From contig NZ_JACXWX010000001.1 of assembly GCF_014764505.1 (NCBI RefSeq), positions 620,001 to 684,000 of the forward strand: 64,000 nucleotides of DNA, in the 5' to 3' direction. The notes below the pieces were generated by a model. It searched no databases and was not told the DNA's origin. It saw only the letters and a list, made by a program, of their open reading frames with translations. Origin of the DNA: Phormidium tenue FACHB-886. GTDB lineage: Bacteria; Cyanobacteriota; Cyanobacteriia; Elainellales; Elainellaceae. Below are positions 1 to 64,000 of this stretch, one piece after another; positions within the stretch are counted from its first letter, which is position 1, and every line of letters begins with the position of its first letter. The translations under genes were made by a program, and so were the position numbers.

Positions 1-739
<739 letters not shown>

Positions 740-779
740 CTAATTGAGTGAGCTGGCAGGTGTGAATCTTGACAGAGCT

Positions 780-1319
780 CTACGGATGCCACTTGAGAGA
801 ACAGCCGACGGCACTGGTGAAATTTGTTTTGATTGGCTGCCCTGCTAGCAAATCAGCAATTGCATTACGCAGGTAAGCCTGCTGGACTGCTTCTGGTGCT
901 TGAGGGCTGTCATCAATTGCGCCTATGTAGCGCACAACACCTGCTTGGTCGATTAGAAATGCCTCGGGGGTGTGACTTGCACTAAAGCTGCGGGCGACAT
1001 CTTGGGTGACATCCCGCAAATAAGGAAAATTGAGCGCCTGAGTTGCCGCAAATTCTTTCATCTTCTCGTAGCTGTCTTCTGGATGGCGCTGGTCATCGTT
1101 GGCGTTAATGCCAATGAGTGTGAAGCCCTGACTCTGAAACTCAGCCTGGATCTGCTTGAGGCGATCGAGATAAAGCCTCACAAAAGGGCAATGATTGCAC
1201 ATAATGATTACGCCCACTGCCCGGTACTGCTCCAGGTAGCGTGTGAGATGATGCACCGAACCATCTGCACCGGGAAGCTCAAAATCTGGGGCATAGCTGC
1301 CAATTTTTGTTCCTGTCAT
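780..1319 (-). CDS. Thioredoxin-fold protein of the AhpC/TSA-like family
   Basis: About 179 residues. The start is placed at the ATG at 1319 (MTGTKIGSYAPDFELPG) rather than the GTG three codons upstream. APDFELPG is the typical peroxiredoxin-like opening, and the motif CNHCPFV about 40 residues in gives two cysteines in a CxxC arrangement like thioredoxin. ASHTPEAFLID contains the expected cis-proline region. It probably acts as a cytoplasmic thiol-disulfide or peroxide-handling protein. No signal peptide is visible. The family is common in cyanobacteria and usually annotated only as 'thioredoxin family protein', so substrate is unknown. Confidence 0.88.
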   Translation of the reverse strand: MTGTKIGSYAPDFELPGADGSVHHLTRYLEQYRAVGVIIMCNHCPFVRLYLDRLKQIQAEFQSQGFTLIGINANDDQRHPEDSYEKMKEFAATQALNFPYLRDVTQDVARSFSASHTPEAFLIDQAGVVRYIGAIDDSPQAPEAVQQAYLRNAIADLLAGQPIKTNFTSAVGCSLKWHP

Positions 1320-1451
1320 AACTAGCACATCCGCTTTAGCAGGAAAGTGACCGCAGTAAGCTACGGTTTTCGCCCTTTAGGATAGCGTAGAAGTCAGGTC
1401 ATCTACAGCTAAAGTGATTTTGCTCTCTTACGAGATGTCCGAAAAGAGTAT

Positions 1452-1629
1452 TTTCAAGCGTTGAGTTGTTCAGCCCCCCTAAATCCTCCTGTTCTTCGAG
1501 AAGGCAGAGCCTCTGCAAAGGAGGACCATGAACAGTTTGGTTCCCCCTTTTTCAGGCTTTGTCTTTTTAGAAGTAGGGGTGATCCGCAGCCTCAAGGTGT
1601 AAAAAGTAACTTCTTAGACGTCCTCTCCC
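1452..1629. repeat. Dispersed CCCCCTAAAT-type intergenic repeat, copy A
   Basis: Lies in the 1320-1727 gap, where I see no gene. It aligns with 7319-7462 over several blocks in the same order: a GTTGTTC block then CCCCCTAAAT, a GAAC..TTGGTTCCCC-like block, a GGG..GATC.GC block, and the tail GTAAAAAGTAACTTYTTAGA. Copy A is longer because of an inner insertion holding the small palindrome GCAGAGCCTCTGC. CCCCCTAAAT-starting palindromic repeats are a recurrent class of cyanobacterial intergenic elements; this copy looks decayed. Confidence 0.6.
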
Positions 1630-1727
1630 ATCCGATCGCCTCTATCCTGCGTATTTCAAGTAGAGTCAATTGATGAATCGGCAATGCGATCGCAGTCCCT
1701 GCCCCGGTTCGCCGTGTCACTTATTCG

Positions 1728-2333
1728 ATGCCCACAATGGACTCAAATCCCCCCGCTCTTGGAGCGAACATTACACCTCTGACTGCGGATCTGCCAGATC
1801 TTGATTTGTTCAATGCCCTTCAGAATGGTCAAGTCCAAGCGCTTTCGCTGCTGTACGATCGCTACGCTCGGCTAGTTTACAGCCTAGCTTTCAAGGTATT
1901 GGCAAATGCCGAAGAAGCTGAAGATGTTGTGCAGGATATCTTCCTAACGCTCTGGCAGCGCAACACCTACAATCCGTCTCGCGGCTCTTTGAGCAGCTTT
2001 CTAACAACTATGACCCGCTCTCGTGCCATTGATAAACTGCGATCGCGAGGGACGCGCTATCGATCTTTGCAGCGGTGGGCAGGTATGAACCGCAGTGAAA
2101 CTGATGCTGCCACTCCCCTAGAGCAAGTTTCGATGGGTGAACGAGCGCAGCTCATCCTCACTGCCCTAGAGCAACTGCCACCTAATGAACGACGGGTGCT
2201 GGAAATTGGCTACTACGAGGGGTTGAGCCAATCTGAGATCGCTAAACGACTAGAGATTCCACTAGGCACAGTCAAAACTCGATCGCGCCAAGGATTGCTG
2301 AAACTGCGGCAAGCCCTACAGGACCATGTTTGA
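1728..2333 (+). CDS. ECF-type (group 3/4) RNA polymerase sigma factor
   Basis: A 201-residue sigma-70 family factor. Sigma region 2 spans about 41-105 with the core-binding DIFLTLW (70-76) and a VVQD segment before it. Region 4 spans about 145-195 with the helix-turn-helix LSQSEIAKRLEIPLGTVKTR. There are no regions 1 or 3, as expected for ECF factors. The next gene, 87 bp downstream on the same strand, encodes an RskA-type anti-sigma factor, so the pair should be a membrane-controlled stress-response switch of the SigK/RskA type. Two in-frame ATGs (1728 and 1737) are possible; neither has a clear ribosome-binding site. The target promoters are unknown. Confidence 0.93.
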   Translation: MPTMDSNPPALGANITPLTADLPDLDLFNALQNGQVQALSLLYDRYARLVYSLAFKVLANAEEAEDVVQDIFLTLWQRNTYNPSRGSLSSFLTTMTRSRAIDKLRSRGTRYRSLQRWAGMNRSETDAATPLEQVSMGERAQLILTALEQLPPNERRVLEIGYYEGLSQSEIAKRLEIPLGTVKTRSRQGLLKLRQALQDHV

Positions 2334-2368
2334 GGTGAGGGATAAGTCCCATAGCTGAAATTTAAGCT

Positions 2369-2420
2369 CTCTATACTCTTCCACTCCCCCCCCTCCTACT
2401 TCCCCCTCTCACTTCCTACT
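2369..2420 (+). promoter_or_regulatory. Pyrimidine-rich leader before the anti-sigma gene
   Basis: The roughly 50 bases before the ATG at 2421 are almost all C and T. They contain CCTCCT, which equals the anti-Shine-Dalgarno sequence instead of its complement, and no purine-rich ribosome-binding site. The tract looks like a run of imperfect ACTTCCCCC-type repeats. It separates the sigma and anti-sigma cistrons and may lower or alter translation of the second one; that role is inference. Confidence 0.45.
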
Positions 2421-3245
2421 ATGACTCGATCGCCTCTCCCTGACCACTGGCAAGAACTCCTCGCGGGCTATACTTTGGGCGACCTCAGCCCTGAAGAAAC
2501 AGAAACGGTGCAGCATCTTCTAGTTACTCACCCAGAACTAGTTGCAGAAGCCGAGCGTCTGCAAGAGGTGTTGGGCTTGATGGCTTATGCCCTACCCGGA
2601 CAGGAACCATCGCTGCTGTTAAAAGAGAAGATTTTGGGAATTGCCCAGACAACCCCTCAGCTTGCTGAGGCGGCACCTGAAACTGCAGCAAGCAACCCAG
2701 CCGACACGTCCAATTCTAGCGGCAGCCTAACGGAGCTAGGACGTTCTCGACGCTTTGCTCAGCCTGGTTCTAAGCGCAGATCGAGAACATCATTCTGGGG
2801 GCTAAGTGCAATCGCCGCCGCTGCTTTGGTTGCGCTGGGCGTGGACAATTACCGCTTGCGGCAAGATGCCCAGGAAGCTAGATCAATTATTGCCGCACTC
2901 CAGCAGCGAGGGACGCTGACCTACGCGCTGGAGGGGACAGCGCAAGCTAACAATGCTTCTGGCAGCGTCATGGTAGCGGAAGGACAGCAGGTGATCATGG
3001 TGGTGAAAGATTTACCCGTGTTGCCCTCAGGTCAGGTTTATCGGCTTTGGGCAATGCCGCCCTCGGGAAAAGATCCCACCTTTTGCGGTCAGTTCAACGC
3101 CAGTGAGGCAGGTTCCACCAATACGCAATGGCTTGCGCCTGCATCAGCCTGTCAGTCTACAACAGTACAAATGTTGATTACGATCGAAAACGCGCTCGAT
3201 CCACCTGTACCCAAGGGGTCGTTGGTTATGAAGAGCCGCGTCTAG
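2421..3245 (+). CDS. RskA-type transmembrane anti-sigma factor
   Basis: 274 residues in three parts. The cytoplasmic N-terminal part (about 1-70, HWQELLAGYTLGDLSPEE...) resembles anti-sigma domains that clamp ECF factors. After a Ser/Ala-rich linker there is a single membrane helix at about 124-142, preceded by a basic stretch (KRRSR), giving an N-in topology. The C-terminal part (about 160-274), with LPVLPSGQVYRLWAMPPSGK, is the extracytoplasmic RskA/anti-sigma-K domain. It should sequester the upstream ECF factor and release it after proteolysis. The family is clear; the signal cannot be read from sequence. Confidence 0.88.
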   Translation: MTRSPLPDHWQELLAGYTLGDLSPEETETVQHLLVTHPELVAEAERLQEVLGLMAYALPGQEPSLLLKEKILGIAQTTPQLAEAAPETAASNPADTSNSSGSLTELGRSRRFAQPGSKRRSRTSFWGLSAIAAAALVALGVDNYRLRQDAQEARSIIAALQQRGTLTYALEGTAQANNASGSVMVAEGQQVIMVVKDLPVLPSGQVYRLWAMPPSGKDPTFCGQFNASEAGSTNTQWLAPASACQSTTVQMLITIENALDPPVPKGSLVMKSRV

Positions 3246-3270
3246 AAGCCCAATGCTAGTTTGACTACCT

Positions 3271-4242
3271 TCAGCGTGCCGCCGCAGGTATGCGATCGCG
3301 TCCATGTGCCGTTTCAAAGTCAATCACTGGACCGACTGGAACAATTCGTGTTGGGTTGACCTTGGGGTGGCTCTTATAGTAGTGCAGCTTGATATGGTCT
3401 AGGTTGCAGGTGTCTTTCACGCCAGGAAGCTGATAGATGTCGCGCAGATAACCCCAAAGGTTGGGATAATCCACAATTCGTCTTAAGTTGCACTTGAAAT
3501 GCACGTAGTAGACAGCATCAAAGCGGAACAGCGTTGTAAAGAGGCAAATATCTGCTTCAGTTAGCCGATCGCCACAGAGATAGCGCTGTTTCCCTAAAAC
3601 GGCTTCCCAGTGGTCAAGCGCATCAAACAGCTCGCCCACAGCTGTTTCATAAGCAGCTTGCTGAGTAGCAAAGCCCGCTCGATAAACGCCGTTGTTGATC
3701 GGCTGGTAAATTGCGTCGATCGTTTCATCGATCAGGGTTTGCAGATCTGCTGGGCACAGGTCAAAATCATTGGCGATCTCCCCAAACTCCGTATCCAGCA
3801 TGCGAATGATCTCGCGGGACTCGTTATTAACAATTGCTTTGGTGTGTTTGTCCCATAGAATCGGCACAGTGACTCGTCCGCTGTACTGCGGCTCAACCAG
3901 CGTGTAGATTTGCCAGAGCGCCTGAGTATGATTCACCGAATCGGGAATGCTGCCCGGCGCATCGGAAAATTCCCAGCCCTGATCCTCAATTACCGGATCG
4001 ACGATGGACACTGAAATAGCATCAGCCAATCCTTTGAGCTGGCGCATAATCAGCGTTCGCTGTGCCCAAGGGCAGGCAAGCGAGACATAAAGATGGTAGC
4101 GATCAGCTTCCGGTGTGAACTCGCTGCCCTCTGCCTTGATCCAGCTGCGGAAGGTAGTGGAAGGGCGAACAAATTGCCCTTTATCGTCCTCCTGCTCCCG
4201 TTCTGAGACCCATTTGCCGTCTTTCAGTAAGCCTAAGCCCAT
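3271..4242 (-). CDS. Glutathionyl-hydroquinone reductase (Xi-class glutathione S-transferase)
   Basis: 323 residues, ATG at 4242. The N-terminal thioredoxin-like domain carries the Xi-class signature LACPWAQRTLIMRQLKG with catalytic Cys57 in CPWA. The middle contains VPILWDKHTKAIVNNESREI, and the C-terminal all-helical domain includes LCGDRLTEADICLFTTLFRFD. This matches the YqjG/ECM4 family, which removes glutathione from glutathionyl-hydroquinones. The length is normal. It is a single cytoplasmic gene with its own spacer on both sides, and no operon partner is evident. Confidence 0.93.
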   Translation of the reverse strand: MGLGLLKDGKWVSEREQEDDKGQFVRPSTTFRSWIKAEGSEFTPEADRYHLYVSLACPWAQRTLIMRQLKGLADAISVSIVDPVIEDQGWEFSDAPGSIPDSVNHTQALWQIYTLVEPQYSGRVTVPILWDKHTKAIVNNESREIIRMLDTEFGEIANDFDLCPADLQTLIDETIDAIYQPINNGVYRAGFATQQAAYETAVGELFDALDHWEAVLGKQRYLCGDRLTEADICLFTTLFRFDAVYYVHFKCNLRRIVDYPNLWGYLRDIYQLPGVKDTCNLDHIKLHYYKSHPKVNPTRIVPVGPVIDFETAHGRDRIPAAAR

Positions 4243-4370
4243 GTGTTTCTCCCTGCCGTTCTTCTTTACGGTAGCGGCTGTGCGGAAAAGCTAATTCTAT
4301 CTAGAGTTCTATCGCATCTCGTCTAAATCAGCATTACCAGTAAGCAGAACTACCCTCTAGCCAAAGACTA

Positions 4371-5090
4371 TCAGCGCTCAGTCCGCTGCCGCAAGATGAA
4401 TTCTGCGATCGCCAGATCGACAGGGGTTGTCACTTTCAAGTTTGTTTCCTCTCCCGCCACAATTTTCACGGGTAAGCCACATTGCTCAAATAGAGCGGCA
4501 TCATCGGTAACTTCCCATCCCGCTTGAATTCCTTGCTCATGGCATTGCAACAGCGATTCAACCGCAAAGCCCTGCGGCGTTTGGGCTGCCCAAAGTTGAC
4601 TGCGATCGGGCGTATGTTCAATCAAGCTTTCAGCATTCACAACTTTAATAGTGTCTTTCACAGGCACGGCGGCAATTAAGCCAGCACAGTCTGCAAGGGC
4701 AGCTGCACAGCGATCGAACAAGTCGGGCGTGGCAAGGCAGCGAGCGCCATCGTGAATTAGCACGCGGCTGGCAATGGGCGGTAGAGCTTTCAGACCACAG
4801 TAAACCGATTCTTGGCGGGTTGCGCCACCCGAAATAAACTGAACGGACTCCAGCAGGTCTAATTCAGCGGCAATTGCTTTAAAGTCATCCCAATCATAGG
4901 GCTGCCCAATGATGCCGATCCAGGCGATCGAGCGGGACTGTTTTGCTGCTAGCAGCGTCCAAGCGAGAATTGGCTTTCCCAGAAGCGGCAGCAGAAGTTT
5001 GTTGCGATCGCTGCCCATCCGTCGCCCTGATCCGGCGGCTGGAATCAATAAATACACCTTCTCCCCTAGCTCCTGATCCACTGTCGTCAC
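4371..5090 (-). CDS. ispD: 2-C-methyl-D-erythritol 4-phosphate cytidylyltransferase
   Basis: Forms CDP-ME from MEP and CTP in the plastid-type isoprenoid (MEP) pathway that feeds carotenoids, chlorophyll phytyl chains and quinones. It shows the nucleotide-binding motif LLIPAAGSGRRMG with the downstream Lys (RNKLLLPLLGKPILAWTL), VLIHDGARCLATPDLF and ALFEQCGLPVKIVAGEETN. I place the start at the GTG at 5090, giving 239 residues; a TTG at 5114 and a GTG at 5081 are also in frame and the ribosome-binding site does not decide. The gene follows an anticodon-binding-domain gene by 42 bp on the same strand, so they are probably cotranscribed. Confidence 0.95.
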   Translation of the reverse strand: MTTVDQELGEKVYLLIPAAGSGRRMGSDRNKLLLPLLGKPILAWTLLAAKQSRSIAWIGIIGQPYDWDDFKAIAAELDLLESVQFISGGATRQESVYCGLKALPPIASRVLIHDGARCLATPDLFDRCAAALADCAGLIAAVPVKDTIKVVNAESLIEHTPDRSQLWAAQTPQGFAVESLLQCHEQGIQAGWEVTDDAALFEQCGLPVKIVAGEETNLKVTTPVDLAIAEFILRQRTER

Positions 5091-5132
5091 TCTACCGTAA
5101 AGTTGCCCCCTCAAATTGCCCGTGGCTGCTGG

Positions 5133-6197
5133 CTATAGCTCTGCCGGCGCCTCGATCCCCATTCCTCTCAGCAGCAATTGCATCAATCTTTGCGTGATTA
5201 AGACCAAGCCCAACCGCACCTGAGCAAGCGGCAAATCGTCTCTCACTGTTCCCCAAATGGGATGGGCAGCATAAAAGGATTGGAAATCTTGGCTAAGGCG
5301 GTGGGCAAGCTTGCTGTATTGCTTGGGGCAATGATCTGTCTGTAGATCAGGTAAATCAAGATCAGGTAGATCAGCAAGTCTGTCTAGGACATTGACGATC
5401 TGTGAGACGAGCTGTAGCTCGGCGGGGTGCTGGCAGCGGAGGCGGGAGCGATCGTCTTGCCAGGGCAAAAGGAGTGGATCAAGCACAGCTAAATTTGAGC
5501 GTGAGACAGCACATTTAGCAATATCAAGCTGAATCAGTCCAGTTTGGTTTGCTAAATACAACAAGGAACAGCAGCGAGCATGGGTATACAGAAACGAAAA
5601 TATACTGGTAGAATTACTGAGATCAGAGGCAAGGTTAGAAAACTGCCCAATTCTATTTGCCTCCAATACAGGGAAACTACCATCGTGCAGTTGCTGATCG
5701 ATCAGGGCTTGTAGCCAAATTGCTACACCGCGATCGGTTAGCTCTAGGTAAACCCAACCTGGTTCAGCCGTCTGAACCTGACAATTTTGCCAAACCAGGG
5801 CTGACAAATTAGGGCTTTCTGAGGCTAAATCGGCAGCGGCTAGATCAGCTAGCCGCTCAACAACGATCTGGGCAATTTCTATTTGCATTCTCTTGATTGA
5901 AGCAGTATCAAGTGCGTTTCCCAGACGGCTAGCCTCCATTTGGAGCTGACGAGCTAAGCGAAACGCGATCGCCGAAACGTAGCGAATTGGGCTGGACTGC
6001 TTGAATCGATTCAGGGAAATTTCGGAAGGGGAAATTGCTAAGGGCTGTTTAATAGATACAGCACCAATAGAAGCAGTAAGTGGAGCTACCTGTCCCCCAG
6101 GTAGCAGCTCTTGCTGTAATTGCAGTGCTTTTTGTAGCCTACGAACTAGTAGTGACCGAATTGACAGCGTTAGGATGGACAAGGATGACAAACTCAC
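5133..6197 (-). CDS. Stand-alone DALR (ArgRS-like) anticodon-binding-domain protein
   Basis: 354 residues if translation begins at the GTG at 6197; internal starts are possible. The last 100 residues (PKQYSKLAHRLSQDFQSF, then LAQVRLGLVLITQRLMQLLL, ending LLRGMGIEAPAEL) resemble the C-terminal anticodon-binding helices of arginyl-tRNA synthetase. Residues about 210-275, with LLYLANQTGLI, also resemble the start of a DALR domain. The HIGH and KMSKS catalytic motifs and the Rossmann domain are absent, so it cannot aminoacylate. The N-terminal 200 residues are not recognised. Annotated cyanobacterial homologues exist as 'DALR anticodon-binding domain-containing protein'. It may bind tRNA-Arg or a tRNA-like RNA; that is inference. 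Confidence 0.75.
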   Translation of the reverse strand: MSLSSLSILTLSIRSLLVRRLQKALQLQQELLPGGQVAPLTASIGAVSIKQPLAISPSEISLNRFKQSSPIRYVSAIAFRLARQLQMEASRLGNALDTASIKRMQIEIAQIVVERLADLAAADLASESPNLSALVWQNCQVQTAEPGWVYLELTDRGVAIWLQALIDQQLHDGSFPVLEANRIGQFSNLASDLSNSTSIFSFLYTHARCCSLLYLANQTGLIQLDIAKCAVSRSNLAVLDPLLLPWQDDRSRLRCQHPAELQLVSQIVNVLDRLADLPDLDLPDLQTDHCPKQYSKLAHRLSQDFQSFYAAHPIWGTVRDDLPLAQVRLGLVLITQRLMQLLLRGMGIEAPAEL

Positions 6198-6458
6198 TAA
6201 GATGCTTATACTGTCGTCTGAACTAAATTTTTAATTTGGCTCAATTCCTATAGGGTTTGGGGCTAAATAATTTTTACAGGTAGAATGAGCTTCTGTAAAA
6301 GCAGGCTGGTTAGTAGTCTTTTGGTTTCAAAGTTCACACAAAGCCAGCAGTTTCCGTATTTCTCTCTACACTATGAAGAAAGTGTAAGGTTAAGCTGATT
6401 CTACGCTGTGAGTTGATTTAATCCATCCATTGAGTCAACCTCACGAGTGCAGCTCACT

Positions 6459-6509
6459 ACTCAGTGAATTCCACTGCTCAGTGAAGATCGCTGCTCAGTG
6501 AAAATCACT
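6459..6509. repeat. Three tandem 17-bp dyads upstream of the Crp-family gene
   Basis: Units at 6459-6475, 6476-6492 and 6493-6509 read RCTCAGTGAANNTCRCT in exact 17-bp register; unit 2 deviates by one base. Each unit holds an inverted pair AGTGA-N3-TCACT, perfect in unit 3 and imperfect in units 1 and 2. The array ends 70 bp before the likely start of the downstream regulator. Its symmetry and position suggest protein-binding sites, possibly for autoregulation. The rest of the 6198-6579 gap shows no gene. Confidence 0.7.
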
Positions 6510-6579
6510 AAGCCAGTCAGCTACCCCACTACTCCCGGTGCAGAGTTTCCCATCGCTACTGACTTCAAGAGCTGCCCCT

Positions 6580-7284
6580 ATGTTTTCAGCGTCATCACAA
6601 CCCGAAAGTGCTCGTCCTTTCCTGACTTGGCAAAGAATTTTAGATTGGGCGCAAGAGCATTATCGCTATCGCACATTCAGTAAAGATGAGAAAATCCCTA
6701 CGCGAGCAGGTCTACTTTATTTAGTCCAGCGTGGTGCGGTTCGGCTGGTTGGTGAAGCGCAGGTTAGCGCCACGCCCAACAGCGCGCGCGCTCCCAGAAT
6801 CAATTCAGAAGAAGCATTTCTCGGGTTTGTTGGAGCAGGGCAGCCCTTTGAAATTGTGGCGCAGTCACCGTTCATGCTGCAAAGCTTTGCACATGTTGAT
6901 CAAACCGCAGTGATCTGGCTATATTGGCACGATCTCGACAACTGGCCGCATTTTCGCCGCGAGGTACTCGATGCCTTCCGCTACCAGCACCAGCGCAAAC
7001 TTTTGTGGCTGAGTACGCTGGGGCAACGCCGGACGATCGATCGCCTCCTTGGCTTCCTGACGCTGCTGATTGAAGAATTTGGCGAACCCTGCGAAGAAGG
7101 CTATTGTCTGCCTTGGTCGCTAACGCATGCGCAAATTGGCAGCGCTATCGGCTCTACTCGGGTCACCGTGACCCGCTTAATGGGTAAGCTGCGTCAGCGG
7201 GGGTTGATTCGTACCTATAGTGATAATTTGCTCTGTTTACCTGCTGAATCGATCGTTCGCCAAAACCCTAGTCAAATCAGCTAG
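6580..7284 (+). CDS. Crp/Fnr-family transcription regulator, NtcA-like
   Basis: I use the ATG at 6580 (MFSASSQPESARPFL), giving 234 residues; an ATG-less longer frame extends upstream to 6538. The C-terminal helix-turn-helix (LTHAQIGSAIGSTRVTVTRLMGKLRQRGLI) closely resembles that of NtcA, the global nitrogen regulator of cyanobacteria, including the GSTRVTVTRL recognition helix. The segment before it (RTIDRLLGFLTLLIEEFGEPCEEG) also matches NtcA-type proteins. The N-terminal effector domain is much more divergent and lacks the usual Crp cyclic-nucleotide motif. It is therefore an NtcA paralogue rather than NtcA itself. Its DNA target may resemble the NtcA half-sites, but the ligand is unknown. 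Confidence 0.85.
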   Translation: MFSASSQPESARPFLTWQRILDWAQEHYRYRTFSKDEKIPTRAGLLYLVQRGAVRLVGEAQVSATPNSARAPRINSEEAFLGFVGAGQPFEIVAQSPFMLQSFAHVDQTAVIWLYWHDLDNWPHFRREVLDAFRYQHQRKLLWLSTLGQRRTIDRLLGFLTLLIEEFGEPCEEGYCLPWSLTHAQIGSAIGSTRVTVTRLMGKLRQRGLIRTYSDNLLCLPAESIVRQNPSQIS

Positions 7285-7318
7285 CACGTTTGAATAGCCT
7301 CCTAATCCTGAGAGATTT

Positions 7319-7462
7319 CTTCAACGCTACGTTGTTCGATCCCCCTAAATTTTCCTGATAAAGGGCAGCTTTGAACGGCTCGGTTTCCCCTTTTCTATAG
7401 GAGGGGCTAGAGGAGATCTGCAACCTTAAGCAGTAAAAAGTAACTTTTTAGAGGTTCTCTTA
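7319..7462. repeat. Dispersed CCCCCTAAAT-type intergenic repeat, copy B
   Basis: Partner of the repeat at 1452-1629, in the same orientation. It starts near TTCAACGCT..GTTGTTCGATCCCCCTAAAT and ends with AGTAAAAAGTAACTTTTTAGAGG. The two ends are roughly inverted (ATCCCCCTAAAT against TAGAGGAGAT), as in small MITE-like or palindromic elements. It lies downstream of the Crp-family gene. Confidence 0.6.
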
Positions 7463-7473
7463 CTTAGAGGACC

Positions 7474-7508
7474 TTTTGGAGAGCCGTGCTCTGCACGGCT
7501 CTCCAAAA
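7474..7508. terminator. Perfect 16-bp hairpin between convergent genes
   Basis: TTTTGGAGAGCCGTGC pairs with GCACGGCTCTCCAAAA around the loop TCT. The stem is flanked by A/T runs on both sides, so it can end transcripts of the Crp-family gene (+) and of the PstS-like gene (-). Confidence 0.8.
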
Positions 7509-7555
7509 AATATTTAGCTGCAAGCAAGCGCAAACGCTGGAAAACCGTCCTACTG

Positions 7556-8635
7556 TTAACGGATTCGAATGAATCCGGCTTTGCTCAACAGCGATTGCCC
7601 TTGTTCAGACAGCAGCAGGTTCGCATAGGCTTCTCCTGCCTGCTGGTCAGCCTGCCCGTTTTGTTTAACGATCACAAACAGCCTGCGCGTTAGAGGATAT
7701 TGCCCGCTTTGCAGCGCGTCTGCATCAAGCTGAGTGCGGTTCTGCGCTGAGCACTCTGCTGCCGGAACGGACGGTTCCTGGTAAGGTGCAACAAGCTCTG
7801 TGGATTGTCGTCCCAGCGCCAGGGGTTGAACCCCGCACTGCCCCACCACTTCTGGAGCAGAGGCGTAGTAGATGCCGCCGGGATTGGTAGCCACTGCCTG
7901 CAAGGCTTCCGTAGTGGTGTTGATGTATTGCACAGTGGCATCAAAGCCCGCGCCACCCAAAACATTCTCCACAAAAAATTCTACAGTGCCGCCATCTGCT
8001 GGACGGCGTGAGTAAGGGACGATCGGCACATCTGCGCCGCCAACTTGGTTCCAGTTGGTGATCTGGCCGGTGTAGATGCCTTTGAGCTGGTCGATCGTCA
8101 GTCCGGGCAGGTTCAAGCCAGGATGGACGGCAACGGCAATCCCCTCTAGCGCTACTGGAATTTCTTTGAGCGTAAAGCCGCGCGTTTGGGCAGCTTGGTA
8201 CTCTTCTGGCTTCAGCGATCGAGAAGACTGAGCAATGGAAAGCTGATTGTTGAGCAACATGCGGATGCCCATGGAGGAGCCAGGCGAACCGGTCGCAGGC
8301 TGTGTATAGCGCAGCCGAAACCCACTCCAAGCAGATTGAATTTGGGGATCAACCTGCCCACGAATTGGAGCCCAGCTAGTGCTGCCGCCATAGTTGAACA
8401 ATCCAGACGGCACATTTTCAACTTCGGCAAAGGTTTGGGCGGTTTGCCCGGCTGATTGGGTGGCGGCTGCCGGAGAAGAATTAGTTACCGGAGGAGAGAC
8501 ACTGGGTGAAGCTCCACCACCAAAATTGCCGATGCTGAAATCCGATTGCCTCAGCCACCACAATCCGCCGCCAATTAAACCCAGTGTGACCAACAGCGAC
8601 ACAATTAGCGCAGGCGCATCATTTTTTTGAGCCAT
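7556..8635 (-). CDS. PstS-like phosphate-type solute-binding protein, membrane anchored
   Basis: 359 residues. The N-terminus (ALIVSLLVTLGLIGGGLWWL) is a single hydrophobic anchor, followed by a Ser/Pro/Ala-rich linker to about residue 75. The remainder is a PBP-like domain: VPSGLFNYGGSTSWAPIR (ligand loop), LSIAQSSRSLKPEE, EGIAVAVHPG, LKGIYTGQITNWNQVGG and a YPLTRRLFVIVK strand, as in PstS/SphX proteins. There is no lipobox. No pstC, pstA or pstB lies in the window. The N-terminal anchor is nearly the same as that of the next upstream gene, and both follow a Ser/Thr kinase on the same strand. It may therefore be a sensor or scavenger rather than a transporter subunit. Confidence 0.85.
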   Translation of the reverse strand: MAQKNDAPALIVSLLVTLGLIGGGLWWLRQSDFSIGNFGGGASPSVSPPVTNSSPAAATQSAGQTAQTFAEVENVPSGLFNYGGSTSWAPIRGQVDPQIQSAWSGFRLRYTQPATGSPGSSMGIRMLLNNQLSIAQSSRSLKPEEYQAAQTRGFTLKEIPVALEGIAVAVHPGLNLPGLTIDQLKGIYTGQITNWNQVGGADVPIVPYSRRPADGGTVEFFVENVLGGAGFDATVQYINTTTEALQAVATNPGGIYYASAPEVVGQCGVQPLALGRQSTELVAPYQEPSVPAAECSAQNRTQLDADALQSGQYPLTRRLFVIVKQNGQADQQAGEAYANLLLSEQGQSLLSKAGFIRIR

Positions 8636-8880
8636 AAATTTGCTGCGGCAGGAAAAATGCAGAATTGAAACAAGTATTTCTAATGAACAGATTCTTCAGG
8701 ACAACAATCGATTCCGCAAGCTTCTAGATAACATGCCGCTATCTTGAACCAACTTGATCTCTGCAGCTTGATCTAGCGACTAAGCGCTTGAAATTAGGCT
8801 TTGGCAACATTGCAGCGCATCGAGAAAACTGCCAAAACCTGCCAAAAATTTATTTTCAGAAGAACTACGTTAGGTTGCAC

Positions 8881-10305
8881 CTAGCGAAGCGGCACAAAGT
8901 CAAATCCATACCCCGATCGCGATCCGGGCTGAACTTGTACGAGCTGTACAGATTGATTGCGATCGCCAGAAGGTAGAAACTGTACGCTTCCACCTGCTCC
9001 TTCAGTCGAAAATCCAGCCGACCTGAGCGCCTCCTGTACCCCTTGACGGGTAGGAGTTGTGCCAAGGGCAGCAACCAGCGCAGCAGTTGCATCATAAGAC
9101 ATGGCAGTTCGCCAGTTTACATCCGCTTTCCAGAGCTGGCGAGAGCTTTGCACAAAGGGAGCCTGCGGATTTGCCAAAATATGCCAGGGAACCGCCACGA
9201 CCAGTCCTTCGGCTGCCTTTTGTCCCACAGAGAGCGTCTTGGGAGCATAAGCATCATCGCCTGTCAGCACTTTGAGCTGTCCTTGGTTGACCTGGAGCAC
9301 CTGCAAGGCCCGATCGAGCTGTCCAGAATTGGGCAGCAGCACCAGCACCGTTGCCCCTTGCTGTGTTACCTGTTGCAGGTTAGCAGCGGCGCTAAAGCTA
9401 GCGCTAGAAAGATCTATTTCGCTCACGACCTGCCCCCCGCTTAGCCCTAGCGCCGAGACAAACTCAGATTTGAGCGACTGGCTATAGCCGCTTTGAGAAT
9501 TGAAGAAGACTGCTGCTTTCTGCTGCTGGAGCTGGCCGGTCATGTAATTTGCCAAAGCTCTAGCGGCGGCAAAGTCGCTAGGAACCGTACGAAAGACAAA
9601 AGGACTAGCGTTGGATAACTGAACCGATGTGCTAACTGGCGAAATCATTACCAGCTTGCCTTGGTCATAAACTTTGCCAGCGGCGATCGAGGCATCGCTC
9701 GTGTAATGCCCCACCACGCCAAGAATGCTGCTATCTCCAACTAAGCCTGCCGCTACCTGTTGCGCCCCTTCGACTGTACCGCCGTCATCAACGATCGCCA
9801 CCTTCAGTGGAACGCCACTGATTCCGCCCGCTTTGTTTACCTCGTCTTGCGCCTGTGCCACGCCCCGCAGCATCTCTAGTGAGGCATCTACGTCTGTTGC
9901 CAACGGTACGGCAATAGCAATTGTGTAGGCTTTCTGTTCGCCAATCCGGGCATTATTTAGATATATCAGCGCTTCTGGGTCATTGGCTTTGGCTTGCAGA
10001 GAGGCTTCCAAGTCGGCAACCGCTTGGGCATAGTTTTTGGCAGCAATTGCTTCCACGCCTGCCTGCTTTTTCGCTTTGGCATCTGGGTTGTCGTTAGCTC
10101 CATCTGGCGCTAGCACTTTGCCACCCAGGCTCAGGCGGCTCTCAAACGAAGCACGATCGCCTGAAGCCACCACCCCAGTTGAATTTGGCGAATCTGCACC
10201 TAATAAGTTAAATCGATTTGCCAGCCACCAGCCGCCGCCTCCCAGCAGAGCGATCGTGACTAGCAACGACACAACCAGCGGCAGCGTTTCATTTTTTTGA
10301 GTCAT
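8881..10305 (-). CDS. LivJ-type solute-binding protein with anchor and TPR-like segment
   Basis: 474 residues. Residues about 9-29 (LPLVVSLLVTIALLGGGGWW) form the same membrane anchor as the PstS-like protein downstream. Residues about 70-125 (AGVEAIAAKNYAQAVADLEA...) look like one or two TPR helical hairpins. From about 130 the sequence is a type I periplasmic binding fold: YTIAIAVPLATDVDASLEML, VNKAGGISGVPLKVAIVDDG, GVVGHYTSDASIAAGKVYD and MISPVSTS, as in branched-chain amino-acid receptors. No liv permease or ATPase genes are nearby. It starts 39 bp after the kinase stop and is very likely in the same transcript. Confidence 0.85.
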   Translation of the reverse strand: MTQKNETLPLVVSLLVTIALLGGGGWWLANRFNLLGADSPNSTGVVASGDRASFESRLSLGGKVLAPDGANDNPDAKAKKQAGVEAIAAKNYAQAVADLEASLQAKANDPEALIYLNNARIGEQKAYTIAIAVPLATDVDASLEMLRGVAQAQDEVNKAGGISGVPLKVAIVDDGGTVEGAQQVAAGLVGDSSILGVVGHYTSDASIAAGKVYDQGKLVMISPVSTSVQLSNASPFVFRTVPSDFAAARALANYMTGQLQQQKAAVFFNSQSGYSQSLKSEFVSALGLSGGQVVSEIDLSSASFSAAANLQQVTQQGATVLVLLPNSGQLDRALQVLQVNQGQLKVLTGDDAYAPKTLSVGQKAAEGLVVAVPWHILANPQAPFVQSSRQLWKADVNWRTAMSYDATAALVAALGTTPTRQGVQEALRSAGFSTEGAGGSVQFLPSGDRNQSVQLVQVQPGSRSGYGFDFVPLR

Positions 10306-10344
10306 AGCTCGATGGCGATGCAGTGGGTATTCCCAGATTAACTC

Positions 10345-11811
10345 TTACATCCAGCGAGCGAGTAGGGTGTAAATCAATCGAAAGATTAGCGCCACGGCGA
10401 TTGCGCCCAACCCGGCAAACAGCACGATCGGCAAAATAACCTGCAGCAACGGAACCACTCCACCCGCCACCGGCAAAATTTTGTTTAGCGCGGGAATCAG
10501 CACCACGACCGCCAGCGATGCTATGGCAATAATCATCAAGTCAACTTTCTCAATCCAGCGGCGCGACTGTGCAAACACCATTACGCTAACTACGCCTAAC
10601 AAGAGTAGCCAAAACGTAGGAGTTACGGCTGTCCCCAGAACGCTGGCAGCAGCGATCGCTAGCAACCCCCCTTCAACGCCGGTAAAAGCAGCTTCAGCAA
10701 TAAATTCGGGAAGCGAAAAAGAAGGACGGGGTAGCCGAGTCTTGACGGGACGAACGGGTTTAGAAGCAGGCTGCGGAATGGGAGCAGGCTGCGGAATGGG
10801 AGCAGGCTGCGGATTGAGGGCATGTGGGTTGGGCTGCGGATTAGGCTGCGGAATGGGAGTGGGCTGAGGCGCAGGCTGGAGGGCGGCTAGCACTTCGGTT
10901 GCCGACTGAAAACGATGGATGGGATTGGCTTGCAGCATCCGGTTAAGGATAGCTTCTAGGCGATCGCTGACCCTAGCACGGCTGCGCCAGCTCCAAGTGT
11001 TGTTATAAGCATCGTATAGGTCGCGCGGCTGCTGTTGCGTCAGCAGCATCACACAAGTAACCGCGAGGGCATAGAGATCGGTAGAGGGATAAACCTCTTC
11101 GCGTTGCATCTGTTCTGGTGGAGCAAAGCCCATTGAATAAATGCCAGTTTGGGCTTGGCTGCCTGCTCCAGCCGTAACCTGTTTGACGGCTCCAAAGTCC
11201 AGTAGATACAGCAACCCATCCCGCCGGCGAATAATATTAGACGGCTTAATATCGCGGTGGATAGAGCCATTGTTATGCACGTACTGAAGCACAGGCAAAA
11301 TTTCCCTCAACAGGTGCAAAATATCTGCTTCCGAAAATTTGCCGTTGCGCTCTAGTTCTTCTTCCAGCGTGTAGCCATCCACAAATTCCTGCACCAGGTA
11401 GAAAAGCTGCTCGGTTTCACCCGGAATGCGGCTGGGTACGGTTAAGGGAAAAAATGCTTTGAGGTCAGGAATTTGAGGATGTACACCGAGCTGTTTGAGG
11501 ACTTGCCCTTCCCGCCGAAACAGCGTTTGCGCTAGCTTGAGTTTATCGGCAGAAAGGTTGTTGCTGGGCAGAAACTGCTTGACGACACACTCTTCTGTTT
11601 CGGGAATGTAGCGATCGCACGCCAAAAAGGCTGCCCCAAAGCCTCCTCGTCCCAGCAGCCGCCTAGGAAGATAGCGATCGGCGAGCATAAGAGGCATCCC
11701 GCAGGTAGTACAAAACCGCTGCTGAGCTGTCATCAGGTTGTCGTGATCGTCTAAGTCGGGCAGTTGATTAACAGGGCGGGGACAGCTCGGTCGAGTGCAA
11801 TAAACTTCCAT
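10345..11811 (-). CDS. Membrane-bound Ser/Thr protein kinase with N-terminal Cys4 knuckle
   Basis: 488 residues. The N-terminus has CTRPSC (Cys5, Cys10) and CTTCG (Cys34, Cys37), a likely zinc site common in cyanobacterial Hanks-type kinases. The kinase domain covers about 46-310: glycine loop GRGGFGAAF (54-62), Lys78, HRDIKPSN with Asp187, DFG at 205-207 and APPE at 230-233. All catalytic residues are present. A Pro/Gln repeat linker (QPAPIPQP units, about 312-350) leads to a C-terminal hydrophobic region with three or four membrane helices. There is no extracytoplasmic sensor domain. It is first in a same-strand set with two anchored binding proteins. Confidence 0.92.
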   Translation of the reverse strand: MEVYCTRPSCPRPVNQLPDLDDHDNLMTAQQRFCTTCGMPLMLADRYLPRRLLGRGGFGAAFLACDRYIPETEECVVKQFLPSNNLSADKLKLAQTLFRREGQVLKQLGVHPQIPDLKAFFPLTVPSRIPGETEQLFYLVQEFVDGYTLEEELERNGKFSEADILHLLREILPVLQYVHNNGSIHRDIKPSNIIRRRDGLLYLLDFGAVKQVTAGAGSQAQTGIYSMGFAPPEQMQREEVYPSTDLYALAVTCVMLLTQQQPRDLYDAYNNTWSWRSRARVSDRLEAILNRMLQANPIHRFQSATEVLAALQPAPQPTPIPQPNPQPNPHALNPQPAPIPQPAPIPQPASKPVRPVKTRLPRPSFSLPEFIAEAAFTGVEGGLLAIAAASVLGTAVTPTFWLLLLGVVSVMVFAQSRRWIEKVDLMIIAIASLAVVVLIPALNKILPVAGGVVPLLQVILPIVLFAGLGAIAVALIFRLIYTLLARWM

Positions 11812-12185
11812 GTCTCGCTGGCGTTGGGACGGGGGGAATTAGACTGTGGCTGATTTGACTCACTCAGAACTTAATGATTGTCTCTATAAAACTTTAGCGT
11901 GAGAACCCCTCAAGAGCTTTAGCAGAGATTTAGCACGGGAATTGCTTTAAGTCCGTTGCCTACCTAAACTAAACTTTTCCTAATGTTGCAGGGCACTTCG
12001 ACAAATGGGTGCAATGCTAGAATCAGATCTGTCGAAAAAATTACCCTTTTCCGATCGGGATACCGGAATTAGCTTAATGCCGCTAAACGGTGTTTCACCC
12101 GATCGCGCTGTTTTTGGCGATCGCTTTTTCCAGGTTCTCTTTTCGCTACTCGTTTTATCACTGTTCTCAATCGCCGATTCTAGAG
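11812..12185. other. Divergent intergenic region between kinase and sulfite reductase
   Basis: 374 bp carrying the promoters of both genes. It is rich in GATCG and GCGATCGC (HIP1) sites near 12100-12125. I see no gene, no repeat and no clear operator. An in-frame extension of sir up to 12090 exists but its N-terminus is hydrophobic and unlike the family. Confidence 0.5.
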
Positions 12186-14081
12186 ATGGTCACGACTCCC
12201 GCCAAAGTATCCAAAGTTGAAGGCATCAAAGAGCGCAGCAATGCTCTGCGTGAACCCGTTGCCACTGAAATTCTGCAAGACACCACCCATTTCAGTGAAG
12301 AGGGGGTGCAAATCCTCAAGTATCACGGCTCCTACCAGCAAGACAATCGAGATAACCGCATTAAAGGGCAGGAGAAAGACTACATCTTTATGCTGCGGAC
12401 GCGCAATCCTGGTGGCTATGCGCCAGCGCAGCTTTACCTGGTGCTGGATCGCCTGGCAGATCAGTATGCCAACCACACAATTAGGGTGACCACGCGCCAA
12501 GGCTTCCAGCTACATGGCATCCTCAAGCAAAACCTGAAAACAGTGTTGTCTACGATCGTCCGGAACTTGGGATCAACGCTGGGTGCCTGTGGCGATGTCA
12601 ACCGAAATGTCATGGCTCCGGCTGCGCCCTACAAAAACCGCCCGGAATATGCTTACGCTACTGAATATGCCGATCGGATTGCAGGTCTGCTGGCTCCCAA
12701 AACGGGTGCCTACTACGAAATTTGGCTAGACGGCGAGAAAGCCATTAGCGCTGAGCCGCACCCTGATGTGCTCGCCGCTTTGCAGCGCAATGGCAATGGT
12801 GCAATCTTCCATGAAGGCGAAGAACCGATCTACGGTGAACACTACATGCCGCGCAAGTTCAAAGCTTGTGTGACCGTTCCGGGCGACAACTCGGTGGATT
12901 TGTTCTCACAGGATCTGAGCCTCGTTGTGATCACCAACGACCAAGGCGACCTCGAAGGCTTCAATATCTATGCGGGCGGCGGACTGGCACGTACCCACAA
13001 TAAAGAAGAAACCTTCCCCCGCTTAGCAGACCCAATCGGCTATGTAGATAAGGCAGACGTGTATGATGCGATCAAGGCGATCGTTGCCACTCAGCGCGAC
13101 TATGGCGATCGCTTCAATCGCCGCCACGCCCGCCTCAAGTATCTGCTGCACGATTGGGGAGTTGAGCAATTCCGGGAAAAGGTAGAAAGCTACTTGGGCA
13201 AGCCCATGCAGCCGTTGCATCCCACGCCTGCATTTGAGTACAAAGACTATTTGGGCTGGCATGAACAGGGCGACGGCAAGCTGTTTTTGGGCATTAACGT
13301 TCAAAACGGACGGATTAAAGACGAAGGCACGGTGCAGATGAAAACTGCCTTGCGTGAAATCGAAGAGAAGTTTCAACTGCCCATCCTCCTGACGCCGAGC
13401 CAGAGCCTGGTGCTATACGAGATCGATCCCGCCCACAAGGACGAGATTCAGGGCATTCTCGATCGCTACAACGTGCAGCGGGCTGAGGCAATTGATCCCT
13501 TGGTGAAGCTGTCGATGGCTTGCCCTGCCCTGCCGACCTGCGGCTTAGCGGTTACTGAATCTGAGCGGGTGATGCCAAACGTGATCGATCGCATTCGGGC
13601 GCTGCTCAACAAAGTCGGGCTACCGCAGGAAAGCTTCATTACCCGCATGACGGGTTGTCCGAACGGGTGCGCCCGCCCCTACTTGGCAGAACTGGGCTTT
13701 GTCGGTCAATCGCCAAACGCCTATCAGGTGTGGCTAGGAGCTGCCTCTAACCAAACTCGTTTATCTCAGGCATACGTCGATAATATGGCGATCGAAGACC
13801 TGGAAAGCACTCTAGAGCCAGTCTTCGTTAACTTCAAGAAGAACCGTAAGCCGTCCGAGAACTTTGGGGACTTCTGCGATCGGGTGGGCTTGGCAGCTCT
13901 GCGAGAGTTTGCCTTGACCTACGAATCGCCCATCAACAAGAGCGGGAAACCCCGCTACCGCGTAGGAATTCGAGATGCCGTTTACGATCGGCTAAAAGCG
14001 GCAGCAAAAGAGCAAGGCAAACCGATGACCGATGTGGTCAATGAGGCAGTCGAAGCGTACCTGCAAAGTCTGAATGCATAA
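12186..14081 (+). CDS. sir: Ferredoxin-dependent sulfite reductase with RHH-like tail
   Basis: Reduces sulfite to sulfide with six electrons from ferredoxin, for cysteine synthesis. From the ATG at 12186 ([16 protein letters not shown]) it has 631 residues. Two half-repeats are visible, with [11 protein letters not shown] and [13 protein letters not shown] in the first. The four cysteines that bind the 4Fe-4S/siroheme centre are Cys446, Cys452 (ACPALPTCG), Cys491 and Cys495 ([10 protein letters not shown]). The spacing and the [12 protein letters not shown] segment fit sulfite rather than nitrite reductase. The last 40 residues, beyond the usual catalytic end, read like a ribbon-helix-helix DNA-binding unit ([19 protein letters not shown], then [14 protein letters not shown]). 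Confidence 0.95.
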
Positions 14082-14133
14082 TCAAGACTAAGTGCATAAC
14101 CAAGACTAAATGCATAAGACGCTGAATGCATAG
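14075..14133 (+). repeat. 18-bp tandem duplication over the sir stop codon
   Basis: TGCATAATCAAGACTAAG (14075-14092) is repeated as TGCATAACCAAGACTAAA (14093-14110), followed by a shorter TGCATAAGACGCTGAA and a TGCATAG. The first unit contains the sir stop codon, so the copies look like slippage products of the gene end. Confidence 0.75.
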
Positions 14134-14138
14134 CAACA

Positions 14139-14165
14139 CTGAGCGTGGGCTTAACCCACGCTCAG
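14139..14165 (+). terminator. Hairpin downstream of sir
   Basis: An 11-bp perfect stem, CTGAGCGTGGG with CCCACGCTCAG, around the loop CTTAA. There is no long U-run after it, so it may be a weak or processing terminator. It lies 17 bp before the tlyA start. Confidence 0.6.
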
Positions 14166-14181
14166 CCAAAGGATTTTACTT

Positions 14182-14994
14182 TTGCCCAAACTTCGTTTAG
14201 ATACTCTTCTAGTCGATCGCCAACTTTGTGACTCGCGGCAGCAGGCGCAGCGGTTAATTCGGGCTGGCGAAGTGAAGGTAAACCAGCAGATAGTGGATAA
14301 ACCCGGCACCGAAGTCGCCGAGACAGCGGTAGTTGAGGTGAAGCAGCGCTCGCCCTACGTCTCTAGAGGCGGCGAAAAGCTGGCAAAGGCGCTGCAGACG
14401 TTTGGGATTCAGGTGGGCGAGCGGGTGTGTTTGGATGGCGGCATCTCGACGGGTGGCTTTACAGACTGTCTGCTGCAGGCAGGAGCGAAATTGGTTTATG
14501 GAATTGACGTGGGCTATGGGCAAGTTGCCTGGAGTTTGCGTCAGGACGATCGGGTGATTTTGCGGGAGCGCACCAATCTGCGGCATCTGACCCCACAAGA
14601 TTTGTACACCGCCGATCAGCCATTTCCCGATTTAGGGGTTGTGGATGTTTCGTTTATTTCACTAACAAAGATTCTGGCTGCGCTTTGGCAGTTGCTGCAG
14701 CCTCCACGCGAAGTTGTGCTGCTGGTGAAGCCGCAGTTCGAGGTGGGCAGAGAAAAAGTGGGCAAGAAAGGCGTGGTGCGGGAAGCCAAAGCCCAGGCAG
14801 AAGCGATCGACCAAGTGCTGCAAGCTGCACAAGCATTAGGCTGGGCGTACAAGGGCTTAACCTGGTCGCCGCTGCTGGGTCCGGCAGGTAACATCGAGTA
14901 TCTACTGTGGCTGCAAACGACAGGGGAGGCAGCGCCGGATTTAGCGACGCTGCAACACCTCACCCACACCGCTCAACAAACGCTACAGCCCTAG
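14182..14994 (+). CDS. tlyA: TlyA-family rRNA 2'-O-methyltransferase
   Basis: 270 residues starting at a TTG (14182) with AAAGGA about 10 bp upstream. An N-terminal S4 RNA-binding domain (about 3-55, RLDTLLVDRQLCDSRQQAQRL) is joined to an FtsJ/RrmJ-like methyltransferase domain. That domain has the SAM motif CLDGGISTGGFTDCLLQAGA, DVSFISLTKIL and LVKPQFEVGR. TlyA proteins methylate rRNA and were long labelled haemolysins. Length and domains are normal. It follows sir closely on the same strand but a hairpin separates them. Confidence 0.93.
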   Translation: MPKLRLDTLLVDRQLCDSRQQAQRLIRAGEVKVNQQIVDKPGTEVAETAVVEVKQRSPYVSRGGEKLAKALQTFGIQVGERVCLDGGISTGGFTDCLLQAGAKLVYGIDVGYGQVAWSLRQDDRVILRERTNLRHLTPQDLYTADQPFPDLGVVDVSFISLTKILAALWQLLQPPREVVLLVKPQFEVGREKVGKKGVVREAKAQAEAIDQVLQAAQALGWAYKGLTWSPLLGPAGNIEYLLWLQTTGEAAPDLATLQHLTHTAQQTLQP

Positions 14995-15000
14995 CGAGTT

Positions 15001-16065
15001 TTAGCGATCGACATACACCCGGGCATTCATGCCAAAGTCACGGAAATAGCGATTCCAGCGGTTAGCGGCTCGGCGATCGGTAAAAGGACCGATCTGAACA
15101 TGCGCTCCTCTAGTACCACTTTGCTGTACCAGTTGCGCAATGCCAAAGTTATCGCCTAGCCGAATCACCTGGTTCATGATGGCATCTAGCTCGTTTTGCT
15201 CGCCCGGGATCACTACGTAGTAAGCGCGTCTGCTGGGTGAGCCAGATGGGCTGAGAGCATTGCGCCCTGCCTCCCGAGCATTAACAGGCGCAGCCGCAGG
15301 ACTGCCAGGTAGCGGCGGCGGGCTAGGGAACTGATTGAGGGATGGCGATTGTCCGCCAAACTCTACCTCTCTAGGAGAGCCGCTCGGTGTTTCTTGGAGA
15401 GTTTGTCCGGGCTGTCCGGGTGATGAGGGCTGTAGATCGGGAGGGGGCAAGTCGGGTGCAACTGCCGCTGGCACAGCCGATCGCTGAATCGGTACAGTGG
15501 CGCTACTCGGGTTTGATGTACCACTGGCTAGCGCAGCGCCTTCTGCCCGAATGATCTGGGCGCCGATGCCGCGCGATGCCAAGATCTGCACTTGCCGCTC
15601 GGCGTGGTCGGAGTCATCAAAGGCAGCAACGATCATCCGCTTCCCTTGGTAGTCCTGAATGGATGCAGTCGTTGCAACCTGCTGCACCTGCTCTAGCAGC
15701 CGTTGACTATCGCCATTGATCATGACCCAATACTGGCGAGCGTTGACTGGGGCAGGTCGCACAGGGGCGGGCTGTATAGAGGTGGGAGGCGCTGCCTGCG
15801 GCGGCATTTGAGGCTGAGCCTGCGGAAAGGCTGGCAGCGCTTCGGGGCGCTCCACATTGGGTGGCGGCGGCAGCCCATCGACAATATCTTGAGCCAGCAG
15901 CAACTCTGGCGTAACTTCAGCGATCGCTGTCGGAGAAACCGCCATGCCACTGCCGAATAGCCCACCTGCCAAAAGCGCGATAGCACCAGCGCGACGCAAG
16001 CCGTTCGCTATGCCACCGCCCGATCGATTCAACCTACAATTTGATTGCAGCACTTGATCCACCAT
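15001..16065 (-). CDS. Exported Pro-rich protein with two SPOR-like modules
   Basis: 354 residues from the ATG at 16065; a GTG lies one codon upstream. The N-terminus has a long basic lead and a hydrophobic stretch (AIALLAGGLFGSGMAVSP) with Ala-x-Ala-like cleavage near AIAEVT. After a Pro-rich segment, residues about 110-170 (RQYWVMINGDSQRLLEQVQQ...) and about 280-354 (YYVVIPGEQNELDAIMNQVI..., ending ARVYVDR) look like two copies of one SPOR-type fold. The HVQIGPFTDRRAANRW motif in the second is typical. SPOR domains bind denuded peptidoglycan glycans, so an envelope role is likely. Confidence 0.7.
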   Translation of the reverse strand: MVDQVLQSNCRLNRSGGGIANGLRRAGAIALLAGGLFGSGMAVSPTAIAEVTPELLLAQDIVDGLPPPPNVERPEALPAFPQAQPQMPPQAAPPTSIQPAPVRPAPVNARQYWVMINGDSQRLLEQVQQVATTASIQDYQGKRMIVAAFDDSDHAERQVQILASRGIGAQIIRAEGAALASGTSNPSSATVPIQRSAVPAAVAPDLPPPDLQPSSPGQPGQTLQETPSGSPREVEFGGQSPSLNQFPSPPPLPGSPAAAPVNAREAGRNALSPSGSPSRRAYYVVIPGEQNELDAIMNQVIRLGDNFGIAQLVQQSGTRGAHVQIGPFTDRRAANRWNRYFRDFGMNARVYVDR

Positions 16066-16213
16066 CACATCGTCCCCTACATATGGGGATGAGACAACAA
16101 CACAACGCTAAATATTGGCTGCAAGCTTAGCATGGGGTACAATTTTTGGACGATGTTTAAGAAATATATCAACAGTTCTCTCAGTCCTGCTAGGCAATTC
16201 TCTGTGTGCTGCA

Positions 16214-17677
16214 TCACTTCAGCACCTGAGCCAGCCGCCGGATTCCCTCCTCGATCGCCCGTTCCTCCAGATCGCCATAGCCCAAGATAAACTCAGCCTT
16301 CTGTGGATCTGGGCTGGGTGCTTCCAAATAGTGTGGAGCCGCAGACATCAACCCAACCCCCACCGAAGTAGCTTTTTGCTGGATAACTTCAGCGCTGTGA
16401 CTGGCAAAGCGCACCATCAAGTGCAAACCTGCTTTTTCCCCTAGGATCGTGGCTTGGTCGCCAAAGTGGGTTTGCAGCGCCTGCACTAATACTTGACGGC
16501 TGCGATCATAGTGCGATCGCATCTTGCGGATATGGCTTTCTAGGTGTCCGGCGGTAATAAACTCCGTGAGGACGCGTTGTTCTAGCGTGGGCAACTGGCG
16601 ATCGCTGAACCATTTCGCTTGAGCCACCAGCGAAACCAGTGAAGACGGCAGCACCAAATAACCGATTCTCAGCGAGGGAAACAGCACCTTGGAGAATGTA
16701 CCCAGATAAAGGACAACGCCGCTCGTTTGTAACCCTTGCAGCGCCGGAATTGGCTGTTCGCCGTAGCGATATTCGCTGTCATAGTCATCTTCCAGAATCA
16801 GCGCTCCGCTTTGCTGCGCCCAAGCCAACAGCTCTAGCCGTCGCGCCAGTGATAGAATCGCCCCGGTGGGAAACTGGTGAGAAGGGGTGACGTAGACCAG
16901 ACGAATCGGCAGGTTTACCTGCGTTAGCTGCGCCACCTGTAGCCCGGAAGCATCGACTGGAATGGGCACAAGCCGAGCACCATGGCTGGCAAAAATCCGG
17001 CGAGCGCTTAGGTATCCAGGGTTTTCGAGGGCGATCGCTTCTCCTGGCTCGATCAGCAGCCGCAGCACCAGAGCGAGAGCTTGCTGGGTGCCGTTGGTAA
17101 GCACAATTTGCTCCGGCTGACACTGCACGGCGCGAGTCCGAGAGAGATAGTAGGCAATTGCCTGCCGCAGCGGCAAGTAGCCCTGGGGATCGCTTACATA
17201 ATCAAGCCAGGATAAATCTGCTCGGCACTGCTCAGAGAGCAGCTTGCGCCAGAGCCGCATCGGGAAGTGAGCTAAGGCAGGACGACTATAGCGGAAGGTA
17301 ATCTCGGTTGCCGGGTCGGGCTGCAGCGCGAACGCAGTTGTGCTCAGGCGCGTCCCGTAGGCTGAAAGCGGTGGCAGCGGCGACGAGCAGGGCGAGGGAG
17401 CAATTGTCTCCGTCCACGGTAGCGGATCGGGGAGTTGGGCGCAGACAAACGTACCTGCGCCCTGTCGTGTTTCTAGATAGCCTTCGCTCAAAAGCTGGTC
17501 GTAGCTTTGGGTAACGGTAGCCCGCGAGATTTTGAGAGACTGCGCCAACGATCGGGTAGAGGGCACTCGCTGACAGGGCAACAGCCGACCTGTAAGAATG
17601 GCACGGCGTAATTCTTCGTACACCTGCCGATGCAGCGGCAAGTCAGAGTATCGATCTAACGTAAGCGCAAGTTCCAT
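16214..17677 (-). CDS. MocR/PdxR-type regulator (GntR HTH fused to aminotransferase)
   Basis: From the ATG at 17677 (MELALTLDRYSDLPLHRQVY) it has 487 residues; ATGs 9 and 63 bp upstream are also in frame. The N-terminal winged helix (LRRAILTGRLLPCQRVPSTR, then LKISRATVTQSYDQLLSEGY) is GntR-like. The rest is a fold-type I PLP aminotransferase domain: LTNGTQQALALVLRLL, YVTPSHQFPTGAILS, EDDYDSEYRYG and the PLP lysine in LGTFSKVLFPSLRIGY. MocR proteins sense PLP or related amines and bind direct repeats. It is divergent from a GNAT gene and a PNPOx-like gene, likely its targets. Confidence 0.92.
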   Translation of the reverse strand: MELALTLDRYSDLPLHRQVYEELRRAILTGRLLPCQRVPSTRSLAQSLKISRATVTQSYDQLLSEGYLETRQGAGTFVCAQLPDPLPWTETIAPSPCSSPLPPLSAYGTRLSTTAFALQPDPATEITFRYSRPALAHFPMRLWRKLLSEQCRADLSWLDYVSDPQGYLPLRQAIAYYLSRTRAVQCQPEQIVLTNGTQQALALVLRLLIEPGEAIALENPGYLSARRIFASHGARLVPIPVDASGLQVAQLTQVNLPIRLVYVTPSHQFPTGAILSLARRLELLAWAQQSGALILEDDYDSEYRYGEQPIPALQGLQTSGVVLYLGTFSKVLFPSLRIGYLVLPSSLVSLVAQAKWFSDRQLPTLEQRVLTEFITAGHLESHIRKMRSHYDRSRQVLVQALQTHFGDQATILGEKAGLHLMVRFASHSAEVIQQKATSVGVGLMSAAPHYLEAPSPDPQKAEFILGYGDLEERAIEEGIRRLAQVLK

Positions 17678-17761
17678 GGCAGGCATCAGACAAAATTGGA
17701 CTGCTATTAAAACACAAAATTGGCTCTTGTAGGAGTCCACTTGTCTCGCTAGGCTAACAAT

Positions 17762-17789
17762 ATTGATGAAACGTCATTGATGAAACGTC
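17762..17789. repeat. 14-bp tandem repeat in the MocR/GNAT divergent promoter
   Basis: ATTGATGAAACGTC occurs twice head to tail (17762-17775 and 17776-17789). The second copy carries the GNAT start codon; the first gives an out-of-frame ATG ending after four codons (ATGAAACGTCATTGA). MocR-type regulators are known to bind direct repeats, so this may be an operator, or just a slippage duplication. Confidence 0.6.
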
Positions 17790-18271
17790 GTTCCATGCCA
17801 GCCCAAGCAGCTGTAAATATCCGAGTCACGACGCCTACAGAAGATGTGCTGATTGCAGAACATTTCCGGCAAATGTGGCTTGATCTAGACGTGCCTGCAG
17901 CCGCCATTGCTGATGATTGGCAAGCAGGTGTGGTGCAATTTATTGAGGCTGCCCGACGCGATTTGGACTATCAAGCCTTTGTCGCAGAAGTAGAAAATCA
18001 AATCGTTGGTTCTGTGGGCTGTCAGCGGTCAGCGGGGCTTTATCCCAACATCCTGATGCCAGGCTATCGCTGCGATGGCTATATTTGGGGCGTTTATGTG
18101 GAGCCTGCCTATCGCAAACAGGGAATTGCCACAAAGCTGACTGCGCAGGCGATCGCCCATCTCAAATCGATCAACTGTACTCATGCAGTTCTCAATGCGT
18201 CTCCGCTGGGCAAGCCAGTTTATGAACGATTGGGATTTGAAATCAATAATTCAATGCGATTGAAACTATAG
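17780..18271 (+). CDS. GNAT-family N-acetyltransferase
   Basis: 163 residues from the ATG at 17780; a TTG one codon earlier and an ATG at 17795 (MPAQAAVNIRVTTP) are alternatives. The acetyl-CoA-binding motif is clear: YIWGVYVEPAYRKQGIATKL followed by TAQAIAHLK, and the C-terminal NASPLGKPVYERLGFE is the usual beta-bulge end. The substrate is unknown. It is divergent from a MocR regulator and followed 18 bp later by a PNPOx-like gene, so all three probably serve one amine- or vitamin B6-linked function. Confidence 0.9.
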   Translation: MKRRSMPAQAAVNIRVTTPTEDVLIAEHFRQMWLDLDVPAAAIADDWQAGVVQFIEAARRDLDYQAFVAEVENQIVGSVGCQRSAGLYPNILMPGYRCDGYIWGVYVEPAYRKQGIATKLTAQAIAHLKSINCTHAVLNASPLGKPVYERLGFEINNSMRLKL

Positions 18272-18289
18272 AACCTCTAGAAAACCAAA

Positions 18290-18973
18290 ATGACTACATC
18301 TGAGAATCAAACGAGTTCCGATCTGCTACCTATCACATCTCGAACAAAGATTAAACGATTACCGCAACGAGGAGATTACGATCGCCAGCTCGTTTACCAG
18401 ATTTTGGATGAAGGCTTGATTTGCCACGTTGGGTTTGCGGTAGAGGGGCAGCCGTTTGTCATTCCTACGGCTTATGGCAGAGTTGGCGATCGGCTTTATA
18501 TCCACGGCTCGCCAGCCAGCCGGATGCTGCGATCGCTGCAGCAAGGTATTGAAGTATGTTTGACGGTAACGCTGCTCGATGGCTTGGTGCTGGCGCGCTC
18601 TGCTTTTCACCACTCGATGAACTACCGCTCCGTCGTAGTTTTTGGTAAGGCAATGGTGGTTGATACGGTAGAAGAAAAATCGGTAGCGCTAGAAGCCTTT
18701 ACCAATCACGTGGTTCCCGATCGCTGGGCAGCAGTGCGAGCGCCGTCTCCCCAAGAGCTAGCCGGAACGCTGGTGCTGGCGCTGCCGCTGCAGGAAGCCT
18801 CCGTCAAGACGCGGTCTGGTGCGCCAGTTGATGACGAACCAGACTATGCTCTGCCGGTTTGGGCAGGAGAACTGCCGCTGCGCTGGGTGGCAGGCGAACC
18901 GATCGCCGATCCACGGCTAGATGCAGCTATCGAAGTTCCAGAGACGGTGCGGCATTATCGTCGTCAGGCTTAG
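18290..18973 (+). CDS. Pyridoxamine 5'-phosphate oxidase-like (split-barrel) protein
   Basis: 227 residues. The FMN-binding split-barrel signature is visible: VYQILDEGLICHVGFAVEGQ, PFVIPTAYGRVGDRLYIHGS and NYRSVVVFGKAMVV, similar to NimA-type and other PNPOx-like proteins. The C-terminal third (SGAPVDDEPDYALPVWAGEL, PLRWVAGEPIADPRLD) is typical of the larger members. The exact reaction is unknown; FMN- or F420-like redox binding is likely. It lies 18 bp after the GNAT gene and its stop almost meets the stop of the convergent protease gene (4 bp overlap). Confidence 0.88.
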   Translation: MTTSENQTSSDLLPITSRTKIKRLPQRGDYDRQLVYQILDEGLICHVGFAVEGQPFVIPTAYGRVGDRLYIHGSPASRMLRSLQQGIEVCLTVTLLDGLVLARSAFHHSMNYRSVVVFGKAMVVDTVEEKSVALEAFTNHVVPDRWAAVRAPSPQELAGTLVLALPLQEASVKTRSGAPVDDEPDYALPVWAGELPLRWVAGEPIADPRLDAAIEVPETVRHYRRQA

Positions 18974-21459
18974 CCCTGCCGTTCTTGCTTTAATCCTAAG
19001 GTTTGCAGTCCGCCGAATAGCTGGAGCCAAACTAAAACAACAATCCAGTGAATAAAGCCGATCGCCCACAGAGAACCAGTCAGCATATAAGCTGCTGTAC
19101 AGAAAATTCCTAGCAAGCCCATTAGGGAAAGAAACGGCAGGCGAAAGAACGTTGGATAGCCAGGACGATAAAATGTCATGGCGTTCAGCGGATGATATAG
19201 CACAAACGAAATCCAGCTAACGATCGCCCAAACGCTCATCGTTAAGCCGTTTGCGCCTTCAGTGGGGTGAGGAATCAGCAAGACTCGGAAGATCAATTCT
19301 TCCACCAGCGCAGGCATCCACAGCAGCCTCAGAGCCGCACCGATCGCCTGCCAACGACTCATCCCGGCAAATGGAACAGTAAGATGGAGGAACTGCTGCT
19401 GAAAGCCGATCGGCGTGGCGATCAGCCCGTAGAGCACCAATAGGGCGATCGTAATCAGCCACTCGCTGACACTGGGTAGCTTTAGAGCTTCGATGAGCCG
19501 AGAGAAGCTATTGGGGATAATAAAGAACTGCCCAAATAGCTCTGTGGGCGACAGCGGTTGGATATCGGCATCCCAGCCCCCCACCTGATTGGTGCGGAGA
19601 ACCCACAGCGCTGCTCCCTGATCGAGAAATAAAGATATCACTTGATCGTGTGCCACTTTGGGTAACACCGTCCGCCAGCTCAGAAGCTGAGCAATCCAAT
19701 CGTTTTGCCGCACAAACTCGCCGCGAATCCCAGCCAGGCGATCGGCGTTCTTTTGCCAATCAGGACGCACAATTCCCAGCGGCAGGAGCGATTGCTCCAG
19801 CGCTTTGCTGAACTGCGCTAACTCCTGGAAGCGCTTCGTCTGGGGATCGGTGGGATGGGCTTTTAGCCAAGCTTGAATGGCTGGACGATCGCGGACTTGC
19901 GCTTCGATCGTCTTAATAGTACGGTACACTGCCTGACTGGAATCTTGAACGCAAGACAGCGCTGGCGTAACCAGAGCAGCTCCCGTACCATTGCCGATCC
20001 GGTAGCGTGCCATCATCTGCCCGAGCTGCTGCTGCAGCTCCCAGAGCGGTGACAGCCTCACCCCACCAAAGTCATAGTCTTGGGTTAGCGCATCCCATTT
20101 CACCAGCACATCAGCGACGGGGCGAGTTCCCAGCCAGCCCAACTGCAGATTGCCCATGTAGTTTGCCCAGCTATTTACACCTGACACAATGCCATCGGGG
20201 TTGTGGGAATAGACCTGGAAGTAGCGAATCTTGAACTGCAGCTCCTGGGTAAAGCGATCGCGCACCACCTCTGCTAGCCCATAGGCAAAGTGTCCGGTTA
20301 CTGTACCTGGAATCGGGTTTTGTTCTGCTTTGTTACCACCAATGCCCCCAAACAGATGCACCAATAGGGCGCGATCGCCCTCCTTCCAGTTGGCTAGTGC
20401 TTGTTTAGATTGGGTCACGCCAGGGTCAATCAGCACAGTCTTTAGCGTACCTTTGGTGATTTCCTGCCACTGGCGATGGTGAATATAATGGCGTCCGGCT
20501 GACTTTCCGAGTAAGACTTGGTCGGGCTTCAGACGCAGCAGTGATCGCGGCTGTAGTGCCTGCACCACAAAAATTCCATTTTTGTTGCGAGCGCCGTAGA
20601 TATACCAGCCGTCAATGCCAACGGCAGAATTCTCTATGTCCTTAGGGGTAGACTGAAACAGCTGATCGAAAGACGGCAGTACCTGTGGAATGCGAATGAC
20701 TTCCTGTATCCCATCAAACTTCTTAGAGGTGGAGTTGTAGTGAATGACCTGATACTCCTCGCTCAGACAAGGAGAGTCTCCGGGGCAGGCTTTCGGAATA
20801 TCTTTACCCTGACTGACGCTGCCAAGAATTTTTACCAGCCCATAAAATCTGCCTGTGACCTGAGTTGGTTCTGTGGTGATTCGCAAAACAGGCGCATTTG
20901 CTGCCGTCTCCAGGCTGACTGTGCCCAGCGCCACCACTACATCATCTTCAGGTCGTCCGCCTGCCAAAGACTGTAGCGGCCCTACTTTCGATCGGCTGTT
21001 GAGCCGCGACGGATGCACATTGCCGGCTTTTTGACTTTCGATCGCCTCTGGCGTAAATTTCACATCTCGCGTGACGCTTTGCACAATGGGCTGCACCTCT
21101 TTCTTCCACTCTAGCCGCACCATTTTGCCAATCAGCGCTTGCGACTCCGGCGGAGAATTATACACTTCAAACCAGACCCAGTCCGGCGCGTTTTTTTCTT
21201 TCTGCGTGGGTAGAATCAGTCGTCCCAGCCAAGGTGCAACGGGCTGGTAGCGCTGGCGGTTGATTACCTGCTGCAGCGGGTAATAGTCTGGGTGGTTGAA
21301 CAGCGATTCTTGAGCGATCGCATAGCGGCTAACTTGAGCAGGCGGCGGTTCAGCAGGACGGCACAGCATCAAGACGCTGATGATTAACGCCAGCAAAACC
21401 AAGAGCATAGAACTGCTGTTACGCCGCCGGCTGCGCCGCCGGCCCAGAACCCGTGCCAT
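18970..21459 (-). CDS. Large CPBP (CAAX-type) membrane protease with long exported domain
   Basis: 829 residues. A very basic N-terminus (RRRSRRRNSSS) precedes one membrane helix (about 18-33). About 600 residues then appear to be outside the membrane: WVWFEVYNSPPESQALIGKM, FYGLVKILG, YEC-free beta-rich sequence and a helical stretch near 500-600. The C-terminal 190 residues are hydrophobic and hold the glutamic endopeptidase core. This has the EExxxR motif at Glu720-Glu721-Arg725 (VEELIFR), His756 in LYHPL and His804 in FIHW, as in the CPBP/Rce1 family. Most family members have only the membrane part, so the long N-terminal region is unusual. Confidence 0.85.
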   Translation of the reverse strand: MARVLGRRRSRRRNSSSMLLVLLALIISVLMLCRPAEPPPAQVSRYAIAQESLFNHPDYYPLQQVINRQRYQPVAPWLGRLILPTQKEKNAPDWVWFEVYNSPPESQALIGKMVRLEWKKEVQPIVQSVTRDVKFTPEAIESQKAGNVHPSRLNSRSKVGPLQSLAGGRPEDDVVVALGTVSLETAANAPVLRITTEPTQVTGRFYGLVKILGSVSQGKDIPKACPGDSPCLSEEYQVIHYNSTSKKFDGIQEVIRIPQVLPSFDQLFQSTPKDIENSAVGIDGWYIYGARNKNGIFVVQALQPRSLLRLKPDQVLLGKSAGRHYIHHRQWQEITKGTLKTVLIDPGVTQSKQALANWKEGDRALLVHLFGGIGGNKAEQNPIPGTVTGHFAYGLAEVVRDRFTQELQFKIRYFQVYSHNPDGIVSGVNSWANYMGNLQLGWLGTRPVADVLVKWDALTQDYDFGGVRLSPLWELQQQLGQMMARYRIGNGTGAALVTPALSCVQDSSQAVYRTIKTIEAQVRDRPAIQAWLKAHPTDPQTKRFQELAQFSKALEQSLLPLGIVRPDWQKNADRLAGIRGEFVRQNDWIAQLLSWRTVLPKVAHDQVISLFLDQGAALWVLRTNQVGGWDADIQPLSPTELFGQFFIIPNSFSRLIEALKLPSVSEWLITIALLVLYGLIATPIGFQQQFLHLTVPFAGMSRWQAIGAALRLLWMPALVEELIFRVLLIPHPTEGANGLTMSVWAIVSWISFVLYHPLNAMTFYRPGYPTFFRLPFLSLMGLLGIFCTAAYMLTGSLWAIGFIHWIVVLVWLQLFGGLQTLGLKQERQG

Positions 21460-21576
21460 AACTTTCCACTCACCTGATTGGCAATTGCTTCAGAGGCATG
21501 TGTCTGACATGCTTCCCATTTGCCGCATGTTAACATCAGGGTGTCGAAAACGTTCGTCATGCCCACTGCTGACAAA

Positions 21577-21612
21577 CTAGGAGCCGAACTAAGAGCCAAG
21601 CTAGGAGCCAGA
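21577..21612 (+). repeat. Three 12-bp tandem repeats carrying the hisH ribosome-binding site
   Basis: Units CTAGGAGCCGAA, CTAAGAGCCAAG and CTAGGAGCCAGA lie head to tail and end two bases before the hisH ATG at 21615. Each carries an AGGAG- or AAGAG-type Shine-Dalgarno core; the last is best placed for initiation. Confidence 0.75.
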
Positions 21613-21614
21613 AA

Positions 21615-22265
21615 ATGACTGCGATCGCCGTGATTGATTATGATATGGGCAACCTGCACTCTGCCTGCAAAGGGCTAGAGAATGCTGGAGCCACCACCCA
21701 TATCACCGACTGCGCCAAAGATTTAGAACAGGCAGATGCCGTTGTGCTGCCGGGTGTGGGCGCGTTCGATCCGGCAATTCAGCATTTGCGATCGCGCGAT
21801 TTAATCCAGCCCATCAAGGATATTATCGCCAGTGGCAAACCATTCTTAGGTATCTGTCTGGGGCTGCAAATTTTGTTTGATGGCAGCGAAGAAGGGGTTG
21901 AACCGGGGTTGGGCGTAGTGCCTGGCATAGTGCGGCGTTTCCGTCCCGAACCTGGGCTGACAATTCCCCACATGGGCTGGAATCAGCTCCAGATGACTCA
22001 GCCACAGCTCCCCCTCTGGCAAAATCTGTCGATCGATCCCTGGGTTTACTTCGTCCATTCCTACTATGCTGATCCGGCTGCTCCCCAAGTGACTGCCGCC
22101 ACAATTACGCACGGCAGCCAAACGGTGACAGCAGCGATCGCCCGTGAAAACCTGATGGCAGTCCAGTTCCACCCAGAAAAATCTTCTGTGAGCGGTCTAC
22201 AAATTCTCTCTAACTTTGTCGCACTGGTAAAGGCACAGCAGCCTACGGCGATCGCTAGCCGCTGA
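21615..22265 (+). CDS. hisH: Imidazole glycerol phosphate synthase, glutaminase subunit
   Basis: Hydrolyses glutamine and passes ammonia to HisF in histidine synthesis. The class I glutamine amidotransferase triad is intact: Cys81 in LGICLGLQ, His186 and Glu188 in VQFHPEKS. VLPGVGAF (about 44-51) and PHMGWNQL (118-125) are HisH signatures. 216 residues is a normal size. It is a lone his gene here; hisF is not in the window. An EgtD gene, whose enzyme uses histidine, is convergent downstream, but a shared regulation is not supported. Confidence 0.96.
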   Translation: MTAIAVIDYDMGNLHSACKGLENAGATTHITDCAKDLEQADAVVLPGVGAFDPAIQHLRSRDLIQPIKDIIASGKPFLGICLGLQILFDGSEEGVEPGLGVVPGIVRRFRPEPGLTIPHMGWNQLQMTQPQLPLWQNLSIDPWVYFVHSYYADPAAPQVTAATITHGSQTVTAAIARENLMAVQFHPEKSSVSGLQILSNFVALVKAQQPTAIASR

Positions 22266-22297
22266 AGTGGTAACAGGTTATGGTGGATAACTAACCT

Positions 22298-22347
22298 AAA
22301 AGATTCAGTGAAAAAGTTGGCTATGCGACTTCTTCACTCAATCTTTT
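22298..22347. terminator. Imperfect hairpin between hisH and egtD
   Basis: AAAAGATT..AGTGAA..AAGT pairs with ACTT..TTCACT..AATCTTTT with a few mismatches. It lies between two convergent stops, with A- and T-rich flanks usable from both strands. Confidence 0.55.
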
Positions 22348-22451
22348 GTGGTTTCATAGCTCCATCGTGGACTCATAGACACACTGTGTTGAAAACCAAA
22401 AAGAACAGGTTTTTAACCTAATCAGTGACTATGCAAGTTCTGTGGAGTGTA

Positions 22452-23429
22452 TCAGGATAAATGCAAATAGTGCAAGCTAAATAGCTCCTGTGGATCGGTC
22501 CAAACTGCTTTAGTGCAAAATCCTGCTTTGGCAGCGAGATCCTGAAATTCAACGATCGTATATTTGTATGAATTCTCAGTTCGCAGTATTTCTCCAGCCC
22601 GAAATGGAATTTCCACATCTCCCAGATGAATCACCTGATCTTTAAGGCTAACAAGATCCATTTCAATGCGTCCGGCTGGATTGTAGATTGCCCGATAGCG
22701 GAAGTTTGCTAAATTAAAGTCGGTTCCCAGTTCGCAGTTAAGGCGGGTGAGCAAATTAAAAGCAAAGGCAGCCGAAATTCCCTTGGCATCATCGTAGGCA
22801 GGCTCTAGGATCGCCTTATCCTTCTTGAGATCAACCCCAATTAAGAAATCGCCGTTAGGCTGCAGCAAGACGGCTGCATTCTTAAGAAATTGCACTACTT
22901 CATCGGGTTCTAGGTTGCCGATCGAAGAACCCGGAAAGAAGCCTACCTTATGTTTCTGTTGAATTTCAGGAATTTCAGACAGCGTTAACGGTTGCGTATA
23001 GTCTGTGCAGATGGCGATCGCCTCCAAGCCTGGATAATCAGCAGCCAAACTAGTACAAGCTTCTTGCAAGTGCTGTTTGGAAATATCCAGCCCGACATAA
23101 GTAATCAAGCGAGGCATCGCATCTAAGAGAATTCGCACTTTCCGGCTGCTGCCGCTACCAAACTCGATCAAAGCCCCATCGCCAATTAAGTTAGCAATTT
23201 CTGCAGCATAGGTTTGCAAAATTGTGATTTCGGTGCGCGTCAGGTAATATTCGTCTAGTTCGCAGATCGCATCAAACAATTCTGCACCCCGCTTGTCATA
23301 AAGCAGCTTTGGTGGCATTCCCTTTTGGGAACGGCTCAATCCATGCAGCACCTCTGCACGCATATCCTTCAAAGGCGGATGCAAATCATAGAGTTTGACG
23401 TTGGATGGGTTGTTTAGAGTTACAGCCAT
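22452..23429 (-). CDS. egtD: L-histidine N-alpha-methyltransferase (ergothioneine)
   Basis: Trimethylates histidine to hercynine, the first step of ergothioneine synthesis. I choose the ATG at 23429 (MAVTLNNPSNVKLYDL), giving 325 residues, the family length; the frame extends upstream to 23480. Family motifs include SRSQKGMPPKLLYDKRGAEL, ICELDEYYLTRTE, LIEFGSGSSRKVRILLD (SAM binding) and VGFFPGSSIGNLEPDE. It lies downstream of egtB on the same strand with a 219 bp gap, so the two may be a loose operon. Confidence 0.95.
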   Translation of the reverse strand: MAVTLNNPSNVKLYDLHPPLKDMRAEVLHGLSRSQKGMPPKLLYDKRGAELFDAICELDEYYLTRTEITILQTYAAEIANLIGDGALIEFGSGSSRKVRILLDAMPRLITYVGLDISKQHLQEACTSLAADYPGLEAIAICTDYTQPLTLSEIPEIQQKHKVGFFPGSSIGNLEPDEVVQFLKNAAVLLQPNGDFLIGVDLKKDKAILEPAYDDAKGISAAFAFNLLTRLNCELGTDFNLANFRYRAIYNPAGRIEMDLVSLKDQVIHLGDVEIPFRAGEILRTENSYKYTIVEFQDLAAKAGFCTKAVWTDPQELFSLHYLHLS

Positions 23430-23648
23430 GAGCAATCTGGAAAAAGATGAATTGGACAAAAGCAAAGTGCGTTCACACAAACAAAGCTCTATCCCGCGAG
23501 AACGGGACGCAGCTATGTGAGATCGCGCGGAAAATTCCAGCAGTTTTTAACTCAATAAACTCTCGCCATTTTTGAAAGTTCTGCTTTGCGCGTCTTCCAA
23601 AAATACTCAAACGCAGTCAAGCGCAAAGTACAGTATCTCGGTAGTAAA

Positions 23649-24917
23649 CTAATGGGCGAGCCGAATACCGCTAAATTGCCAGCGCGTCGCAGGCGGAAAG
23701 AAATTGCGATAGCTGGAACGGATATGGCTTACAGAAGTTGCACAGGAGCCACCCCGCAGCACCATTTGATTGCACATAAACTTGCCGTTGTATTCTCCTA
23801 CAGCACCCGCTGCAGGCTGAAAACCCGGGTAGGCAAGATAGGCGCTCTGCGTCCATTCCCATACATCGCCAAATAGCTGGTCAGGGCGGGTTGCGCCTCT
23901 TGCAGGAGCGGGATGAAGCAGTCCGCTTTCCAGGAAATTCCCTTGGGGCTGTTGAGCTGCTGCAACTTCCCACTCTGCCTCTGTGGGCAAGCGTTTTCCT
24001 GCCCAGCGAGCGAAAGCATCAGCTTCGTAGTAGCTGACATGGCAGACAGGCTCGTGTTCATCGACAGGACGCATGCCACCCAGCGTCATTATCCACCAGC
24101 TGCCCTCAATCTGCTCCCAGTAGAGCGGCGATCGCCACTGTTCTGCCTGCACCGTTGCCCACCCTTCGGAAAGCCAGTACTCTGGCTTGCGGTATCCATC
24201 AGCTTGTATAAACTCTAAGTATTCGCCGTTCGTAACAAGCTGGGCGGCTAGCCAATAGTCTTGCAGGTAAACCGGATGCCGAGGTGATTCATTGTCAAAA
24301 GCAAAATCTCCCTCATGCCCGATCGAATAAAGCCCGCCCGGATAGTCCAACCAGCGCTCTGTTGGGGCGATTAGTTCAGGGGCTGACGGCAAATCCGATC
24401 GATAGGCAGGACGCAGCGGATTAAGCGCCAGAATATGTTTGATGTCGGTGAGCAACAGTTCTTGATGCTGTTGTTCGTGATGGAGTCCAAGTTGAACTAG
24501 AGCCGCTAAATCTGGAGCAAGCGATCGCGTGGAATCTTCCAAGAAGACTCGCATCGCGCTGTCTACATGCGATCGATACTGATAAACCTCTTCTGTGGTG
24601 GGACGGGATAGCAGCCCCCGCTGCGAACGGGGATGGCGCTGCCCCACCGCTTCATAATATGAATTGAATAAGTACCCAAACTGGGGATGAAAAACGCTAT
24701 AGCCTGCTAGATGCGGAGCCAGCAAAAACGTTTCAAAGAACCAGGTGGTATGCGCCAAGTGCCACTTCGGCGGGCTAACATCGGGCATACTTTGGATTAC
24801 ATAATCTTCTGTTGCCAAAGGCTGACAAAGGCGTTCGCTCAGTTCGCGGATTTGCTGATACTGCTCAACCAAAGAAAGCTGTGTCTGAGCAGTAGTAACA
24901 GAGGAGGAATATATCAT
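23649..24917 (-). CDS. egtB: Hercynine sulfoxide synthase (EgtB)
   Basis: Non-heme iron enzyme that joins hercynine with a thiol donor using O2. 422 residues in two domains. The N-terminal DinB-like helical domain has HLAH (53-56) and the iron motif HxxxHxE at His147, His151 and Glu153 (GLHHEQQHQELL). The C-terminal formylglycine-generating-enzyme/C-type lectin-like domain has CHVSYYEADAFARWAGKRLP, TEAEWEVAA, LFGDVWEWTQSAY and VLRGGSCAT. No egtA, egtC or egtE homologue is nearby. Cyanobacterial EgtB proteins are reported as a convergent branch, so the sulfur donor cannot be read from this gene alone. Confidence 0.95.
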   Translation of the reverse strand: MIYSSSVTTAQTQLSLVEQYQQIRELSERLCQPLATEDYVIQSMPDVSPPKWHLAHTTWFFETFLLAPHLAGYSVFHPQFGYLFNSYYEAVGQRHPRSQRGLLSRPTTEEVYQYRSHVDSAMRVFLEDSTRSLAPDLAALVQLGLHHEQQHQELLLTDIKHILALNPLRPAYRSDLPSAPELIAPTERWLDYPGGLYSIGHEGDFAFDNESPRHPVYLQDYWLAAQLVTNGEYLEFIQADGYRKPEYWLSEGWATVQAEQWRSPLYWEQIEGSWWIMTLGGMRPVDEHEPVCHVSYYEADAFARWAGKRLPTEAEWEVAAAQQPQGNFLESGLLHPAPARGATRPDQLFGDVWEWTQSAYLAYPGFQPAAGAVGEYNGKFMCNQMVLRGGSCATSVSHIRSSYRNFFPPATRWQFSGIRLAH

Positions 24918-25649
24918 GAAACTTTCAATTGTATAAGAAAGACACTGCTACAAAGAACACTGTGTTGAATCAATCGAGCGTTTTCTGGAGTGCCCTTGCT
25001 GTAAAGAGCTTGTTCTAGAACTAGTATTTTCTACCCATTTCGTGAATATGACAATCTTGAGTTGCGTAAGGTACAAACTATTTGCTGGCGAATGCCACAG
25101 GCAGAACTTGCTTCTTCTCACTGGAGGTAACTAGCCAACCTTGTTCTATCACGTCGTTGCTTCAAGAGAATGCTCCTATGGCTGGTTGTTTTCAGATAAG
25201 AACCGTGAGTGCGATGTCTACCCTTGGCGATAATTCGAGCCATGCCGGTTGTAGGAGCCTCCCCTGCCACAAGCGTACCTACCGCGTCGCTACAGTCTGG
25301 TTCTACGCCATAGCAAATTAATGAACAGCTGCGGCTGGCCCACGACGATTCGATCGCATAAAAGATGGGCGCAGCGCTAATCAAAAAAGAAGTAGCGCTT
25401 AGCAAAATCCATTAGTTCAATTTCATGGTTTCAGTGTCTTTGGGGTCGGATTTACAACCGCCTGGGATTGGTTCACTGCATCAGTGCCAACCTTCAGAAC
25501 ATGCAGCAATTCTGGCTGGATTGCTCTCAAAGAAAATGATTTTTTCATGAGAAATCAAAGCAGAAAACTGAAGGTAAGCTGAGACTTCTCAAATCCCCTT
25601 CCTACGTCAACGACAAGTGCTAACGCTTTACAAAAACGTAAGACAATGG
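24918..25649. other. 732-bp intergenic region without a recognised gene
   Basis: The longest frame is 95 codons on the minus strand (25118-25405, TTG start). Its product (with GVEPDCSDAVGTLVAGEAPT) matches no family I recognise and lacks a clear ribosome-binding site. I looked for signatures of RNase P RNA, tmRNA and tRNA and found none. The segment could be a decayed gene or an insertion-element scar. Confidence 0.4.
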
Positions 25650-26207
25650 CTACATCGGCAAAGCTGTGTTCCAGCGATAAAAGGTGAGAGCCGTGTTGCC
25701 GTAGGTTTTGCAACGCTCACACACCAGTTCACCGATCGCCTCCGGTAAATCTTGCTGGGGGCTATGTTCGGCAGCCAGTTCGCCTGTAGAGGCAAGGAGA
25801 CGGTAGTGGACGATCGCTTCCAGAACCGGCACATATAAACCAGCCGCATAGGGCGGATCGAAATAGATGCGATCGAAATATTGCCCGCTGAGGGTAGGAA
25901 GTTTTTGCACCACATTGCCGCGAATTACCCGGAACTGCTGACCGGGCTGTGCCACCTGTTGCCAGTTTTGCTGGATAACGCTGCAGGCTTTTCCTGATTG
26001 CTCAATCCCCACTACTTCTTCTGCACCTCGACACAGCGCCTCCGCTCCCATAGCGCCGCTGCCCGTGCAGAGATCCAACCAGCGACAGCCTTCGATCGCA
26101 CCTTGCCAAATATTGAAGACTGCCTCACGCACTCTTGCAGGCGTAGGACGAGTTTCTAGACCGGGCAGCGTTTTGAGCAGGCGATTGCCGTGAATTCGTA
26201 GGCTCAT
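25650..26207 (-). CDS. rsmD: 16S rRNA (guanine966-N2)-methyltransferase
   Basis: 185 residues, ATG at 26207 with an AAGAAAG sequence just before it. SAM motif DLCTGSGAMG lies at 45-54, the catalytic FDPPY at 116-120, and the N-terminal RPTPARVREAVFNIWQG is the RsmD family signature. It methylates G966 in helix 31 of 16S rRNA. Length and motifs are normal. It is separated from its neighbours by long spacers and seems monocistronic. Confidence 0.93.
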   Translation of the reverse strand: MSLRIHGNRLLKTLPGLETRPTPARVREAVFNIWQGAIEGCRWLDLCTGSGAMGAEALCRGAEEVVGIEQSGKACSVIQQNWQQVAQPGQQFRVIRGNVVQKLPTLSGQYFDRIYFDPPYAAGLYVPVLEAIVHYRLLASTGELAAEHSPQQDLPEAIGELVCERCKTYGNTALTFYRWNTALPM

Positions 26208-26305
26208 CTTTCTTCAGCTTGTCAGTAGCTCAACATAACCTGATCCATTTAGAAGAATCAACAACAGCTCTAGAGCCTGAACTTCCCAGACTCAGCTTCT
26301 GTTAT

Positions 26306-26404
26306 GGCGCTATACGCCTAGATCAAAATTCTTTTTGTGTAAGAGCCCCACGTAGCAGAGCTCTTACACAAAAGGTTGGTTCTAGCGTGTGTGCGTAGCG
26401 CTAC
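26306..26404. repeat. Two-hairpin MITE-like element, copy A (99 bp)
   Basis: Aligns end to end with 52453-52550. It begins GGCGCTATACGCC and ends TGTGCGTAGCGCTAC, so the ends form inverted repeats (GCGCTATACGC against GCGCTACGC). In the middle, TTTTGTGTAAGAGC (26333-26346) pairs perfectly with GCTCTTACACAAAA (26360-26373) around 13 bases. No coding capacity. It lies in the rsmD/fasciclin spacer and may also work as a terminator. Confidence 0.75.
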
Positions 26405-26417
26405 AAAGTGCCATAGA

Positions 26418-26460
26418 TAGAAATGCGATCGCTACCCATTAAGTAACGATCGCATTTCTA
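26418..26460. repeat. Inverted repeat built on two HIP1 sites
   Basis: TAGAAATGCGATCG pairs perfectly with CGATCGCATTTCTA, with a 15-base loop. It is 104 bp past the fasciclin stop on the minus strand and directly beside the MITE-like element. It could be a terminator of the fasciclin gene; there is no clear U-run. Confidence 0.6.
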
Positions 26461-26564
26461 ATTTCTGCTTCAGCAGTAATCCGTTTGTAACCTAGTGAAG
26501 TTACACCGCGACCACAGCTTTAGTTTCTTACAACGGTTCAATTAATATTGAACCTGGTGTAGCG

Positions 26565-27677
26565 TTACTGAAGCTGGAGATTCGGCGGTAGCAACACTCT
26601 GTCGATTCCATGAATTACGCCATTGCTAGCGGTAATATCTGGCTCAACTACTGTTGCTTCACCTACCGTAACCTCGCTGCCACTAGTCGAAATCGCTACA
26701 GGCGCACCCGCTGCTGTTTCAACTTGACCAGACTGAATACCACTGGAAGGGTAGCTGCCAGGAATCAAGTGATATGCCAAAATTTGCCGTAACACTTGAC
26801 GATTCTGTGGCTCTAGCAAACGCTGAAGCGTCTCAGGGGGCAGTGCTGCAAAGGCTTCGTTAGTTGGTGCAAACAAAGTCAGCGGACCTTGAGTACCCAA
26901 GACTTGCCCTAGACCTGCAGCTTCAATAGCGGTTGCTAGGGTGCTAAAGTTATCGTTATCGCTAACCACTTGCGTCACCGAGTCACTGCTAGCATCGCTG
27001 CTGGGGCTAGTGGTTTGGGGTTCGAGAGTGGCGGGTGAACGGAAGTTCCCATCGCGATCGGTTTGCTCTGCAGGTTGGTTAATGGTATTCACCGCATCAT
27101 CAGATGGGCTAGGATTCTGGGTAGAAGACGAGCTTTGTTGCATGGAGCGCTCGCCAGACTGCATACTGTTTTGCGTTCCGCTTTGTGGAGCAAGAGTATT
27201 GGGTGAACGGAAGTTCCCATCGCGATCGGTTTGCTCTGCGGGTTGGTTGACCGTATTAACAGAATCGGCATCTCTCTGAGAATCGACATCTCTCTGAGAA
27301 ACGGTCTGTCCAGCAGTCGTTCTTTCAGGAGTAAATGCTTGTGGGCCCTCTGTTTGTTGTGTATAAGCTGCTTGTCTGAAAGTTGCAGGAGAGCGGACTG
27401 CACTATTACGATCGTTTTCAGCAGAAGGGCTGTTGATCGTATTTACAGGCGCATTATATCGAGCCGACGCTTGAGAGGTAGGCGTAGAGTATGTATTGCT
27501 AGTTTGGCTAGGAGAACCAGTCGATGTGCCGCTGTTGGGCACCTCTGTTGCTTGTCCAGCGGAGTCTGCCTCTGCGGCAGGCGCAGCATTGCTAGGATGT
27601 GCTGCTACAGCCCCCACAAAACCTAAACTGAGCAATCCAATTAATACCTGGTTGGAAAACCTACTTCTTTGAGACAT
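26565..27677 (-). CDS. Exported fasciclin (FAS1) domain protein with repeat linker
   Basis: 370 residues, ATG at 27677 with a GGAGG site upstream. A signal peptide (about 1-26, VLIGLLSLGFVGAVAAHPSN) is followed by 200 residues of low-complexity Ser/Thr/Gln/Asn sequence. This linker contains two near-identical units around NQPAEQTDRDGNFRSP (also seen as long direct repeats in the DNA near 27025-27080 and 27190-27245) and a third weaker one. The C-terminal 135 residues are one FAS1 domain: VSDNDNFSTLATAIEAAGLG, LFAPTNEAFAALP, LAYHLIPGSY and NGVIHGIDRVLLPP. Such proteins are thought to mediate adhesion at the cell surface. Confidence 0.9.
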   Translation of the reverse strand: MSQRSRFSNQVLIGLLSLGFVGAVAAHPSNAAPAAEADSAGQATEVPNSGTSTGSPSQTSNTYSTPTSQASARYNAPVNTINSPSAENDRNSAVRSPATFRQAAYTQQTEGPQAFTPERTTAGQTVSQRDVDSQRDADSVNTVNQPAEQTDRDGNFRSPNTLAPQSGTQNSMQSGERSMQQSSSSTQNPSPSDDAVNTINQPAEQTDRDGNFRSPATLEPQTTSPSSDASSDSVTQVVSDNDNFSTLATAIEAAGLGQVLGTQGPLTLFAPTNEAFAALPPETLQRLLEPQNRQVLRQILAYHLIPGSYPSSGIQSGQVETAAGAPVAISTSGSEVTVGEATVVEPDITASNGVIHGIDRVLLPPNLQLQ

Positions 27678-28489
27678 TGAAACCTCCGCGTACGTCGAGA
27701 CCTATCAATTTTTGTAAACTGCGTTACTTTACCAGCGTAAGTTGCGCTAAGTCGAATGCCTTCACTCATGGGGTGGATCTAAATATCTATCTGGGGGGAC
27801 AAGCCATCCCCCGCTGCAAACTTCTGATGCAGCCGAAGCTCGTCGCTCAAGAGATTTTGGGCAGGCGGCAATGATGCGGCAGGTTCAATCCCTAAAAGAA
27901 TAAAGCTGGTGCAATTCTCGGCTGTTTAAGAAAAAATCTTTCTCAGACATTCTCCAGATTTAGAAGAATCGACTGAAGATCTTGGGCAAAGTAGCTAAGG
28001 TACCAGTTGAGATAGCTGATTGCTCAACAGGCAACAGCTTTAGGAGTAAGTGAAATGCTAAGGGCAATTTACAGCGAATGCTTAATACTAATCTCGATCG
28101 CTACGCTGAATCTTCGAGGCGATCGGCAAAAATTTCCAGGTTTTTGCGGATGAAAATTTTCTAAGTTCTGTTCTCCCACCTGCTTTCCAGTCCAGTTTAA
28201 GTATTCCCCGCATGGCAGCAATACTAGTTTACGACTACAGTGTGAGCCAGCCCTTATAGTCTTGTTTAGGCGAAGGGGTTGGCATCTCTGCCGCTGATCA
28301 AATCTACCTATTGACCGTTTTATCGCGCCAGCAACGCCAGTAGCACTTCAAGCGTGGAACTGGATTTAGCAATTTTCCAACATGCAGTCGATCTGCACTA
28401 TGGCAAGGTTGCGCTGAGCAGCGAACGAGTGGGAAGTCCCCTATTCACTCCCAATTGCCTACCGTGATTCTGCGGCTGAAAGAGGAGCC
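27678..28489. other. 812-bp divergent intergenic region
   Basis: Promoters of the fasciclin gene (-) and of the REC-EAL gene (+) should lie here. A short hairpin (GGGGG..CCCCC, near 27795-27812) sits upstream of the fasciclin start. A 32-codon frame (28055-28153) has AGGAG eight bases upstream but no other support. No recognised RNA gene was found. Confidence 0.4.
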
Positions 28490-30217
28490 ATGACAAAGAT
28501 TCTCGTAATCGAGGACACCGTTGCCCTACGGGAAGAAATCTTGCAAATGCTTGAGCTAATGAACTTTGAGGGCATTAGTGCAGCTACTGGATTGGCGGGC
28601 ATTGAGCTAGCGCAGCAGCATCTTCCGGATGTAATACTCTGTGCCATCATGATGTCGAAAATGAACGGCTATGATGTTCTACAAACGCTGCGGCGCAACC
28701 CCGAAACAGCTCAAATTCCCTTCATTTTTCTGACTGCTAAAGCCGAACGCACTGATTTCCGGCGTGGCATGAATTTGGGTGCAGACGACTATTTAACGAA
28801 ACCCTTCACTGCTGATGAATTGATCGAGGCAATTAGTGCTCGTCTTTACAAGCAAGCTACCGTTACCATTCCCTACGTAGCTGAAATGAAGCGGGCTGCA
28901 GAGCAGATCGGGCAAATGGCTTTCCGTGATGCGCTGACAGGTTTACCCAACCGCATCCTGTTTCAGCAGCGCCTCCAAGAAGCATTGGCGCAAGCCGGTC
29001 GGGAGCCATCTCAATCCATTGCTGTGTTCTGCTTAAGTGTGTTGGGCTATCGCTCGGTCAATATCCAGTTTGGCAGCGCAAGCGGAGATGCTCTGCTGAA
29101 GGCGATCGTGCCTCGCTTGACGGATTGCATCTCTCCTCAGGATACGGTTGCCCGCCTCAGCAACGATGAGTTTAGCTTGCTAATTCAGCTCGATGACGGC
29201 CAAACTGCTGCCCAGGTTGCTGAAAAGCTGCTAAAAGCGTTATCCGTTCCTTACTTAATCGAGAATCAGTCCATTCCTGTACAGGTGCAGATGGGCGCAA
29301 CTATTTATCCTGCAGATAATAGCCCAGCTCCTAAACTGCTCAACCATGCGATCCTGGCGCTCAACTGGGTCCGCAAACAGAGTGGTTCAGCCTGCCAGTT
29401 CTACAACGCCGAGATCGCCTATGCCACCGCTAGTCGCGCTGTTATTGCGGGTGCGCTGGAGCCAGCGCTTAATCGGGCAGAGCTGCAAATTTACTACCAG
29501 CCGCAGGTTAACTTGGTCACCGGACGGATTATTGGAGCAGAAGCGTTGCTGCGCTGGCAAAGCGCCGATCTAGGAACGATCTCCCCTGCTACTTTTGTGC
29601 CTGTGGCAGAAGAAACAGGCTTAATTTTGCCGATTGGCGCTTGGATGCTCCGGGCTGCGTGTGCCCAAGCGAAAATTTGGCAAAGCAAACACTTGCTGCC
29701 GATTCGCATCTCTGTCAATTTGTCGGCGTATCAGTTTAAGCAGCCTGGTCTAATCAAAACGATCGCCCAAGCGCTTGAAGAAACTGGACTCGATGCCAAT
29801 TTGCTAGCGATCGAACTGACAGAAGCCACGATTATGGAGGATGCTGAAACCAGCTTGATCAGGCTTCAGCAGGTACGCGAGCTGGGTGTTCACATTAGCA
29901 TCGATGATTTTGGCACAGGCTATTCCTCATTGAGCTATCTAACCCGCTTGCCGATTGATGTCCTCAAAATAGATCAGTCATTTGTCTGCAACATTCCTGC
30001 TGATACCCACGCTACGACGATCGCCTCTGCCATTACTGCGCTTGCTCATAGTCTCGATATGCGCGTTGTTGCAGAAGGTGTTGAAACAAAAGAGCAGCTT
30101 AGCTTCTTACGTCGTCAGGGCTGTAATGCCATTCAGGGATACTTGTTCAGCCCTGCTATTCCGGATGGCGAGTTTGAACAGCTTTTAGCAGACGATCGGC
30201 GGTTGGTATTCAATTAA
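28490..30217 (+). CDS. Pseudo-receiver / degenerate GGDEF / EAL protein
   Basis: 575 residues with AGAGGAG before the ATG. The receiver domain (1-120) keeps Glu8-Asp9 and Lys104 but has Ala52 (ILCAIMM) where the phosphoacceptor Asp should be. The GGDEF domain (about 140-305) reads SNDEF instead of GGDEF, so cyclase activity is unlikely. The EAL domain (about 320-565) is complete: GAEALLRW, NLSAYQF, IELTEATIM, DDFGTGYSSL, LKIDQSF, VVAEGVET and QGYLFS. It should be a cyclic-di-GMP phosphodiesterase, possibly tuned by GTP at the degenerate GGDEF site. Phosphorylation by a histidine kinase is not expected. Confidence 0.93.
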   Translation: MTKILVIEDTVALREEILQMLELMNFEGISAATGLAGIELAQQHLPDVILCAIMMSKMNGYDVLQTLRRNPETAQIPFIFLTAKAERTDFRRGMNLGADDYLTKPFTADELIEAISARLYKQATVTIPYVAEMKRAAEQIGQMAFRDALTGLPNRILFQQRLQEALAQAGREPSQSIAVFCLSVLGYRSVNIQFGSASGDALLKAIVPRLTDCISPQDTVARLSNDEFSLLIQLDDGQTAAQVAEKLLKALSVPYLIENQSIPVQVQMGATIYPADNSPAPKLLNHAILALNWVRKQSGSACQFYNAEIAYATASRAVIAGALEPALNRAELQIYYQPQVNLVTGRIIGAEALLRWQSADLGTISPATFVPVAEETGLILPIGAWMLRAACAQAKIWQSKHLLPIRISVNLSAYQFKQPGLIKTIAQALEETGLDANLLAIELTEATIMEDAETSLIRLQQVRELGVHISIDDFGTGYSSLSYLTRLPIDVLKIDQSFVCNIPADTHATTIASAITALAHSLDMRVVAEGVETKEQLSFLRRQGCNAIQGYLFSPAIPDGEFEQLLADDRRLVFN

Positions 30218-30272
30218 CCTACCGATAGATTGCATCTGGGGCAATGCTGTCTCTCTTTACTTCATTTCACTC

Positions 30273-30665
30273 CTAACTGGATGCCTCAGCTCTAGCTAAA
30301 AACTGCCGCAACCGCAGCAGACTCAGCGTTTGACCCAGGTTTAACGGCAGCAGCGACACACCCGCGATCGAAGACTGCACCCAGCCGTCGCCCCAGTGCC
30401 AGTCGTGGTAGCCGTCAATGCCTTTGCTCATCAGCATTCTAAAGCCACTAGCGTCTACCCGCTCCACGTGGTGCTGAATTGGCACAGCCCCGATCCAGCT
30501 GGTAAAGACTATGCCTGCTTGCAGACGGTTGGGCAACCCTGCTGAAAAGGTTTGGGGAAAAAGCCACTGCCGAAATTGTTCAGTATTTAGCAAACTGTCG
30601 CGGATCTTCTGCTCTGAAGCGTTTAACTCAATCCGGAGATGACTCTGTTGAAACGTGCCTAGCAT
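30273..30665 (-). CDS. Small SRPBCC (START-like) fold protein, function unknown
   Basis: 130 residues, ATG at 30665. The order of elements (SHLRIELNASEQKIRDSLLN, FRQWLFPQTFSAGLP, GIVFTSWIGAVPIQHHVERV, DGYHDWHWGDGWVQSSIAGV) suggests an SRPBCC or polyketide-cyclase-like beta-helix fold. It looks like a conserved cyanobacterial hypothetical protein. There is no signal peptide or membrane segment. It is divergent from moaD with about 60 bp between the starts. Confidence 0.6.
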   Translation of the reverse strand: MLGTFQQSHLRIELNASEQKIRDSLLNTEQFRQWLFPQTFSAGLPNRLQAGIVFTSWIGAVPIQHHVERVDASGFRMLMSKGIDGYHDWHWGDGWVQSSIAGVSLLPLNLGQTLSLLRLRQFLARAEASS

Positions 30666-30722
30666 AATGAAGTATAGAATTTTCAGTGGTGTTTCCAGCG
30701 TACCAAGGCAAGGGAGAAGCGT

Positions 30723-31016
30723 GTGCCCGATCCACTCTCAGATCCAACTTCAGGTCAAATCTCAGATCGAATTCAAGTGACTGTGAAGCTGTTTGCAGCC
30801 TACCAGGAGGCTTACGGCGTGCCAGAACTGGTGCTGGACTTGCCATTGGGTACAACTGTTGCAGCGCTGTACGATCGGCTCCTGCAAGACCACCCCACTT
30901 TGGAGCAATGGCGCAATGTTACTCGCTTTGGGGTTAATTTGCAGTTTTCTGAGCCAGAAACAATTTTGCACGATCACGATGAAGTGGTGTTGATTCCGCC
31001 TGTGAGTGGAGGATAA
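30723..31016 (+). CDS. moaD: MoaD/ThiS-family sulfur carrier (molybdopterin synthase small subunit)
   Basis: 97 residues from the GTG at 30723, which has GGGAG about 8 bases upstream. A second GTG at 30777 begins exactly at the canonical MoaD N-terminus (VTVKLFAAYQEAYG) and would give 79 residues. The ubiquitin-like fold ends in the C-terminal Gly-Gly (PPVSGG) that is adenylated and thiocarboxylated for sulfur transfer into molybdopterin. Mo-cofactor would serve nitrate reductase, for example. The first 18 residues of the long form are encoded by a 12-bp-periodic repeat. Confidence 0.85.
   Translation: MPDPLSDPTSGQISDRIQVTVKLFAAYQEAYGVPELVLDLPLGTTVAALYDRLLQDHPTLEQWRNVTRFGVNLQFSEPETILHDHDEVVLIPPVSGG
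30736..30771 (+). repeat. Three 12-bp tandem repeats at the 5' end of moaD
   Basis: Units TCTCAGATCCAA, CTTCAGGTCAAA and TCTCAGATCGAA lie in perfect 12-bp register directly before the canonical start codon at 30777. If the upstream GTG is used they encode a four-residue periodic extension. Confidence 0.65.
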
Positions 31017-31126
31017 GGCGCAGATACGACACTCTGGGCAAAACCGGATTTGTTGACGAGGGATGAAGGAACACAGATAAAGCAGGAGAATAGAGAAAAG
31101 TCTAATTTGGTCTAAATCAAGAACGC

Positions 31127-32059
31127 ATGAAAGTAGCAATTACAGGGGCAACCGGATTTGTGGGCAGTCGCCTAGTGGAACGGCTACAAGCCGAGGGGCA
31201 TCAAATCTTGGTGTTGACCCGTGACGCCGATCGCGCTCGTCGTACCTTCCCGACTGTCGCCTTTCCCAAGCTTGAGATTCGGGCTTACACACCCCTAGAA
31301 TCTGGTGATTGGCAGCAGGCAATTGTGGGCTGCGATGCCGTCGTGAATTTGGCAGGTGCGCCGATCGCCGAAGGACGCTGGACACCCGAACGGAAACAAG
31401 AAATTCTCGACAGCCGTAGAATTGGGACGCAGAAGATCGTCGAGGCAATTGCTAAAGCAGAGCCAGGATCAAAGCCCTCGGTGCTGGTCAATTCTTCGGC
31501 GATCGGCTACTACGGCGTTAGCGAGACTGCTGCATTTGAGGAGAGCAGCCCCGCAGGCGATGATTTTTTGGCGCAAGTCTGTCAAGCCTGGGAAGCGGAA
31601 GCAGAGCAGGTGAAACAGGCTGGAACCCGCCTTGTGATTTTGCGCACGGGTATTGTTTTGGGGATGGGTGGTGTTGTTGCTAAGATGCTGACTCCGTTTC
31701 GTCTGTTTGCTGGCGGACCTTTGGGCACAGGTCGTCAGTGGTTTTCCTGGATTCATCGAGAAGATCTGGTCAATCTGATTCTGAGAGCATTAACGCAGCC
31801 AGAAATGGAAGGAGCCTATAACGCAACTGCCCCTGCGCCTGTTCGCATGGCAGAGTTTTGCCAAGTTCTGGGGCAACTGCTGCACCGTCCTTCTTGGTTG
31901 CCCGTCCCCAATTTTGCGCTGGAAGCCTTGCTGGGGGAAGCCGCTCAAGTGGTGCTAGAAGGTCAGCAGGTATTGCCAAAACGAACTGAAGCGACTGGTT
32001 TCAGCTACCAGTACACTACAGTGAAACAGGCGCTGCAAGAAGTGCTGAGTCATGCCTAA
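31127..32059 (+). CDS. TIGR01777-family SDR epimerase-like protein
   Basis: 310 residues. The N-terminal Rossmann motif is MKVAITGATGFVGSRLVERL. NSSAIGYYG carries the SDR Tyr-containing segment, and LRTGIVLGMGGVVAKML followed by WFSWIHREDLVNLI is characteristic of this family (YfcH, SulA-type). The C-terminal 50 residues, with VPNFALEALLGEAAQVVLEG, are the DUF1731 tail. The substrate is unknown; links to cell division inhibition in one cyanobacterial homologue are family knowledge only. The gene stands alone between moaD and serS on the same strand. Confidence 0.92.
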   Translation: MKVAITGATGFVGSRLVERLQAEGHQILVLTRDADRARRTFPTVAFPKLEIRAYTPLESGDWQQAIVGCDAVVNLAGAPIAEGRWTPERKQEILDSRRIGTQKIVEAIAKAEPGSKPSVLVNSSAIGYYGVSETAAFEESSPAGDDFLAQVCQAWEAEAEQVKQAGTRLVILRTGIVLGMGGVVAKMLTPFRLFAGGPLGTGRQWFSWIHREDLVNLILRALTQPEMEGAYNATAPAPVRMAEFCQVLGQLLHRPSWLPVPNFALEALLGEAAQVVLEGQQVLPKRTEATGFSYQYTTVKQALQEVLSHA

Positions 32060-32176
32060 GCTTGAAAGCCCAAATTTAAAAAGCTTTGGCTAGAAACGTG
32101 TTTTTGGAACACTGCCAAAAATTTTCGAGCGGTGTTCTAAACTGTTTTATTGGTAGACTCCGCAACAGAAACCACC

Positions 32177-33454
32177 GTGATCGATCTTAAACAGCTACGG
32201 GAAAATCCAGAGCAGTTTCAAAGCCGCCTCGCAACACGGGGTGGCAGCTACGATTTGCAAACGATTCTTGACCTCGATCGCCAGCAGCGCGACCTCGAAG
32301 TGAAGCGATCGCAGCTGCAAGCTCGCAGCAACGAGATCGGCAGAGAAGTGGGACAAAAAATGAAGTCGGGCGCAAAAGACGATGTCGAAGTGAAGGCGCT
32401 GCGCGACGAGGGCAACCAGCTTAAAGCGCAGCTTGCTGAGCTAGAGCCGCAGGAAAAAAACCTGAAAGAGCAGATTTACAGCCTGCTGCTGGCTCTCCCC
32501 AATCTGCCCAGCGCCACGACGCCGATCGGCACAGACGAAGATGAAAACGTTGAACTGCATCGCTGGGGAGATGAGTATATTCCCAAAAGCCCGGACCTCC
32601 TGCCTCACTGGGAGATCGGGGAGAAGCTAGGAATTTTGAATTTTGAGCGATCGGCAAAGATTGCCCAAAGCCGCTTTGTCACGCTAATTGGGGCGGGAGC
32701 CGCACTGGAGCGGGCGCTGATTCAGTTTATGCTCGATCAACATATTGCTGCAGGGTTTACGGAGGTGATTCCGCCGTTTCTGGTAAATAGCCAATCCTTA
32801 ACCGCATCAGGGCAATTGCCCAAGTTCGCGGAGGAAAGCTTTCAGTGCAAAAATGACGATCTATGGCTGATTCCGACCTCGGAGGTGGCGATTAATAATC
32901 TCTACCGAGATGAAATTTTATCAGCCGAAGAATTACCGCTGCACTACTGCGCCTACACGCCTTGCTTCCGTCGTGAGGCAGGCAGCTATGGACGCGACAC
33001 CCGTGGCTTGATCCGACTACACCAGTTCGACAAGGTGGAAATGTTTAAGTTTGTCCATCCTGACACCTCAGAGCAGGAGCTAGAACATTTGCGCGAGCGC
33101 GCTGAAAGCATTTTGCAGGCGCTGAAGCTGCCCTATCGAGTCATCACGCTCTGTACGGGCGATATGGGCTTTGCTGCTGCCAAAACTTACGATCTAGAGG
33201 TTTGGCTGCCCTCGGCAGGCAAATACCGCGAAATTTCAAGCTGCTCCAACTGCGTTGATTTTCAAGCGCGTCGTAGCAATATCCGGTTTAAGGAAACTGG
33301 TAAGAAGGGGACGCAGTTTGTCCACACGCTAAATGGGTCAGGGTTGGCGATCGGTCGGACGATGGCAGCAATCTTGGAGAACTATCAGCAATCGGATGGG
33401 ACAGTCCGGCTCCCAGAGGCTTTACAGCCCTACCTGAAGCGAGAAGTTCTCTAG
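32177..33454 (+). CDS. serS: Seryl-tRNA synthetase
   Basis: Charges tRNA-Ser. I place the start at the GTG at 32177, which gives the canonical N-terminus (M)[14 protein letters not shown] and 425 residues; a TTG at 32150 in the same frame is unlikely. The N-terminal coiled-coil arm (about 20-105) is followed by the class II core: motif 2 region [20 protein letters not shown], then [20 protein letters not shown], and motif 3 [21 protein letters not shown] strong bidirectional terminator follows. Confidence 0.97.
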
Positions 33455-33512
33455 GAATCATTAGGGCTGTCGAGCTGAGCCTTCTTATCACTGAGCTCTC
33501 TCATCAAAGTAA

Positions 33513-33549
33513 TTATAAAAAAAGTCGGCTGAGCCGACTTTTTTTATAA
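33513..33549. terminator. Bidirectional terminator between serS and accB
   Basis: TTATAAAAAAAGTCGGCT pairs perfectly with AGCCGACTTTTTTTATAA. The GC-rich core and the A-run/T-run on both sides make it a textbook rho-independent terminator for both strands. Confidence 0.95.
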
Positions 33550-33599
33550 ACTAGCATTAGCATTCTGCATGGCATTTCATCTAAGCATGAGCACCTTGA

Positions 33600-34091
33600 C
33601 TAAGCTGGGTTCACCCGCATCAGCACTTGCCCATACTCTACCGGCTCCCCATTCTTGACTAACACTTCCACGATTTCTCCAGAAAACTCTGCCTCTAGCT
33701 CATTCATCAGCTTCATCGCCTCGATAATGCAGACCGTCTGACCGGGGCGGATGCGATCGCCTACGTCTACAAACGGGCGCTCGTCAGGAGCAGGCGATCG
33801 ATAAAATGTACCAACCATTGGCGAAATGACATCAACCAGCTTGTCGTTTAATTTGGCAGGTGCCGCTGTGGGCACGGCTGCAGGCGGCACACTGGGTAAA
33901 GGTGGCGCGATCGGCACAGGCGGCACCGTGCTTGGCGGTATTACAGGCGGCGGCGTGGCAGGAAGCTCGCCGAGCTGCATTCCTTTCCGCAGCACTAGCT
34001 CAAACTCACCGCTTTTTAGGGTGAACTCGGCGATGTCTGTCTGATTAATAACCGTCAGCAGTTCACGGAGTTCGTTAAAGTCTAATTCCAC
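33600..34091 (-). CDS. accB: Biotin carboxyl carrier protein of acetyl-CoA carboxylase
   Basis: 163 residues from a GTG start at 34091. The N-terminal part ([20 protein letters not shown]) is the usual BCCP start, a Pro/Val/Ala-rich linker spans about 43-80, and the biotinyl domain carries the EAMKLMNE motif with Lys127 as the biotin site. It works with AccA, AccC and AccD in fatty acid synthesis. It follows efp by about 85 bp on the same strand, an arrangement common in cyanobacteria. The start codon sits inside a 14-bp tandem duplication. Confidence 0.96.
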
Positions 34092-34105
34092 GAGTCTAAT
34101 TCCAC
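34078..34105 (-). repeat. 14-bp tandem duplication over the accB start codon
   Basis: On the minus strand GTGGAATTAGACTC is followed directly by GTGGAATTAGACTT. Both copies start with a GTG; only the second is in frame with accB. The first opens a 7-codon frame that ends at a TAG just inside accB. Confidence 0.8.
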
Positions 34106-34176
34106 AGGGCAGGGGTTATCGGCAGATGTGCTGAAGCGATCGCAGCCAAGCTAGGGAGCTTGTTCGCAGTCTAGTC

Positions 34177-34737
34177 TTAAGTCTCTCGACCCAAATAACT
34201 GTCAGTTCGTGTATCAACTTTGATGCGTTCGCCCGTCGAGATGAACAGCGGCACCATTACTTGAGCGCCTGTTTCCACCGTAGCGGGCTTGGTACCACCG
34301 GTAGCTGTATCGCCTTTGACACCTGGATCAGTTTGGGTTACTTCTAATACCACCGAGTTGGGTAGTTCAACTTCTAGCACCTGATTATTCCAGCGCACCA
34401 CATTCACTTCCATGCCTTCTTTGAGGTACTTGACACGATCGCCAATCTGCCGCGAAGATAGCCGCCCTTCTTCATAGGTTTCCATGTCCATAAACACATA
34501 CTCATCGGCGTCTTTGTACGTGTGCTGCATCGTACTTTTTTCGATGACGGCTTGTGGAACAGTTTCACCCGCACGGAAGTTGCGCTCCAAAACGCTGCCG
34601 GTTTGAACATTCTTTAATTTGGTGCGAACGAACGCCGAGCCTTTACCGGGCTTGACGTGGAGAAATTCTATCACCCGCCAGACCGAGCCATCTAATTCAA
34701 TGCTGACGCCGGGACGAAAGTCGTTGCTGGAAATCAT
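34177..34737 (-). CDS. efp: Translation elongation factor P
   Basis: Relieves ribosome stalling at polyproline. The ATG at 34737 gives [17 protein letters not shown] and 186 residues, the normal EF-P size; the frame extends 11 codons upstream. The tip loop [15 protein letters not shown] carries Lys32 at the position usually modified, and domain III ends EKIKVDTR-like in [20 protein letters not shown]. It is first in a likely efp-accB operon. Confidence 0.97.
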
Positions 34738-35093
34738 GAATCTTGCTGTCTTATGGAGAACAATCGGCAATCCATTTTACCGCCGTTGAGGGGTCTGTTT
34801 CACGGGCGATCGGAAAAGTTAGTGTTTTGCAGTCGAGGATGAGAAATAGCGGACAGAACGGTTTATTTTTCTACTGCTTTTTCTACTGCTGCCTTCTGCT
34901 TGATATGGCTATTACGTATAGATATGACATTTAAGACATCTTGTGGGTGCGCTCTATGTACCCACAGAATCTTCTTGCCTCAGATACAAGGTTACAATGC
35001 ATGGTTGTATACAGCGATACGACAGTAAGTTAGCACGGCTGGAACAACTCAATTGTAAAAAGAGTCTAATACCTCTTCATCCTTGACAAAATA
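34738..35093. other. Divergent spacer between efp and a small exported protein gene
   Basis: 356 bp. It is AT-rich towards 34900-35050 and should hold both promoters. I see no gene, hairpin or repeat array. Confidence 0.4.
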
Positions 35094-35525
35094 ATGAACA
35101 AAATTTTCTTTCACTTCGTCATAGCTGCCTTCATGCTGAGTTCCGGAATCTGGTATGCCCAACCTGTGAAGGCAGATGAATACCGCTGCACCGATCGCGA
35201 AAGCGGCGACTGGTTCACTACCGATCGCGATCAAAGTGACGACGACGTCACCTGCCGCCGACAGAGCGGCTCTTATAACCGCGATCGAGACGATGACGAT
35301 CAAGACTACCGTGATTACCGCGACTACCGGGATGATGACTACTCCTCGGACGACGATCGCAATTCGCGCCGGAACTACCCTCGCGATGACTACACTCGTG
35401 GCTATGACGACGCCTGCGAGGACAGAAATCCTGAAAGTTTTGAAAACAACCGCGAGTATGCCGAGGGCTACGAGGATGCTCAGCAGCGTCGCTGTCACCG
35501 TCCCCGCACCTGGCAGCGCGACTAA
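35094..35525 (+). CDS. Small exported Asp/Arg-rich protein
   Basis: 143 residues. A clear signal peptide (about 1-27, FHFVIAAFMLSSGIWYAQPV then KADEYR) precedes a mature part made mainly of Asp, Arg, Tyr and Ser, with runs such as DRDDDDQDYRDYRDYRDDD. Four cysteines (CTDRE, TCRR, ACED, RCHR) could form disulfides. The C-terminal half (YDDACEDRNPESFENNREYA, EGYEDAQQRRC) is more ordered. I do not recognise the family. The mix of acidic and basic residues suggests a metal- or polymer-binding periplasmic or surface protein; this is inference. Confidence 0.7.
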   Translation: MNKIFFHFVIAAFMLSSGIWYAQPVKADEYRCTDRESGDWFTTDRDQSDDDVTCRRQSGSYNRDRDDDDQDYRDYRDYRDDDYSSDDDRNSRRNYPRDDYTRGYDDACEDRNPESFENNREYAEGYEDAQQRRCHRPRTWQRD

Positions 35526-35570
35526 ATTTCAGTAGTTTGGAGCGATCGCTACGTCTATCTAGGGGGGCGC

Positions 35571-36266
35571 CTACTTGGTTAACCCATGCTCCAGCGCGTA
35601 GCGCACTAGTTCTGTGCGGCTGTTTGTGCCGGTCTTGCTAAACAAACGACTAACGTACTTTTCCACATTGCGGACGCTCGTATTCAGCCGTCGGGCAATC
35701 TCTTTGTTCATCAACCCTTCTGCCACTAGCTCCAAAACACTTTGCTCACGCGGCGTAAAGTCTAGCTTGATTGGGGCAGGAGTTTGGGTGATGGCATTGC
35801 CGCGCCCCACCAGCATTTCCCGAATTGCTGCGATCTGCCGCTTGATTTCATCGATGTCTGAGCCTTCATCGCTCGCCGCTTTGTTAAACGCTGCTCGCCG
35901 CTTAATGAGGTTAGAAACGATCGCCACTAGCTCGTCTGGGTCAAAGGGCTTGGAGATGTAGTCGTCGCAGCCTGCGTTATAGCCTTGGATGCGATCGGAG
36001 GTCATGCCTCTGGCAGTCAGAAAAATAACCGGCAAGGTCTGGAAGCGGGGGTCTTCTCGTAGCTGCTGCAAAAACTGGTAGCCATCCACTTGCGGCATCA
36101 TAATATCTGAAATGATCAGGTCTGGCGAGACCCGCTGCAGCAAGTCCCAGCCCTCTTTGGCGTTGCTGGCAACATGCACCGTAAAGCCCTCGTCTTCTAA
36201 ATAGGCTTGCACCGCTTGCCGCAGCCCTGGTTCGTCGTCTACTAGTAACAGTTCCCCACTCGCCAT
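35571..36266 (-). CDS. NarL/LuxR-type response regulator, Ycf29-like
   Basis: 231 residues, ATG at 36266. The receiver domain (about 5-120) has the acidic pair Asp10-Asp11, phosphoacceptor Asp54 (LIISDIMMPQVDGYQFL) and the Lys in DYISKPFDPDEL. The C-terminal LuxR-type helix-turn-helix is FTPREQSVLELVAEGLMNKE followed by RNVEKYVSRLFSKTGTNSRT. Between them is a helical linker with IDEIKRQIAAIREML. This layout matches the plastid/cyanobacterial Ycf29 regulators. The partner kinase is not in the window. Confidence 0.88.
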   Translation of the reverse strand: MASGELLLVDDEPGLRQAVQAYLEDEGFTVHVASNAKEGWDLLQRVSPDLIISDIMMPQVDGYQFLQQLREDPRFQTLPVIFLTARGMTSDRIQGYNAGCDDYISKPFDPDELVAIVSNLIKRRAAFNKAASDEGSDIDEIKRQIAAIREMLVGRGNAITQTPAPIKLDFTPREQSVLELVAEGLMNKEIARRLNTSVRNVEKYVSRLFSKTGTNSRTELVRYALEHGLTK

Positions 36267-36608
36267 GCGCGTTTCCTCAGTTCGATCGCACTGATTCGGT
36301 TCAGGGTTTGGTTGTTCAGGAACGCAAAGCGCTTCTCTTAAAACAACCGCATCCTTGAAACATCATCTTATTAATTATAGTTTCGTGAAGCGATCCAGAC
36401 TGAACTCAGCTGGCGATCTGTTCTATCCATCTCCCATTTACTGTCGCTAACCTTGAGGATTTCTTAAACCCGCCTATGAATTTAGGCGTTGCCCAAACGA
36501 GCTTGATAGACTAGGAGAAGAACTTTTAGATATTGACAAATCCTTACAAATCTTCTAAGTTCACCTCATTCTGATTGCTGAGCTGCACAATAACTACCCT
36601 ATCTGTTC
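36267..36608. other. Divergent intergenic region, 342 bp
   Basis: Holds the promoters of the Ycf29-like regulator and of the VOC protein gene. A short inverted repeat (CGCCTATGAATTTAGGCG, near 36472-36489) is the only structure I notice. No gene is supported. Confidence 0.4.
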
Positions 36609-37202
36609 ATGCTGATTGCCGATCGCCTCTTCTCTGTTGCCTCTGTTCCTCCAGTGCTAGGAGCGTTTTTGCCCGCCCTGGATAGCCTCGTCTCGACGCA
36701 GGGCATCATGGTGCTGCTGCTGATTGCTTACGCTGGGGCAATGTGGATGTTTTTGACTAGCGCTCCTAAGGTCTATACCGTCATGGTTACTGATTTAGAG
36801 CTAGCACGGCAGTTCTATGAAGGGCTGCTGGGTCTGCCTGTTGCAGATGTGCCGCTGCACTATTACTACAACTACGAGCAGTCGATCGGCACGGCAAGCC
36901 TAGATCCGCTCTATGGCACGACTGCTAGTCTGGGTCGCCCGATGTCTCAGAGCTATCAAACCTCTGAAGGGCTCTGGTATCAGCTTAAGAAGAACACCCA
37001 ACTACACATTATTACTGGGGCAAGCTTGGGCGAAAAGAATCGCCAGCGCCATGTTTGCTTCGATCACGACTGCCTAGAGCAGGTGCTGATGCGGGTGCAG
37101 TCCTATGGTGTTCGCTACAAAATCCGTCGCGACAAACCGCTTAACTTTCTGGTGAAAGATTTAGAGGGGCGGACGATCGAGATGGCGGAAGTCGCAAACT
37201 AG
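36609..37202 (+). CDS. Membrane-tethered VOC (glyoxalase-fold) protein
   Basis: 197 residues. Residues about 33-51 (IMVLLLIAYAGAMWMFLTS) form one membrane helix. The rest is a single vicinal-oxygen-chelate module: KVYTVMVTDLELARQFYEGL (first beta-alpha unit), LHIITGASLGEKNRQRHVCF and FLVKDLEGRTIEMAE at the end. Potential metal ligands include His in LHIITG and Glu near the C-terminus. VOC proteins are normally soluble, so the anchor is notable. The substrate is unknown. Confidence 0.75.
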   Translation: MLIADRLFSVASVPPVLGAFLPALDSLVSTQGIMVLLLIAYAGAMWMFLTSAPKVYTVMVTDLELARQFYEGLLGLPVADVPLHYYYNYEQSIGTASLDPLYGTTASLGRPMSQSYQTSEGLWYQLKKNTQLHIITGASLGEKNRQRHVCFDHDCLEQVLMRVQSYGVRYKIRRDKPLNFLVKDLEGRTIEMAEVAN

Positions 37203-37223
37203 CAGAAGTAGCGCGAGCATGAC

Positions 37224-37254
37224 AACGGCGGTGCAGGGTTCCTGCACCGCCGTT
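37224..37254. terminator. Strong hairpin between VOC gene and lipoprotein gene
   Basis: A 14-bp perfect stem, AACGGCGGTGCAGG with CCTGCACCGCCGTT, loop GTT, followed by TTATAT. It separates two convergent genes. Confidence 0.88.
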
Positions 37255-37301
37255 TTATATAGGACTTCCGCAAGTCCTTGATTCTTAAATGAGCTGGAAA
37301 G

Positions 37302-37922
37302 CTATGGTTGCTTAACTTTGTAGGTGCTGACAATTTGCTCAGCATCGCTGTTGTAGTCCTGATAGGACTTGTTAACGCCAAACAGGTTAAGGATAAAGAT
37401 ATTATCGCCGCGCTGTTCTACAAAGCTAACCGCATCCAGCTGGTTTCCACTGGGGTCTTTGCCAACCCAATCAACCCGGACGCTGCCATCTGGCTGCGGC
37501 TTAGTTTCCTGCCACTTAATGTCTTTGAGCCGGTTTTCATACTCTTTCTTCAAGGCTTGCTCTAGCTGCTCGTTTGATAGCTCTGCCCCTTGCGACGAGC
37601 CAAAATCTACGGAACCGCCAAAGCCTTGGTCTTTAGAGACAAAAGCGATACCGCTTCCCGTCTCTTCATAGGTGTATCCTTCGGGAAAGGCGATCTCAAA
37701 TAAACCGCTCTTTTCTTGGTAGGATTGTCCGCTTGCGGTTGTAGCTGATGGAGACGCTGAAGGAGCAACCTCTGGAGAGGCAGAAGGAGACGGCGAAGCC
37801 GCAGCGTCAAGAGCAGGTTTATTAGTTTGAGGATTTGTAGCGGTGCTGCTGCCTTTGCCACAGGCGGAGAGCGCCACAGCAGAAATTAGCAGAAGTGAGG
37901 CGAAGCGTAAAGCGTATTTCAT
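37302..37922 (-). CDS. Lipoprotein of unknown function
   Basis: From the ATG at 37922 the protein (206 residues) starts MKYALRFASLLLISAVALSA and is followed by a lipobox Cys (LSAC). A Ser/Pro/Ala-rich linker to about residue 65 leads to a compact domain: EKSGLFEIAFPEGYTYEETG, FVSKDQGFGGSVDFGSS and FILNLFGVNKSYQDYNSDAE. This pattern recalls PsbP/Mog1-like folds, but the similarity is weak. It should be anchored on the periplasmic side of a membrane. The frame extends 13 codons upstream without a signal-like start. Confidence 0.75.
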   Translation of the reverse strand: MKYALRFASLLLISAVALSACGKGSSTATNPQTNKPALDAAASPSPSASPEVAPSASPSATTASGQSYQEKSGLFEIAFPEGYTYEETGSGIAFVSKDQGFGGSVDFGSSQGAELSNEQLEQALKKEYENRLKDIKWQETKPQPDGSVRVDWVGKDPSGNQLDAVSFVEQRGDNIFILNLFGVNKSYQDYNSDAEQIVSTYKVKQP

Positions 37923-38127
37923 TAGATAGTGGATTGTCCTAGAGTACTTTGAGGCAGACACCCCTACTCAGCCGGAGGCAGGTACAGATTTATTTCTAGA
38001 CCTGTCCTAACTTATCCGGGCAAGATTTGTCAGCCCTGTTTAGGTTTATTAACAGCGCTCCTAGATACCGCTAGCTACAGCGCCTTTTACCAAATCTTCA
38101 TACAGGGTGTTTGGGGGGAGTCCTGCC

Positions 38128-39651
38128 TTATTCTTCCCCAGGCTGGCTAGATTCTTCGATAGCGGGTTCTGGTTTTAGTAGGGGGAAGGCGATCACATCC
38201 CGGATGCTGGCACAGTCGCACAGTAGCATGATCAGCCGATCGATCCCCATGCCCATCCCCATCGTGGGCGGCATGCCATATTCCAGCGCCGTCACAAAGT
38301 CTTCGTCCACATCGTGGGCTTCTAGATCGCCTGCTGCTTTGCGGGCTGCCTGCGACTCTAAGCGCGATCGCTGGTCAATCGGGTCGGTTAGCTCTGAGTA
38401 GCCGTTGGCGATTTCCCGTCCGACGATGAATAGCTCAAATCGCTCCACCAGTCCAGGCTTGCTGCGATGGGCTTTGGCAAGCGGCGAAATTTCAATCGGG
38501 TAGTCGAGTACAAAAGTGGGCTGGATCAGCGTGGCTTCCACTTTTTCCTCGAAGGTTTCATTGAGTAATCTGCCGATCGAGTCGAGGTCGTCAATATCTC
38601 TCAGCCCGATCGCCTTAACTGCTGCCTTAGCTTCCTCGAGCGTTTGGAACTGGTCGAAGTCTAGCCCGGTCTGTTCTTGCACCAGCTCATGCATTGTGGC
38701 TCTGCGCCAAGGTGGCGTCAGGTTGATTGGTTTGCCCTGATAGGAAATTTGCAGGGTTTCCAATACTTCTTTGGCAGCGGCTACAACGATGTTCTCAGTC
38801 AAGGTCATCATTTCGTGGTAGTCGCCATATGCCTGGTAGAGCTCGATTGTGGTGAACTCTGGGTTGTGTCGTGTAGAAATGCCCTCGTTGCGGAAGACGC
38901 GCCCCAGCTCAAACACTTTTTCAAAGCCGCCAACGATCAGCCGCTTTAAGTGCAGCTCGGTGGCAATGCGGAGATACAGATCCATCTCCAACGTATTGTG
39001 ATAGGTGACAAAAGGACGGGCATCCGCGCCGCCTGCCTCGCTTTGTAAAATTGGCGTTTCGATCTCAATAAAGCCTTGCTGGTTGAGGTAATGCCGGATG
39101 GCAGCGGTAATCAGCGCTCGCTTGCGGAAGGTATCACGCACGGCAGGATTGACGATTAGATCGACGTAGCGCTGCCGATAGCGCTTTTCCACATCCGTCA
39201 TGCCGTGCCACTTATCTGGCAGCGGCAGCAGCGCCTTTGACAGAACGGCATATTCGCTCACATAAACCGAGAGTTCTCCCTTTTCAGTCCGCCGGATCGA
39301 TCCCTTCACGCCTAAAATATCGCCTGCATCCGTGAGCTTATCCAGCTGCTTAAACGCTGCTTCGCCCATATTGTCTTGAATGCGCTTCTTTTCTAGATAC
39401 AGCTGGATTGTGCCCGTCTCATCTTGCAGCGTGAAGAAAGCCAGCTTGCCCATCACCCGACGAGTCAAAATCCGGCCGGCGATCGACACTTCCACCTCGA
39501 CTTCTTCCCCATTTGGCAAATCTGCATACCGCTGCTGCAGTCCAGCGGCTTGCTGCGTCACGTTCCACTTATAGGGATAGGGATTAAACCCCAGCTCACG
39601 CAGTTGGGCAACTTTTTCGAGTCGAGTCGAGCGGAGATCGTCGGAGGACAT
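38128..39651 (-). CDS. lysS: Lysyl-tRNA synthetase (class II)
   Basis: 507 residues from the ATG at 39651 ([20 protein letters not shown]); an upstream extension of 44 codons is not family-like. The N-terminal OB fold ([35 protein letters not shown]) binds the anticodon. The core has [20 protein letters not shown] (motif 1), [20 protein letters not shown] (motif 2) and [20 protein letters not shown] (motif 3). It ends with the usual short tail. The ABC-2 permease gene upstream stops 76 bp before this start, so they may share a transcript. Confidence 0.97.
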
Positions 39652-39727
39652 AAGGATGAGGATGAATAGATAACGATGAATGGTAAGCGCTCTAGATTTT
39701 AGACAGGCGCTCGCACATTTGCCTGAA

Positions 39728-40552
39728 TTAGTCTTGCTGATGGGCGAATTGATACGCGCCGATTGCACAGAGAATAATACCAATGATTATAAGAACTGGC
39801 AGGCTGAACCAGGGGAACTGGTCGAGCGGCTGGAAGACGATGGCTCTGAGTCCAATGCTGGTGTAGGTGAGCGGCAGCAAGTAGACGATCACTTTTAGAG
39901 GAGCGGGTAGGGTGCTGGGGTCGAAGAAGGTTGCCCCTAAGAAGGACATCGGCACGATCAAGAAGTTGTTGAGTAGCCCAACTCCTTCAAGCGATTTGAC
40001 GTTCAACCCCACAATGACGCCTAACCCAGAGAAAACAGCGCAGTTCAGCAGCAGCAGCAGCAGAAACAAGGGGCTGATAAAGCCAAGCTGCCGGGTAAAC
40101 AGCAGGGCAATGACTAGGACTCCAGCAGAAGTCATCATGCCACGCACCACGCCTGCTAGCATCTTGCCCAGGAATAGCGCCAGAGGATGGACAGGCATCA
40201 GCAAGACTTCCTCGAAGGTTTTGGAGTAGAGGCGTTCTCCACAGATCGAGAAGGTTGTGCCGCCAAAGCTGATTGCCATCGAAGAGAGCGCCACCATGCC
40301 TGGCAGGATGAACTGGAGGTAGCTGTCGCCCACAGGCGGCTTCACGTTCATAGCGCTGCCCAGCCCCAGCCCAAAGCCTACGATGTAGATGAGCGGCGAG
40401 ATCAACCCAGAGGCAACAACCTGCAGCAGACGCACTCGCAAGTCTAGCCAGTCTCCCCAGAAGACGGTAAGACTATCGGCAAAAATGCTGTGGAGGAGCG
40501 ATCGCGGCTGGCGCTGCCCCATCTGTAGTGAGGACGGAGAACTGGCAGACAT
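39728..40552 (-). CDS. ABC-2 type transporter permease
   Basis: 274 residues with six membrane helices; after a 40-residue cytoplasmic lead, [20 protein letters not shown] is the first. [40 protein letters not shown] and [20 protein letters not shown] are ABC-2 family signatures (NodJ/DrrB type), and they suggest export of a lipid, polysaccharide or drug. The matching ATPase gene is not adjacent in the window. A tandem 12-bp repeat, GAAGAAATTAAT read on this strand, lies just upstream of its ATG at 40552. Confidence 0.92.
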
Positions 40553-40560
40553 AAAATTGC

Positions 40561-40584
40561 ATTAATTTCTTCATTAATTTCTTC
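40561..40584 (-). repeat. 12-bp tandem repeat before the ABC-2 permease start
   Basis: GAAGAAATTAAT occurs twice head to tail on the minus strand, ending 8 bases before the ATG, with a third degenerate unit upstream. The GAAGAAA core is the only purine-rich candidate for the ribosome-binding site. Confidence 0.7.
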
Positions 40585-40890
40585 ATCAATTGTGACATCT
40601 TTAGGCAAGCATGTAGCCGACTGATACGGGAATGAAAGCGGTTGGGTTGGGAAAAGCAGAACTGCCTCAAAACTTAGTTAAGTTGCTAATCTGCAGCCGT
40701 CCTGCTGTTCCGCAGCCGCTCAGACGATCGCAAAAATCAGAGGCATACTAAGTAAAGAGGAGGCAGTTTTAGGGGCTAAGCCATGGAATGCAGCGGAATG
40801 CAGCGAAACTCGCGTTGGATCTGCTAGAGTGCTGTGTAGCTGCGGGTATTGACAACAAACCTATTTGCTGAAACGACTGAACAGAGAGCC
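40585..40890. other. Intergenic region upstream of the DUF3172 gene
   Basis: 306 bp between divergent genes. A GGAATGCAGC direct repeat lies near 40785-40806. No gene, hairpin or other structure is evident. Confidence 0.4.
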
Positions 40891-41502
40891 ATGAGACGTA
40901 GACCAAAAGCGCCGCCTAGATCGTCCCGTTACCCCGATCGCTATCCAGAGCGATCGCCTGAATACATGCCAGATCGCGAACCTGAAAAACCTACGTCGAA
41001 GCCATCTTTGATGTCGCTGTTAACGCCAGCAACGATCTCGATTTTAGTGGCTGTTTTGGTGGTCGGTATCTTTATTGGGGTGTCGCTCAGCGCTGTGCCG
41101 ACTTCTAGCCAAGGGACAATCTCAACGCGCTACGACATTGACCAAAAGGCGCCCAGTCCAGAAATTTGCTTACAGTACGGCGCAAGTGCTATTACAGTAG
41201 ACATCCGCGCCTTCATGACGTTCAGCCCGTTTAATGCCTATATTTCTCAGCCGCAGATGCAGCCTGGATGTGTGCTGCGAACCAGCAACTGGAACGTGCT
41301 GCAGAGCCGAAATTTGATTACTTCGCAGCAGGTAAACGAGTGCCGAAATCGGATGAATACGTTTGGCTTTACGGGCAATCTGGAAGGGTCTGAAAACAAA
41401 CCGAAGATTGACTGTGTCTATCAAACAGATGCTGCCCGAAATCTCTTCCTGGATAACATGGGCGGGTCGGGTGTACCTACAGACCTAGACAGCTTTAAGT
41501 AA
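40891..41502 (+). CDS. DUF3172 membrane protein
   Basis: I place the start at the ATG at 40891 (MRRRPKAPPRSSRYPDRYPE), giving 203 residues; a TTG at 40849 is also in frame. The N-terminus is Arg/Pro-rich. One membrane helix (SILVAVLVVGIFIGVSLSAV) follows, and the C-terminal domain has APSPEICLQYGASAITVDIR, QPGCVLRTSNWNVLQSRNLI and a conserved pair of cysteines. DUF3172 is known mainly from cyanobacteria and plastid-bearing organisms; function unknown. Confidence 0.85.
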   Translation: MRRRPKAPPRSSRYPDRYPERSPEYMPDREPEKPTSKPSLMSLLTPATISILVAVLVVGIFIGVSLSAVPTSSQGTISTRYDIDQKAPSPEICLQYGASAITVDIRAFMTFSPFNAYISQPQMQPGCVLRTSNWNVLQSRNLITSQQVNECRNRMNTFGFTGNLEGSENKPKIDCVYQTDAARNLFLDNMGGSGVPTDLDSFK

Positions 41503-41523
41503 GCTTCTGAGGCGGAATTCCCA

Positions 41524-41556
41524 GAAAGGAGAGGCAGACTTGTAGCCTCTCCTTTC
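41524..41556. terminator. Hairpin between DUF3172 gene and tex
   Basis: GAAAGGAGAGGC pairs perfectly with GCCTCTCCTTTC around a 9-base loop and is followed by TTTT. Two convergent genes share it. Confidence 0.88.
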
Positions 41557-41564
41557 TTTTCGTC

Positions 41565-43871
41565 TTAAACCTTTTTCCCAAACTTCTTCTGCAGATCGGC
41601 AAGCGATGCTGCTTGCGTAGGTTGGTTCTCCTTAGCAGGTGGACGCTGTTGCTGCTTTTCTTTGGGGCGATTGTCCGGTTTTGGGCTTTGCGTTTGGCGA
41701 GCGGGCATATCCGGTCGTGCATCCGATCGCATCGACAAACTAATCCGCTTAAGTTTCTCGTTCACTTCCATAACGCGCACCTTTACCACCTGACCCACCT
41801 TCACCACTTGTTTCGGGTCACTGATGAAGCGATCGGCAAGCTGTGACACATGCACTAGCCCATCCTGGTGAACGCCAACATCTACAAATGCTCCAAAGTT
41901 TGCAACGTTGGTAACAACGCCTTCCAATTCCATTCCAGGTTTAAGATCAGCAATCTCCTTAATGCCTTCTTTGAAGGTGGCATATTTGAATTCAGCACGG
42001 GGGTCACGCCCCGGTTTCTCTAGCTCGTCTAGAATATCGCGCAAGGTAGGTTCGCCGATTGTTTCTGTGACGTATTTTTTGAGGTCTGCTTTCTTGAGAC
42101 GATCGGCAACCTGCGTGACCTGCTCCAGCGGTACGCCCAGATCTTTAGCGATAGCTCCCACAATGCCGTAGCTCTCTGGGTGAACGGCCGTATTGTCTAG
42201 CGGATTGCTGCCATTGCGGATGCGTAGAAATCCGGCGGCTTGCTCAAAAGCTTTCGGTCCTAGCTTGGGCACTTTCAAGAGGGCACGGCGATCGCGGAAC
42301 GCACCGTTCTGGTTGCGATATGCCACGATGTTATTGGCAACGGTGGTGTTTAACCCAGACACATAGCTGAGCAGCTCTTTGGAGGCAGTGTTCAAGTCCA
42401 CCCCCACATAGTTAACACAGCTTTCTACCGTTTCATCCAGCTTCTTTTTCAGCAATTTTTGATCGACATCATGCTGGTATTGACCCACGCCGATCGATTT
42501 AGGGTCAATTTTAACTAGCTCTGCCAGCGGGTCTTGCAGCCGCCGCCCGATGCTAATGGCTCCCCGCACGGTGATGTCTTGATCAGGGAACTCGGCGATC
42601 GCCACTTCGCTCGCCGAGTAAATGGATGCGCCAGATTCATTCACAATCACTTTGACTGGCTTTCGCTCTAATGTCTGCAGCACTTCTGCGGCAAATTCGT
42701 CAGTTTCTCGACCTGCAGTTCCGTTGCCAATCGCAATCAGTTCGATTTGGTGTTTCTCAATCAGAGCTTTTAGCGTTGCGGCAGCTTTCGCTCGCTGGGC
42801 TTCAGCTTGATGCGGAAAGATGGTTTGGTACTCTAAAAATTTGCCCGTTTGGTCGAGCACCGAGACTTTGCAGCCCGTGCGGAAGCCAGGATCGATCGCT
42901 AAGGTAGGCTTCATGCCCGCAGGAGCAGAGAGCAGCAGTTCCCGTAAATTCGCCTCAAACGTTTTGATCGATTCGACATCTGCCTCTAGCTTTTTGGCAG
43001 CGCGGACTTCCGTAATCAGCGAATTCTTCATCAGGCGATCGAATGCATCTGCCAGCATCTCTCGATAAAACTCACGGACGGGGCGCTGCTTGCTGCGAAT
43101 AGTCTGCGCTTCCAGGTACTCTAGAACACGCTGCACATCAAACTCTAAATCAACCTCTAAAATTTCTTCGGCTTCACCCCGGCACAGCGCCAGCAGATTG
43201 TGAGGGGCGATCGCCTTCACCTTGGCCTGATAGCTGCGGTACATCTCAAACTTAGTCGAGCCTTCTGGAAAATCCGGCTTGATTTGCGAAACAAACACGC
43301 CGGATTCCAGCAGAAAATCTCGCAGGTAGGCACGCAATGCGGCGGTTTCTGCAATCTCCTCTGCTAGGATGTCTGAAGCTCCTTTCAGGGCATCAGCGGC
43401 AGTCTTAACGCCTTTTTCTTCGGAAACATACTTGGCGGCTTCTGGCTCTAGGGGAGCAGCGGCGGCAGCCGGCTGGTTAAGCGACTTGAGCCAATCAGCT
43501 AGCGGTTGCAAGCCTTTCTCGCGGGCGATCGTGGCTCGGGTACGACGCTTAGGACGGTAGGGCAAATACAAATCTTCTAGCTCAGTTTTGAGCAGACAGC
43601 GGCTAATTTTAGCCTGTAGCTCGTCAGTCAGTTTGCCCTGCTCGCCGATCGACTTTAAGATCACCGCTTTGCGGTCTTCCAGTTCAGTTAAGTAGGTGTG
43701 GCGATCGAGCAGCTCCCGGAGCTGTGTTTCGTTCATCTCTCCCGTGCGCTCTTTGCGGTAGCGAGCGATAAAGGGAATCGTCGCGCCTTCGGCAAACAGT
43801 TCTAGAGCGCTACTGACCTGAAAAGGCTTGAGCGAAAGTTCGTCGGCAAGCAGTTGAGAAATGTTCAGCAT
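41565..43871 (-). CDS. tex: Tex family RNA-binding transcription accessory protein
   Basis: 768 residues from the ATG at 43871 (MLNISQLLADELSLKPFQVS). Domains in order: Tex N-terminal helical domain with TIPFIARYRKERTGEMNETQ, a YqgF-like nuclease fold with LAIDPGFRTGCKVSVLDQTG, helix-hairpin-helix motifs (LNTASKELLSYVSGLNTTVA), and an S1 domain near 640-710 (GMELEGVVTNVANFGAFVDV). The tail is Pro/Gln/Lys-rich. Tex acts in transcription and RNA handling under stress. Length and domain order are normal. Confidence 0.96.
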   Translation of the reverse strand: MLNISQLLADELSLKPFQVSSALELFAEGATIPFIARYRKERTGEMNETQLRELLDRHTYLTELEDRKAVILKSIGEQGKLTDELQAKISRCLLKTELEDLYLPYRPKRRTRATIAREKGLQPLADWLKSLNQPAAAAAPLEPEAAKYVSEEKGVKTAADALKGASDILAEEIAETAALRAYLRDFLLESGVFVSQIKPDFPEGSTKFEMYRSYQAKVKAIAPHNLLALCRGEAEEILEVDLEFDVQRVLEYLEAQTIRSKQRPVREFYREMLADAFDRLMKNSLITEVRAAKKLEADVESIKTFEANLRELLLSAPAGMKPTLAIDPGFRTGCKVSVLDQTGKFLEYQTIFPHQAEAQRAKAAATLKALIEKHQIELIAIGNGTAGRETDEFAAEVLQTLERKPVKVIVNESGASIYSASEVAIAEFPDQDITVRGAISIGRRLQDPLAELVKIDPKSIGVGQYQHDVDQKLLKKKLDETVESCVNYVGVDLNTASKELLSYVSGLNTTVANNIVAYRNQNGAFRDRRALLKVPKLGPKAFEQAAGFLRIRNGSNPLDNTAVHPESYGIVGAIAKDLGVPLEQVTQVADRLKKADLKKYVTETIGEPTLRDILDELEKPGRDPRAEFKYATFKEGIKEIADLKPGMELEGVVTNVANFGAFVDVGVHQDGLVHVSQLADRFISDPKQVVKVGQVVKVRVMEVNEKLKRISLSMRSDARPDMPARQTQSPKPDNRPKEKQQQRPPAKENQPTQAASLADLQKKFGKKV

Positions 43872-44079
43872 TGAAATCAAATTGATCAAACAGCAGACTT
43901 GAGGAGGCTTTCAAAGTATATCTTTCTCAAGAGGGGACAAAAATGCTGTGCTGCCTGCTGCTGATTGTCTCAGCAGCAATTCCAGCCAATTTGGTTCTGC
44001 TTCTAATGCTGTACCTATCTAGCCATTGCGGTAACAGCTATGTCCTTTTCTTACCGCTTGTTAGAGAGGAAACTTCGCG

Positions 44080-44703
44080 TTATTTCTTTTTATTCTTTTT
44101 GCCTGACTTTTTGGCAGATTTTTTCTTTTTGTTCTTTTGTTTTTTGCTGGGTGTTGTAGTGTCTTCAAGGGCAGTTTTTAGAGATTGCGTTGCACCGCCC
44201 ACTGCGGTTTGCACGGCTTGCTTTGCGTCTCCGGTGGAGTTTTTTGTCGCATCGATCGCCTCTGCAATGCCATTGCCGATTAGGTCTGCAGTATCTACTG
44301 CCCGATCTTCAGCGGTTTCCGCCGTTTCTTTGACAAATTGGCTGGCAGCTCTGGGAGCCTCTTCTACCGTTTCTGCTGTTTCTACCCCCATTGGACTCGC
44401 TCGATCCATAACATCCTTGAGGGTTTCCAAGGCAATCTCGATGGGAGAAGCATCTGTCAAAGTCGACTTCACGGTGTTCCCCATATCTTTGAGCGAAGTC
44501 TTGGTTCGACCGGCTACAGTTGCCCCATCGGGCAGCTTTGAGGACTGCGTTGCTTTGTTGATTGCAACTTGAGCAAGCTCAGCGAGCACGGCTGAGGCGA
44601 TCGCAGTCCCTATTTCCCTGACATCTAGCCCCAGGATTTTGTTGTCTGATGCAGTGTGCTTTCCCCTGGAGTTCTTTTTTGCTTTTAAACTATTTTTCGC
44701 CAT
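44080..44703 (-). CDS. Lys-rich, Ala/Thr-rich protein of unknown function
   Basis: 207 residues. The N-terminus is basic (MAKNSLKAKKNSRGKHTASD). The middle is amphipathic and Ala/Thr/Glu-rich (TAETAEDRAVDTADLIGNGI, AEAIDATKNSTGDAKQAVQT), similar in composition to LEA or apolipoprotein-like helices. The last 25 residues are almost pure Lys with some Ser and Asn (KKKKSAKKSGKKNKKK), like histone H1-type or nucleoid-associated tails. No family is recognised. A DNA-, RNA- or membrane-binding role is inference. Confidence 0.65.
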   Translation of the reverse strand: MAKNSLKAKKNSRGKHTASDNKILGLDVREIGTAIASAVLAELAQVAINKATQSSKLPDGATVAGRTKTSLKDMGNTVKSTLTDASPIEIALETLKDVMDRASPMGVETAETVEEAPRAASQFVKETAETAEDRAVDTADLIGNGIAEAIDATKNSTGDAKQAVQTAVGGATQSLKTALEDTTTPSKKQKNKKKKSAKKSGKKNKKK

Positions 44704-44862
44704 AGACCCATCCTGCTGTTTACAGCCCTTACTCTCTAGAGTCTTCCACTCTAGATCTCACAGAATCTCCTTAACCTCTACTTAAGGTTTGAGAAACCCG
44801 ATGAACTGTATGCCGAAAGGTGATATTCTCCAAAGCGGTTAATTCTGCATCCTTTAACGACT

Positions 44863-45207
44863 ATGGCAATCCAGGTCTATGGCATTCCCACCTGTACAAC
44901 CTGCAAAAAAGCCTTGAGCTGGCTGACAGGGAACGGAATCGCTTATGAATTTATCAATACCAAAGAGCATCCCCCCGATCGCCATACGATCGCCGCTTGG
45001 GTCAAAGCGTTAGGCTCAAAGCCCATGCGAAACACCTCGGGGCAGTCGTATCGAGCGCTGGGCGAAGCGAAACAAACCTGGACAGACGATCAGTGGATTG
45101 AAGCATTTGCGGAGGATGCCATGCTGCTGAAGCGTCCGCTGTTTGTGAAAGCAGGAGAGGCGATCGCAGTTGGCTTTAAAGAAGAGGTGCAAGAGAAGCT
45201 GAAATAG
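44863..45207 (+). CDS. Spx/MgsR/ArsC-like reductase
   Basis: 114 residues. The thioredoxin-like fold starts MAIQVYGIPTCTTCKKALSW with the CxxC at Cys11-Cys14. NTKEHPPDRHTIAAWVKALG and ALLKRPLFVK-like (MLLKRPLFVKAGEAIAVGFK) are signatures of the ArsC/Spx family. It may be an arsenate reductase-like or regulatory thiol protein; the CTTC pair is closer to the Spx/YffB type. Its stop is 4 bp from the stop of the convergent aminotransferase gene. Confidence 0.88.
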   Translation: MAIQVYGIPTCTTCKKALSWLTGNGIAYEFINTKEHPPDRHTIAAWVKALGSKPMRNTSGQSYRALGEAKQTWTDDQWIEAFAEDAMLLKRPLFVKAGEAIAVGFKEEVQEKLK

Positions 45208-45210
45208 CCA

Positions 45211-46473
45211 TTATTGGTAAACCTGCTCCACAACTTCTGCCAATCGCTGCATTGCAGTTGTTAAATCTGCATCGCTGGCAGTCAGGCTGATCCGAAAACA
45301 CTCCTGCGTATGTACCCACTCTTCCCGCAGACCCGGAAAGAAGGGATTTCCTGGAACAACGATCACGCCAACCTCTTTCAACCGCTGGTAAAAGTCCCAA
45401 TCGCGCATCGGCAGCCCTTGCAGCCACAGCCACGCAAAGATTGCCCCTTCGCCCAAGTGCAAGAACCAGGGCACATCTGGCATTGCCTTATCCAGCGCCG
45501 CCTCTACCACTGCAAATTTAGCTTTGTAGTAGGGACGGATCACCCGAATCGAAATGTCTGCTAGTGCGCCGGACCGGATTGCCTGAGCTGCGATCGCCTG
45601 TCCGTAGCGGGAAGAATGGAGACACAGATTTGTCTGGAAAGCTTCTAGTGCCTGGACGATCGCTTCACTACCAATGGCAATGCCCACCCGCTCACCAGGC
45701 AAACCGGCTTTAGATAGGCTGAGGCAATGCACCACGTTTTCGCGAAAGATTGGCACCATCTCGGTGAAATTGAGCGCTGGATAAGGTGGTGCGTAGGCTG
45801 AGTCAATAAACACAGGCACGTTTTTAGCCGCTGCGATCGCCGTGATCTTCTCGACTTCCTGATCGCTTAAGACATTGCCCGTAGGATTGCAAGGGCGCGA
45901 GAACAGGACAAAGCCGGTTTGCTCGTTGATCTCTAGCTGGCTGAAGTCGGGGCGATATTTAAAGCGGTGCGGCGTGGGGCTGAAGTCAATCGCAGGCTGG
46001 TAGGACTTCAGTGCTTCTGGTACCAGTGTTACGCCTCCATAGCCCGTATAGTCTGGGCTAAGCGGCAGTAGAATTTGCTTTAGTTTGCCGTTTTGCGTAT
46101 AGCCGCCCAGCGTGTTTGCCGCTAGAAAATAAAGTGATTGGCTGCCCGGTGTGACCAAAATGTTGCGATCGCTCAAACTCAACCCAAAGCGCTGATTAAA
46201 ATCGTCAAGCACTGCCTCAATCAACGGCTGATAGCCCTGACTAGACCCATAGCGACAAACAACTTCGCCATACTCTGAACTCGCTAGCAACGTCGCAGTG
46301 CAGTCGCGCCAGAGTTGTTCTACCTCCGGCAAAATTACGGGATTACCTGCACTCAAATTAATGAACTCTCGGCCTTCATTCGCTCGCAGCGTTTCAATAA
46401 TATCTTTCATGATCGCGCGAACACCTGTCAGGTGAGACATGCGATCGCCAAATTGAGTCAGGGCGAGAGTCAT
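45211..46473 (-). CDS. Fold-type I PLP aminotransferase, valine-pyruvate (AvtA) type
   Basis: From the ATG at 46473 (MTLALTQFGDRMSHLTGVRA) it has 420 residues. PLP-enzyme features: NLSAGNPVILPEVEQLW, YGSSQGYQPLIEAVLDDF, PCNPTGNVLSDQEVEKI, and the PLP lysine in CLSLSKAGLPGERVG. GDRMSHLTGVRAIMKDI is characteristic of AvtA-like enzymes, which exchange amino groups between valine and pyruvate. The true substrate pair cannot be fixed from sequence. The gene stands alone between a convergent Spx-like gene and sixA. Confidence 0.9.
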   Translation of the reverse strand: MTLALTQFGDRMSHLTGVRAIMKDIIETLRANEGREFINLSAGNPVILPEVEQLWRDCTATLLASSEYGEVVCRYGSSQGYQPLIEAVLDDFNQRFGLSLSDRNILVTPGSQSLYFLAANTLGGYTQNGKLKQILLPLSPDYTGYGGVTLVPEALKSYQPAIDFSPTPHRFKYRPDFSQLEINEQTGFVLFSRPCNPTGNVLSDQEVEKITAIAAAKNVPVFIDSAYAPPYPALNFTEMVPIFRENVVHCLSLSKAGLPGERVGIAIGSEAIVQALEAFQTNLCLHSSRYGQAIAAQAIRSGALADISIRVIRPYYKAKFAVVEAALDKAMPDVPWFLHLGEGAIFAWLWLQGLPMRDWDFYQRLKEVGVIVVPGNPFFPGLREEWVHTQECFRISLTASDADLTTAMQRLAEVVEQVYQ

Positions 46474-46730
46474 AGCGCAGGGAGGAAGTAGGCTAATTTC
46501 TTGATCAACGTAAGCACCTGTACATTGGGCTGTAGGCAATAGTTCGATCGGGCAAGTCTTTAGCTTCGCCTACGTTGAAGAAATCAGAAAAATTGGCAAA
46601 GACTGACTAACACCAGGATATCTGCTTAATCTGAGCTTATACAAAAATGAGCAACTCGTCCAAGTGAGATGCAACGGGCGACTTTAGAAGTTCGTGCAGT
46701 TCGGCGTTGCCAATGCTAATCCGCGTTAGC

Positions 46731-47228
46731 TTAAAGCAAATATTTGGGAGGCGTAAACCAAAAGAGCTGGCTGCGTCCAATCGGTGAGCCATCTTCAGGC
46801 AGCACCAAGCCAATTACCCCTGCTTTTTTAATAATCAACTGATGCCGCACTGTGCCCCAGAGCAACCGTTCTGTCCATTCTCCTAAATCGGGTTCGTGAC
46901 CGACGATCGCCAGCTGCGTTCTGCCTTTTCGCCACTGCTGCAGCCCATCAACCCAGGCATCAAAGTCGCCAGCAGGAGCTAGATACTCAGAAACTTCGAG
47001 CTGTTTGCTTAGCCCTACCGATCGCAAAATTTCAGCAGTTTGGTAGGCTCGCACTAGCGGACTGGTCTGCAGCAGGTCGAACTGAACTCCTAGCTCATGC
47101 AGTCGCTTAGCAACTCGCTTGGTTTTGGTGCGCCCTTCCTCGGTCAGCGGGCGCTCGTCGTCGTTTGCGTAGGTTCCTCGTTCCCCAGCAAGCCCGTGGC
47201 GGATCACATAAAGTTCGATCGACGGCAT
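46731..47228 (-). CDS. sixA: Phosphohistidine phosphatase SixA
   Basis: 165 residues. Histidine-phosphatase catalytic motif ELYVIRHGLAGERG with His11, the second motif TSPLVRAYQTAEIL, and His111 in VGHEPDLGE. NDDERPLTEEGRTKTKRVAK is typical of SixA, which removes phosphate from His-containing phosphotransfer proteins. Normal length, no signal peptide. It is divergent from the exported methyltransferase gene. Confidence 0.93.
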   Translation of the reverse strand: MPSIELYVIRHGLAGERGTYANDDERPLTEEGRTKTKRVAKRLHELGVQFDLLQTSPLVRAYQTAEILRSVGLSKQLEVSEYLAPAGDFDAWVDGLQQWRKGRTQLAIVGHEPDLGEWTERLLWGTVRHQLIIKKAGVIGLVLPEDGSPIGRSQLFWFTPPKYLL

Positions 47229-47304
47229 GATATCAGCAACTAGAAGGAAAGCCTTATTCTAATACCAGTTAATTGTTAATTCCTGCCACACCACATCACA
47301 CCGA

Positions 47305-48066
47305 ATGCTGAGATCTATTATTTGCCAACTGCTCGTTCTGCTGCTTGGCTTGCTCCTCTGCAGTGAAGCTGCGATCGCGTTGCCTGTCTCACCGCCGGAT
47401 ACACCAGTCACGGATGTCTACCAAGAGCGGGCTCGCCACAACCCCGATGGGATTGGCAAGTTCTACATGAATAGAGAAATTGCTCAGGTGATGGGCCACC
47501 AAGGGGCAGGCTGGCTGGAGCGCCCAAGTCGGCAGGTGGAAGAGCAGCCCGATCGGGCGATCGCCGCGCTTGATCTACAGCCCACAGACGTAGTGGCAGA
47601 TATTGGTGCTGGAACAGGGTATTTCAGCTTCCGTATCAGCCAAAGAGTGCCCGAAGGCAAAGTATTTGCCGTTGATCTGCAGCCAGAGATGATTGAGATC
47701 CTCAACTTTCTCAAGCAAGAAGCAAGCATTTCCAACGTTGAACCAATTTTGGGTAGCATTGACAATCCGAACCTACCCCTTGAAAGCGTTGATTTGGCGC
47801 TCATGGTCGATGCATACCATGAGTTTGAATATCCTAAGGAGATGATGACAGAGCTGTTCAAAGCGCTGAAACCAGGCGGGCAAGTGGTGCTACTAGAATA
47901 CCGAGCAGAGAATCCGCTGATTCTAATCAAAGGACTACACAAGATGTCCCAGCGGCAGGTGAAAAAGGAGATGGGGGCGATCGGGCTAGTCTGGCAGGAA
48001 ACCAAGGGTTTTTTGCCGCAGCAGCATTTTATGGTGTTCCGCAAACCCATAGCAGCATCGGCATAA
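47305..48066 (+). CDS. Exported class I SAM-methyltransferase-like protein
   Basis: 253 residues. The first 25 residues (MLRSIICQLLVLLLGLLLCS) form a signal peptide or anchor; EAAIALPV suggests cleavage. The rest is a Methyltransf_11-like domain with motif I VVADIGAGTGYFSFRIS, motif II region KVFAVDLQPEMIEIL, VDLALMVDAYHEFEYPKEMM and LKPGGQVVLLEYRAENPL. Extracytoplasmic SAM enzymes are unexpected because SAM is cytoplasmic; the protein may stay on the cytoplasmic face as an anchored enzyme. Its substrate is unknown. Confidence 0.85.
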   Translation: MLRSIICQLLVLLLGLLLCSEAAIALPVSPPDTPVTDVYQERARHNPDGIGKFYMNREIAQVMGHQGAGWLERPSRQVEEQPDRAIAALDLQPTDVVADIGAGTGYFSFRISQRVPEGKVFAVDLQPEMIEILNFLKQEASISNVEPILGSIDNPNLPLESVDLALMVDAYHEFEYPKEMMTELFKALKPGGQVVLLEYRAENPLILIKGLHKMSQRQVKKEMGAIGLVWQETKGFLPQQHFMVFRKPIAASA

Positions 48067-48071
48067 TGCAA

Positions 48072-48098
48072 AAAGCCTCCTTTTTTGAAGGAGGCTTT
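48072..48098. terminator. Terminator of the exported methyltransferase gene
   Basis: AAAGCCTCCTT pairs perfectly with AAGGAGGCTTT around TTTTG, starting six bases after the stop codon. Flanking A/T is modest. Confidence 0.8.
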
Positions 48099-48141
48099 AA
48101 AGATTGGTGCTGCTGCTATGGTCCTGCAGCACTTGGAAAAT

Positions 48142-48194
48142 CTATACAGCGTCTCTCTCAAGAAAGGCTGTATAGCTCGGGGCGAAATCGCCCC
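48142..48194 (-). terminator. Two hairpins closing the rpl cluster
   Basis: CTATACAGC (48142-48150) pairs with GCTGTATAG (48167-48175), and GGGGCGA with TCGCCCC (48179-48194). Both lie just past the rplL stop on the minus strand and probably define the 3' end of the ribosomal transcript. Confidence 0.6.
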
Positions 48195-48199
48195 TGCGA

Positions 48200-48595
48200 C
48201 TACTTGATATCGACCTTGCCGCCTGCAGCTTCGATCGCTTTCTTCGCGTCTTCTGCAGCCTCTTTGGCAATACCTTCTTTGACCGACTTGGGCGTAGATT
48301 CCACCAAATCTTTGGCTTCTTTCAGCCCCAGACCTGTCAGTTCACGGACTGCCTTGAGAACCGCGATCTTCTTATCTGCAGGTACTTCGGTCAGAATGAC
48401 GTCAAACTCGGTCTTCTCTTCGACTTCTTCTGCTGGAGCTGCTGCGCCAGCACCAGGAGCAGCAATTGCAAAACCGCCAACCGGTGCTGCTGCACTAACG
48501 CCAAACGCTTCTTCAATTTGCTTCACCAGCTCCGACGCTTCCAGCAGGGTCAACGTCTTTAGATCTTCCAAAATTGCATCTGTTTTTGTAGACAT
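48200..48595 (-). CDS. rplL: Ribosomal protein L7/L12
   Basis: 131 residues. The N-terminal dimerisation domain ([20 protein letters not shown]) and Ala-rich hinge ([20 protein letters not shown]) precede the C-terminal factor-binding domain ([40 protein letters not shown]). It is the last gene of the cluster; rpoB does not follow, as usual in cyanobacteria. GAGT-rich spacer to rplJ. Confidence 0.98.
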
Positions 48596-48684
48596 GGGTT
48601 ACTCCTGAGTATTGAGTGTTAGGGTTTTAGGCAAACTTTAGACAAGGGATCAAAGACCAGAACGCACCTCGTTCCTCATCCTTA

Positions 48685-49218
48685 TCAAGCTGTTTCTTTA
48701 TCTTTATCGGCATAAGCCTGTAGCGCACGCGCCAACGAACCGGGTACTTCGTTGATACCAACAGCCAACTTGGAAGCAACACCGTTGATTGCACCTGCAA
48801 CTTGTGCCATCAGCTGCTCCTTAGAGGGCAGATCGGCAATCGCCTTGACGTCTGCTTCGGTTAGCAGCCGTCCTTCCATCGCACCACCACGGACGATAGT
48901 CTTCTTGGAGACTCTTTGAAAGTCCTGATAGGCTTTCAGCGCACCGCTCAAATCCTCTTTCAGCAGCAGGAAGGCAGAAGACTCTTTACAGATTTCTGCC
49001 ATCGGCTGCCAGTTAGGATCGTCAGCGATCGCGATTTTCATCAGCGTGTTCTTCGTCACCTTGCACTCACTCCCTGTCGGAAGTAGTCGCTTCCGCAGGT
49101 CGGTGATTTCAGCAACCGTCAGACCTTTGTAGTCAATCACCACGGCTAGCTGAGATTGGCTGAGACTTTCTTTTAGCTCAGAGATAATCTCCTGCTTGTT
49201 CTCTAGCGTTCTACCCAT
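48685..49218 (-). CDS. rplJ: Ribosomal protein L10
   Basis: 177 residues from the ATG at 49218 (MGRTLENKQEIISELKESLS), which has AAGGAGGTG just upstream; the frame runs 15 codons further but is not family-like. VIDYKGLTVAEITDLRKRLL and GAINGVASKLAVGINEVPGS are L10 signatures. It anchors L7/L12 on the ribosome stalk and represses its own operon through its leader in many bacteria. Confidence 0.97.
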   Translation of the reverse strand: MGRTLENKQEIISELKESLSQSQLAVVIDYKGLTVAEITDLRKRLLPTGSECKVTKNTLMKIAIADDPNWQPMAEICKESSAFLLLKEDLSGALKAYQDFQRVSKKTIVRGGAMEGRLLTEADVKAIADLPSKEQLMAQVAGAINGVASKLAVGINEVPGSLARALQAYADKDKETA

Positions 49219-49446
49219 TGTTCTCACCTCCTTATCTTCGGGATTCGCTAAATCTAGTTCCAACTACCCGTTTCTTACCTAAATGCAAAAAGCTCCGGGC
49301 GCAGTGCCGGAGCTTGGTTTTGCCAGTCTAACGATACCCCTGTTGGGGCAGTCAAACTTTAGTGCAAACCTCGGCAGGCTATTAAGCGTGATGCACCTGC
49401 TGTCTCCGGCGTTGCTATTCAGTTGAAAGAATGGTTCATGCTGCGT
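49219..49446 (-). promoter_or_regulatory. Putative L10 leader with attenuator-like hairpin
   Basis: The 228 bp rplA-rplJ spacer is long for this cluster. AAGCTCCGG (49307-49315 on the minus strand) pairs with CCGGAGCTT (49290-49298) followed by TTTGC, a terminator-like stem about 70 bp before rplJ. By position it fits an L10/L12 autoregulatory leader. Confidence 0.6.
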
Positions 49447-50163
49447 CTAGGCTACGTCACTAGCTTTCATGTCACGAAGAGCATTAATATCTACTTCGAT
49501 CGACGGCCCCATTGTAGAGGAGACGTAGATAGAACGCCAGAAACGCCCTTTTGCACCAGAGGGACGGTTACGATCGATCGTCTCCTGCAGCGCTTTGAGG
49601 TTCGTCAGCAGATCTGCCTCTGAAAAAGCTGCTTTGCCAAACAGGACATGAACAATGCCGGTGCGATCGGCACGAAACTCTAGCTTACCTGCTTTGAACT
49701 CCGAAATCGCCTGCGCCACATCAAAGGTTACCGTTCCACCTTTAGGGGAAGGCATCAAACCACGCGGACCTAGCAAACGACCGAGCTTAGCAACCTGCGG
49801 CATCACGTCTGGTGTTGCCACCAAAACGTCAAAGTCCATCATCCCTTTTTGGATATCGTCAATCAACTCTTCTGAGCCAGAGATATCTGCACCGCTGTTA
49901 GCAGCTTCCGTGACTTTCTCACCTCGCGCGATCACTGCCACTCGGATAGTTTGACCCGTACCCTTAGGAAGCGCAACAGTCGTTCGTAGCTGTTGATCGG
50001 TGTACTTGGGGTCAATGCCTAAACGAATATGGGCTTCGGCAGATTCTGGAAACTTGGCGGTCGCTGTTTCTTTCAGCAAGCTTAAGGCTTCCAACGGCTC
50101 ATAAGCGCGTGGTTCAACCTTCTTCTGTAGCTCCTGCAGCCGTCGTGAAACTTTTTTAACCAT
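49447..50163 (-). CDS. rplA: Ribosomal protein L1
   Basis: 238 residues, with AGGAG upstream of the ATG at 50163. Family motifs: [65 protein letters not shown] region and [19 protein letters not shown]. It binds 23S rRNA at the L1 stalk. It follows rplK by 50 bp in the standard order. Confidence 0.98.
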
Positions 50164-50213
50164 GATTAACTCTCCTGGGGTAGTGGCGAGAAACAGTCTC
50201 TCCCCCGATAAAA

Positions 50214-50636
50214 TTACTTAACGGTAATGCCCATGTTGCGAGCAGTGCCTTCAACAATCTTCATAGCCGCCTCAATGTCGTTAGCGTTAAGGTCGGGCAG
50301 CTTGGTCTGAGCGATTTCCTGAAGCTGTGCTCTAGTAATAGAGCCGACTTTCTTTTTGTTCGGCTCACCAGAGCCAGAGTCTACGCCTGCTGCTTTCTTA
50401 ATTAAGTCAGAAGCTGGCGGGGTCTTCAGGACGAAGGTGAAACTCCGATCTTCAAAGACTGAGATTTCTACTGGAATAATGAAACCAGCTTTGTCTGCCG
50501 TTCTTGCATTGTATTCTTTGCAAAACATCATGATATTGACCCCATGCTGACCGAGGGCAGGACCGATCGGCGGTGCAGGGTTAGCCTTCCCGGCGGGAAT
50601 CGCCAGTTTAATAATTGCAACTACTTTTTTTGCCAT
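50214..50636 (-). CDS. rplK: Ribosomal protein L11
   Basis: 140 residues, beginning [20 protein letters not shown] with the conserved [20 protein letters not shown]. The C-terminal rRNA-binding domain contains [20 protein letters not shown] and ends [15 protein letters not shown]. It forms the GTPase-associated centre. Two bases separate it from nusG. Confidence 0.98.
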
Positions 50637-50638
50637 CG

Positions 50639-51268
50639 CTAGCTCTGTTTTTGAACTTGATTGAATTCCAACTCAACGGGTGTATCTCGACCAAAGATCG
50701 AGAGGAGTGCCTTCAGCTTGCTGCGCTCAGGGCTAACTTCAATCACCTCACCCTCAAAGTCTTTGAACGGACCTGACAGCACCACAATCTTGTCGCCAGT
50801 TGCCATGTCAATTTTGACTACTGGCTTCTGCTCCTGGGCTTGCTTAAAGATTCGTTCTACTTCGGATGCGCCTAAAGGCAGCGGCTTAACATGTCCGCGT
50901 CCTCTACCGTAGCGTCGCTTTTGCTCTGCGCCCACAAAGTTGATGACGTTTGGCGTGTTTTTGACCACCTGCCAAGTTTCGTCATCCATCAGCATCTTGA
51001 CCAAGACATAGCCCGGAAAGACTTTTTCGGCGCTCTCTTTGTGTTTCCCACCTTTGTTTGGCTTAATGATTGGCGTTTGGGGAATTTCGATCTGGAGAAT
51101 GCGAGTGGCAACATCTAACGTTTCGATCCGCTGCTCCAGGTTCATCTTGACCCGGTTCTCGCAGCCAGAAGCGACCTGGACTGCATACCAACGTGCTTTA
51201 CCAGCAGCGACTTGCTCTTCGCTCTCTGGTGACAGCATATTTTCCGATTCATCCGAGGCGATCGACAT
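50639..51268 (-). CDS. nusG: Transcription termination/antitermination factor NusG
   Basis: 209 residues. After a 25-residue acidic N-terminal extension comes the NGN domain ([40 protein letters not shown]) and the C-terminal KOW domain ([20 protein letters not shown]). It couples RNA polymerase with ribosomes or Rho. Its ATG overlaps the secE stop as TGATG, giving translational coupling. Confidence 0.97.
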
Positions 51269-51582
51269 CAGAACACCTGCTTAGCAGCCCAACTGAATAG
51301 ATTATCCACAAAGTAGATTAACGTTGCCGACAGCGTGACCATGAGAATGACAGCAAGAGATTCGCTGATAAGCTGCTGACGGCTAGGCCAAACGACTTTA
51401 TCGAGTTCTTCCCTTGTCCCCTGCAAAAATGTAGAAACCTTATTGCCAGAAGCGGCTGTTGCCACTTCTGCTTTTTTGGATTCTTTCGATTCCACTACTT
51501 CCTTGGAGCTGGACTCTTTAGAAGGCTTGGACTCTTTGGACTCCTTTTGCCCTTTTGCTTGCGAATCGTCTTTCTTTGCCAC
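51268..51582 (-). CDS. secE: Preprotein translocase subunit SecE
   Basis: I choose the GTG at 51582 (VAKKDDSQAKGQKESKESKP), giving 104 residues; an ATG at 51618 and a TTG at 51642 are in frame but lead with an unusual basic stretch. A Lys/Ser/Glu-rich hydrophilic N-terminus of about 50 residues is followed by the conserved GTREELDKVVWPSRQQLISE and one membrane helix (SLAVILMVTLSATLIYFVDN). SecE stabilises the SecYEG channel. Position between tRNA-Trp and nusG is canonical. Confidence 0.93.
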   Translation of the reverse strand: MAKKDDSQAKGQKESKESKPSKESSSKEVVESKESKKAEVATAASGNKVSTFLQGTREELDKVVWPSRQQLISESLAVILMVTLSATLIYFVDNLFSWAAKQVF

Positions 51583-51708
51583 TGTTTTCCGCCGCCTTGT
51601 CGCAAACGCCAATCTCATCGCCGATCGGATGACCTCAACCAATACGATTGACTATCAGCTTTAACCAACTGATAGCGTCACCCGATCAACTTCCAAAAAG
51701 AAATCCAG

Positions 51709-51781
51709 CGCGCCCTGGAGGACTCGAACCCCCGACATCAGGTTTTGGAGACCTGCGTTCTACCAACTGAACTAAGAGCGC
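51709..51781 (-). tRNA. trnW: tRNA-Trp (CCA anticodon)
   Basis: 73 bases. The acceptor stem GCGCTCT/AGGGCGC pairs with one G-U, the discriminator base is G as in bacterial tRNA-Trp, and the T-arm contains GGTTCGAGTCC. The anticodon loop CTCCAAA has CCA. The 3' CCA is not encoded. It precedes secE on the same strand, the classic trnW-secE-nusG arrangement. Confidence 0.95.
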
Positions 51782-51933
51782 ACAGACTGGATTTTCTTTG
51801 GCTTACGCCTTTCCTAGTCTAGCAGGTAGAGTGGCAAATGGGATTTAAGTTAATACTTCAATAGCCGTGACTGGAGAGGCTCCAGCATTAAGCTTAGTGA
51901 AGAATTACTTAAAGCCAATTCTTAGACTCAATG

Positions 51934-52296
51934 CTAGAGAGGGCGATCGAAGCGCTGCTTCAAGCGGGTTGCCTTACCCACGCGCTCGCGCAGATAGTAC
52001 AGCTTCGCCCGACGAGCTTTACCCCGACGCAGGACTTGAATGCTGGCAACGCGAGGCGAATGCAGTAGAAACACTCGCTCAACGCCAACCCCCTGGAAGA
52101 TACGACGGACGGTAATGGTTTCGTTAATGCCACCATTCCGCATGGCGATTACAGTCCCTTCGTAGGGCTGTACCCGCTCTTTGCCGCCTTCCTGAATACG
52201 AACGCCAACCTTAACCGTATCACCGACATAAATAATCGGCAGATCGCTCTTTAGCTGCTCTTGCTCAATGGAGCGAATTATCTCTTGTGCGTGCAT
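51934..52296 (-). CDS. rplS: Ribosomal protein L19
   Basis: 120 residues from the ATG at 52296 ([20 protein letters not shown]). Motifs [40 protein letters not shown] and [20 protein letters not shown] are typical, and the tail is basic ([20 protein letters not shown]). It lies at the 30S-50S interface. The frame continues 30 codons upstream, but that part is not conserved-looking. It precedes tRNA-Trp on the same strand. Confidence 0.97.
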
Positions 52297-52452
52297 TGGA
52301 TTCAGCAAAACTTCACAATCGCTAATCTTAGCGCGAGAATGGCGATTGAGTCTAGTCTTTTCAAGAAAATTTGGGCTACCGCACATTTTAGTATGGCGAT
52401 ATCACGTGCAACTGAGGTGAGCCGTATTTGTCCAACATTTGTCCGACTCTCC

Positions 52453-52550
52453 GGCGCCATGCGTCCCATTAGAATTATTTTTGTGTAAAAGCCCCGCAAT
52501 GCGAGGCTTTTACACAAAAAATATGTCCTGATATATGTGCGTGGCGCTAT
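52453..52550. repeat. Two-hairpin MITE-like element, copy B (98 bp)
   Basis: Second copy of the 26306-26404 element. It starts GGCGCCATGCGTCC, has the central perfect stem GTGTAAAAGCC / GGCTTTTACAC with A/T-run extensions, and ends TGTGCGTGGCGCTAT. CCTGATATA and TATATCAGG form an extra small hairpin over its right end, which runs to the RHH gene's stop codon. Confidence 0.75.
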
Positions 52551-52551
52551 A

Positions 52552-52815
52552 TCAGGGAATCACAATCTCTTTGACGACCTTATCGTCGTTTACGACGCCA
52601 AGACTGCGACCTTTTTTGCGCTCATCTTGGGCAATGCCGTATAACGCCAATCCGGTTCGCAGTACATCTGCCATATTTTTACCTGACTCATCTGCTAGTT
52701 TTTGCAGCAGATCGTAGGCATCAGGTGAAAGGTCAAGATTTAGGCGCTTCCTTTTGGGCGGGGAAGCAGCCCCATTCGTTTGTTGAGTCGATGATTTTGA
52801 ATTTTCTGATGGCAT
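52552..52815 (-). CDS. Small ribbon-helix-helix (CopG-like) protein
   Basis: 87 residues. After a polar 22-residue lead the sequence KRLNLDLSPDAYDLLQKLAD followed by ESGKNMADVLRTGLALYGIA has the beta-helix-helix pattern of RHH/Arc-MetJ-type DNA-binding proteins. No toxin gene is adjacent on the same strand. Its upstream spacer contains two palindromes with TTAA-like centres. The stop codon lies inside the right-hand hairpin of the MITE-like element. Confidence 0.8.
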   Translation of the reverse strand: MPSENSKSSTQQTNGAASPPKRKRLNLDLSPDAYDLLQKLADESGKNMADVLRTGLALYGIAQDERKKGRSLGVVNDDKVVKEIVIP

Positions 52816-53207
52816 AGCGTTCTCCTGAATGCTTGAGTCTTTGAATTTTTGAACAAGGTTTTAAGTATTTAGCTTCTAAAGCAAGTCGTTCTCTTTAAGA
52901 GAATGCCTGAAAAGCTGCTTCTTATGCCTTAAGGCATGCGATCGCTTCACGGGTTACTGTTTTCTTATTCAATCTTCCATAGACTCAGCCGTTAATACAC
53001 ACTAGTTCATCTAATCTTTAAAGACTTATTATACATTTCGCCATTTTGACGTTTCTCGAGGATTGAGCGGATTGCTACCTGGGGACGGCAATCTCACTAA
53101 AAAGTATCGGCAATTGCCTAACTAAAGATATTTTGTCAGCAGGCGTGGATTGGTATGGTTGGGAGTAGGATGCCATCGAACCTACGATCTTTCAAGCAAT
53201 TGCTGCC
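52816..53207. other. Divergent spacer with two palindromes
   Basis: 392 bp between the RHH gene (-) and a GTPase gene (+). TTCTCTTTAAGAGAA (52889-52903) and ATGCCTTAAGGCAT (52924-52937) are near-perfect and perfect palindromes about 35 bp apart, 75-120 bp upstream of the RHH start. Palindromes of this size are typical RHH operators. Otherwise I see no gene. Confidence 0.5.
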
Positions 53208-54596
53208 ATGTCTGAACAACCTTCGTCTGAGCAACCTGTTTCGACCAGTTCTGAGCAATCTCAGCCAAACTTTACCCAGCAGACCAGCATATCCATAGAA
53301 GCGCCTTTAGAAGCACCCTCTGCTTCCCTAAAGGAGTTAAGCCTTGCTTCGGGCAATAGCTGGACACAATGGATGGCAGGTGCTTGGAACAGTACAACTG
53401 AGCGGCTACTGCAGTTTTTGCCAGTTGAACAGGCAGCACAGAAGGTAGTGCAGTGGTTCAGTGTGGACGAGGCGCAAGTCGCAGAAATTCTGGAGAAGGT
53501 GCGGGCAGAACTGCCCACGACTGAGGCACTGCTGATTGGCAAACCTCAGTCTGGGAAAAGTTCGATCGTACGTGGGATGACAGGCGTCTCGGCGGAAATC
53601 GTTGGTCAAGGGTTTCGCCCGCATACGCAGCACACCCAACGCTATGCATATCCTTCCAATGAGCTGCCGCTGCTGATTTTTACCGATACAGTGGGGCTTG
53701 GCGATGTGCAACAGGAAACGGAGACGATCGTTCAAGAATTGACCCAGGATTTGCAGCAGGACATGAACTGTGCAAAAATCCTCATTCTCACGGTCAAAAT
53801 TAATGACTTTGCGATCGACAGTCTCCGTCAGATTGCTCAACGGCTCCGCCAGCAATATCCAGCGGTGCCCTGTTTGCTGGCAGTGACTTGTCTGCACGAG
53901 GTTTATCCACCAGAGGTCGCTGATCATCCCGCCCATCCGCCAGCATACGAGCAGATTCAGCGCAGTTTTGCCGCCAAACAACAGGCGTTTGCTGGGCTAT
54001 ACGATGCTGCAGTTCTGCTAGATTTCACGCTAGAAGAAGATGGGTATGTGCCTGTATTCTACGGATTAGAGGCGCTACGCGACCGGCTTGCCGATCTGCT
54101 GCCCGAAGCAGAAGCCCGCACAATTCATCAGCTTCTCAATCGAGAGACAGGCAGGCAACTTGGCGATCTCTATCGAGATGTAGGACGGCGTTATTTAACG
54201 GCATTTGCAGTGATGGCAGCCGCGATCGAAGCGATTCCGCTGCCGTTTGCCTCGATGCCAGTGCTGACTGCCTTACAGATCTCAATGGTGAGCTTGCTAG
54301 GTAAACTGTATGGGCAAGTTATCACTCCTGCTCAAGCAGGCGGATTGGTTAGCACGATTGCTGGTGCGTTCTTGGCGCAGGCGATCGGGCGAGAGTTAAT
54401 TAAGTTCTTGCCTGGTTTTGGCAGCGTGATTGCGGCGTCTTGGGCGGCTGCTTATACTTGGGCGCTGGGCGAGGCCGCTTGCGTCTATTTTGGCGATCTG
54501 ATGGGTGGCAAGAAGCCCGATCCCCAACAGATTCAGGCTGTAATGAAGACAGCGTTTCAGGCGGGACAAGAGCGGTTTAAGGAAATCAAAATTTAG
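53208..54596 (+). CDS. YcjF/DUF697-type GTPase family protein
   Basis: 462 residues. A Ser/Gln-rich N-terminus is followed by a G domain with P-loop GKPQSGKSS (111-119), a G2-like THTQ region and G3 DTVGLGD (160-166). The G4 NKxD position reads VTCLHE and is degenerate. The C-terminal part (about 325-440) has hydrophobic helices and matches the DUF697/YcjF membrane-associated domain (AIEAIPLPFASMPVLTALQI). It is probably a membrane-bound GTPase of unknown role. Confidence 0.85.
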   Translation: MSEQPSSEQPVSTSSEQSQPNFTQQTSISIEAPLEAPSASLKELSLASGNSWTQWMAGAWNSTTERLLQFLPVEQAAQKVVQWFSVDEAQVAEILEKVRAELPTTEALLIGKPQSGKSSIVRGMTGVSAEIVGQGFRPHTQHTQRYAYPSNELPLLIFTDTVGLGDVQQETETIVQELTQDLQQDMNCAKILILTVKINDFAIDSLRQIAQRLRQQYPAVPCLLAVTCLHEVYPPEVADHPAHPPAYEQIQRSFAAKQQAFAGLYDAAVLLDFTLEEDGYVPVFYGLEALRDRLADLLPEAEARTIHQLLNRETGRQLGDLYRDVGRRYLTAFAVMAAAIEAIPLPFASMPVLTALQISMVSLLGKLYGQVITPAQAGGLVSTIAGAFLAQAIGRELIKFLPGFGSVIAASWAAAYTWALGEAACVYFGDLMGGKKPDPQQIQAVMKTAFQAGQERFKEIKI

Positions 54597-54774
54597 AGAG
54601 CAATAGAAACTGCTACAGCAGCTAGGACAAAGAGATTTTTGTGGGGCGTTCCATACCTGCAAAATCTTTTAAGCGTAATGGTGAAAGCCATACCTGGAAC
54701 TACAGATTAAGTCAGCCGCGATCGAATGCTCTAGACTGGGAAATTGAACTTCAGTTGTAAAAGGGAAACGAGCT

Positions 54775-56577
54775 ATGCGGCTGTCTCAGATGCTGTTTGT
54801 CACCCTGCGCGAAGATCCAGTAGAGGCAGAAATTCCGAGCCACAAACTGCTGGTGCGGGCAGGCTTTATTCGCCGGATTGGCAGCGGTGTTTATGCCTAC
54901 CTGCCGCTGCTGTGGCGGGTGCTGCAAAAGGTTTCCCAAATTGTCCGCGAGGAGATGAACGCGACGGGCGCACAGGAATGTCTGCTAACGCAGCTCCAGC
55001 CTTCGGAACTGTGGAAAGAATCGGGACGCTGGGAGACTTACACCAAAGCTGAGGGAATTATGTTTGCCCTCACCGATCGTCAAAACCGGGAGTTGGGTTT
55101 AGGTCCAACGCATGAAGAAGTGATCACGACGATCGCCCGTGATATGGTGCGCTCCTATCGGCAGTTGCCGTTGAACCTGTACCAGATCCAAACTAAGTTT
55201 CGGGACGAAATTCGTCCCCGTTTTGGTTTGATGCGGGGGCGGGAGTTCATCATGAAAGATGCCTATTCGTTCCACGTGGATGAAGCCAGTCTCAAGGAGA
55301 CCTTTCAGGATATGCATGTTGCCTATTGCAACATTCTGAAGCGGTGCGGCTTGGCGTTTCGGGCGGTGGATGCAGATTCTGGGGCGATCGGTGGTTCCGG
55401 TTCCCAGGAATTCATGGTGTTGGCAGCGGCTGGAGAAGATGAGGTGCTGTACACCGAGGATGGTAAGTATGCTGCCAACGTTGAGAAAGCCGTTTCGCTG
55501 CCGCCCGATGCTGTAGCTGCTGAGACGAAGTACGAGAAACTAGAGACGCCTAATACTGCGACGATCGCTACCCTCTGCGACTTCCTTAAGTGTTCCGCCA
55601 CGCAGATCGTTAAAAATGTGCTGTATCAGGCTGTCTACGATAATGGCACGACGGTTTTAGTGCTGGTTAGCATCCGGGGCGACCAAGACGTGAACGAGGT
55701 GAAGCTGCAAAACGAGCTGGTGAAGCTGGCGGATCACTACGGTGGCAAGGCAGTGCTATCGCTGACGGTTCCCGATGCGGAGGCGCAGCAGCAGTGGGCA
55801 GCCAAGGTGCTGCCGCTAGGCTATATTTCACCCGGGTTGAGCGATGACTACATTCAAGCCAACAAAAATTTAGCCGCCAAGTTTCTGCGATTGGTAGACC
55901 AAACAGCGGTTGATCTAAAGGATTTTGTGACAGGTTCAGATGAGTCTGGCTATCACGTCGTTGGAGCAAATTGGGAAAAAGAATTTAAGCTGCCTGAACG
56001 GGTGGTAGATGTGCGAAAGGCGATCGCAGGCGATCGAGCCATTCACGATCCATCTCAAATCCTGCAAACTGCTAGAGGTATTGAGATCGGGCACATCTTC
56101 CAGCTTGGAACCAAATACTCTAAAGCAATGGGTGCAACCTTTACCAGCGAACAGGGTGAAGAACTGCCGCTAGTGATGGGCTGCTATGGCGTTGGTATTT
56201 CACGACTAGCGCAGGCGGCAGTGGAGCAATCCTATGACAAAGATGGGATTATTTGGCCGGTAGCAATTGCCCCCTACCAAGCGATCGTGGTGATTCCTGA
56301 CCTCAACAAAGCCGAGCAAGTAGAAGCTGCCGAAAAGCTCTATGCTGAGCTGAATCAGGCGGGGGTAGAAACCCTGCTAGACGACCGCAATGAGCGGGCG
56401 GGTGTCAAGTTCAAAGACGCTGACTTAGTCGGCATTCCCTTCCGCGTGGTAACGGGTCGATCGCTGCAGCAGGGCAAGGTAGAAATTGTGAAGCGAGCCG
56501 ATCACAGCTCACAGGAGATCGCGCTCGATCAGGTGGTGCCAACGCTGAAACAGTGGATCGCTGCAGCAGTGGAGTGA
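54775..56577 (+). CDS. proS: Prolyl-tRNA synthetase (bacterial type)
   Basis: 600 residues. Class II core: [40 protein letters not shown]-like ([20 protein letters not shown]), and motif 3 region [20 protein letters not shown]. The YbaK-like editing insertion typical of bacterial ProS lies at about 230-395. The C-terminal anticodon domain includes [20 protein letters not shown]. It is followed after 4 bp by an EamA transporter gene. Confidence 0.97.
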
Positions 56578-56581
56578 TCGA

Positions 56582-57526
56582 ATGCAGTCTAACTTTTCTT
56601 TTCCGCGTAGCAGTGACCCACTCCTCTCTACCTCACTGCTGACGATCGCCACTCGTAGCTACACGCAGGTGCGATCGCTTTTGGGTGCTGTGCCGCCCAG
56701 TGGACTAGTGCTGCTGTCGAGCTTCAGCATCCAAATCAGCAATGTTTTTGCTAAATTTTTGTTTACGGCGTTGGGGTCAGTCAGCACAACCTTTTTGTGT
56801 AAAGCGTTAGCGACGCTATTGGTTTTGCTAGTTTACCGTCCAAGCTGGCGCAACTACAGCTTTCGGAGCTATTTGCCGATTTTTCTGCTGGGCTTGTCGA
56901 TGGCAGGGATGGGGCTAGCCTACTATGGTGCGATCGAGCGAATTCCGCTGGGAGTGGTTTCGACTTTAGAGTTTTTGGGACCACTGGGTGTGGCAGTGAT
57001 TGGGTCAAAGCGGTGGCTTGATTTTGCTTGGGTAGCGCTGGCGGCTGGTGGCGTTCTGTTGATTGCGCCAATTGGCACTATAACGTTTGACCCAACAGGA
57101 GTGGGACTAGCGCTGCTGTCCGGGGTATGCTGGGCTGGGTATATTGTCTTCTCGAGGCTAGCTGGACGACTGTTTCCGGGGCAGTCTGGCTTGGCACTGT
57201 CAATGATCGTCTGTACGTTGCTGCTGGCTCTGCCTGGGCTATATGGGGCTGATACAGCACTGCTAAATCCCGTAGTTCTAGCAATAGGCTTGCTAATGGC
57301 GGGTTTTGGGACAATTGTGCCCTACTCGCTGGAATTCACTGCCTTGAAACGGATGCCGCCGCGGGTGTTTGGTGTGTTAATTAGCATTGAGCCTGCGATC
57401 GCCGCCCTGGTTGGGTTTTTATTTCTTAAAGAGACGTTGGATGGTCGAACTTTGGTTGCCATTGCCCTCGTTACGACGGCAGCAATTGGCGTTACCTTGT
57501 TTGGCAAGCAGTCTGCAAATCATTAA
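56582..57526 (+). CDS. EamA/RhaT-family membrane transporter
   Basis: 314 residues with ten predicted membrane helices in two EamA repeats; after a 30-residue lead, GLVLLSSFSIQISNVFAKFL starts the first. GAIERIPLGVVSTLEFLGPL and ALKRMPPRVFGVLISIEPAI are typical conserved loops of RhtA/YdcZ-type exporters. The substrate is unknown (amino acid or metabolite export is common). It starts 4 bp after proS, and the DUF2993 gene follows 3 bp later, so all are probably one transcript. Confidence 0.92.
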   Translation: MQSNFSFPRSSDPLLSTSLLTIATRSYTQVRSLLGAVPPSGLVLLSSFSIQISNVFAKFLFTALGSVSTTFLCKALATLLVLLVYRPSWRNYSFRSYLPIFLLGLSMAGMGLAYYGAIERIPLGVVSTLEFLGPLGVAVIGSKRWLDFAWVALAAGGVLLIAPIGTITFDPTGVGLALLSGVCWAGYIVFSRLAGRLFPGQSGLALSMIVCTLLLALPGLYGADTALLNPVVLAIGLLMAGFGTIVPYSLEFTALKRMPPRVFGVLISIEPAIAALVGFLFLKETLDGRTLVAIALVTTAAIGVTLFGKQSANH

Positions 57527-57529
57527 ACT

Positions 57530-58324
57530 ATGCAATTCTTTGCCATTCTGCTCTCCAGCATCCTTGGCATTCTGTCGCCTGCTGGCTCAGTGGTCGATGA
57601 AGTGGCAGAAGACGCGATCGCCGATCGTCTCGATTCTGCCGAGCAGATCACTGTCCGAATTGATAATGCGCCTAGCTACCGCTTTTTGCAGGGCAGGGCC
57701 GAACGAATTCGCATTGCCGGACGGGGGCTTTACCCGACCCCTGGAGTACGAGTTGCTGCACTGGAGCTGGAAACTGACCCGATCGCCGTTGATCCAACCC
57801 GTTTGCGAAGCGGACAGCTACAGCTTGAAAAACCGTTGCGGGCAGGCGTGCGGCTGGTGTTGAGCCGGGAGGATATCAATCAGGCGCTTCAGTCTCCTGC
57901 TGTTGCCGATCGCCTCCGCAACCTCAGTTTGAACCTGCTTGCCAGTCCATCGGCTCAAGCGCTTCAGCGCTACGAACTTGTCGATCCACAGGTGAAGTTT
58001 TTAGACAACGATCGCATTCGCCTGCAGGTGATGCTGGCTGGAGGTGACAGCGATCGGCAGACCATCCTGGTAGAATCTGGGCTGGCGATCGTTCAAGGAC
58101 AGCGGCTGCAGCTTATTGACCCGCAAGCTAGTTTTAATGGGCAGCCAGTGCCGTCGCAGGTGATTAACCTATTAATTGGTGGACTTAGTGATCGGCTAGA
58201 TTTGAGCGAATTGGAAGAGCAGGGAATTACTGCTCGTATCCTGAAGCTAGAGGTGACAGCAGAGGAGTTGACGATCGCCGGATTTGTTTCTCTCGATCCG
58301 GCAGTATTTCATTTCCGGAATTGA
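57530..58324 (+). CDS. DUF2993 (LmeA-like) lipid-binding protein
   Basis: 264 residues. An N-terminal hydrophobic stretch (FFAILLSSILGILSPAGSV) suggests export or anchoring. The body has the DUF2993 pattern of beta strands: ITVRIDNAPSYRFLQGRAER, IRIAGRGLYPTPGVRVAALE, PLRAGVRLVLSREDINQAL and LKLEVTAEELTIAGFVSL. Related LmeA proteins bind phosphoinositides in actinobacteria; in cyanobacteria the ligand is unknown. It follows the EamA gene by 3 bp. Confidence 0.88.
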   Translation: MQFFAILLSSILGILSPAGSVVDEVAEDAIADRLDSAEQITVRIDNAPSYRFLQGRAERIRIAGRGLYPTPGVRVAALELETDPIAVDPTRLRSGQLQLEKPLRAGVRLVLSREDINQALQSPAVADRLRNLSLNLLASPSAQALQRYELVDPQVKFLDNDRIRLQVMLAGGDSDRQTILVESGLAIVQGQRLQLIDPQASFNGQPVPSQVINLLIGGLSDRLDLSELEEQGITARILKLEVTAEELTIAGFVSLDPAVFHFRN

Positions 58325-58424
58325 CTCAAATCGTGCTGTAGTCTCTTAAAATTCATATCTCCATCGTGCCCAGTCTCCTGCCCCCTTAGCGAGGAGGCTG
58401 GGATTTATTCCAAGGAGGTTTCTG

Positions 58425-59066
58425 ATGCAAGACCGTTCGACGCAAGACCCGACTGAGCCATCGGCTCGGAAGCGGCGCTCTATCCCGCTTGGGTTGGTGG
58501 CAGGGCTTTCGGCAGTCGCACTGATTGCAGGTGGAGGGGTAGCGTGGTGGACTTGGAACGCAAGCAATTCGTCTACACCCGTTCCTTTGTCCTCTGCCCC
58601 TGCCACTAGCCAGCCCTCTGTTTCGCCAACCGCTCCGATCGAGAAAACCGTCCAAATTTACTGGCTGAATACTGAGAATAACCAGTTTCAACTGGTTCCG
58701 GCTGCCGTTTCTGTTCGTGCAGAGCAGCCTGCTGAATTAGTCAAAGCTGCCCTTGAGCAACTGCTGCAGAAGCCATCTGATCCGGCTCTTGCTTCTGCTA
58801 TTCCGCCCAATACCAAATTAAATAGCGTAGAGATTAAAAGCGACGGGGTTCACCTTGATCTGTCTCAAGACTTCACTACAGGCGGCGGTAGCGCCAGCAT
58901 GACGGGTCGGCTGGGGCAAGTCATTTTTACTGCCACCACGCTTGACCCCACTGTGCCCGTGTGGATCGCGATCGACGGTAAACCGTTAGAGACGCTGGGG
59001 GGCGAGGGACTGCTCATTGACCAGCCCATGACCCGTACTAACTTTGAGCAAAACTTCCAGCTCTAA
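58425..59066 (+). CDS. GerMN-domain membrane protein
   Basis: 213 residues with a strong AAGGAGG site before the ATG. A cytoplasmic basic lead (ARKRRSIPL) precedes one membrane helix (GLVAGLSAVALIAGGGVAWW), a Ser/Pro/Thr-rich linker, and a C-terminal GerMN domain (VQIYWLNTENNQFQLVPAAV, LVKAALEQLLQKPSDPA, VIFTATTLDPTVPVWIAIDG). GerMN proteins in bacteria act in the envelope; the role in cyanobacteria is unknown. Confidence 0.9.
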   Translation: MQDRSTQDPTEPSARKRRSIPLGLVAGLSAVALIAGGGVAWWTWNASNSSTPVPLSSAPATSQPSVSPTAPIEKTVQIYWLNTENNQFQLVPAAVSVRAEQPAELVKAALEQLLQKPSDPALASAIPPNTKLNSVEIKSDGVHLDLSQDFTTGGGSASMTGRLGQVIFTATTLDPTVPVWIAIDGKPLETLGGEGLLIDQPMTRTNFEQNFQL

Positions 59067-59125
59067 CTTTTGCCAGCCTTTACTCCTAGCTCAAGGGGAA
59101 ATAGTCTAGCTATCTTCCCCTCAAG

Positions 59126-59479
59126 CTAATTCTTTGGAGTTAAGCTAAATGCTCGAAAATGCTTGGCTTGCTCCTCAATCCGGGTAGCAATGCGATCGCA
59201 CACCAAGGTACAAAGCTCAAAGCTAAGGTTGTCCTCAATGCTGTAGTAGGCAGATGTGCCTTCGCTGCGACGCGTCAAGATGCCAGCTTGCAGCATTACC
59301 TTAAGATGCTTTGAGACGTTTGCTTGGCTGGTGGCAGTAGCTTCCACCAGGTCTTGAACGCACTTTTCACCGTCTTTCAGCAGATTTAAGATGCGCAACC
59401 GCATCGGTTCACTCAAAACGCTGAAGTATTCCGCAACATACTGCACAACTTCCGATGGTACAGTCTCTACCGATTTCAT
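59126..59479 (-). CDS. ArsR/SmtB-family regulator with possible thiol sensor
   Basis: 117 residues. The winged helix is LRILNLLKDGEKCVQDLVEA followed by TATSQANVSKHLKVMLQAGI and the wing LTRRSEGTSAYYSI. It has Cys40 before the recognition helix and Cys90 and Cys94 in the C-terminal helix, positions like those of persulfide-sensing SqrR/BigR proteins. Metal ligands of SmtB or CadC are not obvious. It lies beside an ArsA-type ATPase gene on the same strand, 267 bp downstream of it. Confidence 0.9.
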   Translation of the reverse strand: MKSVETVPSEVVQYVAEYFSVLSEPMRLRILNLLKDGEKCVQDLVEATATSQANVSKHLKVMLQAGILTRRSEGTSAYYSIEDNLSFELCTLVCDRIATRIEEQAKHFRAFSLTPKN

Positions 59480-59746
59480 GCATTCTTACCCTGAAAGGTT
59501 TGATCCCAGAATTGTAGCACTCAACTTTTCTATGGCAATAGAGTGATGCAAGTGAAGAATGCAAAGATAATGTGAAAGTTAGACTGTGAGTAGGCTTGCA
59601 AAACAACCGAAGCTTCCCTTCTAGTAAAAAAGGGGTACATAGCGCGCACCCCTCTTTCGGTGAGAAGGACTTCGGCAGTGAAACAATGCCAAAGATGCCT
59701 GTGCACTCAGAGAGTGAGAAATAGCCAGACAGAATTAAAGCAAGGG

Positions 59747-60925
59747 CTAAATGCTAGCAAAGCGGATTTTAAGGTAATCTTCTTCCATCTTGGCACCTGC
59801 AGGCTGTAGTGCTGCCAGTGCTTGCGGCAGCACTAAGTTCCGGCGGTGATTGCCGATACGGATATTTAGCTCATCACCTGTTTTGCTCAGTTCTACTTTG
59901 TTTTTGGGAATGCCGGGCAGATAAACCTCCAGACTGTACTGGTTTTGCTCCTGGACGACTCGCAACGTCGTTTCTTTGTAGTAAACTTGCGCCGGATCTT
60001 CGTCTGCGTAAAGGGTTTCTTTGAGACGATCGAGCGCTGCCAGCCCACACATCTCTTCTGAGTAAAGCGGCACTTCTTTGACAGGGAGCGGTCTAAAGTT
60101 TTCGTGGATCTCTTGGCGATACTGCTGCTGGTTTTCTTTCCAACGCTGGAAGAAAGGATCGGTGACAGAATCCGGGATAATGCGGTTTGCCACAACTAGA
60201 TCAGTTGCCACATTGTAGAGGCTGAGATAGGCATGAGCACGCAGCGATTCTTTAATTACCATCTTTTCGGGGTTTGTCACCAGCCGCACTGAGGTCTGGG
60301 CGTTGTCAGTCAGCACCTTCTCTAGCGCCTCAATCTGCTCATAAAACTCGTAGGGTGCATCCATCACTTCCTGATTGGGCAACGAAAATCCGGCGATCGG
60401 GCGGAATATCGGCTCCACCAAGGGACGCAGCGCTGCCGAAACTGCCTGCAAGGGCTTGTAGAAACGACGCATATACCAGCCCGCCACCTCCGGCAGGCTG
60501 AGCAACCGCAATGCAGTGCCAGTCGGTGCTGAGTCGATGATTAGCACATCAAATTCGCCTTCATCGTAGTGCCGTTTCATCCGCACCAGACTAAAGATTT
60601 CATCCATCCCCGGCAGAATTGCCAGTTCTTCTGCCTCAACGCCTTCCAAACCGCGCGCCTGCAGCACCTGAGTGATGTAGCGTTTAACTGCACCCCAGTT
60701 GCCTTCTAGTTCCATCAGAGCATCCAATTCGGCGCCCCACAGGTTCGAGCGTACCTGCCGGGGTGCATGTTCCAGCTCCATATCAAAGCTATCTGCGAGC
60801 GAATGTGCTGGATCGGTACTCAGAACTAGGGTTTTGTAGCCTAACTCAGCACACCGTAGCCCCGTTGCAGCCGCCACGGAGGTCTTACCAACTCCGCCTT
60901 TGCCAGTCATTAAGATCACGCGCAT
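59747..60925 (-). CDS. ArsA/Get3-type ATPase with Hsp20-like C-terminus
   Basis: 392 residues. Deviant Walker [21 protein letters not shown] at about 8-27, [33 protein letters not shown] (switch II region) and [20 protein letters not shown] are typical of the ArsA/TRC40 family. The last 75 residues ([37 protein letters not shown]) form an alpha-crystallin-like domain, a fusion known in cyanobacterial and chloroflexal members. It is more likely a protein-targeting or chaperone ATPase than an arsenite pump, as no arsB is near. Confidence 0.93.
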
Positions 60926-61042
60926 GAATGGTCAAACCCTATCTGAGGAAAAGATTTACGTTCTTTACCTACTGTATCGGTTTTTAAACTAAAGTTTCGT
61001 GGGCCCCTTCAATCAGGACTCGCACAAAGTTTGGACTAGCAT

Positions 61043-61444
61043 CTAGCTACCGCCTTGCTTTTCTGCTCTATAGATGTGAAAGCTGTTCAATACGCCTGCA
61101 GTTTCAAAGTGATAGGCGGGCAAGAGGTTGGACAAGAAATCGGGCAGGAGTTTGCCAGGGGCAAGCTCAGTTTTATAGATGCTAAGAAAAACGAAGTTTT
61201 GTCGTTGGGTGTTGGCAGAAATCAGCTTTTGGATTTGCGATCGATTCTCCTGGATCAAGGAGCTGCAGGAGGACTGAAGTGCAATTCCGGTTCCGGAGCA
61301 GGCACTTTCTTGGAGATACTCTGTGAGGCGCTGCGTTGCGTATTCTTCGTAGGCGGCTTCGCCGGGATTGGTGAGGGCAGTGGCGGCTCCCACACCAACC
61401 AAAACGATGCCAAGTAAAGAGGCAGTCAGTTGAAAAAGTTTCAT
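61043..61444 (-). CDS. DUF4359 exported protein
   Basis: 133 residues. A signal peptide or anchor (MKLFQLTASLLGIVLVGVGA) is followed by ALTNPGEAAYEEYATQRLTE, a typical DUF4359 opening, two cysteines (ACSGTG, SCSSL), and NTQRQNFVFLSIYKTELAPG. The family is known from cyanobacteria and some bacteria without function. Its upstream region carries four 12-bp repeats. Confidence 0.85.
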   Translation of the reverse strand: MKLFQLTASLLGIVLVGVGAATALTNPGEAAYEEYATQRLTEYLQESACSGTGIALQSSCSSLIQENRSQIQKLISANTQRQNFVFLSIYKTELAPGKLLPDFLSNLLPAYHFETAGVLNSFHIYRAEKQGGS

Positions 61445-61496
61445 GGCGATCGCAATTTTTAGATGGGGATTTTAAAGGGGCAGTAAGTCAAAGCGC

Positions 61497-61544
61497 AGAC
61501 GACTAAGCAGACAACTAATTAGATCACTACTGAGATCACTACAA
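61497..61544 (-). repeat. Four 12-bp tandem repeats upstream of the DUF4359 gene
   Basis: On the plus strand: AGACGACTAAGC, AGACAACTAATT, AGATCACTACTG and AGATCACTACAA, in exact register. They lie 53-100 bp before the ATG of the minus-strand gene. The rest of the 61445-61809 gap shows no gene. Confidence 0.75.
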
Positions 61545-61809
61545 GGGCATTGAATTGTTTTAATAATTTAGACCGTAACAGAATGTAAAGAAAGGCGATC
61601 TTCCTCCTCTGGCAGACGTATCATCACGACCAGATTGTTTCAGGTAAATACAGATTTCACGCCGGTCAACCCATGCAATCAGCCGTATTTGTTTGTGATG
61701 GCGATCGATCTGAGATCTAGCCTGACGAGACACTTGTAAAAATTGTTTTATTTATTGGCGTAACAAAATAAATCGTCTAAAGTCTAGCTACACGCATAGG
61801 AACACGCGA

Positions 61810-62076
61810 ATGGTACAAACCAACCAATCCGAGACAAGGGCGCATTACGCCGAGCCAATGGACTTTTCTTCCTTGCTCGATCCTGCACTGCTGCAAACGG
61901 CACGCCAAATTTACCGCACTTACTACGAAGTCCACCCTGAACAAACCCGCCGTCCCATCGGCATCGCCATCGATCGAACAAACCATCGCGGCAAGCTCAT
62001 CTTTGGGCAAAAGCCAATTCTGCTGCCTAAAGAATGCTTTGTGCCGCTGAGCCAGATTGAGATGGGAGTGATCTAA
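61810..62076 (+). CDS. Small protein, unknown function
   Basis: 88 residues. The composition is ordinary and soluble: DFSSLLDPALLQTARQIYRT, RPIGIAIDRTNHRGKLIFGQ and KECFVPLSQIEMGVI. There is no signal peptide or membrane helix. I do not recognise the family; ordinary codon use for this genome and an intact frame suggest a real, probably cyanobacterial, conserved gene. Confidence 0.6.
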   Translation: MVQTNQSETRAHYAEPMDFSSLLDPALLQTARQIYRTYYEVHPEQTRRPIGIAIDRTNHRGKLIFGQKPILLPKECFVPLSQIEMGVI

Positions 62077-62100
62077 GAAAGATGAGAACTAAAGGGTGCG

Positions 62101-62259
62101 CTAGCTATGTCGATGATCCAGAATGGGCTGGATGGGTAGCTTCAGGATGCCCCAAGCGCTATAGCGATGCGAGAGATTAATGCCTAAAGCAGACTTGGCT
62201 AGATAGAGCAAATAGAGCGAGAACAACACTAGCGAAAGTTGCCAGAAGCGCTTGTTCAT
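62101..62259 (-). CDS. Small membrane protein (52 residues)
   Basis: From the ATG at 62259 the frame reads MNKRFWQLSLVLFSLYLLYL and then AKSALGINLSHRYSAWGILK, ending at TAG at 62101. Residues about 6-21 form one membrane helix with a basic lead, so it would be N-in. The last 25 residues are amphipathic and polar. There is no strong ribosome-binding site. The short frame sits between two plus-strand genes with no overlap. It is supported by composition only. Confidence 0.45.
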   Translation of the reverse strand: MNKRFWQLSLVLFSLYLLYLAKSALGINLSHRYSAWGILKLPIQPILDHRHS

Positions 62260-62355
62260 AAATTTAAGTCAGTTGGAATATAGACAACTGCGGAGTATAT
62301 GGCTGCTAAAGTACTGCCGGGCATTATCTCCGTGCTTATACACCAAACACCTCCT

Positions 62356-63345
62356 ATGGCAGCTATTCCTGAAACGGCACCGCCAACTTTGTCTGTAGCT
62401 TACGAAGATGTAGAAGCAGCGGCGGCACGGCTAGATAGGCAAGCCAATCAAACGCCTGTAGTCACTTCGCGGACGGTAAACGATCGCACCCGCAGCCAAG
62501 TTTTCTTTAAGTGCGAGAATCTGCAGCGCACTGGCTCCTTTAAATTTCGAGGAGCCTACAGCGCCCTTTCCAATCTCCCGGTGCAGGAGCGGGGCATCGT
62601 GACGCACTCTTCAGGCAACCATGCCCAAGCGATCGCCCTTGCTGGAAAACTGTTGGGCATTTCGACGGCGATCGTCATGCCGCAAGATGCTCCATCGGTT
62701 AAACAAAATGCAACGCGCGGCTATGGAGCTGAAGTAATTCTCTACGATCGCACCACTACCAGGCGCGAAGTTTTTTGTGCAGAAATTGCCCAAGCGCGGG
62801 GCGCAACCATCATTCCACCGTTCGATCATCCAGACGTAATTGCCGGACAGGGTACTGCAGCCAAAGAGCTATTTCAGGAAGTGGGTGAACTTGACCTGCT
62901 GCTGGTCTGCTGTGGGGGTGGCGGTTTGCTGTCGGGTTGTGCGATCGCTGCCGATCGCCTTTCGCCGAACTGCCGTGTGGTTGGCGTTGAGCCGGAAAAA
63001 GGAGATGATGTAACGCGATCGTTTCAGACGGGCACGATCCAGACTGTGGAGAACCCAGATACGATCGCTGATGGGGCTAGAACGCTTCGTCCAGGAGATT
63101 TAACCTTTCCTATCATTCGGCATTACGTCGATGAGATGCTGACGGTTTCGGATGAAGCGCTGCTGCGAACAATGTTTTTCCTATGGGAGCGCCTAAAGCT
63201 GATCGTGGAGCCAACGGGTGCTTTGGCAGCAACAGCGCTGCTAGAAGGAATCATTCAGGCTCCTGGGCAAAGAGTTGGCGTAATTCTCAGCGGCGGCAAT
63301 GCCGATATTCAACAGCTCACCCGCTACTGGTCTGTCAGTTCTTAG
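62356..63345 (+). CDS. Threonine dehydratase / serine racemase-like PLP enzyme
   Basis: I place the start at the ATG at 62356 (MAAIPETAPPTLSVAYEDVE), giving 329 residues; an ATG at 62299 would add 19 hydrophobic residues. Fold-type II PLP features: CENLQRTGSFKFRGAYSALS with the PLP Lys (Lys63 from this start), THSSGNHAQAIALAGKLLGI, CGGGGLLSG (phosphate loop) and ILSGGNADIQQL. The lack of a C-terminal ACT domain separates it from biosynthetic IlvA. It could be serine racemase, catabolic threonine dehydratase or hydroxyaspartate lyase. Confidence 0.9.
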   Translation: MAAIPETAPPTLSVAYEDVEAAAARLDRQANQTPVVTSRTVNDRTRSQVFFKCENLQRTGSFKFRGAYSALSNLPVQERGIVTHSSGNHAQAIALAGKLLGISTAIVMPQDAPSVKQNATRGYGAEVILYDRTTTRREVFCAEIAQARGATIIPPFDHPDVIAGQGTAAKELFQEVGELDLLLVCCGGGGLLSGCAIAADRLSPNCRVVGVEPEKGDDVTRSFQTGTIQTVENPDTIADGARTLRPGDLTFPIIRHYVDEMLTVSDEALLRTMFFLWERLKLIVEPTGALAATALLEGIIQAPGQRVGVILSGGNADIQQLTRYWSVSS

Positions 63346-63351
63346 GTGAGT

Positions 63352-63400
63352 TTGAGAAGTAGTGCCTTAAATGCAAAGCGTTTAAGGCACTACTTCTCAA
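63352..63400. terminator. Perfect 20-bp hairpin between convergent genes
   Basis: TTGAGAAGTAGTGCCTTAAA pairs with TTTAAGGCACTACTTCTCAA around nine bases. It lies 7 bp after the dehydratase stop and before the stop of the opposing hydrolase gene. Confidence 0.88.
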
Positions 63401-63424
63401 CTCGTTCATCGAGTTTAGGGTTGC

Positions 63425-64000
63425 TTAACTCTTTAGATGTTGCGCTAAGAACGCGGTTGTTCGTTTCCAAGCGTCTTCTGCTGCGTCTGCGTTGTACCGA
63501 GTTCCAGACGGGTTGGCAAATGCGTGATCTGCTCCCTCGTAGATATGGATCTCAGGTGACTTGCCCACAGTCTTCAAAGCAGATTCAAACTGTCGGACTG
63601 TTTCCACCGGAGGATTATCGTCTAGGGAGCCGAAGAGCCCTAAAATTGGCATTTCTAGCGCTCTGAGACGATCGGCATCTGTCACAAGCTGTCCGCCGTA
63701 GTAGATGACGGCGGCATCAAGCTCGGTAGGCAGCAGTAATGCCGTTTGCAGCGACCAGCTGCCGCCAAAACACCAGCCAAGGCTAGCAATTTTAGGAGCC
63801 TGTTGCTCTGTATCCAGGTATTGGTAGGCTTGACGGAGGTTTTCGCCTGCTCTTTGAGGGTTCTGAGAGACGGCTTGGGTCAAACCCCTTGCCTGATCCG
63901 GATTTTCTGCCACTTGCCCCTCATACAAATCAACTGCTAGCGCTGCATACCCTTCTCCGGCTAGCCGTTGGGTCATTGTCTCAATATTTTCATTTAGCCC
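63425..64000 (-). CDS. Dienelactone hydrolase family protein, N-terminus outside the window
   Basis: The frame is open to the right edge (at least eight more codons before the internal ATG at 63976), so the gene starts outside. About 191 residues are visible of roughly 240. Nucleophile motif LGWCFGGSW with Cys, then LGLFGSLDDNPP with Asp and YEGADHAFANPSG with His complete the Cys-Asp-His triad of dienelactone hydrolases. YAALAVDLYEGQVAENPDQA is the expected N-terminal alpha/beta-hydrolase region. The natural substrate is unknown. Confidence 0.92.
   Translation of the reverse strand, partial: GLNENIETMTQRLAGEGYAALAVDLYEGQVAENPDQARGLTQAVSQNPQRAGENLRQAYQYLDTEQQAPKIASLGWCFGGSWSLQTALLLPTELDAAVIYYGGQLVTDADRLRALEMPILGLFGSLDDNPPVETVRQFESALKTVGKSPEIHIYEGADHAFANPSGTRYNADAAEDAWKRTTAFLAQHLKS

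Follow-up and report, generated by a model that had tools for sequence, protein, structure and literature searches.

A Ser/Thr kinase gene of Phormidium tenue followed by two unrelated solute-binding proteins on a common anchor: a probable nutrient-sensing set

What bacterial Ser/Thr kinases respond to has been called an outstanding question (PMC6069109, PMC6985446). In the GlnH-GlnX-PknG system of the Actinobacteria, the gene of a solute-binding protein accompanies that of a Ser/Thr kinase, whose activity the protein adjusts to external amino acids, and the authors of that work already propose solute-binding proteins as sensors of Ser/Thr kinases, mentioning other linked and fused cases (PMC6069109, PMC9769921). 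A kinase-SBP protein made as a single polypeptide, MSMEG_1200, is cited in the first of these papers (PMC6069109). In cyanobacteria, ANF-receptor domains were known earlier on metacaspases (PMC2853523). For most cyanobacterial Hanks kinases the stimulus is not known, and the gene set described here offers a candidate input of two ligand classes. We found no prior description of a cyanobacterial kinase-LivJ-PstS set in the literature, as covered by open-access papers.

The set lies in Phormidium tenue FACHB-886 (contig NZ_JACXWX010000001.1), within a stretch of 64 kb that was analyzed as a whole and is referred to here as the window. Its three open reading frames are all on the minus strand and run, 5' to 3', from a Ser/Thr protein kinase of 488 amino acids (10345..11811; Pfam Pkinase, 1.9e-34) through a LivJ-type solute-binding protein of 474 amino acids (8881..10305; PF13458, Peripla_BP_6, 8.3e-34) to a PstS-type solute-binding protein of 359 amino acids (7556..8635; PF12849, PBP_like_2, 2.2e-32). 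The spacer between the kinase and LivJ-type genes is 39 bp, and that between the LivJ-type and PstS-type genes is 245 bp. The initial annotation had described a kinase with C-terminal membrane helices followed by these two genes, a description borne out by the open reading frames, by Pfam and NCBIfam domain calls on all three, and by hydropathy. Upstream of the kinase, the window carries a divergent nitrite/sulfite-reductase-type gene and has no LysR-family gene there; at the other end, a Crp-family regulator gene (6538-7284) is convergent to the PstS-type gene, and farther away an ECF sigma factor gene is followed by a gene for an RskA-type anti-sigma factor (1728-3245).

The kinase has every feature of a Hanks-type Ser/Thr kinase with a 4-Cys prefix, namely, the Pkinase domain, catalytic Lys, HRD and DFG motifs, and N-terminal 4-Cys element. 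The prefix (amino acids 4 to 41; 11689..11802, minus strand) scored 43.9 bits with NCBIfam NF045510, for which the cut-off is 24, and in the catalytic domain (amino acids 51 to 308; 10888..11661, minus strand; PF00069) residues K78, E101, H185-R186-D187, and D205-F206-G207 were invariant among 18 relatives. Hydropathy and a module profile search defined a C-terminal membrane module (10348..10719, minus strand) of four hydrophobic segments, the second and third of which are separated by a conserved, positively charged loop. An N-in/C-in topology with periplasmic loops that are all short would fit this pattern; the N-terminal catalytic part is predicted to be cytoplasmic and the C terminus to lie in the membrane. 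Judged by its sequence, the kinase appears to expose almost nothing to the periplasm and to have no outside sensor of its own. The module profile gave one strong match in the P. tenue genome (next best, E = 0.018) and, in 61 of 117 Cyanobacteriia genomes, exactly one match per genome.

The two binding proteins begin with nearly the same sequence. The anchor of the LivJ-type protein, MTQKNETLPLVVSLLVTIALLGGGGWWLANRF (amino acids 1 to 32; 10210..10305, minus strand; model helix 7 to 33), and that of the PstS-type protein, MAQKNDAPALIVSLLVTLGLIGGGLWWLRQS (amino acids 1 to 31; 8543..8635, minus strand; model helix 7 to 30), were delimited by BLASTP and anchor searches, and meaningful alignment of the two proteins is restricted to residues 1 to 28, of which 18 of 28 (64%) are identical (BLASTP E = 1e-8). 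The near identity of anchors on unrelated folds, noted in the initial annotation, thus holds. A search of the P. tenue genome with the anchor returned these two proteins and a third match (E = 0.48), which was set aside because it falls inside an ABC exporter open reading frame. Across the 117 Cyanobacteriia genomes, a profile built from 28 anchors had at least one match in 70, and the strong matches examined were all LivJ-type proteins, PstS-type proteins, or members of PST2, apart from one fragment, truncated by its contig, to which no type could be assigned. PST2 is a second PstS-like subfamily of about 320 to 335 amino acids with a weaker version of the anchor (loci L142-L163); a kinase was nearby at 0 of 15 PST2 loci. 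The spread over many unrelated exported proteins that the initial annotation had set against its own idea was found neither in the P. tenue genome nor among the strong matches in the 117 genomes, and the domain swapping onto a common anchor that it had proposed is supported by the occurrence of LivJ and PstS folds with this anchor in dozens of genera. In loci L230 and L232 of Dolichospermum/Anabaena (near 6700-7000), the LivJ open reading frame has an upstream extension of repeat-like GAGILPAIIIQI sequence, which may be a small repeat located at the 5' end of the gene.

Behind the anchors, the two proteins have different architectures. An AlphaFold2 model of the LivJ-type protein (mean pLDDT, 91.5) shows the anchor, a disordered linker, TPR-like helical hairpins (amino acids 74 to 121; 9943..10086, minus strand; helices 74 to 88, 92 to 105, and 110 to 121), and a type I periplasmic binding fold (8887..9927, minus strand), and in one relative the region homologous to the hairpins has a TPR_2 match. 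The nearest solved structures in the PDB are Leu/Ile/Val-type binding proteins, and metabotropic glutamate receptors match too. At the positions aligned with S203, T226, and D350, Escherichia coli LIVBP has S79, T102, and E226, and in LIVBP these three residues touch the bound alpha-amino acid. By sequence and model, then, the protein has the type I fold and the alpha-amino-acid pocket positions of the LivJ-type (Peripla_BP_6) class, and its ligand is probably an amino acid. The model of the PstS-type protein (mean pLDDT, 84.4) likewise has an anchor helix and a disordered linker, here followed by a type II periplasmic binding fold (7559..8404, minus strand), the nearest structures to which are Sll0540 of Synechocystis and phosphate-binding proteins. 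The four phosphate-family loops (GGSTS, GS..GI, QSSR, and R210..GGT217) are conserved, with one Ser aligning with Gly, and the fold and loops together, from Pfam and PDB matches, are those of the PBP_like_2 phosphate-binding class. Its ligand is probably phosphate or a similar oxyanion, and the invariant C267 and C295 would fit a periplasmic disulfide. Since the protein scores below the curated cut-offs of TIGR02136 and TIGR00975, it is not a certified transporter PstS. Some other large open reading frames of the P. tenue genome with PBP_like_2 matches begin with signal-peptide-like sequences.

Relatives of the set occur in about 30 genera, including Elainella saxicola, Drouetiella hepatica, Nostoc, Symplocastrum, and Phormidesmis, in the orders kinase-LivJ, kinase-LivJ-PstS, or kinase-PstS-LivJ, and most of 80 named loci have arrangements like that of a kinase with a sensor gene 3' of it. 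As to gene order across the cyanobacteria, which the initial annotation had proposed comparing, the adjacency of kinase and partner is widely kept and the order of the partners is variable (K-L-P, K-P-L, and K-P-L-P), with one partner sometimes missing; in Microcoleus and Microcystis, loci have the LivJ-type gene without the kinase. When sensor presence was scored as an anchored-type LivJ or PstS protein, the 117 genomes comprised 60 with kinase and sensor, 1 with the kinase only, 5 with a sensor only, and 51 with neither, so that an anchored partner was present in 60 of 61 genomes with the kinase module versus 5 of 56 without it. The corresponding Fisher test gave p = 4e-26 with the kinship of the 117 genomes ignored, a value that overstates the evidence because the genomes are related and the thresholds were chosen after the matches had been inspected. 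By a hand count from family labels, 21 families have the kinase, and 20 of these also have a partner. Of the 60 genomes, 37 had a same-strand sensor gene no more than 4 kb 3' of the kinase, the nearest one being within 150 bp in most of them, and in the other 23 no partner was adjacent. The linked genomes had LivJ alone (15), PstS alone (13), or both (9), and therefore either fold can be the partner. In 90 of 100 kinase loci (e.g., L166:4122-5141), the gene immediately upstream of the kinase, in the same orientation, is of the LysR family, and in 63 of 100 a close homolog of the Crp-family regulator of the window lies downstream. The synteny is therefore in part general, and with LysR equally conserved upstream, part of the kinase-sensor adjacency could be inherited along with it.

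The same folds also occur as parts of larger proteins. A LivJ-type domain and a kinase are joined in single open reading frames, with a transmembrane segment, at loci L068, L070, L249, L250, L251, L254, and L256. The P. tenue genome itself encodes two caspase-domain proteins with one transmembrane segment each, one with a LivJ-type ectodomain (L071:5930-8671; G000:C199) and one with a PstS-type ectodomain (L246:426-2582; G000:C137). Both sensor folds thus reappear on another kind of effector. Other cyanobacteria have CHAT-LivJ and STAND-like ATPase-LivJ proteins (loci L069, L253, and L255, the last of these being STAND-like), and there are PstS proteins of a zinc-ribbon-like kind as well; Pfam was applied to ten of the fusion proteins. 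This recurrence as fused ectodomains of other effectors adds to the case for domain swapping. It is also what would be expected if the binding proteins reported mainly to other effectors and the kinase linkage were one lineage-specific use or inherited synteny, and the 23 unlinked genomes and the general synteny with LysR and Crp neighbors point the same way. We regard this explanation as improbable, however, since the sensor tracks the kinase even where the two are unlinked (60 of 61 genomes) and since the existence of both LivJ-only and PstS-only kinase loci indicates repeated rearrangement with adjacency kept. Adjacency, co-occurrence, and the kinase-LivJ fusions together give good support to a functional link between the binding proteins and the kinase.

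The cognate permease and ATPase that are encoded alongside an ABC importer receptor are missing at this locus. The remark in the initial annotation that neither is near agrees with the flanking genes scanned, among which there was no permease or ATPase, and with the 64-kb window, for which no ABC_tran or BPD_transp_2 match was listed (for ABC_tran, among 150 of 305 candidates scored). Elsewhere, the P. tenue genome has 24 BPD_transp_2 (LivHM-type) permease matches, all outside the window, and many ABC ATPases (again with 150 of 305 ABC_tran candidates scored). With these components available and binding pockets that look functional, the two proteins might be anchored receptors for importers encoded elsewhere, the kinase being an incidental neighbor or a regulator of uptake. 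Besides the lack of transporter genes among the neighbors, this idea meets the difficulties that the kinase-LivJ fusions cannot be simple transport receptors and that transport receptors would not be expected to alternate as neighbors of one single-copy kinase; we give it little credence.

We consider it reasonably probable that the three genes form one nutrient-sensing kinase system with tethered, nontransport sensors. In many cyanobacteria, a membrane kinase without an outside sensor adjoins one or both of two unrelated binding proteins with the same anchor, which makes it probable that these serve it as exchangeable sensors of an amino acid and of phosphate. Four C-terminal helices would hold the kinase in the membrane with almost no periplasmic part, and the LivJ-type and PstS-type proteins would act as membrane-tethered sensors rather than as transport receptors, their common N-terminal helix allowing one or the other, or the two together, to associate with one membrane partner. 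When ligand makes the Venus-flytrap domain open or close, the movement could travel along the tether and alter kinase activity, which would place the kinase among the Ser/Thr kinases controlled by solute-binding proteins. More tentatively, the arrangement may work as a plug and socket, in which the one sensorless membrane kinase of each genome accepts two unrelated ligand-binding proteins through one anchor helix, integrating the supply of amino acids and phosphate, and sensors are exchanged freely from lineage to lineage. Against a single sensing system stand the lack of anchor-kinase covariation described below, the 23 of 60 genomes in which the partners are unlinked, the 15 of 15 PST2 loci without a kinase, and the conserved LysR gene.

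The initial annotation had gone further in suggesting that the binding proteins report to the kinase through the membrane. The linkage part of that suggestion stands on adjacency, co-occurrence, and fusions; direct helix contact does not fare as well. A partial-correlation test gave no covariation of the anchors with the four kinase helices once that of the kinase domain and the binding domains was accounted for (partial r, -0.14 and -0.10), and this result and the unlinked PST2 subfamily count against a dedicated anchor-kinase helix interface. Anchors of LivJ and PstS proteins were slightly more similar within genomes (0.526) than between genomes (0.508; p = 0.02), an excess too weak to serve as evidence of pairing. 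The absence of covariation, the same anchor on PST2, and the 23 unlinked genomes would suit a model in which the binding proteins are still tethered sensors and the anchor is a signal for membrane sorting or assembly (plasma membrane versus thylakoid, or docking of a third protein) rather than a kinase docking helix. Such a general signal is harder to reconcile with a P. tenue genome search that returned no other exported protein with the anchor, with its class-wide confinement to LivJ/PstS-type binding folds, and with its nearly complete co-occurrence with the kinase, and we think it unlikely, if less so than the importer and other-effector explanations. For the nutrient-sensing reading, confirmation of the sensors would answer what switches on one poorly understood bacterial kinase. 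The conserved single-copy kinase is a testable target, and lineages that keep LivJ only, PstS only, or both constitute a natural experiment in sensor swapping.

Like GlnH-GlnX-PknG, the P. tenue set, here known from sequence, would have a binding protein that is not coupled to transport, is encoded next to a Ser/Thr kinase, and adjusts its activity. In the actinobacterial system, however, a lipoprotein serves as the sensor, the signal is relayed by GlnX, a protein of its own with four transmembrane segments, and the TPR domain of the kinase couples the kinase to it, whereas in P. tenue the sensors are transmembrane anchored, the kinase itself carries four helices and is membrane embedded, and one anchor is common to two unrelated sensor folds. 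The scanned flanking genes included no GlnX-like gene, and the set is for these reasons not a member of the GlnH-GlnX-PknG system. With MSMEG_1200 and the cyanobacterial kinase-TM-LivJ fusions, it would have in common a cytoplasmic kinase joined across the membrane to a periplasmic binding fold; unlike in those proteins, the kinase and its probable sensor each have a gene of their own, and one sensor can stand in for the other. The ANF-receptor metacaspases of cyanobacteria (PMC2853523) also have a LivJ-type ectodomain that serves an intracellular effector, in their case a fused caspase-like protease without the shared anchor. Class C GPCRs, as seen in mGluR structures, use the LivJ-type I binding fold as a receptor as well, but no homology was seen in the membrane or output parts. 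The best reading is that the set is a modular receptor kinase by which an amino acid and a phosphate-like ion would be read through swappable sensors, a variant of kinase signaling controlled by solute-binding proteins.
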